Shown here: piece after piece, positions 1 to 42,533 of the stretch | Position numbering within the stretch: position 1 is the stretch's first letter | Layout: the number at the start of each line of letters is the position of its first letter | Source of the DNA: Euzebyales bacterium | GTDB lineage: Bacteria; Actinomycetota; Nitriliruptoria; Euzebyales; JAHELV01 | Assembly: GCA_035461305.1 (NCBI GenBank) | Contig: DATHVN010000010.1 | Location: 1 to 42,533, forward strand | Direction: 5' to 3' | DNA length: 42,533 nt | Program-made: the position numbers and the translations under genes | Notes under the pieces: model-generated | Seen by the model: only the letters and a program-made list of their open reading frames with translations | What the model was told of the DNA's origin: nothing | Database searches by the model: none

Positions 1-563
1 TCGGCGAAGTACGCCAGCGTGTACAGGTGCCCGATGTCGTACGCCTCGAACTCGAAGCGGCAACCGGTCTCGTCGGCCAGCGTGGTCAGCATGTACTCGA
101 TGTCGGAGAACCGGCTGATGAACGGCTCGTGGCGGGTCGACTCGAGGTACGGCTCCTCCCAGTCGTGCTTCCACCGGCCCTCGTAGCGGGGGATCATCTG
201 GAACAGCCCGTAGTTCATCGACCCGAGGTTGCAGGTCGCCAGCTCGGGCTCGAGCTCGCGGATGACCTGCAGGCGCTCGTCGACCGACTGGCCGGTGCCC
301 CCACCGGTGGTCAGCGACAGGGTCGCGTCGCAGCGCGCCTTGATGCCGGAGCAGTACTCCCGGAACAGCCCGGGGTCGGCCGAGGGCCGGCCGTCGCGAG
401 GGTCACGCGCGTGGAGGTGGATGACCGCCGCACCGGCGTCGGCGGCGGCGACCGACTGCTCCACCATCTCGTCGACCGTCACCGGCATGTCCGTATTCAT
501 CGTGGGGGTGTGGGCACTGCCCGTCACGGCGCAGGTGACGATCACGGATCCGTCGGGCCGCAT
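1..563 (-). CDS. BKACE-family beta-keto acid cleavage enzyme (DUF849), 3' end off window
   Basis: Members of this family (3-keto-5-aminohexanoate cleavage enzyme and relatives) are Zn-dependent TIM barrels that condense a beta-keto acid with acetyl-CoA, giving acetoacetate and a CoA ester. The 187 visible codons start MRPDGSVIVTCAVTGSAHTP and contain the metal-binding HxH pair (His49, His51 in VIHLHARDP) and a TTGGG segment, both typical of the family. The ATG at 563 has a GAGGAG Shine-Dalgarno sequence about 6 bases upstream. The gene diverges from an IclR regulator across a 34-bp inverted repeat, so I infer that it is the regulator's target. The C-terminal part lies beyond base 1. The substrate cannot be told from sequence; family substrates range over many beta-keto acids. 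Confidence 0.88.
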   Translation of the reverse strand, partial: MRPDGSVIVTCAVTGSAHTPTMNTDMPVTVDEMVEQSVAAADAGAAVIHLHARDPRDGRPSADPGLFREYCSGIKARCDATLSLTTGGGTGQSVDERLQVIRELEPELATCNLGSMNYGLFQMIPRYEGRWKHDWEEPYLESTRHEPFISRFSDIEYMLTTLADETGCRFEFEAYDIGHLYTLAYFA

Positions 564-580
564 GGCAGCTCCTCGGCAAT

Positions 581-614
581 ATTCCGTAGTACAGAGCATT
601 CTGTATGATGGAAT
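581..614. promoter_or_regulatory. Inverted-repeat operator between BKACE and IclR genes
   Basis: Left arm ATTCCGTAGTACAG (581-594) and right arm CTGTATGATGGAAT (601-614) are separated by the 6-base spacer AGCATT. Eleven of 14 positions are complementary, including the outer ATTCC/GGAAT and inner TACAG/CTGTA blocks. It lies 17 bases from the BKACE start and 34 bases from the regulator start, where an autoregulating IclR protein would bind. Assignment to this IclR protein is inference from position. Confidence 0.7.
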
Positions 615-648
615 CAGCGTAGTCGATGCGTACGTAGGGGGTCAACAG

Positions 649-1434
649 GTGGCACAGCACGTCCAGTCGGTGCTGCGGGCGTTCGACGTCCTGCGGACGC
701 TGGCCGCCGACGACGCGGCCGTGTCCCTGGCCGACGTGGCGGAGCGCGCAGGGCTGCCCGCGAGCACGACCAGCCGGCTGCTCACGACGCTCGAGTCGAT
801 CGCGGTCGTCAGCCGCGGTCCGAGCCGTGGGACATGGATGCCCGGCCCCGGTCTCGCTGCGCTCACTGGGCCCGCACACTCGGTCTCGCACCTCCTCGGG
901 ATCGCCCACCCGTACCTGCAGGAGCTCGTGGACCGGTTCGGCGAGGACGCGGCGCTGGCCGTCGAGGACGGGTTCGACCTGATCTACGCTGACCAGGCAC
1001 ACAGTCCCAGCGCGGTCGGCGTGCCGGACTGGACGGGTCGGCGGTTCGCGCCGCACACGGTCGCCGGCGGCTTCGTCATCATGGCCTGCTGGCCGGAGCG
1101 GAAGCTCGTCGACTACCTGGCTCGCGGGCCGGCGCCCTCCACGGATCGCACGCTCACCAATCCACACGCGATCCGCGCGCGACTGGCTGAGGTCCGTCGA
1201 CGGGGGTACGGCTGGGCGTCAGGTGAGTGGGTCGATGGCGTCAGCGCGGTCGCCGCGCCCGTCCTGACCGCCGACGGGCACCTGCTCGCGACGCTGAACG
1301 TGTTCGGCCCCTCGTTCCGCTTCCCCGACCAGCGCAGCCGGGACGGCATCGGACAGGAGCTGCGGGAGGTCTGCGCACGGCTCGGTCGCGCGATGGCGGG
1401 CCGAGCGCGCGACGATGGGACCCGCCGGCCGTGA
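649..1434 (+). CDS. IclR-family transcriptional regulator
   Basis: A 261-residue protein with an N-terminal winged helix-turn-helix (about residues 5-65; VSLADVAERAGLPASTTSRL fits the recognition region) and a C-terminal IclR effector-binding domain (about 80-250). GTG at 649 is preferred because AGGGGG lies about 7 bases upstream; a longer open frame reaches back to 229 but overlaps the divergent BKACE gene and lacks a family-like N-terminus. IclR proteins bind small carboxylic acids or aromatics and usually control an adjacent catabolic gene. The divergent BKACE gene and shared operator suggest that it senses a beta-keto acid or a related intermediate (inference). Confidence 0.9.
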   Translation: MAQHVQSVLRAFDVLRTLAADDAAVSLADVAERAGLPASTTSRLLTTLESIAVVSRGPSRGTWMPGPGLAALTGPAHSVSHLLGIAHPYLQELVDRFGEDAALAVEDGFDLIYADQAHSPSAVGVPDWTGRRFAPHTVAGGFVIMACWPERKLVDYLARGPAPSTDRTLTNPHAIRARLAEVRRRGYGWASGEWVDGVSAVAAPVLTADGHLLATLNVFGPSFRFPDQRSRDGIGQELREVCARLGRAMAGRARDDGTRRP

Positions 1435-1459
1435 GCCCGTACGCGCGGGGAGTGGTCTG

Positions 1460-2307
1460 CGCCGACTGGTCGACCTCGTCAGCGGGACCACCCGCGACGC
1501 GTTCAGTCCCCGCCGGGCGGTCCGCCGCGACCAGATGGCGATGATGACGCGGATGCTGACCGCGGCGGCCGTGCAGCCGCGACGCCCTTCACCGACGTCG
1601 GCGACGGCGCACTGCGACGCGATCCACAGTCGTCGCCGCCCTCGAGGTCATCGACGCTGCCGGCGACACGTTCAGGCCACGCGCGCGGATCACACGCGGC
1701 GGCATCGTGACCTGGCTCGTGCGCCTCGCGGACGTGCCCGGCGTGACCGTCGTCGACGCCCCCCGACGCGTTCGCCGACGACGGCACACTCGTCGAGGAC
1801 ACTGCCACCGGGCGGCCGCTCTCCGCCTGGTCCGCGGTCACGCCGACGGCACCTTCCGCGCCAGCGAACTCGTGCGCCGCGACCAGGCCGGCTCCCTGTC
1901 GCGCCTGGTCCGCGCGCTGGTGCACCGATGGTTGCTCCAGGACCGTCCGATCCCGCCGTTTGCAGCGCCCCGCGCGCCGCTGCCCGGCGAGATGCGCCGG
2001 CAGATGACCGGGTCGACGTGACGCTCCGGCTGTCCCGTCGCCTCGTGACCTCGTGCTGCTGCGGGTCACGCACCGGGACCACACGGCGACTCCACGGCGG
2101 GGGTGCCTCATCGTGGCGCGGTCGATCGCCGCGAAGGTCGCCGGCGTCTTCGAGCGGCTGCACGGCGCGCGGTTCCAGATCCGCAGGATGCGCCCGGTCC
2201 ACACCTACGACGGCGTCGTCGCCGCCGTCGACGACATCGGCGGGGGGTGGGGCGGCCGCTGGCGCGGCCTCAAGGACGACCACCACTTCTCAGCCACCGG
2301 GCGCTGA
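1460..2307 (+). pseudogene. Decayed SLH-repeat / M15 D,D-carboxypeptidase-like gene
   Basis: No single frame is coherent, but pieces in different frames spell a known architecture. Three S-layer-homology-like repeats can be read: DAFSPRRAVRRDQM (about 1495-1545), GDTFRPRARITRGGIVTWL (about 1650-1710) and DGTFRASELVRRDQAGSLSR (about 1840-1905). They are followed by an M15-type segment: MRRQMTGST, then a TGA where Trp is expected, RSGCPVA, a frameshift near 2044, and LVLLRVTHRDH with IARSIAAKVAGVFERL and FQIRRMRPV (to about 2210). The sequence then departs from the family before the His/Asp zinc-site motifs, so the catalytic core is lost. It was probably a secreted cell-wall-binding peptidase. 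The reconstruction rests on motif recall, not alignment. Confidence 0.65.
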
Positions 2308-2392
2308 GTCCCGGTCCTCGATGAAGGATTGAGGTCGGGCTCGCTGATGCATGATCCACGTTGGGCGGACGAGCCGAGGGGAGCCGACCAGC

Positions 2393-4030
2393 ATGGCCGA
2401 CGACGTCATGAACATGACCGACTATGACGAGACGCGCGCGACGTTCTCGCTCGAGGTGCCGGACCGGTTCAACTACACGCGCGACGTGATCGACGACTGG
2501 GCAGCGCGTGAGCCCGACCGGCTCGCCCTGATCGCCGTCGAGGCCGATGGCCACACGTCTCGGCACCTGTCGTTCGGCGACCTCAGCCATCGGGCCGACC
2601 GCACCGCGGCGTTCCTCGCTTCGCTCGACGTCGGTCCCGGCGACCGCGTCTTCGTCATGCTGCCGCGCGTCGTCGAGTGGTACGACGTGCTTCTGGGCTC
2701 CTTCAAGCTCGGCGCCGTGCCGATGCCGGCCACCACGCAGTTGCAGCCCAACGACATCGCCTACCGCATCGAGCGCTCGCAGGCCGCCATCGCGGTCGCT
2801 GACGCCGCCGGTGCCGACAAGCTCGACGTCGCCCGCGAACGCTGCACCGACCTCGCGCATCTGATCACGACCGGCGAGGCGCACGGCGACTGGGAGGCAC
2901 TGGCTCAGGGTGTCGCGGGCCCGCACGACGAGGTCACCGCGCACGACACCGCGTCCGACGACCCACTGCTGCTGTACTTCACCTCGGGCACGACTGGCCA
3001 CCCGAAGATGGTGCTGCACACCCACGCCTCCTATGGCATCGGCCACGAGATCACAGCACGCTTCTGGCACGACCTGCGACCCGACGACGTCCACTGGACG
3101 GTCAGCGACACCGGCTGGGCGAAGGCCGCGTGGGGCAAGCTGTTCGGTCAGTGGTCGTTGGGCTGCGCGGTGCTGATGTGGAACCCGCAGGGCCGTCCCG
3201 ACTTCGGCGTGATGGTGGGCATGCTGGCCGAGCACGGGGTGACCACGTTCTGCGCGCCGCCGACGATCTACCGCGCCCTCGTGCAGCTCGACCTGTCGCA
3301 GTACGACCTCTCCACGCTGCGCCACTGCACCGCCGCCGGCGAGCCACTGAACCCCGAGACGTTCAACGCCTGGCGCGACGCCACGGGCACCGAGATCCAC
3401 GACGGCTACGGCCAGACCGAGACCGTCAACATCGTGGCGAACTACCGGTGCCTGCCGATCAAGCCCGGTTCGATGGGCAGGCCAACGCCGGGGTTCGACA
3501 TCGCCGTCGTGGACGACGACCTCACCGTGCTGGGACCCGGTGGCGAGGGTCAGATCGCCGTCCGGGTCAGTCCCGAGCGCCCCGTCGGGTTGTTCGCCGG
3601 CTATTGGCACGACGACGAGGCGACCGCGGCGTCCTTCCGTGGCGACTGGTACCTCACGGGCGACCGCGCCCACGTCGATGAGGACGGTTACTTCTGGTTC
3701 GTCTCCCGCGACGACGACATCATCATCTCGGCGGGCTACCGAATCGGACCGTTCGAGGTCGAATCCGCGATCATCGAGCATCCCGTTGTCGCCGAGACCG
3801 CGGTGATCGGCGTCCCGGACCGCGACCGCGGCCAGGTCGTCAAGGCGTTCGTGGTGCTCGCTGCCGACCACGAGCCGTCCGACGAGCTGGCCACCGCGAT
3901 CCAGGACCACGTCAAGTCGGTGACCGCACCCTACAAGTACCCGCGGCACGTCGAGTTCGTCGACGAGCTGCCCAAGACGGTGTCGGGCAAGGTCCGTCGC
4001 GTCGAGTTGCGCGAGGGCGCCCGCGCGTGA
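2393..4030 (+). CDS. Acyl-CoA synthetase (AMP-forming), medium-chain type
   Basis: A 545-residue adenylate-forming ligase that activates a carboxylic acid as acyl-AMP and transfers it to CoA. Visible motifs in order: P-loop TSGTTGHPK (197-205), DGYGQTET (337-344), YLTGDRAHVDEDGYFWF with the hinge SRDDDIIISAGYRIGPFEVE, and the catalytic lysine of SGKVRR (K533). Overall it resembles medium-chain (ACSM-like) synthetases. ATG 2393 is chosen over an in-frame ATG at 2351 because GAGGGG lies about 11 bases upstream and the protein then starts at a normal distance from the core. The next gene overlaps by 4 bases. The acyl substrate is not identifiable; nearby BKACE and carboxylase genes fit a fatty or keto acid degradation theme. 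Confidence 0.9.
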   Translation: MADDVMNMTDYDETRATFSLEVPDRFNYTRDVIDDWAAREPDRLALIAVEADGHTSRHLSFGDLSHRADRTAAFLASLDVGPGDRVFVMLPRVVEWYDVLLGSFKLGAVPMPATTQLQPNDIAYRIERSQAAIAVADAAGADKLDVARERCTDLAHLITTGEAHGDWEALAQGVAGPHDEVTAHDTASDDPLLLYFTSGTTGHPKMVLHTHASYGIGHEITARFWHDLRPDDVHWTVSDTGWAKAAWGKLFGQWSLGCAVLMWNPQGRPDFGVMVGMLAEHGVTTFCAPPTIYRALVQLDLSQYDLSTLRHCTAAGEPLNPETFNAWRDATGTEIHDGYGQTETVNIVANYRCLPIKPGSMGRPTPGFDIAVVDDDLTVLGPGGEGQIAVRVSPERPVGLFAGYWHDDEATAASFRGDWYLTGDRAHVDEDGYFWFVSRDDDIIISAGYRIGPFEVESAIIEHPVVAETAVIGVPDRDRGQVVKAFVVLAADHEPSDELATAIQDHVKSVTAPYKYPRHVEFVDELPKTVSGKVRRVELREGARA

Positions 4031-5097
4031 ACACCGCTGCCCGCCTGATCGGATCGGACCTTTCCATGCACGACGTCCATGCGCCGTGGGGACGCGAGCT
4101 GCGGTGCACCCTCGACGAGCACGAGATCACCAGCACCGCGCTGCACGCCAACCCGCTCGGCGACCCGCCGACCCGTGCGCTGTGGGTCCTGACGCCCCCG
4201 CACGTCGCCGCCGACCAGCCGACGCCGGTCATCTACCTGATCCAGGGATTCACCGGTCACATCGGCATGTGGACCTACCGCGCCAACCTGCGCGAGAGCG
4301 CGCTCGAGCGCATCGACGCCGCGCTGGCGGAACCCGACCACCCACCGGTCCGACTGGTGTTCGTCGACTGCTTCACATCGCTGGGTGGCAGCCAGTTCGT
4401 GGATTCGCCGGCGGTCGGTGCCTACCACACGTACCTGTGCGACGAGGTCGTCGGGTTCGTCGACGACAACTGCCCGACGTTGGCCGCTGCGGCGCACCGC
4501 GGGATCGCGGGCAAGTCATCGGGTGGGTACGGCGCGATGATCACACCGATGCTGCGGCCGGACCTGTTCGGTGGGCTGGCGACGCACGCCGGCGACGCGC
4601 TGTTCGAGGCGTGCTTCGGCGGTGACTTCCGCGTGATCGCGCGAACGCTGCGCGACCACTACGGCGGATCGTGGGACGTCTTCTGGGAGGACTGGCGCTC
4701 CCGCCCGCACGGTACCGGACCCGAGGACGACACGATCATCAACGCGTGGGCGATGGCCGCGTGCTGGTCCGCGGATCCCGACGGGACGGTCAACCTGCCG
4801 TTCGACGTCGACACCGGCAGGATCGTCGACGACGTCTGGCAGCGCTGGCTCGACTGGGACCCCGTGCGCATGGTGCCGGGCAACGCAGACGCGCTCCGCG
4901 GGTTGCGAGCGATCTGGATCGATGCGGGCACGCGGGACCAGTTCTGGCTCGACCTGGGTGCGATGGCGTTCCGCGAAGCGCTGACCGACATCGGTGTGAC
5001 ACCGACCCAGTTCGGGCTGTTCGACGCCACCCACTCGGGCATCGAGTACCGCTATCCGCTGGCCGTCCGCCACCTGGCCGAGCGCCTGCAGCCCTGA
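4027..5097 (+). CDS. Alpha/beta-hydrolase esterase (putative esterase family)
   Basis: A 356-residue protein of the esterase D / antigen 85-like fold. The nucleophile elbow GKSSG (162-166, Ser164) sits in GIAGKSSGGYGAM, with likely acid and base residues in DAGTRDQF and DATHSGIEYRY near the C-terminus. The N-terminal part contains TPVIYLIQGFTGH, a typical oxyanion-hole strand. No signal peptide is visible, so it is probably cytoplasmic. The GTG start overlaps the synthetase stop codon (GTGA), implying translational coupling and a joint role, for instance releasing the acid that the synthetase activates (inference). An ATG at 4066 is a possible alternative start. Confidence 0.82.
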   Translation: MNTAARLIGSDLSMHDVHAPWGRELRCTLDEHEITSTALHANPLGDPPTRALWVLTPPHVAADQPTPVIYLIQGFTGHIGMWTYRANLRESALERIDAALAEPDHPPVRLVFVDCFTSLGGSQFVDSPAVGAYHTYLCDEVVGFVDDNCPTLAAAAHRGIAGKSSGGYGAMITPMLRPDLFGGLATHAGDALFEACFGGDFRVIARTLRDHYGGSWDVFWEDWRSRPHGTGPEDDTIINAWAMAACWSADPDGTVNLPFDVDTGRIVDDVWQRWLDWDPVRMVPGNADALRGLRAIWIDAGTRDQFWLDLGAMAFREALTDIGVTPTQFGLFDATHSGIEYRYPLAVRHLAERLQP

Positions 5098-5110
5098 CGA
5101 CGGCGCGAAG

Positions 5111-5280
5111 CGGCGCACTGTGGGGACGTCAGGCCGGCTCCGTGTTGGGGCGCGTCCCCGCTGGTCGTCGGCGGCGCACTGTGGGGACGTCAGCCGACTC
5201 CGTGTTGGGGCGCGTCCCCGCCGGTCGTCGGCGGCGCACTGTGGGAAGTCAGGCCGACTCCGTGTTGGGGCGCGTCCCCA
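5111..5280. repeat. Three tandem ~60-bp intergenic repeats with hairpin arms
   Basis: Units begin at 5111, 5172 and 5232 and each ends in CGTGTTGGGGCGCGTCCCC (5141-5159, 5201-5219, 5261-5279). In units 1 and 2, GGGGACG (5122-5128, 5183-5189) pairs with CGTCCCC (5153-5159, 5213-5219), so each could fold into a 7-bp stem; unit 3 has lost the left arm. The array fills the gap between two convergent genes, where a bidirectional terminator is expected. No coding frame is convincing. Confidence 0.75.
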
Positions 5281-5289
5281 GAGGGGGCG

Positions 5290-6257
5290 TCAGGCCATGA
5301 TGTCGTCGATGCGCTCGAGCACGTCGTCGTCGAGCAGCTCGAGCACGTCGAGTGCCTCGAGGTTCTCGTGGACTTGATCGACGCGGCTCGCGCCGGTTAT
5401 CACGGTCGATACGTTCGGATGCGACGCGCACCACGCGATCGACAGCTGCGCCAACGTGCAGCCGAGTTCGTCGGCGAGATTCCGCAGCTCCCGGACCTTG
5501 GCGTTGGACTCGGGGTCGGTCACGTACTCGCGTAGCCAGTCGTAGCCCTCCAGCGTCGCACGGCTGCCCTCGGGCACCCCGTCGATGTACTTGCCGGTCA
5601 GCCACCCGGACGCCAGCGGACTCCACGTCGTCAGCCCGAGCCCGATGTCCTCGTACAGCCGCGCGTAGTCGACCTCGACCCTGTCGCGGACGATCAGGTT
5701 GTACTGGGGCTGCTCCATGAGCGGCTTGTGCAGGTGGTGGCGGTCGGCGATGTCGTACGCCGCGCGGATCTCGTCGGCAGACCACTCCGACGTTCCCCAG
5801 TAGTGGGCATAGCCCGCGCTGATGATGTCGCTCATCGCCCAGACCGTTTCCTCGATCGGCGTATCCGGGTCGGGGTGGTGGCAGTAGACGAGGTCGAGGT
5901 GCTCGAGCCCCAGGCGCTCCAGGGACGGCTCGATCGCCTCGAGCAGGTACTTGCGGTTCAGCGTGTGGGAGGAGTTCACGCCGCCGTGGATGCCCATCAT
6001 GAACTTCGACGAGATCACGTACGAGTGCCGCTCCCACCCGAGGTTGGCGATGATGTCGCCCATGATCTGCTCCGACTTGCCGCCCGCGTAGACCTCGGCG
6101 TTGTCGAAGAAGTTGACGCCCGCCTCGTACGCCGCTTCCATGCACGCGGCACCCGACTCGACGTCGAGCTGGTCACCGAACGACACCCACGACCCGAACG
6201 ACAGCACGCTGAGCTGCAACCCGAGCGCCCGAGCCGGCGATAGCTCATCTCAACCAT
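5290..6257 (-). pseudogene. Aldo/keto reductase (Kv-beta-like), frameshifted near its N-terminus
   Basis: This is an NADPH-dependent (beta/alpha)8 barrel reductase. The long frame from 6219 gives 309 residues with [17 protein letters not shown] (catalytic Asp/Tyr), the SSKFM lysine region, [14 protein letters not shown] and [17 protein letters not shown], an NADP-binding end. The family N-terminus YRRLGRSG is encoded just upstream in another frame, beginning at ATG 6257 ([13 protein letters not shown]) behind a GGAGGG ribosome site. One missing base around 6220-6223 separates RRLGRSG from [11 protein letters not shown]. As read, only a weak TTG at 6219 could start the main frame, losing the first strand of the barrel. 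It is either a recent pseudogene or a one-base sequence error; everything downstream is intact. Confidence 0.8.
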
Positions 6258-6436
6258 GTGAAGCGCTCCCTCCTTACGACTCCGTCGCGACCGCGGACGG
6301 TGATCAGAAGCCTCGCCGGCCGGGCGCGGACGCAAACGGCGATGCCGTCGCCCGCCCCGGGATACGCCGACCCCGGTCGTCGCCGGATCCGAACGCCGGC
6401 TCGGATGTCAAGCAGGGCGCCGACCGTGAGCGGCGG

Positions 6437-8020
6437 CTACACCCTGCCGCCCATCCGGCTGACGACGTGGTTGGCGGCGAGTCGGCCGGTCTCGGCCGCC
6501 CCGTTCATGAACCCGTACCACAGGTCGCTGAAGTGCTCGCCGGCGAACACCAGGTTGCGGAACGCCACGCTGAGCTCGTTCTCGATCCAGAAGTACGCGC
6601 CGTAGGTGGTCAGCTCGCCAGGTCCGAAGTTGACGTATGCACCGCGGGTGAACGGCTCGTTGGCCCAGTCCGTGGCGAGGTGGAACCCGGTGTACTTCGG
6701 CCTGGTGCCCTCGATGATCTGGTCGAAGCGGCGCACCAGCTGGTCGGCGTCGGGTCGCTTCGCCACCTCTGCGCCGCCGAAGAAGAACGTGAGCGCGCCG
6801 TCATTGCGGTCGTCCTGCCGCTGTGTGCCGTCCCACGCGGCCGAGTATCCCTGGTCGGTCCACAGGCCGTTGACGAACCCCTCCGGGCTTCGCCACAGTC
6901 TGTGCTGGTAGCCGACGAACGTCTTCTCGTTGCGCCCCAGGTCGACGTCGAGCATGTATCGGCGAAACTGCGCGGGAAGCGTGACGACCCAGTCGATTGT
7001 CTTCAGCAGCGAGACGGGGATGGCGATGATCACGGCGTCGACCTCGATCATCTCACCGTCGGCGAACGTCAGCATGTAGGTGGACATGCGGTCCTCGACC
7101 CGCGTGAGCACCCGGCCGAGCCGCACCGGCACATCGAGGGCCGCGGCCATCGCCCGTGGCAGCCGCCCGACGCCGCCCTCCACGACGTACCGCTCGTCGC
7201 TGTAGCCGAGGACCTCCACGTGTTCCCCGTCGACCACCGGCAGCAGGAACAGCAACTGGAGCGCGGACGACTGCCGGGGCTCGACACCGTACTCGGTCCG
7301 AATCGCGTTCTCCATGAGCGTCCGGGCGAACGGTGCGCCGATCTTGTCCTTGTGCTGATCGAGGTACTGCGTGACGGAGAGCGCGTCGAACTTGGACGCC
7401 CATTTGCTCCAGTTCTGGTCGAGCAACGCCGCGTCGTCGGTGATCTGCCTCGCCAGTAGGCGGAGCGCGTCCGCGACGTCGGCCTCCGGGATCCGACGGT
7501 CCCCGAAGAAGAAGGCGTCGGTCGGATACGGCACGCTCTCGGCGTCGTCGATCCGATCGAACAGCTGCAGGTTGAACCGTTTGAGCAGGTGCAGCATGTC
7601 GGCGTGGTCGCTGTTGACGAACGACCCGCCAAGGTCGAGCACATAGCCGGGGCCGGCTGCAACCGAGTGGCATCGGCCGCCGACACGATCCCGGGCCTCG
7701 TACAGCGTCGCCTGGTACCCGAGGTCCTGCAGTCGAAGCGCCGCGGTGAGGCCGGCGAGGCCCGCGCCAACGACGGCGATCCTGGCATCTGCCTGTGCCA
7801 GGGCGTCATCGGCCAGCGCGGCGCGTGCGAGCGTCCCGCCACTGCCGACCGTCAGACCGGTCGCGGCGGCTGCGGCCGCACCGGCCATGAGGAACTGCCG
7901 CCGGGAGATCATTGTGCCCGGACGTACAACGGCCGCCGGGTGCCCGGCGGCCTCGAGATTGCGCTGTCGTGCCACCTGCAGTGCGTGGATCAGCGACCTG
8001 AACTGCGGTGTGCGTGCCAT
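6437..8020 (-). CDS. Flavin-dependent amine oxidase with Tat signal
   Basis: A 527-residue FAD enzyme of the monoamine oxidase/polyamine oxidase family, oxidising an amine to an imine or aldehyde with H2O2. A twin-arginine motif SRRQFLM (39-45) is followed by an Ala-rich hydrophobic stretch, predicting export of the folded flavoprotein. The Rossmann motif VVGAGLAGL lies at about 83-91, followed by YEARDRVGGRC; the C-terminal FAD contact GEHFSDLWYGFMNGAAETG is intact. ATG 8020 has a GGGGGTGG ribosome site; ATG 7912, just before the RR motif, lacks one. The substrate is unknown. The upstream gap contains an imperfect hairpin (8117-8141). Confidence 0.88.
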   Translation of the reverse strand: MARTPQFRSLIHALQVARQRNLEAAGHPAAVVRPGTMISRRQFLMAGAAAAAATGLTVGSGGTLARAALADDALAQADARIAVVGAGLAGLTAALRLQDLGYQATLYEARDRVGGRCHSVAAGPGYVLDLGGSFVNSDHADMLHLLKRFNLQLFDRIDDAESVPYPTDAFFFGDRRIPEADVADALRLLARQITDDAALLDQNWSKWASKFDALSVTQYLDQHKDKIGAPFARTLMENAIRTEYGVEPRQSSALQLLFLLPVVDGEHVEVLGYSDERYVVEGGVGRLPRAMAAALDVPVRLGRVLTRVEDRMSTYMLTFADGEMIEVDAVIIAIPVSLLKTIDWVVTLPAQFRRYMLDVDLGRNEKTFVGYQHRLWRSPEGFVNGLWTDQGYSAAWDGTQRQDDRNDGALTFFFGGAEVAKRPDADQLVRRFDQIIEGTRPKYTGFHLATDWANEPFTRGAYVNFGPGELTTYGAYFWIENELSVAFRNLVFAGEHFSDLWYGFMNGAAETGRLAANHVVSRMGGRV

Positions 8021-8190
8021 CGACCACCCCCGACTGCCATCTCGCCTGCATAGCTAGCTAGTTCATAGAGGCCATATGCGGTATGGATGAGTGACCCACT
8101 ACAACCATGCCAGAGGATGTCCCTTCGGACAAGGGGGACATGTACTTCAGGACAGGTACGCCTCGCCCGTCACAACACCGACCGCGCAAA

Positions 8191-8216
8191 GAGGTCCCGG
8201 CCGGAGCCGGGACCTC
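8191..8216 (-). terminator. Hairpin terminator downstream of yceI-like gene
   Basis: A perfect 11-bp stem, GAGGTCCCGGC (8191-8201) with GCCGGGACCTC (8206-8216), and a CGGA loop. On the minus strand it starts 20 bases after the YceI stop codon and is followed by TTTG. The U tract is short, as is common in high-GC genomes. Confidence 0.75.
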
Positions 8217-8236
8217 GTCGATGCCGTCGTGGACCG

Positions 8237-8815
8237 CTACTGGACGTCGCCGGTGTCCGTGATGAACTGCGCGTCGATGTCGATACTGACCTTGCTGCCG
8301 ACCAGGATGCCGCCCAGCTCCTGCGGCCCCTCCCAGGTCAGACCGAAGTCGTGGCGCGTGATCGACGTGGTGGCCTCGAAGGCCGCGCGCCGACCGGGCC
8401 CCAGCGGGTTGTCCATGACGCCGAGGAACTCGACGTCGAGCGTGACCGGCCGCGTCGTGCCCCGGATGGTGAGCTCACCGTCCATCTTCCAGTCCTCGCC
8501 GTCACCGTATACCCGCGTGCTGCGGAACGTCAGCTCAGGGTGGTTCTCGATGTCCAGGAAGTCCGCGGACTTCAGGTGGGCGTCGCGGTCCGGCTGGTTG
8601 GTGCTGATGCTCGACGCGTCGATGGTCACCTCGACGTGTGATTCCGTGGGATCGTCGCCGATCGTCAGCGTGCCGTCGAGCGTGTCGAAACGCCCGCGGA
8701 CCTTCGACATGCCCAGGTGTCGCGCCGAGAAGTTCGCGCTCGTGTGCGCGGTGTCGACGTGCCACGTTCCCGACTTCGGGAGCTGTTCGGTACCGACTGT
8801 CGGCGTTGTGCTCAT
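8237..8815 (-). CDS. YceI-like lipid-binding protein
   Basis: A 192-residue lipocalin-like beta-barrel of the YceI family, whose members bind isoprenoid or other long amphipathic lipids. Typical features are the opening GTWHVDTAHTSANFSARHLG, KVRGRFDTLDGTL, SADFLDIENHPELTF and the closing GGILVGSKVSIDIDAQF. No signal peptide is present, so this copy is probably cytosolic, unlike E. coli YceI. ATG 8815 follows AAAGGG by about 8 bases. It diverges from a TetR regulator; two matching palindromes fill the shared promoter region and one lies just upstream of a TATTCT -10 candidate (8850-8855, minus strand), so TetR repression is likely (inference). Confidence 0.9.
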   Translation of the reverse strand: MSTTPTVGTEQLPKSGTWHVDTAHTSANFSARHLGMSKVRGRFDTLDGTLTIGDDPTESHVEVTIDASSISTNQPDRDAHLKSADFLDIENHPELTFRSTRVYGDGEDWKMDGELTIRGTTRPVTLDVEFLGVMDNPLGPGRRAAFEATTSITRHDFGLTWEGPQELGGILVGSKVSIDIDAQFITDTGDVQ

Positions 8816-8857
8816 TGCGTGGACCCTTTGTTGGATCGCCCTTGCGGGTAGAATAAC

Positions 8858-8871
8858 CGGACCGAAGTCCG
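8858..8871. promoter_or_regulatory. TetR operator site 1
   Basis: CGGAC-CGAA-GTCCG is a 5-bp inverted repeat around a 4-base centre, directly upstream of the minus-strand TATTCT element that probably drives the yceI-like gene. It is nearly identical to site 2, whose centre is 27 bp away. Confidence 0.7.
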
Positions 8872-8883
8872 CTTAAACCAAGT

Positions 8884-8899
8884 ACGGACCGGAGTCCGT
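8884..8899. promoter_or_regulatory. TetR operator site 2
   Basis: ACGGAC-CGGA-GTCCGT is a perfect 6-bp inverted repeat, ending at the base before the proposed TTG start of the TetR gene. Binding here would block the regulator's own transcription or initiation. Two near-identical copies in one divergent gap is the strongest sign that these are functional operators. Confidence 0.72.
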
Positions 8900-9499
8900 T
8901 TGTCAACCGACCGGCACCTGCCGATCGCAGGCCAGCACCCACCGGAGCGCACCGACGCCGCGCGCAACCGCGTGCGGATCCTCGCGGCTGCGCGCGGACT
9001 CCTGCGCACGCACACGCCCTGCGACGTGTCGATCGACGAGATCGCGGCCGCCGCGGGGGTCGGCAAGGGCACGATCTACCGACGGTTCGGCGACCGCGGC
9101 CGGCTGATGCAGGCATTGCTGGATGAACGCGAGGAGGCTTTCCAGGCCGCGGTGTTGTCGGGCGATCCGCCGCTCGGGCCTGGCGCCGCCGCGGGCGAGC
9201 GGCTGGAGGCGTTCCTCTGCGCGCTCGTCGATCAGCTCGAGGAGGCCGGCGACCTGCTGGCCGAGGTCGAGACGGGCCAGCAGTGGTGGACCAGCCCGCC
9301 GCAGCGCTTCCGGCGGCTGCACGTCAGGGTGCTCCTCGCCGAGGCGCGGCCAGACCTCGATGCCGACCCCCTCGCCGAGACGCTGCTCGCCCCGCTGACC
9401 GCCGACACGTACCATCACCTGCGCAGGACCGCCGGTTACTCCACCGAGCGGGTCAAGGAGGCGACGCGCACGCTGACCGCCGGCCTGCTCCGCGCCTGA
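8900..9499 (+). CDS. TetR-family transcriptional regulator
   Basis: A 199-residue TetR protein. The N-terminal DNA-binding domain is clear: ARNRVRILAAARGLL, SIDEIAAAAGVGKGTIYRRF (helix-turn-helix, about 44-63) and the DRGRLMQALLDER linker. The C-terminal ligand-binding domain (about 80-199) does not point to a ligand. The TTG at 8900 gives a short N-terminal arm but overlaps the operator; a later start would remove part of helix 1, so TTG is kept with reservation. It probably represses itself and the divergent yceI-like gene through the two CGGAC-N4-GTCCG sites. Confidence 0.88.
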   Translation: MSTDRHLPIAGQHPPERTDAARNRVRILAAARGLLRTHTPCDVSIDEIAAAAGVGKGTIYRRFGDRGRLMQALLDEREEAFQAAVLSGDPPLGPGAAAGERLEAFLCALVDQLEEAGDLLAEVETGQQWWTSPPQRFRRLHVRVLLAEARPDLDADPLAETLLAPLTADTYHHLRRTAGYSTERVKEATRTLTAGLLRA

Positions 9500-9627
9500 T
9501 CGCTCGTACCAACGATTTCTGCTTCTTGTGAGCGGTGCCGACCGAGATGACGACGTCTCCGAAGTGACCATCTGGCCCGGGATGTCGCCGGGTTGCAGGC
9601 GTTCACGCACACCCGGATCCTTACGAC

Positions 9628-10083
9628 ATGGATCTCGTGCTGCACGACATCGCCTAACGCGGCGCCGACGCGACCGTGCTGATTGAGGAGGTGCAGCAGG
9701 AATACGTCGCGCGCTACGGAGGCCGTGACGAGACGCCCGTCGCCGACGATGAGTTCGCCCCACCGGGGGGTGCCTTCGTGGTGGTTCTCGTCGACGGCAC
9801 GCCGATCGGCTGCGGTGGTCTGCGCCGCCACGACGACGATGTCGTGGAGATCAAGCACAGGTACGTCCGCCGCGCGCACCGCCGGAACGGGCACGGTCGG
9901 CGGCTGCCCGACGCGCTCGAGGAGCGCGCCCGCGCTCTGGGCTACGCCCGTGTCATCCTCGAGACGGGCACGGCCCAACCCGAGGCGCTCGCCCTGTACG
10001 CCAGCGCCGGGTACACACCCATCGCGCCGTACAGCCACCATCGCTGCTCACCACGGTCACGCTGCTCCGCCAAGGACCTGTGA
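9628..10083 (+). pseudogene. GNAT N-acetyltransferase with in-frame nonsense codon
   Basis: Residues IGCGGLRRHDDDVVEIKHRYV, then RRAHRRNGHGRRL (acetyl-CoA binding motif A), ALGYARVILETGTAQPEA and LALYASAGYTPI identify a small GNAT acetyltransferase. ATG 9628 opens MDLVLHDIA, but a TAA at 9655-9657 interrupts the frame before RGADATVLIEEVQQEYVARYGG continues. The GTG at 9676 could restart without a ribosome site, losing the first strand. The end, SHHRCSPRSRCSAKDL, also looks weathered. The substrate is unknown. It is probably a pseudogene, unless the stop is a sequencing error. Confidence 0.7.
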
Positions 10084-10104
10084 CGGCGCCTCGCGTCGCT
10101 CCGA

Positions 10105-11353
10105 TCAGTCGCGTTCGGTCCCACCGCCCGCCCGAACGACCGCCTTCCGCAGCTCCTCGACGACGAGGACCGTCACCGCCACGGCGGCCGCCAGGCCCCA
10201 TTGGCCGGGCGTGAGCGCCGTCGTGTCGAAGATCGACTGCAGGAACGGCACGTGGACCGCGGCGACCTGCAGGACCACGACGCCGGCAAGCGCGTACAGC
10301 AGGCGGTGGTTGGCGAGGCTGTGCCGTCCCAGTGCCGTGGTCACGTCGTCGCGGGCGTTGAACGGTTGACCACCTGGTAGAGGACGAACGTCGTGAACGC
10401 CAGCGTGCCCGCGAGTACGCGGTCGCCGGTCGCGCCCAGGACGTTCGCCTGCACCCCTAGGGTCCCGACGGCCATGACCACACCAACGAACAGCAGCAGA
10501 CCGACCCGACCCGCGTCGAGGACCTGGGCGTCCGGATCGCGCGGTGGTCGTTCCATGACGTCGGGGTCCGGCGGGTCGACCCCCAGTGCGAGCGCCGGCG
10601 GCCTGTCCATGATCAGGTTGAGCGGCGAGCAGACACCGCTGCAGCAGCAGCTCGGCCGGGTGACGACCGACCTCGGTCGCCATGCCCCGTCTCGGTCACG
10701 ACCATCTCGGCATGACCGAGCGCGACCGTCGTGTTCATGAACAGGCGGTTGGAGCGCTCGGCGAGCGGGACGTCGGCTGCGACGGGGTCAATGGCCTTGT
10801 TGACCGCCGCGGACTCGCCCGTCAGCGCCGACTCCTCGACGGACACGCCGCGGGCAGCCACCAGCCGGCCGTCGGCGGGGACCCGGTCACCCGACCACAA
10901 CAGCACGACGTCGCCCGGTACGAGCTCCGACCGTCGACGTCCACCTCGTGGCCGCCGCGGCGCACGCGCGCGCGGAACAACAGCATCGACCGCAGCGCCG
11001 ACATCGACGACTGCGCCTGCCGCTCCTGGTCTAAGCCGATGCCGGCGGTGAGCAGCAGGAGCACGCCGATGACGATCCAGTCCTTGACGTCGCCGACCGG
11101 GCCGGCGACCACCGCGGCGCTCAGCAGGATCATCACGAGCGGGTCCGCGAACTGTTCCGCGAGCAGCGTCCACCAGGGCGTCTCCCTCGGACTCCTCGAT
11201 GACGTTCTCGCCGTGCTCCGCTCGGCGACGGTCGACGTCGTTGGGACCCGGTCCCTGGTCCGGGTCGACGTTCAGCCGCGCGCAGACGTCGTCGACGTCG
11301 AGCGCGTGCCACGGACCTGCGTCGCGGTGTCCGGTGGTGACCGTATCGCTCAT
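10105..11353 (-). pseudogene. Gutted cation-transporting P-type ATPase
   Basis: The N-terminal cation-ATPase domain (HALDVDDVCARLNVDP, RRRAEHGENVIEE), the first membrane helices (DWIVIGVLLLLTAGIGL), the actuator region (PGDVVLLWSGDRVPADGRLV, SVEESALTGESAAVNK) and NRLFMNTTVALGHAEMVV are readable only by switching frames. At about 10620-10690 the sequence jumps from ATEVGRH straight to LNLIMDRPPALALGVDPP, part of the C-terminal membrane domain. The phosphorylation (DKTGT) and nucleotide-binding domains, normally several hundred residues, are missing. The C-terminus (ARDDVTTALGRHSLANHRLL to VVRAGGGTERD) is again in another frame. Calcium-type transport is guessed from the C-terminal motif. It cannot be functional as read. 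Confidence 0.85.
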
Positions 11354-11460
11354 CTGGGCGTGTCTCTCTGCTGGGCACGACGAAGGATGCACCGCGCGCG
11401 CGAGGGCGGCGGCAGCCGCCCATCGTCGCGTACCGCGGACCGCCTGCTGGTCCGATGCCC

Positions 11461-11466
11461 TACGCT
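11461..11466 (+). promoter_or_regulatory. -10 element of a probable leaderless promoter (carboxylase operon)
   Basis: TACGCT fits TANNNT and lies 6 bases before ATG 11473, so transcription would start at or next to the start codon. No ribosome site precedes that ATG. No good -35 is visible. Confidence 0.5.
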
Positions 11467-11472
11467 GACGGC

Positions 11473-13085
<1,613 letters not shown>

Positions 13086-13089
<4 letters not shown>

Positions 13090-15068
13090 GCGGGACCGTG
13101 GCCTTCGAGGCTGTGCTGGTCGCCAACCGTGGCGAGATCGCGGTGCGGATCATCCGTACCCTCCGGCGCATGGGCATCGCCGCGGTCGCCGTGTTCAGCG
13201 ACGCCGACAGCGGCGCGCCACACGTCAGGATGGCTGACGTCGCCGTCCGCCTGGGCCCGGCGTCACCGGCCGAGAGCTACCTCCACGTCGACCGGGTGGT
13301 CGCCGCGGCGTGCTCGACCGGTGCCACCGCACTGCATCCGGGCTACGGGTTCCTGTCGGAGCAAGTGCGGCTGGCGCGCGCGTGCGCCGACGCCGGCGTG
13401 GTGTTCATCGGCCCGCCGGCGACGGCGATCGAGACCATGGCCGACAAGGCGCGCGCCAGGCAGGTGATGCGCGCCGCCGGCGTGCCCGTCGTGCCGGGGA
13501 CCGACGCCGGCGACCTCGACGACGACGCGCTGATCGCCGCTGCCGCCCGGATCGGGGCGCCGCTCATGGTCAAGCCCGTCGCGGGTGGCGGCGGCAAGGG
13601 CATGGCGGTGGTGTCCGACACGGCCGACCTGCGCGACGCGATACGCGCGGCACGGCGGCAGGCCGCCGCCGCGTTCGGCGACGACCGCGTCCTGCTCGAG
13701 CGGTTTGTCGAACGCCCCCGCCACATCGAGGTGCAGGTCCTCGCCGACGAGCACGGCACGACCCTGCACCTCGGCGAGCGTGAGTGCAGCCTGCAGCGCC
13801 GCCACCAGAAGATCGTCGAGGAGGCGCCATCGCCACTGCTCGACACCGACACGCGGGCGGCGATCGCGGCGAGCGCGGTCGCGGCGGCCGAGGCGTGCGG
13901 CTACCGCGGCGCCGGCACGGTCGAGTTCATCGTGTCCGCCGACCGGCCAGACGCGTTCTGGTTCCTCGAGATGAACACGCGCCTTCAGGTCGAGCACCCC
14001 GTGACCGAGGAGGTGTTCGGCCTCGACCTCGTGGAGTGGCAGGTCCGTGTCGCCGCCGGTGCCGCGCTGCGGTGGGCCCAGGACGATCTGACGCCGGACG
14101 GCCATGCCGTCGAGGCGCGCGTGTACGCGGAGGATCCGGACCGAGGGTTCCTGCCGACCGGCGGGACGGTGCTGGCGTACCGCGAGGCCGACGGCGAGGG
14201 TGTGCGGGTCGACAGCGGCATCGTGACGGGCACGCAGGTCCCAGGCGTGTACGACCCGCTGCTGGCGAAGGTCATCGCCCACGCACCGGATCGCCCGGCG
14301 GCCCTGCGCAGGCTCGACCGCGCCCTGGCCGAGACGACAGTGCTCGGCATGCAGACGACCACCGGCCTCCTGCGCCGCCTGCTCACGTTGGACGAGGTGC
14401 AGGCCGGTGCGCTGGACACCGGTCTCGTTGAACGCCACCTCGATGACCTGCGCGCCGGGCCACCTCCAGACGACGTGCTGGTCGCGGTCGCGATGGGACG
14501 GCTGGCCGCGCGTGCGGCGACCGCAGGAACTAGCACGTTCGACGCCGTCGGCGGATGGCGCATCGGCGAGCACGCCTGGACCACCCTCCGCGTGACGGGT
14601 GGTGAGCGCATCGCGACGGTGCGGGTGCGCGGGACGCCCGACGCCGCTGAGGTCCGCATCGACGGCGGCGATGCCGTCGCGGCCCGCGCCACACTGGACG
14701 GCGTGGACCTCGAGGTCGGCTGGGGCGGTCGTGGCTGCCGGTACGTGTTCGCCGAAACCGACAGCACCGCCTGGATCGGACGTGACGGCGACGCGTGGAT
14801 GCTGCGCGAGCAGGAGGCCCTGGCCGCGGCGCGCCGCTCTGCGACGCCCGGCGGTCCGGTCGTGGCGCCGATGCCCGGCACGGTGACGGCGGTGAACGTC
14901 ACCGACGGCGAGGCCGTCACTGCGGGCCAGACCCTGCTGGTGCTCGAGGCCATGAAGATGGAGCACCGCATCACCGCACCGACCGACGGCACGGTGCACG
15001 GCCTGTCGGTGCGCGCAGGCGACCAGGTCGAGATCGACCGCGATCTCCTGGTGGTGACGCCTTCCTGA
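13086..15068 (+). CDS. Acyl-CoA carboxylase alpha subunit (biotin carboxylase + BCCP)
   Basis: A 660-residue protein that carboxylates its own biotin using ATP and bicarbonate. Order: biotin carboxylase N-domain ([29 protein letters not shown]), ATP-grasp with the Gly-rich loop [11 protein letters not shown] and [32 protein letters not shown], a C-domain ([10 protein letters not shown]), a middle linker domain, and a C-terminal biotinyl domain with EAMKMEH (Lys624 carries biotin). The GTG start overlaps the beta-subunit stop (GTGA), so the two are translationally coupled. The length fits MCC alpha-type subunits. The linker domain (about 450-580) is the least conserved part and should set the partner. 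Confidence 0.93.
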
Positions 15069-15073
15069 CGCTC

Positions 15074-15149
15074 GTCGCGGTGGGAAGCGGACGTCGCGGT
15101 GGGAAGCGGACGTCGCGGTGGGGAGCGGACGTCGCGGTGGGGCGCGTCC
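15074..15149. repeat. 19-bp tandem repeat, four copies
   Basis: Copies start at 15074, 15093, 15112 and 15131 with the unit GTCGCGGTGGGAAGCGGAC; copy 3 has GGGGAG and copy 4 ends GGTGGGGCGCGTCC. The last copy shares TGGGGCGCGTCC with the repeats at 5111-5280. It lies just after the carboxylase operon, in a convergent gap. No gene is visible. Confidence 0.8.
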
Positions 15150-15217
15150 GTCGTGCCTGACCGAACAATGACCACCACCCCGAAGTTCAGCACCAGAGGT
15201 GGTCCAGCGAAGTTCGG

Positions 15218-15271
15218 GTGGTGCTCAGATACCGAGTGGTGGTCAGATACCGGGTGGTGGTCAGTTGGTGA
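15218..15271. repeat. 18-bp tandem repeat, three copies, entering the next gene
   Basis: Units 15218-15235, 15236-15253 and 15254-15271 follow GTGGTGGTCAGATACCGG with changes at the edges. The third copy overlaps the last three codons (ITN-stop) of the minus-strand haloperoxidase-like gene, so the repeat may have spread from its 3' end. A partial inverted copy (GACCACCACCCCGAAGTTC, 15169-15187) lies upstream, so a long imperfect hairpin with 15209-15225 is possible. Confidence 0.7.
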
Positions 15272-16847
15272 TCACCTGGACGCCGCTGCCGTCGAGGTAG
15301 GTCTGCGCGCGCTGCCATACCGCGTAGCCGATGGCCTTGCCGAAGGCGCGGCCGTGCTCGTCGCCTCCCTTGAAGTGGATGCCGCCCCAGCGGCGGGACC
15401 ATCCCGCTTCGTCAGCGGCGTCGGTGAGGGTGTTCCACGACAGCACAACGTCCTTGGCCGGCGTCCCCGCCGCGGTCGCAGTCCTCGGCTCGAACAGCGA
15501 ACTGCCGGCGGGGATGGTCACCTTCGCCCGGAAGGCGTCGCTGCCAGTGAATGCGGCGAGGACCATGTGGGCGGCTGCGCTGAACGTGCTGTGCCCCGAG
15601 ACGTACTCGGGGAAGGGTGGAGTGACGACGTGGGGGTCCTGGTACGGTCTCCACTGCTCGCCGGGGACCTTGCCATAGCCGTTGTACGGGCCGAGCCAGG
15701 AGGTCACCATCTGCCCGGCGAACTGCTCACGGATCGCCGTGATCGGCCGAGCGAAGTCGTACTTGTACTTCGCGTGCCACGCTCCGACGCCGGCGTCCAT
15801 GACGGCGTTGCCGAGCGCGAAGAACAGCTTGACGTCGTCGTCGAGCGAGTGACCCCGCTTGCGTGACACCGCCTGCGCGAGCACCGCCCAGTGGCCGGGT
15901 GGGAACTCGGACTCCGGGCCGTCCGCCCAGTACTCGGCCTTGACCTTCTGCGTGTCGGTGAGGTTGGCCGTGTCCGTCAGCGCCAACGCCGTGTCGCCCT
16001 CGGGATCCGCCGGGCTCGGCGGATAGAACAGCGTGGAAGCGGGGTCGTCGAGGCTCATGGGCTGGCCGGGCGCGCCCGGGTCTCCGAGCGCGAAGCCGTC
16101 GATCTCACCCCACTGCGGCGTCAACGGGCGCTGGACGTTGCCTGCGCACGACGTCGCATCGGGAGCAGGAAGCGGTACGCACAGTGGCTGCCACAGCCAC
16201 GGATCGACGACGCTGTCCCATCCGTTGGCGGGAGTGTAGCCGGTGGTGTCGGTATAGCCATTCGACTGGTTCGACCCGTCGCTGTGGCGGTAGTCCAGCA
16301 CCCCGGCGGCCGCCGCGCGCCCGTCGGCGGCTGGGCCCGTGTCGGCGCCGACCGTGTAGCCGAGCTCCGTCATCTGCGCCACGAAGTCCGCTTCCGCGGC
16401 CGGGAACAGGTCGACGAGCACGGTGTGCGCAGCATGGCTGACCGCCTCCTGCTTGTTGGCGAGGGTGCGCTCCGCCGTTTCACGGCGCCCGAGCCGGGAG
16501 TGCACGCCAACGGCCGTCGCGTCGTACGGCGCCCACGCGTCGAACATCGCGGTGTGCAGCACGCCGATGGCCCGCGACGTGATCGTCGGTCCGGTCGCTC
16601 CGGGGTTGGCCCGGATGGTCTGCAGCAGTTCCTCGTCCCACTTGAGGACGGCGTTGTCGGAGTCACTGGGCGCCAGGCCGTTGACCGGCCAGCGCGGTCC
16701 CGGAAGGTCGCTGTCGTTCGGACCCGACGAACCACCGTCTCCGCTTCCACCGCCGCCCTTGCCGCCGGGCGCGGCCGCTGCCGGCAGCGCGACAGCCGAT
16801 GCGGCCACTGCCAGACTCAGCAACAGGGCAAGTGCCAACTTCTTCAT
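15261..16847 (-). CDS. Secreted vanadium-dependent haloperoxidase-like (PAP2-type) protein
   Basis: A 528-residue protein with a Sec signal (MKKLALALLLSLAVAASAVA, cleaved near AAAAPGG) and a Gly/Ser-rich linker. The vanadate/phosphate site of the VHPO/PAP2 superfamily is complete: K-x6-R-P (Lys360, Arg367, Pro368 in KYKYDFARP), S-G-H (417-419 in EYVSGHSTFS) and R-x5-H (Arg485, His491 in SRRWGGIHF). Members oxidise halides with H2O2 or act as acid phosphatases. Length and the DAWAPYDATAVGV and FPEYVSGH segments favour the bacterial VHPO-like group. ATG 16847 is preferred because it starts the signal peptide and follows GGGGAAGG. The activity cannot be settled by sequence. It lies beside, but is not coupled to, the lasso operon. 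Confidence 0.85.
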   Translation of the reverse strand: MKKLALALLLSLAVAASAVALPAAAAPGGKGGGGSGDGGSSGPNDSDLPGPRWPVNGLAPSDSDNAVLKWDEELLQTIRANPGATGPTITSRAIGVLHTAMFDAWAPYDATAVGVHSRLGRRETAERTLANKQEAVSHAAHTVLVDLFPAAEADFVAQMTELGYTVGADTGPAADGRAAAAGVLDYRHSDGSNQSNGYTDTTGYTPANGWDSVVDPWLWQPLCVPLPAPDATSCAGNVQRPLTPQWGEIDGFALGDPGAPGQPMSLDDPASTLFYPPSPADPEGDTALALTDTANLTDTQKVKAEYWADGPESEFPPGHWAVLAQAVSRKRGHSLDDDVKLFFALGNAVMDAGVGAWHAKYKYDFARPITAIREQFAGQMVTSWLGPYNGYGKVPGEQWRPYQDPHVVTPPFPEYVSGHSTFSAAAHMVLAAFTGSDAFRAKVTIPAGSSLFEPRTATAAGTPAKDVVLSWNTLTDAADEAGWSRRWGGIHFKGGDEHGRAFGKAIGYAVWQRAQTYLDGSGVQVITN

Positions 16848-17095
16848 GGCGTCCAGCCTTCCCCGACGGCCCTTGCCGCCGCATGGATGCCCCCGCAACG
16901 GAGGCTGGAGTGGTTGTGGTCGCGCGCTCGGGGATCAGGCGGCCCACAGATGCGGATCGACGTCGTCCCCGCCTGCCGATCCCTGACGCCCCCCGTCAGC
17001 ACCCGTGATGGTGCGCAGTGCGCGCACAGTAGCCGCGTCGGTCCACCCACACAACCCTGGACGCCCGCACGTTCAGCAGCTGTCAGGTTCACGTG

Positions 17096-18898
17096 TCATC
17101 CAACGTACAGCTGCGTCTCGGCCAGGCGGCGGTACAGGTCGTCGGACTCGACCAGCTCGTCGTGTGTACCGCTGGCACGCACCACTCCGTCCTCGAGCAC
17201 CAGGATCCGGTCGGCACAGGTCACCGTGGACAGGCGGTGGGCCGCCACCAGCACCGTCGTGGTCTGCGCGACCGCGGTGATCGCGTCGCGCATCGCGACC
17301 TCGTTCACGGCGTCGAGCTGTGAGGTCGCTTCGTCGAGCAGCAGGATGCGGGGGTGGCGCAGCAGTGCCCGTGCGATTGCGATCCGCTGCTTCTCACCAC
17401 CTGACAGCGTGACGCCGTGATGGCCCAACGGTGTGTCGAGCCCGTCGGGCATGCGGCCGAGCAGGGTGTGGAGGCGGGTCACTTCGAGCGCGGCGTGGAT
17501 CTCGCCGTCGTCCGCGTCGGGTGCGGCTAGCCGCAGGTTGCTGCGCAGGGTGCCCTCGAGGATCGGCGCGTCCTGCCCGACGTAGCCGATCGTGGAACGC
17601 AGTTGCGGCAACGTCCACTCGCGGATGTCCTGCCCGTCGATGAGGACGGCACCGAACGTCGGCTCGTAGAAGCGCTCGAGCAGCGCGAACACGGTCGTCT
17701 TGCCGGTGCCGGACGGTCCGACGAGCGCGGTGACGCCACCGCGGGGCACCGAGAAGCTCAGGCCGCGATGGACCCACGACCGATCCTCCGCGTACCGGTA
17801 GTTGAACCACACCTGATCGAAGGTGATCGCCGCCGGGTCGGCGGCGTCATCGACCGATGGGAGGGCGACGTCGTCGTCCTCGTCGTCCTCGACGGGCAGC
17901 TCATCCACTTCGCGCATCCGCGCGACGGCGCCCAGCCCGGCCTGCAACTGGGACACGCCGTTGGTGATCGCGTTGACCGGCTCGGCGAGCAGGAACAGGT
18001 AGAGCAGGAACGCGATCAGGGACGAGACGGACAGCGCACCCGTCGTCACCCGCACGCCCCCGATACCGAGCACGGCCAGGAACGACAGCTGCACCGCAAG
18101 GCCGGCGGACACCTCCATCAGAGCCGTCCACTTGGCAACCTCGACGCCGCGACGCCACGCCCGGGTGACCGCCTCGTCCAGCGACGCTTCCTCGCGCCGC
18201 TCGGCGTTGCTGGCCTTGACGGTCCGGAGTGCTGCGAGCGACCGTTCCAGCACCGAGCCCATGCCCCCGACGGCTTCCTGCGACCGCGTCGACGCTCCTC
18301 GGATGCGCGGCACGACGACCAGCAGCGCGACCGCGTTGACTGCCAGCACGGCGACGGTCACGCCGAGCAGGACCAGGTCGAGGGTCGCCATGAGCACCAC
18401 GGCGACGACCATCAGCAGTACGCCGTTCAGCGAGTGAACCAACCCGTAGGTCGTGACGCTCCTGAGCAACGTCGTGTCGGACATCACACGGGACAGCAGA
18501 TCGCCAGGCTTGAGGTCGTCGAGCGCCCCGACCTGCAAGCGGAGCATCCGCCCGATCATCCGCTGGCGGGCGGACAGCACCACGCTCTCGGCCGTGCGTC
18601 CGAGCAGGTACATGCCGACCGCCGTGAGCACGGCGCCGCCCAGCATGAGCAACGTCAGCACGGCGACCGGACCGGCCAACGGGCGCTGCTCCCCGAGTGA
18701 GTCGATGACGAGCTTCGCGACCATCGGCTCGGCCAGGGCGGCCAACCCACCGAGCAGGCTGACGGCCCCGCCGGCGATCAGCGTCCGCAGGTGCGGGCGG
18801 ACCTGGCCGAGCAGCAGACGCCAGGCGCCCCGGTGGGTGAGCGGCGCGGATGCTGGTTCGGCGCCGGCGCTCGGCACGCTGTCCGTCGCTGTCGCCAT
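17096..18898 (-). CDS. Lasso cluster ABC exporter (permease-ATPase fusion), D protein
   Basis: A 600-residue half-transporter of the type I exporter class. The N-terminal part (about 25-320) has six predicted membrane helices, starting at LRTLIAGGAVSLLGGLAAL. The nucleotide-binding domain has Walker A GPSGTGKTT (Lys400), LSGGEKQR (498-505), Walker B RILLLDEATSQLD and the H-loop AAHRLST. It would work as a homodimer in the membrane. It starts 2 bases after the B2 stop (TAG-CC-ATG) and is last in the lasso operon, so its likely job is export of the mature lasso peptide, giving secretion and self-protection. No N-terminal C39 peptidase domain is present, consistent with B2 doing leader cleavage. 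Confidence 0.9.
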   Translation of the reverse strand: MATATDSVPSAGAEPASAPLTHRGAWRLLLGQVRPHLRTLIAGGAVSLLGGLAALAEPMVAKLVIDSLGEQRPLAGPVAVLTLLMLGGAVLTAVGMYLLGRTAESVVLSARQRMIGRMLRLQVGALDDLKPGDLLSRVMSDTTLLRSVTTYGLVHSLNGVLLMVVAVVLMATLDLVLLGVTVAVLAVNAVALLVVVPRIRGASTRSQEAVGGMGSVLERSLAALRTVKASNAERREEASLDEAVTRAWRRGVEVAKWTALMEVSAGLAVQLSFLAVLGIGGVRVTTGALSVSSLIAFLLYLFLLAEPVNAITNGVSQLQAGLGAVARMREVDELPVEDDEDDDVALPSVDDAADPAAITFDQVWFNYRYAEDRSWVHRGLSFSVPRGGVTALVGPSGTGKTTVFALLERFYEPTFGAVLIDGQDIREWTLPQLRSTIGYVGQDAPILEGTLRSNLRLAAPDADDGEIHAALEVTRLHTLLGRMPDGLDTPLGHHGVTLSGGEKQRIAIARALLRHPRILLLDEATSQLDAVNEVAMRDAITAVAQTTTVLVAAHRLSTVTCADRILVLEDGVVRASGTHDELVESDDLYRRLAETQLYVG

Positions 18899-18900
18899 GG

Positions 18901-19317
18901 CTACGGCTCCGTGAACAGGGTGCGGAAGTAGTCCGGAGGGTACGGCTCGTCGACCGGCCTGCCGTCGACCTCGACCCATGCATGCGCACCGAACGGGGGG
19001 ACGCGTCGCGCGCCCACGCACCACGTGACCCCGTGCCCCGCCGCGCGGCACAGCAGCACGACCGCCAGCGAGCGCGGGACGCAGCCCTCACGCGCGGCGC
19101 AGGTCAGACTCACCGCCACCACGTCGTCGCGGGCCGCCTTCGCCTGCTCGTACGACGCCGGCGTCGCGCCCACGGCAAGGCGGCGCAGGACCGCGCGGGT
19201 GCGGGCGGGTGACCGCGTGGCCAGCAGCCTGGCGGCTGCGACCGCCGTCACCGCACGCAGCCGCCGCACGGGCGGCACCGACCGCGGGCGGTGGGCGACG
19301 ACCTCGGGGGTGCTCAC
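18901..19317 (-). CDS. Lasso peptide leader protease B2
   Basis: A 138-residue transglutaminase-like cysteine protease (lasso_B2 family) that removes the leader from the precursor so the new N-terminal amine can be cyclised. The catalytic cysteine is in EGCVPRSLAVVLLCRAAGHG (Cys79), His112 in GAHAWVEVDGRP and a nearby Asp (about 118), the expected Cys-His-Asp order. The length is that of a stand-alone B2 without the RRE part, which here is the separate B1 gene, as is usual in Actinobacteria. The GTG start lies 31 bases after B1. The 3' end is 2 bases from the exporter gene. Confidence 0.92.
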   Translation of the reverse strand: MSTPEVVAHRPRSVPPVRRLRAVTAVAAARLLATRSPARTRAVLRRLAVGATPASYEQAKAARDDVVAVSLTCAAREGCVPRSLAVVLLCRAAGHGVTWCVGARRVPPFGAHAWVEVDGRPVDEPYPPDYFRTLFTEP

Positions 19318-19348
19318 CGGGTCACGCCGCCGCGTCGCGCTGGCACTG

Positions 19349-19609
19349 TCACCTGCTGACCACCAGGCCTGCCGACTCCAGCGCTCCGACCAGGTCGCCG
19401 ACGTCGGTCTGCGCCGTCGCGCGGTCGATGCGATAGGTCGACATCAGCCGCTCGACCGCGTGATCTGTGGTGCCACCCGACAACAGCGCGTCGAGCACGA
19501 GCGCGCCCGTGGGGTTGAGGTTGAAGTACTCGCCCGTTCGTTCGTCGAGCAGGGTCAGCCCGGTGTCCGTCTCTGCCGTCGAGACGCCGTCACACAGGTC
19601 GTAGGTCAT
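19349..19609 (-). CDS. Lasso peptide B1 / PqqD-like RiPP recognition element
   Basis: An 86-residue stand-alone RRE: a winged-helix fold that binds the precursor's leader and presents it to the B2 protease. The segments TGLTLLDERTGEYFNLNPTG (beta-hairpin with the typical G-x-Y-F/x-LN), ALVLDALLSGGTTDHAVERL and TDVGDLVGALESAGLV match PqqD-type proteins. ATG 19609 follows GAGGAAG, which overlaps the end of the cyclase gene, indicating coupling. The precursor leader carries the motif that this family recognises. Confidence 0.92.
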   Translation of the reverse strand: MTYDLCDGVSTAETDTGLTLLDERTGEYFNLNPTGALVLDALLSGGTTDHAVERLMSTYRIDRATAQTDVGDLVGALESAGLVVSR

Positions 19610-19619
19610 GGCTTCCTCG

Positions 19620-21449
19620 TCAGGTGGTCACGTGGGTGCGGTCGAGGCTGCGCAGCCACACCTCGCATGCGATGGTCTGGTACAGCACGCCGGACGGCAG
19701 CCCGGGCGGCAGCGGTCCCGCACAGACGCGCCGTAGCAGATCGACGTCGACCAGTCCGAGCTCGCCCAGCCGCGCGTCGTCCCACAGTTCGAGCACGTCG
19801 GCGCGGTGGCGACGCAACCCGGGCTCCTCGTCGACGGTGCCGTTCGCCTTGGTCGCGCGTTGTCGCGCGTCATCCGGCACGATCCCCCGCATCGCCTCGG
19901 CCAGCAGCGGCTTGTAGCGCCACGGCGTGACGCGCTCGAGCGGTCGCACCGACAGGCCGGCGGCCACGACCGCATCGTCGTAGTAGGGCGCCGCCAGGGT
20001 CAGTGCATCGGCCGCCGCGAGCTGCTCGAATTGCCGCGCGATGCGCGACACGAACCGCATGGCCTCGAGCTCGCGGTGCTGTCCGCGTGTCGGAGCCGAC
20101 GGCGGGAGCCCGTCGGCGGCATGCTGGATCTGCTCGCGTACGGCGTCGGCCGCGCGGAGCGTTGCCCATGGCGGCAGGCGCGGCTCGAACCCCCACGCGA
20201 GGAGCGGCTCGTCTGCGGGCGGCGCGGGGGTGGTGATGGCGTCGGCGACGTCACGCAGCCAGGCGCGGTACGGACGCCGGTCCGCCACCTGGCGCAGCAC
20301 CCGGCGGCGGGGCCAGCGGTACTTCGCGGTGAACCCGCGGAGGTGCCGCGTGGCCGTGCGCGGGTGCGTGCGCAGCGCATCGGCGACGTGCGCCACCGAT
20401 CCGTACAGCAGTTCGTCACCACCGAACCCGACGAGGTGCAGCCGGGATCCCCGGTCTCGTGCCCGCCGGGCGATGGTCAGCCAGCGGTCCCGGTCGACGG
20501 TCACGCTACTGGGTTCATCGAGCGGGGCGACATGCCGACCGAGGCCGTGGTAGACGAGCGGCATCTCGTCCGCCCCGATGACGTGATGCTCGAGATCTCC
20601 GCGTGCGGCGACGGTGCGCTGTGCCCAGGTGACGTCATCGGCCAGCGGATCCGGGCTCGCGGCGGTGTACGCGACGACCGTGCGGGCGGTGTCGGCGGCG
20701 ACGCAGCACACGGCCGTCGAGTCGACACCGCCGAGGTCGCAGGTGGCCAGGTCCTGTCCCCGCACCCGGGCCGCGATGCCGGCGGTCAGCGCCGAGCAAA
20801 GCGCCCTGGCGCCGTCTCGCAGCGGCTGGTCAGCGCGTGGCGGCGTCCACCACGTGCGTTCGTCGCCATGGCCGTCAGCATTGAGCACCAGGCGGTCACC
20901 CGGCTGGACGGCGGAGACGTCACGCCACACGGGCCGACCAGCGATCGGGTACAGGATCGGCGGCTCGAGCAGGTGCAGCGCCAAGCGGTGCGGCTCGACC
21001 GGTGCGTCACACAGGTGGGCCAGCACGTCGGCGCGGTCGGCGGCGCACGCCACGTTCCCGACGCGCGCCACGTACACCCGTCGTACGCCCGTCGCCGAGC
21101 CCTGGATGCCGGTCACGCCGTCGACCGAGGCGGCGAGGTGGACACTGCCCACGACGGAGTCCACGACCCGATCGAGCACGTCGACGGAAGGTGCACCCTC
21201 CACCCGTCGTCGTAGGTCGTCCGCGACCGTGGCGTGCTGTCCGAGGACGGCTACCTTCGCTGTTCCTTCCTCGACCGTCACGACGGTGCCATGCGGCCAG
21301 TTGCCCAACAGCCATGGCCTGCCGGAAGTGTGGTCGATCCGCTGCGATGCGTGAGTATCAAGCCGCGCCCAGACCGTCCGGGCGGCGTCGCAATCCGGCA
21401 CCATCACGAACCAGGACGGTGCTGCGGGGAAGGCGTCGAGACGGACCAT
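19620..21449 (-). CDS. Lasso peptide macrolactam synthetase C (asparagine synthetase-like)
   Basis: A 609-residue protein. It should adenylate the Asp side chain of the core with ATP and close the isopeptide ring with the core's N-terminal amine. The N-terminal half (1-200) resembles a glutaminase domain without the catalytic Cys2 (it starts MVRLDAFPAAPSWF), as in lasso cyclases. The C-terminal half is the synthetase domain: pyrophosphate loop CDLGGVDSTAVCC (237-249), LVGFGGDELLYGS, AAPYYDDAVVAAGL and ERVTPWRYKPLLAEAMRG. The usual SGGxDS reads LGGVDS. ATG 21449 is chosen because AGGAGA lies 8 bases upstream and the residues before it are not family-like. The gene lies between the precursor and B1. 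Confidence 0.92.
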   Translation of the reverse strand: MVRLDAFPAAPSWFVMVPDCDAARTVWARLDTHASQRIDHTSGRPWLLGNWPHGTVVTVEEGTAKVAVLGQHATVADDLRRRVEGAPSVDVLDRVVDSVVGSVHLAASVDGVTGIQGSATGVRRVYVARVGNVACAADRADVLAHLCDAPVEPHRLALHLLEPPILYPIAGRPVWRDVSAVQPGDRLVLNADGHGDERTWWTPPRADQPLRDGARALCSALTAGIAARVRGQDLATCDLGGVDSTAVCCVAADTARTVVAYTAASPDPLADDVTWAQRTVAARGDLEHHVIGADEMPLVYHGLGRHVAPLDEPSSVTVDRDRWLTIARRARDRGSRLHLVGFGGDELLYGSVAHVADALRTHPRTATRHLRGFTAKYRWPRRRVLRQVADRRPYRAWLRDVADAITTPAPPADEPLLAWGFEPRLPPWATLRAADAVREQIQHAADGLPPSAPTRGQHRELEAMRFVSRIARQFEQLAAADALTLAAPYYDDAVVAAGLSVRPLERVTPWRYKPLLAEAMRGIVPDDARQRATKANGTVDEEPGLRRHRADVLELWDDARLGELGLVDVDLLRRVCAGPLPPGLPSGVLYQTIACEVWLRSLDRTHVTT

Positions 21450-21530
21450 CGGCGCTGTCTCCTGGGCACGGCAACGGGCGTGCCGATCCGGTGACTCGGG
21501 TGCGGTGCGACTCTCGGAGGCACTACAGCC

Positions 21531-21577
21531 GCCGGCCGGCGCGTCCGGAATCGAAGGGTGGACGGTCGCCGGCCGGC
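21531..21577 (-). terminator. Hairpin between lasso precursor and cyclase genes (likely attenuator)
   Basis: Perfect 11-bp arms GCCGGCCGGCG (21531-21541) and CGCCGGCCGGC (21567-21577), extended by CGTCC/GGACG (21542-21546, 21560-21564) past a 2-base bulge. It begins 24 bases after the precursor stop on the minus strand. There is no U tract, so it may be a partial terminator or mRNA stabiliser that keeps the precursor in excess over the enzymes (inference). Confidence 0.7.
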
Positions 21578-21600
21578 ACTGTCTCAGGTGGCGCAGGTCC

Positions 21601-21711
21601 TCACAAGGCCTGGTGTCGGACCAGTGTGTCTCGCGGCCCGGACCCACCCAGTCCTGTCAGCTTCTTGAACGAGCCGACACGCGTGAGCGTTGGGCGTTCG
21701 TAGGTACGCAC
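21601..21711 (-). CDS. Lasso peptide precursor (A peptide), 36 residues
   Basis: GTG 21711 opens a 36-residue peptide: leader VRTYERPTLTRVGSFKKLTG (1-20) and predicted core LGGSGPRDTLVRHQAL (21-36). The leader matches the RRE-binding pattern Y-x2-P-x-L-x3-G-x5-T exactly (Tyr4, Pro7, Leu9, Gly13, Thr19), with Thr at -2 of the cleavage site. In the core, Leu1 amine and Asp8 side chain can form an 8-residue ring, leaving the tail TLVRHQAL. A Leu1/Asp8 ring recalls the citrulassin type. An alternative cut one residue earlier would give Gly1-Asp9. AAGGGGG lies about 9 bases before the GTG. The position, first in the operon ahead of C-B1-B2-D, is the usual one. Confidence 0.92.
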   Translation of the reverse strand: MRTYERPTLTRVGSFKKLTGLGGSGPRDTLVRHQAL

Positions 21712-22168
21712 GTCGAGTTGCCCCCTTTCATGACTTCGCGATCATCGCAATGCGTGCGTCCCTACCCGCAGGGATGTGTGGGACAAACACGGACGACCGT
21801 GCACTCAGCCGGCTCGAACGGCCCAGGCCACAGTCGTCGGTCCGGGGTCAGCACGGCGACGGTGCGGCGGCCACTGACCCGTTCGCCATGGTGCGCTCGG
21901 TCTTCGTGAGCACGTCCGGCGTCGCCACCTGCGCGCTGCAACCGCAGGATTAGGTCGTTGCGGCTCTCGCTCCGCATGCGCTGCAGCAGGTTCGTGAACG
22001 ACGTTGCCTATCACAGCCGTGGGAGACCCCGTCGGACGTTGGGGCGTCGGCCCACGTTCAGTCGGCGAGGCCCACACTCGACACTCGGTCCCGTGCGCAC
22101 CGGACACGCCACAGCGGCGGGCCACGGGCACGTCGGTGTGCCTGACAACCATGGTCACCGTTGGCGGA
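21712..22168. other. 457-bp gap upstream of the lasso operon
   Basis: No convincing gene is seen on either strand; the open frames here are Arg/Pro/Ser-rich shadows. It must hold the lasso promoter. On the minus strand TTGTCC (21778-21783) is a possible -35 but no good -10 follows. A short palindrome GCGATCATCGC (21738-21748) lies 27 bases upstream of the precursor start and could be an operator. Confidence 0.5.
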
Positions 22169-22174
22169 TACGGT
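22169..22174 (+). promoter_or_regulatory. -10 element of a probable leaderless promoter (DinB gene)
   Basis: TACGGT lies 7 bases before ATG 22182, which has no ribosome site, suggesting a leaderless mRNA. No clear -35 is visible. Confidence 0.45.
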
Positions 22175-22181
22175 GAACGGC

Positions 22182-22694
22182 ATGAACGCCATCGGAATAC
22201 TGCAGGACGCCTTCGAGCGCGTGACCGGCTCGGTGCACGCGGCCGTCGAAGGACTCAACGCCGATGATCTGGTGTGGCGGCCGGATCCGGAGGCCAACAC
22301 GATCGGCTGGCTGATCTGGCACCTCACGCGCATCGAGGACGACCACCTGGCGGACATCACCCAGCGCGCGCAGGTCTGGACGACCGGTGATTGGCCGGCA
22401 AGCTTCGGCCTGCCCGAAGGCACGATGGACCACGGCTACGGCCACACGTCCGAGCAGGTCGCGGCCGTGCAGCCCGAGAGCGCCGACGTACTGCTCGCCT
22501 ACCACAACGCTGTCGCGTCGGCCATCGTCGACGACCTCGCCACGCTCGATGCGGCCGCCCTCGACCGCGTCATCGACGAGCGCTGGGACCCACCGGTCAC
22601 CGTCGCCGTGCGCCTGGTCAGCGTCGTCAACGACGCCATGCAGCACACCGGCCAGGCGGCGTACGTCCGCGGCCTGCTCGAACGGCGCGGCTGA
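22182..22694 (+). CDS. DinB-superfamily protein (DUF664 type)
   Basis: A 170-residue four-helix bundle protein. Features are LVWRPDPEANTIGWLIWHLTRIEDDHLADI near the N-terminus, with the first metal-ligand His in IWHL, and the C-terminal His in MQHTGQAAYVRGLLERRG. DinB/DUF664 members in actinomycetes are metal-dependent thiol S-transferases, some using mycothiol, but the role of this one is unknown. ATG 22182 is preferred over an upstream start at 22161 because of the leaderless -10 and the alignment of MNAIGILQDAFERV to the family start. It ends convergently with the ABC permease gene. Confidence 0.85.
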   Translation: MNAIGILQDAFERVTGSVHAAVEGLNADDLVWRPDPEANTIGWLIWHLTRIEDDHLADITQRAQVWTTGDWPASFGLPEGTMDHGYGHTSEQVAAVQPESADVLLAYHNAVASAIVDDLATLDAAALDRVIDERWDPPVTVAVRLVSVVNDAMQHTGQAAYVRGLLERRG

Positions 22695-22699
22695 CGGCC

Positions 22700-22729
22700 G
22701 TCGCCGGGAGCAGGCCGCCTGGTGGCGAC
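22700..22729. terminator. Hairpin between convergent DinB and ABC permease genes
   Basis: GTCGCC (22700-22705) pairs with GGCGAC (22724-22729), with an inner CAGG/CCTG stem (22711-22714 with 22718-22721). It could terminate both converging transcripts. There is no U tract. Confidence 0.4.
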
Positions 22730-22741
22730 CGCAGGGCTGCG

Positions 22742-23560
22742 TCAGCTCATCTTCCGGTAGCGGTTGACGGCCAACGGGATGAACACCATGAGCAGCCCGA
22801 CGATCCAGATCACCGACCACGTCAGGTGGTCGGAGGCGTCGCCGATCCCGGTCGCCAGCCAGCGGGACGTCTCGGCGACATGCGTGATCGGGTTGTTCTC
22901 GGCGAACGTCTGCAGCCAGCCGGGCATGGTCTGGGTCGGCACGAACACAGCGCTGGCGAACACCAACGGGAAGGTCACCACGAAGCTCGCGGCCTGCGCC
23001 GTTTCGCTGTTCGGGACCGACATCCCGACCAGCGCGTAGATCCAGCTCATCGAGAAGCCGAACGCGACCACGACCGCGATCGCTCCAAGCAGGCCCAGCC
23101 ACTCCGGACGGAACCCGATGATCAGCCCGACGCCGGTCATGATCAGCACGACGAAGAAGCCGCGTACGAGGTCGGCGGTCGTGCGCCCCACGAGCACGGC
23201 CGAGCGCGCCATCGGCAGCGACCGGAATCGGTCGATCACACCCTTCGACAGGTCATCGGCCAGGGCGATCGCGGTCTGGGTGGAGCCGAAGGCCACCGCC
23301 TGCACGAAGATGCCGGGCAGGAGGAAGTTCGCGTAGTTGTCGCCGTACTCCGGAGGCAGCTGCAACGCGCCACCGAACACATAGCGGAACAGCAGCACGA
23401 ACATGACCGGCTGGATCGTCGAGAACACCAGCAGCTGGGGCTGGCGCCGAATGTGGGTCAGGTAGCGGCGCGTGATGGTCGCCGCATCCGACAGCACCGT
23501 GCCGAGCGCCATGCGCGGGGCGCGGGAGGCGTGCGTCGGGTCTGCAGTCACCCAGGTCAT
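22742..23560 (-). CDS. ABC-2 type permease (DrrB-like)
   Basis: A 272-residue integral membrane protein with about six predicted helices, starting with LLVFSTIQPVMFVLLFRYVF, followed by GIFVQAVAFGSTQTAIALAD, the cytoplasmic motif DDLSKGVIDRFRSLPMAR typical of ABC-2 permeases, and the C-terminal VIWIVGLLMVFIPLAV. It should pair with the ATPase encoded just upstream; their reading frames overlap by 4 bases (ATGA). DrrAB-type pairs export antibiotics or lipids. The substrate is unknown, and it is separate from the lasso exporter. Confidence 0.92.
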   Translation of the reverse strand: MTWVTADPTHASRAPRMALGTVLSDAATITRRYLTHIRRQPQLLVFSTIQPVMFVLLFRYVFGGALQLPPEYGDNYANFLLPGIFVQAVAFGSTQTAIALADDLSKGVIDRFRSLPMARSAVLVGRTTADLVRGFFVVLIMTGVGLIIGFRPEWLGLLGAIAVVVAFGFSMSWIYALVGMSVPNSETAQAASFVVTFPLVFASAVFVPTQTMPGWLQTFAENNPITHVAETSRWLATGIGDASDHLTWSVIWIVGLLMVFIPLAVNRYRKMS

Positions 23561-24576
23561 CTCGAAGCTCCTGTTCGGCTGCGGCTCCGGCCACGCTGAC
23601 GGCGGGGTCGGTCGCCGTTCGACGACGGCTTCTCCTCGGCCACCCGACCCGTGATGTCGAGGAACACGTCGTCCAGGGTGGGTCGGCGCAGCGCCAGGTC
23701 GGTGACGGCGACCTGCTCGCGACGCAGCACGTCAGCGGCATCGGCGACCGTCGCCACACCTCGGTCCGCCGGCACGGTGACGGTGAGATCACCGGTCCGG
23801 GCCGCCTCGTTCTCGCCGACCTTCGACATGAGCGCGATCACACGGTCGACGTCGGTCTCGGCGGTGAGCCTGACCTCGACCACCTGGCCACCGACGGAGG
23901 ACTTGAGCTCGTCGGCCGTGCCTTCGGCAATCACCTGACCGCGGTCGATCACGGCGATCTCGTCGGCCAGGCGGTCGGCCTCCTCGAGGTACTGGGTGGT
24001 GAGCAGCAGCGTCGCACCGTCGTCCACGAGCGCCTTGATCATCTGCCACAGATCGACGCGGCTGCGTGGGTCCAGACCGGTCGTGGGCTCGTCGAGGTAC
24101 AACAGGCGCGGGCGGTTCACCAGGCTCGCCGCGAGGTCGAGGCGGCGGCGCATGCCTCCTGAGTAGGTGCGGACCGGCCGGTCGGCGGCGTCGACCAGAT
24201 CGAAGCGCCCGAGCAGCTCGTCGCCGCGGGCCTTCACCTGCGCCTCCGGCAGGTGGTACAGCCGGCCGACCATCCGCAGGTTCTCGCGTCCGGTCAGCAG
24301 CTCGTCGACCGCCGCGTACTGGCCGGCGAGGCCGATCATCGTGCGCACCACCTCCGGCTGCCGCACGACGTCGGTGCCGAACACCGTGGCGTGACCGTCG
24401 TCGGGCGTCAGCAGCGTCGCGAGCACACGGACAGCGGTCGTCTTCCCTGCACCGTTCGGGCCGAGTAGGCCGAGCACGGTGCCCTCGCGGATCTGCAGGT
24501 CGATGCCTGCGAGCGCCATCGTCTCGCCGAAGGACTTCTTCAGGCCCTCGACCTGGACGGCCGGGGTGTCAGCCAT
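23557..24576 (-). CDS. ABC transporter ATP-binding protein (DrrA-like)
   Basis: A 339-residue ATPase: Walker A GPNGAGKTT, Q-loop GLAGQYAAVDELLTGRENL, signature YSGGMRRRLDLAASLV, Walker B LLYLDEPTTGLDPRSR and H-loop LLLTTQYLEEADRLAD. The C-terminal part (PTLDDVFLDITG) is the CREEM-like tail typical of DrrA. ATG 24576 follows GGAG by about 6 bases; upstream in-frame starts (24591 and beyond) have no family match. The last 20 residues are Arg/Ser-rich (DRPRRQRGRSRSRTGASR), slightly unusual. Its stop overlaps the permease start. Confidence 0.93.
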   Translation of the reverse strand: MADTPAVQVEGLKKSFGETMALAGIDLQIREGTVLGLLGPNGAGKTTAVRVLATLLTPDDGHATVFGTDVVRQPEVVRTMIGLAGQYAAVDELLTGRENLRMVGRLYHLPEAQVKARGDELLGRFDLVDAADRPVRTYSGGMRRRLDLAASLVNRPRLLYLDEPTTGLDPRSRVDLWQMIKALVDDGATLLLTTQYLEEADRLADEIAVIDRGQVIAEGTADELKSSVGGQVVEVRLTAETDVDRVIALMSKVGENEAARTGDLTVTVPADRGVATVADAADVLRREQVAVTDLALRRPTLDDVFLDITGRVAEEKPSSNGDRPRRQRGRSRSRTGASR

Positions 24577-24753
24577 GGGTGCTCCACTCATCGTTCGCCG
24601 CGCTGGCCCACACCCCCCGGGTGACCGACGCCGCTGCAAGAACAGTAGCTGCGACATCGGCGGGTGGAGCAGCGACGGGCTCACCCGCTCAGACAGCCCG
24701 TCCGCCCGAACGGTCAGGCATCAGACGGGCGCAGTTCCGGTAACACTGCGGGC

Positions 24754-25041
24754 ATGACGGATGACGATGTGATCAGGGTGCACCTGTGGGTGTCGGGCCG
24801 GGTGCAGGGCGTCTTCTTTCGGGCCACGACGTCCGACGAGGCCAGGTCCCGGGGGCTCACGGGCTGGGTCCGCAACGCGCCCGACGGCCGGGTCGAGGCC
24901 GAGGTACAGGGGTCTCGCGCCGCCGTCGAAGAGCTCATCGAGGAGTGCCGCACCGGCCCCGCGATGGCCGCGGTCAGCGACGTCGTTGTCGACCACATCG
25001 ACGTCGTCGACAACGAGCAGCGGTTCAAGGTTGTCGGCTGA
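24754..25041 (+). CDS. acyP: Acylphosphatase
   Basis: A 95-residue enzyme hydrolysing acyl phosphates. The active-site motif GRVQGVFFR has Arg23 and GWVRN has Asn41, the exact spacing seen in the family. The fold pattern is complete (V-x-G-R-V-Q-G, NAPDGRVEAEVQG, VSDV). ATG 24754 gives the standard length. The downstream LigD-like gene overlaps its end, so the two are probably co-transcribed, although no functional link is known. Confidence 0.93.
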   Translation: MTDDDVIRVHLWVSGRVQGVFFRATTSDEARSRGLTGWVRNAPDGRVEAEVQGSRAAVEELIEECRTGPAMAAVSDVVVDHIDVVDNEQRFKVVG

Positions 25042-25948
25042 CGAGCGTCCGGGACTTTCAAGCCCGGACAAGCAGCTGTGGCCGCAGGTGGGCGTCACCA
25101 AGGCGGACCTGTGGGACTACTACACCGCCGTGTCCGACCGGTTGCTCGCTGCGGTCGCCCACCGGCCGCTCACTCTGAAGCGGTACCCCAACGGCGTCGA
25201 GAAGCAGGGCTTCTTCCAGAAGAACCTCGGAGACGACGCTCCCGACGACCTCGGCCGGTTCACGACCTGGACGGAGTCGTCGGAGCGCGACGTCAGCTAC
25301 CTGGTCGTCGGCGGGCTCAGGGAGCTGCAGTGGGCCGCGCAGATGGCGGTCGTCGAGCTGCACGCATGGCTGGCCACCACCGACCGGCCAGACCGGCCGG
25401 ACACGCTCCTGTTCGACCTCGATCCATCCAACGACGACCAGTCGGTGACGACGGTGGCGCTGTGGCTGCGCGAGCTCCTCGACGAGCTCGACCTGCAGGC
25501 ACGGGTCAAGTCGAGCGGCAAGCGGGGGCTGCACGTCACGGTGCGCCTCGAGCGGCGCTACGGGTTCACCGAGGCCCGGGGGTTCGCCCTCGCCGTGGCG
25601 AGATGCCTCGCCGACCGCCATCCCGACGAGCTCACGGTCGAGATGCGCAAGGCCGATCGCGGAGGCCGCCTGCTGATCGACTGGTCTCGGCACGGTCAGG
25701 GCCAGCACACCGTGGCCGCCTGGAGCCCCCGCGCGACACCGACCGCGACGGTGTCCGCACCGTTGTCGTGGGACGAGGTCGAGGCTCACGTCGACCCGTC
25801 GACGATCACGCTGCGCACCGCGCTCGACCGTCCCGACCACTGGGCGGAGCCGGCCGAGGCCAGGCGGATCGAGGGGGCACGGGAGCGGCTCGAGGGCTGG
25901 GGCTATCCGTCCGTCGACCGGAGTCCGCGGGCACGGACCACGACCTGA
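25031..25948 (+). CDS. LigD-type polymerase/primase domain protein
   Basis: A stand-alone archaeo-eukaryotic primase-like domain of about 305 residues, as found in the polymerase module of DNA ligase D for non-homologous end joining. Seen are SSPDKQLWPQVGVTKADLWDYY, LTLKRYPNGVEKQGFFQKN, the metal-binding pair in LFDLDPSND (Asp129, Asp131), VKSSGKRGLHV and LLIDWSRHGQGQHTVAAWSP. No ligase or phosphoesterase domain follows and no ku gene is in the window. The start is uncertain: TTG 25031 overlaps the acylphosphatase end by 11 bases; TTG 24986 is also in frame; no site has a clear ribosome signal. Confidence 0.85.
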   Translation: MSADERPGLSSPDKQLWPQVGVTKADLWDYYTAVSDRLLAAVAHRPLTLKRYPNGVEKQGFFQKNLGDDAPDDLGRFTTWTESSERDVSYLVVGGLRELQWAAQMAVVELHAWLATTDRPDRPDTLLFDLDPSNDDQSVTTVALWLRELLDELDLQARVKSSGKRGLHVTVRLERRYGFTEARGFALAVARCLADRHPDELTVEMRKADRGGRLLIDWSRHGQGQHTVAAWSPRATPTATVSAPLSWDEVEAHVDPSTITLRTALDRPDHWAEPAEARRIEGARERLEGWGYPSVDRSPRARTTT

Positions 25949-25963
25949 GCGCGCAGGGCGACC

Positions 25964-27382
25964 TCAGAGGATGGGGTCGGGTTCGTACCCCACGGCGCCG
26001 GGATGCGCGTCGAGGATCTCCGCCACGCGTTCGACCACCGTGCGCACCTGGGACGACGCCGCGCCGGTGAACGCCGCGGGCTCGGCGGTCAGGGCGTGCA
26101 GCTCGTCCTCGGTGAGACCGAGCCGGTCGTCACCGGCCAGCCGCGCGAGCAGATCGTTGTGCTCGCGCCCCTTCTCGCGCATCTCGAGCGCGACCGCGAC
26201 GGCGTGGTCGCGTATCGCCTCATGGGCCGTCTCACGCCCGACGCCACGGCGGACGGCGGCGACCAGGACCCGCGTGGTCGCAAGAAACGGCAGGTATCGG
26301 TCGAGCTCGCGCTCGATGACGGCCGGGTGGGGACCGAGCTCGGACAGCACGGTGAGGAACGTCTGGTACAGGCCGTCGGCCGCGAAGAAGGCGTCGGGCA
26401 GCGCGACCCGTCGCACGACGCTGCACGACACGTCGCCCTCGTTCCACTGCGCGCCGGCGAGCTCCGCCGTCATCGACGCGTAGCCGCGCAGAACGACGGC
26501 GAGGCCGCGGATGCGCTCGCACGACCGGGTGTTCATCTTGTGGGGCATGGCGCTGCTGCCCACCTGGCCGGCCGTGAACCCCTCCGTGATCAGCTCGTGG
26601 CCGGCCATCAGCCGCACGGTCGTTGCGAGGTTCGACGGCGCCGCCGCGGCCAGGGCCAGCGCGCTGACGACGTCGAAGTCGAGCGATCGGGGATAGATCT
26701 GACCGACCGACGTCATCAGGCGGTCGAAGCCGAGCTCCTGGGAGACCGCCGCGTCCAGCACCGCGAGCCGTTCGAGATCGCCGTCGAGTAGGTCGAGCTG
26801 ATCCGCGGCCGTGCCCACCGGACCCTTGATCCCGCGTAGCGGGTAGCGCGCCAGCAACTCGCTGATGCGGTCGTAGGCGACCAGCAGCTCCTCGGCGATG
26901 GTCGCGAACCGCTTGCCCAGCGTGGTCGCTTGCGCGGGGACGTTGTGCGACCGGCCGGCCATGACCAGGTGGTCGAACTCGACCGCGCGGGTCGACAGCC
27001 TCGCCAGCGCGGCCACCATCCGATCGCGCAGCAGGTCCAGCGACGTCCGGATCTGCCACTGCTCGACGTTCTCGGTCACGTCGCGCGACGTCATCGCCTT
27101 GTGGATGTGCTCGTGGCCGGCGAGTGCGCAGAACTCTTCGATCCGGGCCTTGACGTCGTGACGGGTGACGCGCTCACGTTCGGCGATGCGGGCGAGGTCA
27201 ACCTCGTCGACGACCGCCTCGTAGTCCGCGATCACCCCGTCCGGCACGTCCACACCCAGGTCGCGCTGCGCCCGCAGGACGGTGAGCCACAGCCGTCGCT
27301 CCAGAACGACCTTGCGCTCCGGCGCCCACAGAGCGACGAGCTCATCGGATGCATATCTGGCCGCGAGGATGTCAGGGATCAT
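25964..27382 (-). CDS. purB: Adenylosuccinate lyase
   Basis: A 472-residue lyase that catalyses two purine steps: SAICAR to AICAR and adenylosuccinate to AMP, each releasing fumarate. It is a fumarase/aspartase-superfamily homotetramer. Seen are TSRDVTENVEQWQI, GRSHNVPAQATTLGKR (the active-site His region), GPVGTAADQL and the superfamily signature GSSAMPHKMNTRSCE. Length and start MIPDILAARYAS are typical. It converges with the LigD-like gene, 15 bases apart. It is separated from purD/purA by a lytic transglycosylase gene on the same strand. Confidence 0.95.
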   Translation of the reverse strand: MIPDILAARYASDELVALWAPERKVVLERRLWLTVLRAQRDLGVDVPDGVIADYEAVVDEVDLARIAERERVTRHDVKARIEEFCALAGHEHIHKAMTSRDVTENVEQWQIRTSLDLLRDRMVAALARLSTRAVEFDHLVMAGRSHNVPAQATTLGKRFATIAEELLVAYDRISELLARYPLRGIKGPVGTAADQLDLLDGDLERLAVLDAAVSQELGFDRLMTSVGQIYPRSLDFDVVSALALAAAAPSNLATTVRLMAGHELITEGFTAGQVGSSAMPHKMNTRSCERIRGLAVVLRGYASMTAELAGAQWNEGDVSCSVVRRVALPDAFFAADGLYQTFLTVLSELGPHPAVIERELDRYLPFLATTRVLVAAVRRGVGRETAHEAIRDHAVAVALEMREKGREHNDLLARLAGDDRLGLTEDELHALTAEPAAFTGAASSQVRTVVERVAEILDAHPGAVGYEPDPIL

Positions 27383-27437
27383 TGCGCCATTGTCGCCCGC
27401 CGGCGAGGAGCGGACCGTGCTGGTGCACGGCGCTACG

Positions 27438-28874
27438 TCAGGGTGTGGCGGCCTCCTCGGGCCCCGGCGAGGGGCTCGGCTCCGGCGCGGGCTCGGGCTC
27501 CGGTTCCGGAGCCGGCGCCGGTTCGGGCTCCGGCGCGGGCTGAGGTTCGGGCGCGGGCTGAGGTTCGGGCGCGGGCTGAGGTTCGGGCGCGGGCTGAGGT
27601 TCGGGCGCAGGCTGAGGTTCGGGCGCAGGCTGAGGTTCGGGCGCGGGCGACGGTGCCGGAGCGGGCGGCGGCTCCGACGGCTTCGGCTTCGCGGACCCCG
27701 ACGGCTTCGGCTTCGCGGACCCCGACGGCTTCGGCTCCTTCGACTTCGCCTTGGCAGGCTTCCTTGACGCGGACTTCGCCTTCCCCGCCTTCGCCTTCGG
27801 CTTGGAGGTCGCGGACTTCTTCGACGACGAGTCCTTCGGCGCGAGCGAGCCCGAACGGTCGGACGTCACCGTGCCGGTGTCCCCGGATGTCGCCCGTGCG
27901 ACGCGACCGCCCGGCATCGTGTCGAAGGTGACCTCGGTCATGAACCCCGAGAACGGGTTGCGAAGGATCTGACCCTTGATGAACGTCAGCGATCCCGCGC
28001 CGAGTGCGAAGGGGTCCGCCTTGCGGTAGACGTCGATCCAGCGCATAACGTCGGCGACGTAGACCGTCGACCGGTTGTAGGCGTACAGGGCGCGTTCGAG
28101 CCGCGCATTGTCGAGCAGGTTGCCCGGGTGGGTGCTGCACAGGTGATCCACGGCCGCCAGCGTGGCGTCGAACACGTTATTCGGATCGCGACGGCCGTCC
28201 TGGTTGCCGTCCTGCCCGAACTGCTGCCAGCTCGTCGGGATGAACTGCATGAGACCGACCGCCCGGTCCCAGACACCGTCGCCGTCCCACCGTCCTCCGT
28301 CGGTGTCGGGGATGGCGGCGACGCCGTTGGTGCCGTCCAGCGCGGGACCGACGATCGGATCGGCGATGTCGCCGAGGGTGTCGATCACAGCGTCGTCGCC
28401 CAGGAACAGCCCGTGCCGGGACTCCACCCTGCCGATGCCGGCGAGCACGGCCCAGTCCAGCGCGCAGCCCTCGACGACGGAGGAGGCCCGGCGGGCGGCG
28501 TTGCGGTACGCCGCCTGGACGACCTGCGGGATCGCCAGCAGCCCCGCCTGCTCGAGACCTCCAACCTCGGCGGATCCCGGCGGCAGCGCCGCGGTGAGCG
28601 TGTACAGCTGCGTCTGTGCGTTACCGTCATCGTTCAGCAGGCGGGCAATCCAGCGGACGTCGTTTCCGGCGAACGCTGCATGCGTGAGCGCCGCGAGACC
28701 TTCGGGCGCCGGGCCGACGTTCACGGTCGCCTGCACGGCCGGGCCGCCCGGATCGGGGACCGCACGGGCCGGCGGAACCAGCCCGTTTGCCACCGGCAGG
28801 GGGACGACCGCCGCGGCGGACAGGGCGATCGTCAGCACCACCGCCGCCAGCATCCGCAGTCCCGCCATCCGCAC
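27438..28874 (-). CDS. Secreted lytic transglycosylase with Lys/Pro-rich tail
   Basis: A 478-residue secreted peptidoglycan hydrolase. A signal peptide (MAGLRMLAAVVLTIALSAAA) is followed by a SLT/MltB-like domain: LAGIGRVESRHG (catalytic Glu151), VGLMQFIPTSWQQFGQDGNQ, DPNNVFDATLAAVDHLC and ALYAYNRSTVYVADVMRW. This cleaves glycan strands to 1,6-anhydro products. The C-terminal 150 residues are low-complexity: Lys/Ser/Ala (SKPKAKAGKAKSASRKP), KPSGSAKP repeats, then six PAPEPQ repeats and a Glu/Pro end, probably crossing or binding the wall. GTG 28874 has GAAGGAG 5 bases upstream; ATG 28868, two codons later, is the alternative. Confidence 0.87.
   Translation of the reverse strand: MRMAGLRMLAAVVLTIALSAAAVVPLPVANGLVPPARAVPDPGGPAVQATVNVGPAPEGLAALTHAAFAGNDVRWIARLLNDDGNAQTQLYTLTAALPPGSAEVGGLEQAGLLAIPQVVQAAYRNAARRASSVVEGCALDWAVLAGIGRVESRHGLFLGDDAVIDTLGDIADPIVGPALDGTNGVAAIPDTDGGRWDGDGVWDRAVGLMQFIPTSWQQFGQDGNQDGRRDPNNVFDATLAAVDHLCSTHPGNLLDNARLERALYAYNRSTVYVADVMRWIDVYRKADPFALGAGSLTFIKGQILRNPFSGFMTEVTFDTMPGGRVARATSGDTGTVTSDRSGSLAPKDSSSKKSATSKPKAKAGKAKSASRKPAKAKSKEPKPSGSAKPKPSGSAKPKPSEPPPAPAPSPAPEPQPAPEPQPAPEPQPAPEPQPAPEPQPAPEPQPAPEPEPAPAPEPEPEPAPEPSPSPGPEEAATP
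27541..27648 (-). repeat. Six 18-bp coding repeats (PAPEPQ)
   Basis: Units start at 27541, 27559, 27577, 27595, 27613 and 27631 (TGAGGTTCGGGCGCGGGC on the plus strand, with two copies carrying CAGGC). The period is a multiple of 3, so copy number can change without a frameshift. Confidence 0.9.
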
Positions 28875-28960
28875 GTCGTCTCCTTCGCGCGCTGCCCCGC
28901 GCCATGCTAGACAGTCGACGGCGAACGCAACACCCCCTAGTTCGAACAAGTTGTCAGATG

Positions 28961-30232
28961 TCAGTTCCGTGACACGCGTGCGGCGATGTCCTCGCGGCGG
29001 TGCAGGGCGTCGAACGAGATGTGGTCGGCGGCGAGGTAGGCGGCATCCCGCGCACCCGGTACGCCCACGCCGAGCCCGGAGACGGCCAGGACGCGCCCGC
29101 CCGCGGTGCGCACCTTGTCGCCCGCACGCTCCGTGCCGGCGTGGAAGACGATCGCATCGCCGCCGGCCGCGGCGTCGAGGCCCTCGATCGTCTGCCCCGT
29201 CTCGTACGCGCCCGGGTAGCCGCCCGACGCCAGCACGACCGTGACGCAGGCCCGTTCGTCCCACACGAGCGGTGGGGCGTCGGCCAGTGCCCCGTCGGTG
29301 CACGCCCGCAGTAGCAGGCCGAGGTCGCTGCACAGCCGAGGAAGCACGACCTGGGTCTCGGGGTCGCCGAACCGGGCGTTGAACTCGAGCACCAGCGGTC
29401 CCCGGCCGGTCAGGACGAAGCCGCCGTAGAGCACCCCGACGAATGGCAGGTCGCGAGCGGCGAGCTCGGCCAGCACCGGACGGAACACCGTGCGCTCCAG
29501 GTCGGCGACCGCCGCGTCGTCGAGCGGGTAGGGGCACCACGCGCCCATGCCGCCGGTGTTGGGGCCCTCGTCGCCGTCGAAGGCACGTTTGAAGTCCTGC
29601 GCGGGCGCGAGCAGCCGGCAGTCCGCGCCGTCGCACACGGCGAACACCGAGACCTCTGGACCGGCCAGGTACTCCTCGATGAGGACCACGTTGCCCGCGT
29701 CGCCGAACAGCCCGGCGATCATGGTCTCCTCGATCGCCCTCACCGCCTCGGCGCGGTCGGTGCAGATCCGCACCCCCTTGCCCGCGGCCAACCCGTCGGC
29801 CTTGACGACGTACGGCGGCGCGAAGTCGTCCAGCGCGGCGACCGCCTGATCGGGATCGTCCCCGCTCCAGTAGCGCGCGGTCGCGACGCCGGCGGCGGTC
29901 ATGACGTCCTTGGCGAACTGTTTCGAGCCCTCGATGCGCGCAGCCGCGGACGATGGCCCGAACACTGGGATGTGCGCGGCGCGCAGCGCGTCGGCCACCC
30001 CGGCGACCAGCGGAGCCTCCGGACCGACGACGACGAGGTCCGCGCCGATGTCGCGCGCGAGCTTGACGACCGCGTCGCGGTCCACCGGGTCGACCGACGG
30101 GTGGCGCGTCGCCACGTCGGCGATGCCCGCATTGCCGGGCGTGCAGTGGACCGTCGCGACCGACGGTGCCCGGTCAAGCGTCCAGCACAGCGCGTGCTCC
30201 CGCCCGCCACCTCCGACGACCAGCACGTCCAT
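28961..30232 (-). CDS. purD: Phosphoribosylamine-glycine ligase (GAR synthetase)
   Basis: A 423-residue ATP-grasp ligase joining phosphoribosylamine and glycine in purine synthesis. It starts MDVLVVGGGGREHAL, the family N-terminus, and has GPEAPLVAGVADALR, PSSAAARIEGSKQFAKDVM, VKADGLAAGKGV, the signature FKRAFDGDEGPNTGGMGAW and LEFNARFGDPETQ. ATG 30232 matches the family start; ATG 30256 overlaps the purA stop as TGATG and would add eight residues, so coupling is likely whichever is used. It follows purA on the same strand. Confidence 0.95.
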   Translation of the reverse strand: MDVLVVGGGGREHALCWTLDRAPSVATVHCTPGNAGIADVATRHPSVDPVDRDAVVKLARDIGADLVVVGPEAPLVAGVADALRAAHIPVFGPSSAAARIEGSKQFAKDVMTAAGVATARYWSGDDPDQAVAALDDFAPPYVVKADGLAAGKGVRICTDRAEAVRAIEETMIAGLFGDAGNVVLIEEYLAGPEVSVFAVCDGADCRLLAPAQDFKRAFDGDEGPNTGGMGAWCPYPLDDAAVADLERTVFRPVLAELAARDLPFVGVLYGGFVLTGRGPLVLEFNARFGDPETQVVLPRLCSDLGLLLRACTDGALADAPPLVWDERACVTVVLASGGYPGAYETGQTIEGLDAAAGGDAIVFHAGTERAGDKVRTAGGRVLAVSGLGVGVPGARDAAYLAADHISFDALHRREDIAARVSRN

Positions 30233-30255
30233 CGCGGCCGCCTGCACCGCGGGCA

Positions 30256-31554
30256 TCAGCCGCGCTCGAGCGTCTGGCGGCGTGCGGGACCGACCGACAC
30301 CCAGCGGATCGGCACCTGTGTCAACTCCTCGAGCCGGTCGACGTAGTCCTGCGCCTGCTTGGGCAGGTCCGAGAAGTGCTCGACCTCGGTGATGTCGTCG
30401 GACCAGCCGGGCAGTTCCTCGTACACCGGCGTCGCGCGGTGGATGATCGACTGGTGGGGCGGGAAGTGCTCGAGCTCGCTGTCCTGGTAGCGGTAGGCAC
30501 GGCACACGCGGAGCACGTCGAACTGACTGAGCACGTCGAGCTTGGTCAGGAACTGCTCGGTCAGCCCGTTGACGCGCCTGGCGTAACGGGCGAGGACCGC
30601 GTCGAACCAGCCGACCCGGCGACGCCGGCCGGTGGTCGTGCCGTACTCGCCGCCGGCCTCGGTCATGCGGTGAGCGATCGCCTGGCTGGTGGCCGACGAG
30701 CCTTCGGCGCCGAGCTCGGTCGGGAACGGCCCGGACCCGACCCGGGTGACGTAGGCCTTGGTGATGCCGATGACCTGGGTGATACGATCCGGCCCCAGGC
30801 CGGAACCGGTCAGGGCGCCGCCGGCCACCGGGTTCGACGACGTCACGAACGGATACGTGCCGTGATCCAGGTCGAGCAGCGTGCCCTGGGCACCCTCCAG
30901 CAGCACCGACCGCCCCGAATCCAGCGCGTCGTGGAGCAAGGTGCCGGTGTCGGCGATGTAGGGCGCCAGCCGCTCCGCGTAGACCGTGTAGGTCGTCTCG
31001 ATGTCCGCTGCCTTCATCGGCAGCCGGTTGTAGACCCGCGACAGGATCGCGTTCTTCTCCTTGAGAACGGTGTCGAGCTTCTGACGGAAGATCTTCATGT
31101 CGTACAGATCCTGGACCCGCAGGCCGACCCGTGACGCCTTGTCCGCATACGCGGGCCCGATCCCCCGCTTGGTCGTGCCCAGCTTCTGGCGGCCCAGGTG
31201 GCGCTCGGTCAGCCGGTCCAGCTCGAGGTGGTAGGGCATGATCAGGTGGGCGTTGCCGCTGATGCGCAGCCGCGACGGGTCCAGGCCCTGGTCGACGAGC
31301 TGGTCGAGCTCGGTGAGCAGCACGCCCGGGTCGATGACCACCCCGTCGGCGATGACCGGGGTGACGTGGTCGTACATCACCCCCGACGGCACGAGGTGCA
31401 GCTTGAGGGTGACGTCGCCGACGATGACGGTGTGCCCGGCGTTGTTGCCGCCCTGGTAGCGCACGACGTAGTCGACGCGGTCGGCGAGCAGGTCGGTGGC
31501 CTTGCCTTTGCCCTCGTCACCCCACTGGGTGCCGACGACGATGATGGCGGACAT
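30256..31554 (-). CDS. purA: Adenylosuccinate synthetase
   Basis: A 432-residue GTP-dependent enzyme making adenylosuccinate from IMP and aspartate, the step before PurB. Motifs: [18 protein letters not shown] (P-loop), [61 protein letters not shown] and [13 protein letters not shown] 31554 has GAAGGG about 10 bases upstream. It is 41 bases downstream of the WYL regulator and may share its transcript. It overlaps the possible longer purD start by one base. Confidence 0.96.
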
Positions 31555-31595
31555 GGTGTGACAGCCCTTCGGGGTGTGTGCGGCGGCGATTGTAG

Positions 31596-32582
31596 TCATC
31601 CCCGAAGGACGGACCGGTGGCGATCGGCGACCGCGTGCGCCACACGGCGCAGGTCCGCGCGCGCCTCGGCTGGGGCGAGCACCTCGATGTCGGGTGCCAG
31701 GGCGAGCAGCGCGGCGCGCGCGACACCTGGGGAATCGAAGACCAGGGTCTGGCGGATCCACCCGTCGTCCTCCTCGCGCTCCCCGGCGACCTCGCGTGGC
31801 GCGAGCGCGCCCAACGCGTCGCGGTGGCGCTGCGCATCGGGCCCGAGCCGGACGTCGACGGCCAGACCCGGTAGGTGCCCGGCATACTCCTGCTCCCAGG
31901 CGGACCAGAAGGCCGGCAGGTCGAACCCCTCCGGCCGCTGGGCCGGCCGATCGAGCTGCATGGCGCCCCGGACGCGGTCGACCCGGTACACGCGCGCCGC
32001 GTGTCGGTGGGACGCCACCAGGTACCACGTGCCCGTCTTGTGCACCAGGCCGAGTGGGTGCACCGTGCGCCGCACGACGTCGGCGCGGCCTTCCGCCACG
32101 TAGCGCAACCGTAGAACGCCGTCCTCCCATACGGCGCGGGCCACGGTCTGCAGGTGCTCGGTGGATCTCGGCCGCGCATGCGCCCAGCCGCTGGGATCAA
32201 GGTGGAAGCGCTCCTCCGCGCGGGTGGCGACGCCGCGCATGCCGGGCGGGATGGCGGCCAGTAGTTTGAGCCTGGTCGTCGCCAGCAGGCCACCGGTGCC
32301 CAGCTCGCCGGCGACCGGCGCGGCAGCGCCGCTCAGCAGGAGGGCCCCGGTTTCGTCGCTGGTCAGGCCGGTCAGGCTGGTCCGGTACCCGCCGACCAGG
32401 CGGTAGCCGCCGCCCTCCCCACGCTCGCCGTAGACCGGCACGCCGGCCGCACCGAGGTCGGCGAGGTCGCGATAGGCGGTACGGACCGACACCTCGAGCT
32501 CGTCGGCGAGCTGCTCGGCCGTGGCCGCACCCCGCGTCTGCAGGAACAGCAGGATCCGGATCAATCGGGCCGCGCGCAACAT
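31596..32582 (-). CDS. HTH_11/WYL-domain transcriptional regulator
   Basis: A 328-residue protein: N-terminal winged helix ([20 protein letters not shown], then [20 protein letters not shown]) and a C-terminal WYL domain (about 140-220; [20 protein letters not shown], with the W-Y-L core in TWYLV), then a WCX-like extension. ATG 32582 lies 6 bases after a TATCCT element (32589-32594) and has no ribosome site, suggesting leaderless transcription; an in-frame GTG 21 bases upstream is the alternative. A perfect palindrome in the gap to the divergent hydrolase gene is the likely operator for both genes. The ligand is unknown. Confidence 0.88.
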
Positions 32583-32588
32583 GTGCTG

Positions 32589-32594
32589 AGGATA
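32589..32594 (-). promoter_or_regulatory. -10 element of a probable leaderless promoter (WYL gene)
   Basis: On the minus strand, TATCCT lies 6 bases before the ATG at 32582. The palindrome at 32606-32622 covers the expected -35 region, so binding there would block this promoter. Confidence 0.5.
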
Positions 32595-32605
32595 GTCCTG
32601 CACAA

Positions 32606-32622
32606 CTGACAGGAACTGTCAG
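32606..32622. promoter_or_regulatory. Operator palindrome CTGACAG-GAA-CTGTCAG
   Basis: Perfect 7-bp inverted arms around a 3-base centre, in the 87-bp gap between the WYL regulator and the hydrolase. A TAGGTT element (32634-32639), a possible -10 for the hydrolase, lies 12 bases to its right. Assignment to the WYL protein is from position only. Confidence 0.7.
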
Positions 32623-32669
32623 GTATTGGCACATAGGTTTACGAGAACGTTCAGCGAGGGGAAACAGGG

Positions 32670-33428
32670 ATGATGGCGACGTACGTGCTCGTGGGCGGTG
32701 CATGGATCGGCGCGTGGGCATGGACCGACGTGACCCGGCGCCTGCGGTCCGATGGCCACGACGTCCACCCCGTGACCCTCACCGGGCTCGGCGAGCGGGT
32801 GCACCTGAGCGGTCCCGAGATCGACCTCGACACCCACATCACCGACGTCGTCAACGTGATCGACTACGAGGACCTCGACGACGTGGTCATGGTCGGGCAC
32901 AGCTACGCGGGCATCGTCGTTGAGGGCGTCGCCGACCGACGCGCGGCGCGGATCGCGGCGGTCGTCTACGTCGATACCGCACCGATGGGCGACGGGGTGG
33001 CACACATCGACATCTACCCGCCGGACGCGCGTGCGGCGGTGGAGTCGGCGGTCGCCGCCGCAGGCGACGGCTGGCGCCTGCCGTTTCCCGGCATCGAGCA
33101 GCTCGGACGGCAGGCCAGCCTGGCCGGGCTCGACGACGACGCGCTGGCGATGCTCGCGACCCGGGCGACACCACAGCCGTACGCCACGTACCGCCAGCCG
33201 CTGAAGCTGTCCGGCGACGACGTGCGGTACGACCGCCGTGCGATCGTGTGCAGCGACGGGGGCTTCTCGGTCGCGCAGATCCGCCGCGCCCTGGCGTCGG
33301 ACGATCCCGGGATGTTCGGGGTGTACGCGGGCCCGGGTTGGGCGTTGGACGAGTTGCACACCGGGCACTGGCCGATGCTGTCGGCACCGGACGCGCTGGC
33401 GGACCTGCTGGCGGCGGCCGCCATGTGA
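32670..33428 (+). CDS. Alpha/beta hydrolase (methylesterase / hydroxynitrile-lyase-like)
   Basis: A 252-residue alpha/beta hydrolase of the plant methylesterase-like group. The oxyanion segment YVLVGGAWIGAWAW, the variable cap start TLTGLGERVHLSGPEIDLDT, the nucleophile elbow GHSYAG and the C-terminal His in TGHWPMLSAPDALADLL are visible. No signal peptide is seen. GAGGGG lies about 11 bases upstream of ATG 32670; ATG 32673 is also possible. It diverges from a WYL regulator with a shared operator, a common bacterial arrangement. The substrate is unknown, probably a small ester. Confidence 0.88.
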   Translation: MMATYVLVGGAWIGAWAWTDVTRRLRSDGHDVHPVTLTGLGERVHLSGPEIDLDTHITDVVNVIDYEDLDDVVMVGHSYAGIVVEGVADRRAARIAAVVYVDTAPMGDGVAHIDIYPPDARAAVESAVAAAGDGWRLPFPGIEQLGRQASLAGLDDDALAMLATRATPQPYATYRQPLKLSGDDVRYDRRAIVCSDGGFSVAQIRRALASDDPGMFGVYAGPGWALDELHTGHWPMLSAPDALADLLAAAAM

Positions 33429-33510
33429 CGCGGAGGGGAGGGCGCGCGGGCGGAGATGGACCGCGGCTCCGTGCGCCTGGCGTACGCTCCCGTGGGCGAA
33501 GGGGGCCGAC

Positions 33511-34989
33511 GTGGAGCGCGACGACGGGGACCGCAGGGCCGGCGCGCTGCGGTTGACGATCATCGCCGTCGTGGCCGTGCTCGCCGGCATCGCCGCCGGA
33601 GTCACGTTCGCACCGGGTGCGGTCGCGTCGATCGTCGGCAACGTGCGGGCGGGCTTCCTCGACATCGCCGGGCAGACCGCCGCAGACGCACCCACCGAGC
33701 CGACCGCGACGACGCCCCGGTCCACGCCGACCCCATCGGAGACCACCCCACCGGTGCCACGGCACCGGGTGCGGATCGCCACGCGGCCCCGTGGCGCCGA
33801 CGTCACGATCACCCCGGCCGGCGGCGGACCGCTTCTCACCGGCACCTCGCCGTTCACGGCCCGCGTGCCGGAGGGCGTCGCGACCCTGTCGATCACCCGC
33901 CGCGGACGCCAGCCGCTGGAGCGGCGCCTGGCCGTCGAGCGTGACCGGAAGGTCCGCTGGTGGCTGGACCCACGCGGTCAGCTGCACCACAAGGTTGCGC
34001 AGTTCGAGACCGGGTCGGCCCCGAAGCAGGTCGCCTTCACACCCGACCGCCGCGAGCTGTGGGTCACGCTGCTCGGTGGCCCCGGCGTGGAGGTCTTCCA
34101 GCCACGGACCGGTAGGCGCCTGGCGACGATCGACCTCGGCGACCACGGCGCGGTCGAGGTGATCTTCACCGCCGACGGGTCGACCGCGTACGTCAGCCAG
34201 ATGGAGAGCGCGTCGGTCTACGAGATCGACACGGCCAGTCACGAGGTGACCCGTCAGCTGTCAACAGAGGCGTCCTGGACCAAGGTCTTGGCGCTCAGCC
34301 CCGACGAGTCGACGCTGTACGCGTCGAACTGGTCGAGCAATGACGTGTCCGAGATCGACCTCGGCTCCGGCGACGTGGTTCGGCGCCTGCCGACGGTGGC
34401 GACGCCGCGCGGCCTGTTCGTCACGCCGGACGGCGACACGCTGTACGTCGCCGGCTTCGACGGGGGCCAACTGCAGCGGATCGAACTACGCGACGGCTCC
34501 TCGGAGATCCTCGAGACCACCGGCGGCGCCATGCGCCACCTGGTCGGCGATCCGGACCGCGGACGGCTGTACGCTGACGACATGGGCGCCGACACCGTGT
34601 TCGTCCACGACCTGGACCGCCGACGCGTGCGCCGGCTCACAGCGACCGACGAGAAGCCCAACACCATCGACCTCGGCGCCGACGGGCGCGTGCTGTACGT
34701 GTCGAACCGCGGTGAGAACAACGCCGCGTCCTACTACCTGCCGGGTCCCGAGTGGGGGTCGGTGCTGATCTTCGACGCCGCGACCGGCGAACCGCTCGAT
34801 GCCATCGTCGGCGGCAACCAGACCACGGGCCTGGACGTGTCGGAGGACGGCAGGCTGCTGGCGTTCTCGGACTTCCTCGACAACCGGGTGCAGGTGTACG
34901 AGGTGCCACCTCACGACGTGCTCGCGGCCGGCGACGGCGGGCGGTTCGGCCGCCACCGCCGTGACCTCGCGAAGGGCTCGAGCCCGTAG
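33511..34989 (+). CDS. Membrane-anchored PEGA / YVTN-type beta-propeller protein
   Basis: A 492-residue protein with a short Asp/Arg-rich N-tail, one hydrophobic segment (LTIIAVVAVLAGIAAGVTFA, about 15-34), a Thr/Pro linker (about 65-88), a PEGA-like beta domain (about 90-150; TRPRGADVTITPAGGGPL and TSPFTARVPEGVATLSITRR) and a C-terminal seven-bladed propeller of YVTN-like repeats (about 165-480; KQVAFTPDRRELWVTLLGG, LALSPDESTLYASNWSSNDV, GLFVTPDGDTLYVAG). It is probably extracytoplasmic and may bind a partner or cell surface polymer. GTG 33511 has GAAGGGGG about 7 bases upstream; TACGCT (33483-33488) is a likely -10. It is not an enzyme that I recognise. Confidence 0.8.
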   Translation: MERDDGDRRAGALRLTIIAVVAVLAGIAAGVTFAPGAVASIVGNVRAGFLDIAGQTAADAPTEPTATTPRSTPTPSETTPPVPRHRVRIATRPRGADVTITPAGGGPLLTGTSPFTARVPEGVATLSITRRGRQPLERRLAVERDRKVRWWLDPRGQLHHKVAQFETGSAPKQVAFTPDRRELWVTLLGGPGVEVFQPRTGRRLATIDLGDHGAVEVIFTADGSTAYVSQMESASVYEIDTASHEVTRQLSTEASWTKVLALSPDESTLYASNWSSNDVSEIDLGSGDVVRRLPTVATPRGLFVTPDGDTLYVAGFDGGQLQRIELRDGSSEILETTGGAMRHLVGDPDRGRLYADDMGADTVFVHDLDRRRVRRLTATDEKPNTIDLGADGRVLYVSNRGENNAASYYLPGPEWGSVLIFDAATGEPLDAIVGGNQTTGLDVSEDGRLLAFSDFLDNRVQVYEVPPHDVLAAGDGGRFGRHRRDLAKGSSP

Positions 34990-35085
34990 GCAGCTCCCGC
35001 CACTCGCGACGATCGGGCTCCTGCCCGGCGCAGCGATCCGCCACCCGTGTGCGGACAGGATCCGCAAGACTCGTGCAAAAGGTCA

Positions 35086-35115
35086 GTGACATCGCACGGC
35101 ATTGGTGGTTATGCT
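35086..35115 (+). promoter_or_regulatory. Sigma-70-type promoter of the M14 peptidase gene
   Basis: GTGACA (35086-35091) and TATGCT (35110-35115) are separated by 18 bases, matching TTGACA/TATAAT at 5 and 4 positions. This is the clearest two-box promoter in the window. Confidence 0.6.
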
Positions 35116-35149
35116 CCCCGGCACCAATCGACGTCGGGGGCTGACGCGC

Positions 35150-37672
35150 ATGGTCCGTCGTGTTATTGTGCTGTCCGTTGTTGCACTCCTCGCCGGGCTG
35201 CTGCCCGCGGCCGCCGGCGCGCAAGCGGGACCTGCACCACTGCCGATCCCGGAGCCCGAGGTCAACGAGGGCCTGCCACCGGGGCTCATCCAGTACTCCG
35301 ACATCGCGGCGCGGCTCAACGAGATCGCCGCCGCCAGCGACCGGGTGTCGGTCGAGGTGCTCGGACAGTCGGCCGGAGGGCGGGACCTGTACCTGGCCAC
35401 CGTCGCCGACCCGACGACCGACATTGGCCGCACCAAGGCGCTGCGGCGCATGATGCTCAAGGATCCGGCGCAGGCGCAGAAGCTCGCGTCGCGCTTCCGC
35501 GAGTTCCGCGTGCCGGTGTTCCTGAACTGCTCCATCCACGGCAACGAGTACGAGGGCGTCGACGCCTGCATCGCCACGATCGAGCGGCTCGCGTTCGGCG
35601 ACGACGCGCAGACCCGGGCCGTGCTCGACAACGTGATCCTACTGCTCAACGTCGTGCAGAACCCCGACGGGCGCGTGCTGAACACCCGCCAGAACGCCAA
35701 CGGCTTCGACCTCAACCGCGACTTCATCACCAACTCCCAGCCGGAGACCGCCCTGGTGCGCGACCTGATGGTCGAGTGGAACCCCATGGTCACCCTCGAC
35801 CTGCACGGCTACGTCAACCCGATGCTGATCGAGCCGACGACCCCGCCCCACAACCCGAACTACGAGTACGACCTGTACATCGAGAGCGCTCTCGGGCAGG
35901 CGCTGGCGATGGAGGACGGTGTCCTCGGCTCCTACGCGCAGTTGCGCGACGATCCTGAGTTCGCCGATGACTACCAGCAGTTCATCGCGCCGTTCCTGGC
36001 CAGCGAGGAGAGCGTCATCATCCCGTTCCGCGACTGGGAGGTCGGCGACTGGGACGACTGGCCGCCGATCTTCGCGCCGATGTACGCGATGTACCACGGG
36101 TCGTACGGCCACACACTCGAGGCGCCGCTGACCCCACGGCCGGAGTCACTGTCGCCGGAGGCGAAGGCCGCACGCGCGCGGGTCAACACGGAGGCACACA
36201 TCGCCGCGACGAGCTCGATGCTCGACTACGTGGTCGACAACAAGCTCAAGATGGTGACCGACCAACTCGAGGTGTTCCGGCGTGGTGTCGACGGCATCGA
36301 CCCGGTGCCGGTCGAGCCCGGGTTCGTCCCCGGGTACGGCCCCGAGGACAACAGGCCCGAGCACGCCGGCTACCCCGAGGCGTACGTCATCCCCGTCGGC
36401 GACGATCAGGCCAGTGCCCTGGCGGCCGAACGGCTGGTCGACTTCCTGATTGCCCACGGTGTCGAGGTCGAGTCGGCGAAGAAGGCGTTCGACGCTGGAG
36501 GCAGGCGCTGGCCGGCCGGTTCCTACATCGTGTCGATGCGCCAGCCGCGACGCGGGTTGGCCAACACGATGCTCGAGCTGGGCTATGACATCAGCGAGCT
36601 GACTCCACAGATGTACGACATCTCCGGGTGGAGCCACGCTGAGCTGTGGGGTGCGACGGTCATCACGGTGCCGAAGGGCACGGATCTCTCAGTGCGGACC
36701 GGGACGGTGGATGACGCGACGGTGACCGGCGGCGTGGCCGCCGGCCATGCGGCGGCGTACACGTTCGAGCTCGACTCCGAGACCGCGATCGCCGCAGCCA
36801 ACGAGATGCTGGCGGCAGGCGTGGCCCTTCGGCTCGGCGATGACGGGACCGTCGTCGTGCCGGCCGACGCCCGCACGCTGCTCGGCGACTTCGCGGCGCG
36901 GGGCATCACCTTCACCGCATTGGCGTCGGCCCCGGAGGATGCCGAGCTGCTGGAGACGGTTCAGGTGGCTGCCGCCGTCAACAGCGACGAGGCGCATGTG
37001 CTCGGTCTGCTCGGCTTCGAGGCCGATGCAGTCAACGCCGACAGCCTCAACGACGGCTCAGTCAAGCTGGCGGACTACGACGTGCTGATGGTGTCGTCTG
37101 ACTTCAGGTACCGCGACCTGAGCGCGGACGCGGCGGCGGCGTTCCAGGACTGGCTCGCCGGGGGCGGTGGCGTCATCGGCATCTCGTCCACCGGCGCGGC
37201 CCTGAACGCCGGCGCAGGCCTGCTCGACGCCGGCTTCCAGCCGGGCCCGGCGTGTGCGGTGGCGAACGGCGTTGTCGCCGTCGACAACGGCGCGGATTCG
37301 CCGATCGTCGCGGGCTTCTCCGCCGAGGACACGTCGTTCGTCTACGATCCTCTGTGGTTCACCGACCTCGGCGACGGCGTCCGTGTGGACCAGCGGTTCG
37401 ACACCGAAGACGTGTTGCTGGCCGGCCACTGGCTCGGTGACTTCGAGCAGTGGATCGATGACAACACGCCGGGAGGCAACTGTGGCCCGAGCTCGCGTGA
37501 GAACAGCAGCCAGACGGACGCGGCCGGCCAGCCAGCGGTCATCAGCGGGACCGACGAGACTGGCGCACGCGTCGTGCTGTTCGGTACCCAGCCGATGTTC
37601 CGCGACCACCCCAAGAAGCTGTACCAGCAGGTAGCGCAGGCCCTGTACTGGATCTCCGCCGACCAGCCGTGA
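35150..37672 (+). CDS. Secreted M14 zinc carboxypeptidase with C-terminal extension
   Basis: An 840-residue secreted peptidase. A signal peptide (MVRRVIVLSVVALLAGLLPA) precedes the M14 domain (about 45-360): zinc ligands His130 and Glu133 in SIHGNEYEG and His219 in DLHGYVNP, the substrate motif FDLNRDF, and the catalytic Glu324 in GHTLEAPL. The C-terminal 450 residues hold a module with glutamine-amidotransferase-like features (LADYDVLMVSSDF, FQDWLAGGGGVIGISSTG), as in other large bacterial M14 proteins, and ALFGTQPMFR-like VVLFGTQPMFRDHPKKLYQQ at the end. It removes C-terminal residues from peptides outside the cell, possibly peptidoglycan-derived. ATG 35150 has CGGGGG upstream; ATG 35111 overlaps the -10 box. 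Confidence 0.88.
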   Translation: MVRRVIVLSVVALLAGLLPAAAGAQAGPAPLPIPEPEVNEGLPPGLIQYSDIAARLNEIAAASDRVSVEVLGQSAGGRDLYLATVADPTTDIGRTKALRRMMLKDPAQAQKLASRFREFRVPVFLNCSIHGNEYEGVDACIATIERLAFGDDAQTRAVLDNVILLLNVVQNPDGRVLNTRQNANGFDLNRDFITNSQPETALVRDLMVEWNPMVTLDLHGYVNPMLIEPTTPPHNPNYEYDLYIESALGQALAMEDGVLGSYAQLRDDPEFADDYQQFIAPFLASEESVIIPFRDWEVGDWDDWPPIFAPMYAMYHGSYGHTLEAPLTPRPESLSPEAKAARARVNTEAHIAATSSMLDYVVDNKLKMVTDQLEVFRRGVDGIDPVPVEPGFVPGYGPEDNRPEHAGYPEAYVIPVGDDQASALAAERLVDFLIAHGVEVESAKKAFDAGGRRWPAGSYIVSMRQPRRGLANTMLELGYDISELTPQMYDISGWSHAELWGATVITVPKGTDLSVRTGTVDDATVTGGVAAGHAAAYTFELDSETAIAAANEMLAAGVALRLGDDGTVVVPADARTLLGDFAARGITFTALASAPEDAELLETVQVAAAVNSDEAHVLGLLGFEADAVNADSLNDGSVKLADYDVLMVSSDFRYRDLSADAAAAFQDWLAGGGGVIGISSTGAALNAGAGLLDAGFQPGPACAVANGVVAVDNGADSPIVAGFSAEDTSFVYDPLWFTDLGDGVRVDQRFDTEDVLLAGHWLGDFEQWIDDNTPGGNCGPSSRENSSQTDAAGQPAVISGTDETGARVVLFGTQPMFRDHPKKLYQQVAQALYWISADQP

Positions 37673-37683
37673 GCCGGGCGCGC

Positions 37684-37705
37684 ACTGACCGGCGCTCCGG
37701 TCAGT
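37684..37705. terminator. Bidirectional hairpin terminator
   Basis: ACTGACCGG (37684-37692) pairs perfectly with CCGGTCAGT (37697-37705) around a CGCT loop; flanking GCGC on each side adds pairs past a 1-base bulge. It lies between convergent genes and contains the stop codon of the minus-strand one. Confidence 0.75.
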
Positions 37706-39080
37706 TGCGCAGGCTCTGGACGGGCGCCGGGATGCGGCCGCCGAAGCGCACGAACTGATCGGACCCGGCGACACCCCGGACGGGCAGCACGACGCTCTCG
37801 CCGAACAACCCACCGAAGCTGACGTGCTGGCCCGCGGCCTTGCCGGGCACCGGGATCAGGCGTGTAGCCGTCGTCTTGTTGTTGCTCACGCCGATGGCCA
37901 TCTCGTCGGCGATGATCCCGGCGATCGCCTCACCGGGAGTGTCCCCGGGGATCGCGATCATGTCCAGTCCGACGCTGCAGACGCTGGTCATCGCCTCGAG
38001 CTTGTCCAGCGTCAGGCTGCCGTCGGCTGCCGCCTTGGCCAGCGTCGCGTCCTCCATGACCGGAATGAACGCGCCGGACAGGCCGCCGATGCTGCTGCTC
38101 GCGAAGGCGCCGCCCTTCTTCACCGCGTCGTTGAGCAGGGCGATCGCCGCGGTCGACCCCGGCGCGCCGATCTCGACGACACCCATGGTCTGGAGGATCT
38201 CGCCGATCGAGTCCCCGACCTTGGGGGTCGGTGCCAGCGACAGGTCGACGATGCCGAAGGCCACACCGAGCCGGTCGGCGAGCTCGCGACCGATCAGCTC
38301 GCCGACCCGCGTGACCCGGAACGCCGTGATCCTGATCTCCTCGGCGACGTCCGCCAGTGTCAGCGCCTCCGGCCCGACCTCGTCGATCAGCCGCTGCAGC
38401 GCTCGCGTGACGACACCGGGGCCGGAGACGCCGATGTTGATGACCGCGTCCGCCTCCCCCTGACCGTGGACCGCACCGGCCATGAACGGGTTGTCGTCGG
38501 GCATGTTGGCGAACACCACGAGCTTGGCGCACGCGAAGCCATGGGCGGCGGCGGCGGCCTCGGCGATGTTGCGGATCGTCCGCCCGACCTGCAGCACGGC
38601 GTCCATGTTGATGCCGGCCTTCGTGCTCGCCACGTTCAGGCTCGCGCAGACCCGCCGGGTCGACGACAGCGCCTCGGGCAGGCTGTCGACCAGCGCCCGG
38701 GCTGTGGGCGTCGAGTGCTTGTGAACCAGCGCGCTGTAGCCACCGATCAGGTCGACGCCCACCTCGCCCGCCGCCCGGTCGAGCGTCGCGGCGACGCGCA
38801 CGAGATCGTCGGGGCCATGGCCAGCAGCGACGGATGCGATCGGCGACACGGCGATGCGCCGGTTCACGACAGGGATGCCGAAGGTGCGCTCGATCTCCGC
38901 GGTCGCGCGGACCAGCCCACCAGCGTGCCGGACGATCTTGGCGTGAACCTTCTCCTGCAGGTGCCGGGCCACCGGGCTGGAGCAGTCCTGCAGGTCGAGG
39001 CCGAGCGTGACCGTTCGCACGTCCAGGTGCTCCTCCTGGAACATCCGGACCGTGTCGAAGATCGGGTCGGTTCGGATCAT
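37701..39080 (-). CDS. UPF0210 / PFL-like family protein
   Basis: A 459-residue protein of the UPF0210 (DUF711) family, structurally a pyruvate formate-lyase-like barrel without a known reaction. Conserved parts: DVRTVTLGLDLQDC, the IASVAAGHGPDDLV region, GYSALVHKH, FANMPDDNPFMAGAVHG, INIGVSGPGVV, ASSSIGGLSGAFIPVMEDA and CSVGLDMIAIPGDT. Families of this type are paired with a small ACT-domain gene, as here; the start ATG 39080 overlaps the ACT stop (TGATG). The pairing suggests allosteric control by an amino acid (inference). Confidence 0.92.
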   Translation of the reverse strand: MIRTDPIFDTVRMFQEEHLDVRTVTLGLDLQDCSSPVARHLQEKVHAKIVRHAGGLVRATAEIERTFGIPVVNRRIAVSPIASVAAGHGPDDLVRVAATLDRAAGEVGVDLIGGYSALVHKHSTPTARALVDSLPEALSSTRRVCASLNVASTKAGINMDAVLQVGRTIRNIAEAAAAAHGFACAKLVVFANMPDDNPFMAGAVHGQGEADAVINIGVSGPGVVTRALQRLIDEVGPEALTLADVAEEIRITAFRVTRVGELIGRELADRLGVAFGIVDLSLAPTPKVGDSIGEILQTMGVVEIGAPGSTAAIALLNDAVKKGGAFASSSIGGLSGAFIPVMEDATLAKAAADGSLTLDKLEAMTSVCSVGLDMIAIPGDTPGEAIAGIIADEMAIGVSNNKTTATRLIPVPGKAAGQHVSFGGLFGESVVLPVRGVAGSDQFVRFGGRIPAPVQSLRN

Positions 39081-39679
39081 CAGCTGGACCTGTCGTTCGG
39101 CGTCACGTCCGGACCCGCGTCTGCACGCGGCGGAACGCGATTCGTTGGTCGCCACGAACAAGCGGTGGTGCTGCACCCGCACGGCAGGTCCGCGTGGGCG
39201 GTCGCGTGCCGCAGGTCGATCTGCAGCTGATCGAGCGCGACGTCGGCCGGCAGGTCGACCTCGGCCACCATCGTCACCTGATCGCCGAGCAGCTGGCTGT
39301 TGAAGTCGGTGAAGTTCCCGCCGCGCGCGGCGACGATGGCGGTGACGGTGTGCACCAGCCCAGGGGCCGCTCCCCCGGTCGCCGTCAGCACGTAGCGGTC
39401 GCCCACCACGTCGGTGGCCGCGCCCGCGTGGTGCGCCACGATCGTCACCGACGCCTCCAGGCCGATCTGGGCCTGCACCTCGTCGCGGAGCACGTCGGCC
39501 TCGACGATCGCCGGCACATCGACGCTGATCAGCACGGTGAACCAGTCGTGCACGACGGTCTGGCTCAGAGCGAGCAGGCCGACGTCGAGCTCGTCGAGCA
39601 GGGCGGTGATGCCGGCGATGATCCCGGTCTGGTCCGGGGTCAGAGCCGTCAACAAGTGGGAAGGGCGGGGAGTCGTCAT
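39080..39679 (-). CDS. Double ACT-domain protein, possibly frameshifted at its C-terminus
   Basis: A 199-residue protein with two ACT domains: about 8-80 (LLTALTPDQTGIIAGITALL, then WFTVLISVD) and about 92-165 (RYVLTATGGAAPGLVHTVTA, GGNFTDFNSQLLGDQVTMVA). ACT domains bind amino acids or ligands. The partner usually linked to UPF0210 has a single ACT domain of about 90 residues, so this one is longer. The last ~40 residues (from CGCSTTACSW) look random; the +1 frame at about 39130-39188 reads VRVQHHRLFVATN, a more plausible ending. GAGG precedes the ATG 39679 by 5 bases. It overlaps the UPF0210 start. Confidence 0.75.
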   Translation of the reverse strand: MTTPRPSHLLTALTPDQTGIIAGITALLDELDVGLLALSQTVVHDWFTVLISVDVPAIVEADVLRDEVQAQIGLEASVTIVAHHAGAATDVVGDRYVLTATGGAAPGLVHTVTAIVAARGGNFTDFNSQLLGDQVTMVAEVDLPADVALDQLQIDLRHATAHADLPCGCSTTACSWRPTNRVPPRADAGPDVTPNDRSS

Positions 39680-39755
39680 CGAGACCTCGGACGAAGGGGT
39701 CCGGCGTCGGCGCCCTGCGATGCTAGCGGCGCTCCCCCGCGCAGGGCGGCGGGAG

Positions 39756-39761
39756 TAGCGT
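39756..39761 (+). promoter_or_regulatory. -10 element of a leaderless-type promoter (FtsX-like gene)
   Basis: TAGCGT lies 6 bases before GTG 39768, which has no ribosome site. The downstream gene is decayed, so this promoter may be a relic. Confidence 0.4.
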
Positions 39762-39767
39762 ACGGCC

Positions 39768-41226
39768 GTGGCCATCGACGTCGCCGCGGCGGCGCCCCTG
39801 CGTGCCGACACCACCTCGGTGTCTCGTACAGCCGGCGATCTAGGGGTTGTGGCCGTCGACGCGCACCGCGCGGACGTGCTGGCGATCGACGCCGCGCTCG
39901 CGGCGGAGGTGGCCGCGCTCGCTGCCGACCGCCCCGCGTTGTCAGCCGTCGACATGGACGATCGCCAGGTCCTGACGCTGACGGCCACGATCCGTGGCCG
40001 CAGCGCTCCGCGACGGGACGCGGAGCCCGAACTGGTCGTGCTCGTACGCGACGGCCACGGACTCGTCCACCCGCTCGACGGCGGCGTCGTCCCCATCGAC
40101 GGCCGTCCGCACGACATGTCGGTCGGCCTGGGTGGCATCGCGCGACCGGTCGCCCTTGCCGGCATCGACCTCGTCGTGCCGCCTGACCTCACCGCCGCAG
40201 CGCGCACCTACGACATCGACCTCGCCTACGCGGCGGCGGGTCGGTCACCGGAGGTCGCCTGGCGTGCCGTACCCGACGCCATCCGCGGCGGTGGGACCGC
40301 GGCGACGACCGACGTGTCCACCGACGGCTCGCGGCTGACGTTCCGCGCCGAGCTGCCGCCGGGTGTGGTCTTCGACGACGTCGTGCTGCACCTGCGGCCG
40401 GGTGCGCCGACTGATCCCGGGCCCGTCCCGGTGCTCGTCGACGCGTCTCGCCTCAACGCTCGCGGTCGCCGACGGAGATCGCTTCGCCCTGCGCGTCGCC
40501 AACGTCGCGGTCGACGCCAGAGTCGCCGGGGTCGCGCCCGCGCTGCCCGGCCTGCCCGAGGGATCCGACGCCGGCGGGGCGCTGATCGACCTGGGCACGC
40601 TTGCGGCGCTGTCATTCGACCAGGTGCAGCGCGCGGTGGTGCCCACAGCGTGGCTGCTCGATGTGGACGGCGACACGGCCGGCGTGGCGCGACGACTGCG
40701 TGCGCCACCGCTGACCAGCGCACGCGTGCTCGAGCGGACCGAGGTCGCCGCCCGTCAGCGCACCGACCCCGTCGCAACTGGGGGTCACGGGGTCGCTGCT
40801 GCTCGGGTTCGGCGCGGCCACGCTGCTCGCTGCCGTGGGCTTCCGTGGCTGCGGCGATCGCCTCGATCCGTGAGCGCGCCTCGATCCGTGAGCGCGTGAC
40901 CGAGTTCTCGCTGCTGCGTGCGATCGGCCTGTCGGGTCGTCAGCTGGCGTCGTGGCTGACGGTCGAGCAGGGTGTCGTGCTCATGGGAGCGTTGGTCGGG
41001 GGCGTGCTGCTCGGTGGTGCGATGGCCTGGCTGATCCTGCCGTACACCGCGCTCGACGCGGACGGCACGCGTGCGCCTCCAGGCGTCGGCATCCAACTGG
41101 ATCCGCTGGGTCGCCGGTCTGGTGGCGGTCGTCGTCGTGACCATCGCCGTGGTCGTGCTCGTGCTCGTGCGACCGCTGCGGCGGCTGCGGCTGGGTGAGG
41201 TCCTGCGGACAGGGGACGGCCGGTGA
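39768..41226 (+). pseudogene. FtsX-like ABC permease, N-truncated and multiply frameshifted
   Basis: The reading must change frame at about 40460, 40775, 40840 and 41080 to give a sensible protein. Fragments: LGVVAVDAHRADVLAIDAAL (periplasmic region), ALSFDQVQRAVVPTAWLLDV, LGVTGSLLLGFGAATLLAAV (membrane helix), RVTEFSLLRAIGLSGRQLAS (the FtsX cytoplasmic motif), MGALVGGVLLGGAMAWLILP and VVVTIAVVVLVLVRPLRRLR. An 18-bp tandem duplication (40860-40877, 40878-40895; ASIRERASIRER) lies inside. The N-terminal FtsX half typical of these 800-1000 residue permeases is absent. The gene ends in GTGA with the next one. Such permeases work with an ATPase in lipid or peptide export or mechanical signalling. 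Confidence 0.75.
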
Positions 41227-42512
41227 TCGCGGTGGTGGCGCGCCGCGCCCGTGCGGACGCTCCCCTGGTACTCGTCACCGCGGCCGTGCTGATCGTCACG
41301 TCGGTCGTGGTCGCCGAGACGCGCAACTGGTGGCCGCCGACGGCACCCTCCTGCTCGTCGCTGTGCCGACCCTCCTCGCCGGCGCGGCCGGCATCCTGCT
41401 CATGCGACTGCTGCCGGTCACCGCGCGTGGGCTGCTGGCGATCGGCGGTACCGAGTGGTCGACGCCCGTGGTCACGGGGCTGCGGCGGATCGTGCGCCGT
41501 CCGACACCGGCGACCCTGCCCGTGCTTGCGGTCACGGTGGCTGCCGCGACTGTCGTGCTGACGACGGCCACGGTGCAGACGGTGCAGCGCACGCTCGACA
41601 CCGCGGCGTGGTTCGAGATCGTGCGCCGGCCGTGGTCGACGCCGTCGAGCGGTGCGCGGTGCGTCGCCGGCGCTCGTCCGCCGGCGCGTGTCGGTTGCGG
41701 TTGAGGACCGGACCACGGTGCTGGCCGTCGATCCGGCCACCTACGCCGACCTGCTGGCCGGTACGCCGATCGCGAGCGACCTCGGGCCGTTGGGGGCAGG
41801 CGGGCCACAGCTGCCGGCGATCACCTCGCCGACGTTCGGCGCGGTCGGCACCGTGCTGGATGTCAACCTGCCCGGCGTCGCCGTCGTGCCCGTCGAGGTG
41901 CGGGCGATCCGCGACCGGTTCCCCGGAATGTCGCAGGAGACACCGTTCATCGTGGTGCCTGCGTGCCCTGGCGGACGTCGTGCCGCGCGACCCCGTCGCG
42001 AACCGCTGGTACGCCGCCGACCGACCGCTCCCCGCAGGGGCGCGGACGCAGGCCGCGACGGCAGCCGCGCTGGGAGCTGCACCCCTGCCGGCGACCGGGC
42101 TCGCGGTCCTGCGCACCGGCGTCGCGCTGGCCGCGGGACTGGGACTCGCCGCCGCCGCGATCGGGCTGGTGCTGGCGGCCCGGGAGCGGCGGCGTGACCT
42201 CACGTTCCTGCGTGCGCTGGGCCTCGACCGCCGGCAGGCGGTCGGGCTGACACTCGTCGAGGCGCCGCCACGCTGGTGGCCGCCGTCCTGACCGGTGTCG
42301 TGGTCGGCGTGGGCCTCGTCGTGACGTTCGCCCGCAGCCTCCACCTCGACGCGCTGACTGGTGGCGTGCCCGCAACGGTGCGAGCCGACGGCACCCTCGC
42401 CGGCACCGCTGCGCTCGTCCTCCTGGTACCGATTGCCGGCCACGATGATCGCGGGCTGGCGCAGCCTCGACCACGACGTGGCGTCCGCCCTGAGGACGGA
42501 GCAACCATGTGA
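41223..42512 (+). pseudogene. Second FtsX-like permease piece, frameshifted
   Basis: It starts GTG 41223 overlapping the previous stop (MIAVVARRARADAPLVLVTA, a membrane helix) and then shifts frame at about 41325, 41650, 41960 and 42270. Readable parts are LLLVAVPTLLAGAAGILLMR, VLAVDPATYADLLAGTPIAS, PFIVVP, then TGVALAAGLGLAAAAIGLVL, RRRDLTFLRALGLDRRQAVG (FtsX motif) and VAAVLTGVVVGVGLVVTFAR. It is probably the continuation of the same two-domain permease, split by decay. It ends REDGATM-stop and overlaps a possible next gene. It cannot make a full permease as read. Confidence 0.75.
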
Positions 42513-42533
42513 CGGTGCAGACCGCTGGCGCGG
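42509..42533 (+). CDS. Possible start of next gene (partial)
   Basis: GTG 42509 overlaps the permease stop (ATGTGA), with GGAG about 8 bases upstream, and reads VTVQTAGA before the window ends. In such loci an ABC ATPase gene often follows, but eight codons cannot show this. Confidence 0.3.

Follow-up and report, generated by a model that had tools for sequence, protein, structure and literature searches.

Gene content of the locus

The window (the whole stretch of DNA analysed here, 42,533 nucleotides of contig DATHVN010000010.1 from the Euzebyales bacterium assembly GCA_035461305.1) carries a complete lasso peptide gene set, in which precursor gene A comes first and is followed by C, E, B2, and D on the same strand, with family-level matches for all of them. 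These genes lie in a 7.1-kb block, whose last gene encodes a secreted protein of the vanadium haloperoxidase family.

15040-22166, no strand assigned: block with A, C, E, B2, D, and the haloperoxidase gene (blastn of the window against the congener G308, L077)
21601-21711, minus strand: lasso precursor A, with leader VRTYERPTLTRVGSFKKLTG and core LGGSGPRDTLVRHQAL (PF19397, lasso_leader_L3, and the alignment of relatives)
19620-21449, minus strand: lasso cyclase C, asparagine-synthetase-like, start ATG at 21449 (PF00733, E 2e-28)
19349-19609, minus strand: RRE protein E/B1, PqqD-like, predicted to bind the leader (NF033530 lasso_PqqD_Strm, 101 bits, above cut-off; PF05402)
18901-19317, minus strand: leader protease B2, transglutaminase-like (NF033537, above cut-off; PF13471; 64% identity to the B2 of L012)
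17096-18898, minus strand: ABC exporter D with membrane and ATPase domains (PF00664, PF00005; 66% identity to the D of L012)
15261-16847, minus strand: secreted vanadium-haloperoxidase-family protein (PF22778, E 9e-23; PF21167)

The cyclase also matched the macrolactam cyclase model NF033561 (E 6e-72, under that model's cut-off), and a sequence search of solved structures returned no match for it. In the protease B2, the motifs GCVPRS and GAHAWVEVDG contain the candidate catalytic Cys and His, respectively.

In the congener G308, the flanks of the block are collinear with the window, and window positions 15039 and 22167 map 117 bp apart. The 117 bp there against 7.1 kb here points to a gain in our host or a loss in G308; none of the three congeners searched has the precursor, and a gain is probably the better explanation. 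Contamination of the metagenome-assembled genome by this contig was ruled out: the congeners carry one of the flanking genes with 82-84% identity, which places the contig in the host genome, and their neighbouring genes are collinear. Within the block, close to its left edge, two short tandem arrays were observed at 15073-15141 (19-bp unit, 3.6 copies) and 15218-15264 (18-bp unit, 2.6 copies), both of which adjoin the end of a biotin carboxylase gene.

The precursor and its core

Precursor A is a 36-aa open reading frame with a GTG start, which reads V/MRTYERPTLTRVGSFKKLTG followed by LGGSGPRDTLVRHQAL, and the stretch AAAGGGGG upstream of the GTG resembles a ribosome site. It matches DUF5972 (PF19397) with 46.8 bits (E 2e-12), being the only match to this profile in the host genome, and scores above the cut-off of the NCBIfam model lasso_leader_L3. 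Of the features of class II lasso peptides, a YxxPxLxxxGxF leader, Thr at position -2, and the E, B2, and C genes were found. Compared with its nearest relative, L012 (81% identical overall), it shows 13 synonymous and seven non-synonymous sense-codon differences, plus a swapped stop codon. The conserved leader, the full lasso gene set, and this synonymous excess show that it is not a chance open reading frame.

The core runs L1 G2 G3 S4 G5 P6 R7 D8 T9 L10 V11 R12 H13 Q14 A15 L16, in which Asp8 is the sole acidic residue and Cys is absent. L1, R7, D8, and R12, as given in the first-pass annotation, are borne out in the translated frame.

A lagmysin-like peptide

The nearest relative, L012, comes from an Egibacteraceae metagenome-assembled genome (contig G279:C20) and reads LGGQGPKDTLVKHQAL; both arginines of the window core are Lys in it, which indicates that positive charge is kept rather than arginine. 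The next relatives include L013 from Kibdelosporangium aridum (LGGRGPRDLLFRHQLL), L014 from Streptomyces (LAGSGPKDLLGGKQAL), L016 (LGSRGPRDLLGGKQLL), and others, while the Streptomyces homologue of lagmysin has the core LAGTGSPDLLGGHSLL behind the leader YERPTLTKVGDFQKVTG. The core of lagmysin itself was reported as LAGQGSPDLLGGHSLL (PMC12427821).

Profiles of lagmysin-like precursors and of citrulassins were built without the window precursor and without L012. The window core follows the lagmysin-like pattern LxGxGxxD(L/V/T)L....xL and scored 18.7 bits against the lagmysin-like profile versus -0.9 bits against the citrulassin core profile; for the full precursor the values were 69.9 and 27.7 bits. 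Its lagmysin-like similarity was equalled by none of 20000 shuffled cores. A profile search of 296 Streptomyces genomes (the genus of G128, named Streptomyces from shared loci) recovered ten lagmysin-like precursors, the lagmysin homologue among them, with E-values no higher than 1.3e-13; citrulassins aligned mostly through their leader region, with E-values of about 1e-6 or higher. The peptide is thus a newly recognised lagmysin-like lasso peptide, and its host belongs to an under-explored actinobacterial lineage whose kinship with the Egibacteraceae is judged from the Egibacteraceae relative in the same order; our literature search on lasso peptides in Nitriliruptor relatives yielded nothing relevant.

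The cyclase agrees with this placement. According to a tree of 38 rows, the window cyclase falls, on a long branch, in a 15-row lagmysin-like clade beside L012 and L013 with moderate support (SH-aLRT 90), and outside the citrulassin (CitC) cyclases, which form one clade with support 100; grouping it with them was rejected (AU p=0.023). Its P-loop, CDLGGVDST, has the short lagmysin-type form. DLGG[LV]DS was found in 15/15 lagmysin-like rows and in all rows of the Glu8 'GPER' lasso group, and is one residue shorter than the DLSGGLDS of all nine citrulassin rows; of the four remaining rows, the three with a readable P-loop also have a shortened one. Possibly, the short P-loop marks a clade of lagmysin-like and GPER cyclases (L012-L016, L087-L096), and within the sample examined its form separates lagmysin-type from citrulassin-type cyclases. 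The split between the lagmysin-like and GPER groups has moderate support and is not firm, and by pairwise identity GPER cyclases (50-55% identical to the window cyclase) are as similar to it as lagmysin-like ones.

A GPER-type precursor was also observed in another genome of the same order (G236; L004/L087). Its core, LGTNRGPERVIPLRFSL, differs from that of the window and has a predicted Leu1-Glu8 ring; it is identical to the core of Streptomyces cyaneochromogenes (L028), which suggests recent spread or strong constraint.

Proposed biosynthesis

Taken as a whole, the cluster very probably directs the biosynthesis of a class II lasso peptide of the lagmysin family. The RRE protein E would bind the leader YERPTLTRVGSF, and B2 would cleave after the T-G that precedes Leu1. 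Then, the ATP-dependent cyclase C would close the macrolactam between the amine of Leu1 and the side chain of Asp8, with the tail TLVRHQAL threaded through the ring, and the finished lasso would be exported by D. The arginines are most likely left unmodified, and the predicted lasso has an [M+2H]2+ of 829.958. As to its role, antagonism or signalling is only a guess.

The adjoining haloperoxidase

The haloperoxidase gene product is similar over almost its full length to solved vanadium haloperoxidases (9ptr, E 2e-54; 9l8x; NapH3/NapH1). Besides this family match, seven vanadate-site residues were recognised by eye in comparison with the known site, namely K and R (KYKYDFARP), S, G, and H (VSGHS), and R and H (SRRWGGIHF), and the gene is apparently intact with a complete vanadate site. 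An ortholog sits in the same place by the lasso cluster of the Egibacteraceae relative; the two proteins are sisters (SH-aLRT 99), excluding the paralogs of both genomes, and a second homologue lies on another host contig (C76).

The lasso peptide might accordingly be modified further by the adjacent enzyme, e.g., through halogenation or oxidation of the exported peptide at His13. The position of the gene inside the same 7.1-kb block, its retention in the Egibacteraceae cluster, and the vanadate-site residues, all of which appear present, are in favour of such tailoring. However, the linkage occurs in two genomes only, no haloperoxidase was found beside the Kibdelosporangium cluster or the examined Streptomyces lagmysin-like clusters, and the core lacks Trp and Tyr, the usual targets. 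The haloperoxidase gene also begins about 250 bp past the end of D, so its co-transcription is uncertain. Given two cases and a core free of Trp and Tyr, tailoring is possible but unlikely, and we would give the same low weight to a dedicated secreted haloperoxidase that acts on the exported peptide or delivers an oxidant, in a unit conserved in two genera of one order. A correlation between His13 and the haloperoxidase was considered and found weak, because Kibdelosporangium has His13 but carries its haloperoxidase homologue on another contig. The halogenated lasso peptides that have been reviewed use flavin enzymes, and no description of a lasso peptide paired with a vanadium haloperoxidase was found in the literature searched. 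If true, a haloperoxidase that travels with the cluster would mean new tailoring chemistry, an idea that is testable though unlikely.

Ring topology

For the lagmysin-like core, an eight-residue Leu1-Asp8 macrolactam is the best-supported prediction. Asp8 is the single acidic residue, T-G stands before the core, and the Leu1-Asp8 ring of citrulassin N was demonstrated by NMR and MS/MS (PMC12971885), which together make this ring the best inference. The same ring had been proposed in the first-pass annotation, and the T-G/Leu cleavage context common with citrulassins and the one possible acceptor support it.

Lasso peptides most often begin with Gly, nine-residue rings exist, and Gly sits at position -1 here, so cleavage one residue earlier would give a Gly1-Asp9 ring from the same cluster. 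We regard this as quite improbable: it would place Leu instead of Thr at position -2, whereas all lagmysin-like and citrulassin precursors collected carry T-G ahead of position 1, which is L, I, V, or A, and the ring demonstrated in citrulassin N starts at Leu1.

Citrulassins and deimination

That the peptide is a divergent citrulassin with a drifted core, in which a deiminase encoded at another locus of the genome turns Arg7 or Arg12 into citrulline, is hardly credible, and the citrulassin-like framing of the first-pass annotation fails, since the precursor profiles and the separate cyclase clade place the peptide away from citrulassins. The core does have the predicted Leu1-Asp8 ring, the T-G/Leu context, and G3, L10, and V11 in common with citrulassin A. 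However, Arg9, which directly follows Asp8, is invariant in 34 of 34 citrulassin cores (Table 1 of PMC12971885) and is the residue turned into citrulline (PMC12971885; PMC9266682), and position 9 is Thr here; neither the citrulassin core pattern NDRLxLSKN nor the leader KKAYEAPTL was found. When L1 and D8 were left out, the likeness of the core to citrulassins was equalled by 3553 of 20000 shuffles and is within chance, in agreement with the earlier remark that the core shares little else with them.

The peptidyl arginine deiminases (PADs) that act on citrulassins sit outside the cluster (PMC12971885), so the absence of a deiminase gene from the window, noted before and confirmed by profile search, says little. 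The proposed check of the host genome gave no candidate either: PF03068 had no match in it (98% complete, window included) or in two relatives of the same order with lasso precursors, while the same search found strong matches in other actinobacteria, and PF04371 had no match in the host genome; a PAD gene might still lie in the missing 2%. PAD genes occur in 2/16 genomes of lagmysin-like producers versus 8/27 genomes with the citrulassin pattern, a comparison that gives no support to PAD presence as a sign of citrullination among lagmysin-like producers; of the two lagmysin-like genomes with a PAD gene, one is a 12-Mb Kibdelosporangium, and the other, G644, matches a citrulassin-type leader too.

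Arg12, earlier put forward as the nearest candidate for deimination, is an unlikely site: the nearest relative has Lys at this position, most of the family has Gly, and no PAD was found in the genome. Arg7 does precede the acceptor as described, but this is a trait of the lagmysin-like family, most of whose cores carry K or R at position 7. Membership in the citrulassins was consequently ruled out by the lack of Arg9, the profiles, the cyclase tree and P-loop, and the PAD searches, which removes a false lead towards a citrulassin with a shifted citrulline.

Comparison with known lasso peptides

Citrulassins resemble the window peptide in the Leu1-Asp8 ring predicted for it, the cleavage context, and a related cyclase and gene set. 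They differ in their leader (KKAYEAPTL versus RTYERPTL here), core length (15 versus 16 residues), Arg9 and the NDRLxLSKN pattern, in the SGGLDS P-loop of their cyclases, which are 41-45% identical to the window cyclase, and in deimination, for which no PAD was found in our host.

The lagmysin-like precursors (L012-L016, L045-L052) share the YERPTL leader, T-G before L, I, V, or A, Leu10, and, in most cases, G5-P6-(K/R)7-D8 and a C-terminal Leu. Arg7 and Arg12 are replaced by Lys or Gly in many of them, and most Streptomyces members have GGKQ instead of VRHQ; with LLGG or VLGG in the Streptomyces members, the window peptide departs at residues 9, 11, and 12 (T, V, and R).

Lagmysin of Streptomyces has a 16-residue core as well, with Leu1, Gly3, Gly5, Asp8, Leu10, His13, and Leu16 in common (7/16 identical), and its Streptomyces homologue (L053, L054) agrees with the window peptide in the YERPTL leader, in the short P-loop, and in the clade to which its cyclase belongs. 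It differs in S6-P7 and the tail LLGGHSLL, compared with P6-R7 and TLVRHQAL here, while our host lies outside Streptomyces and a haloperoxidase gene adjoins its cluster. The lagmysin-like group now extends to actinobacteria related to the Egibacteraceae.
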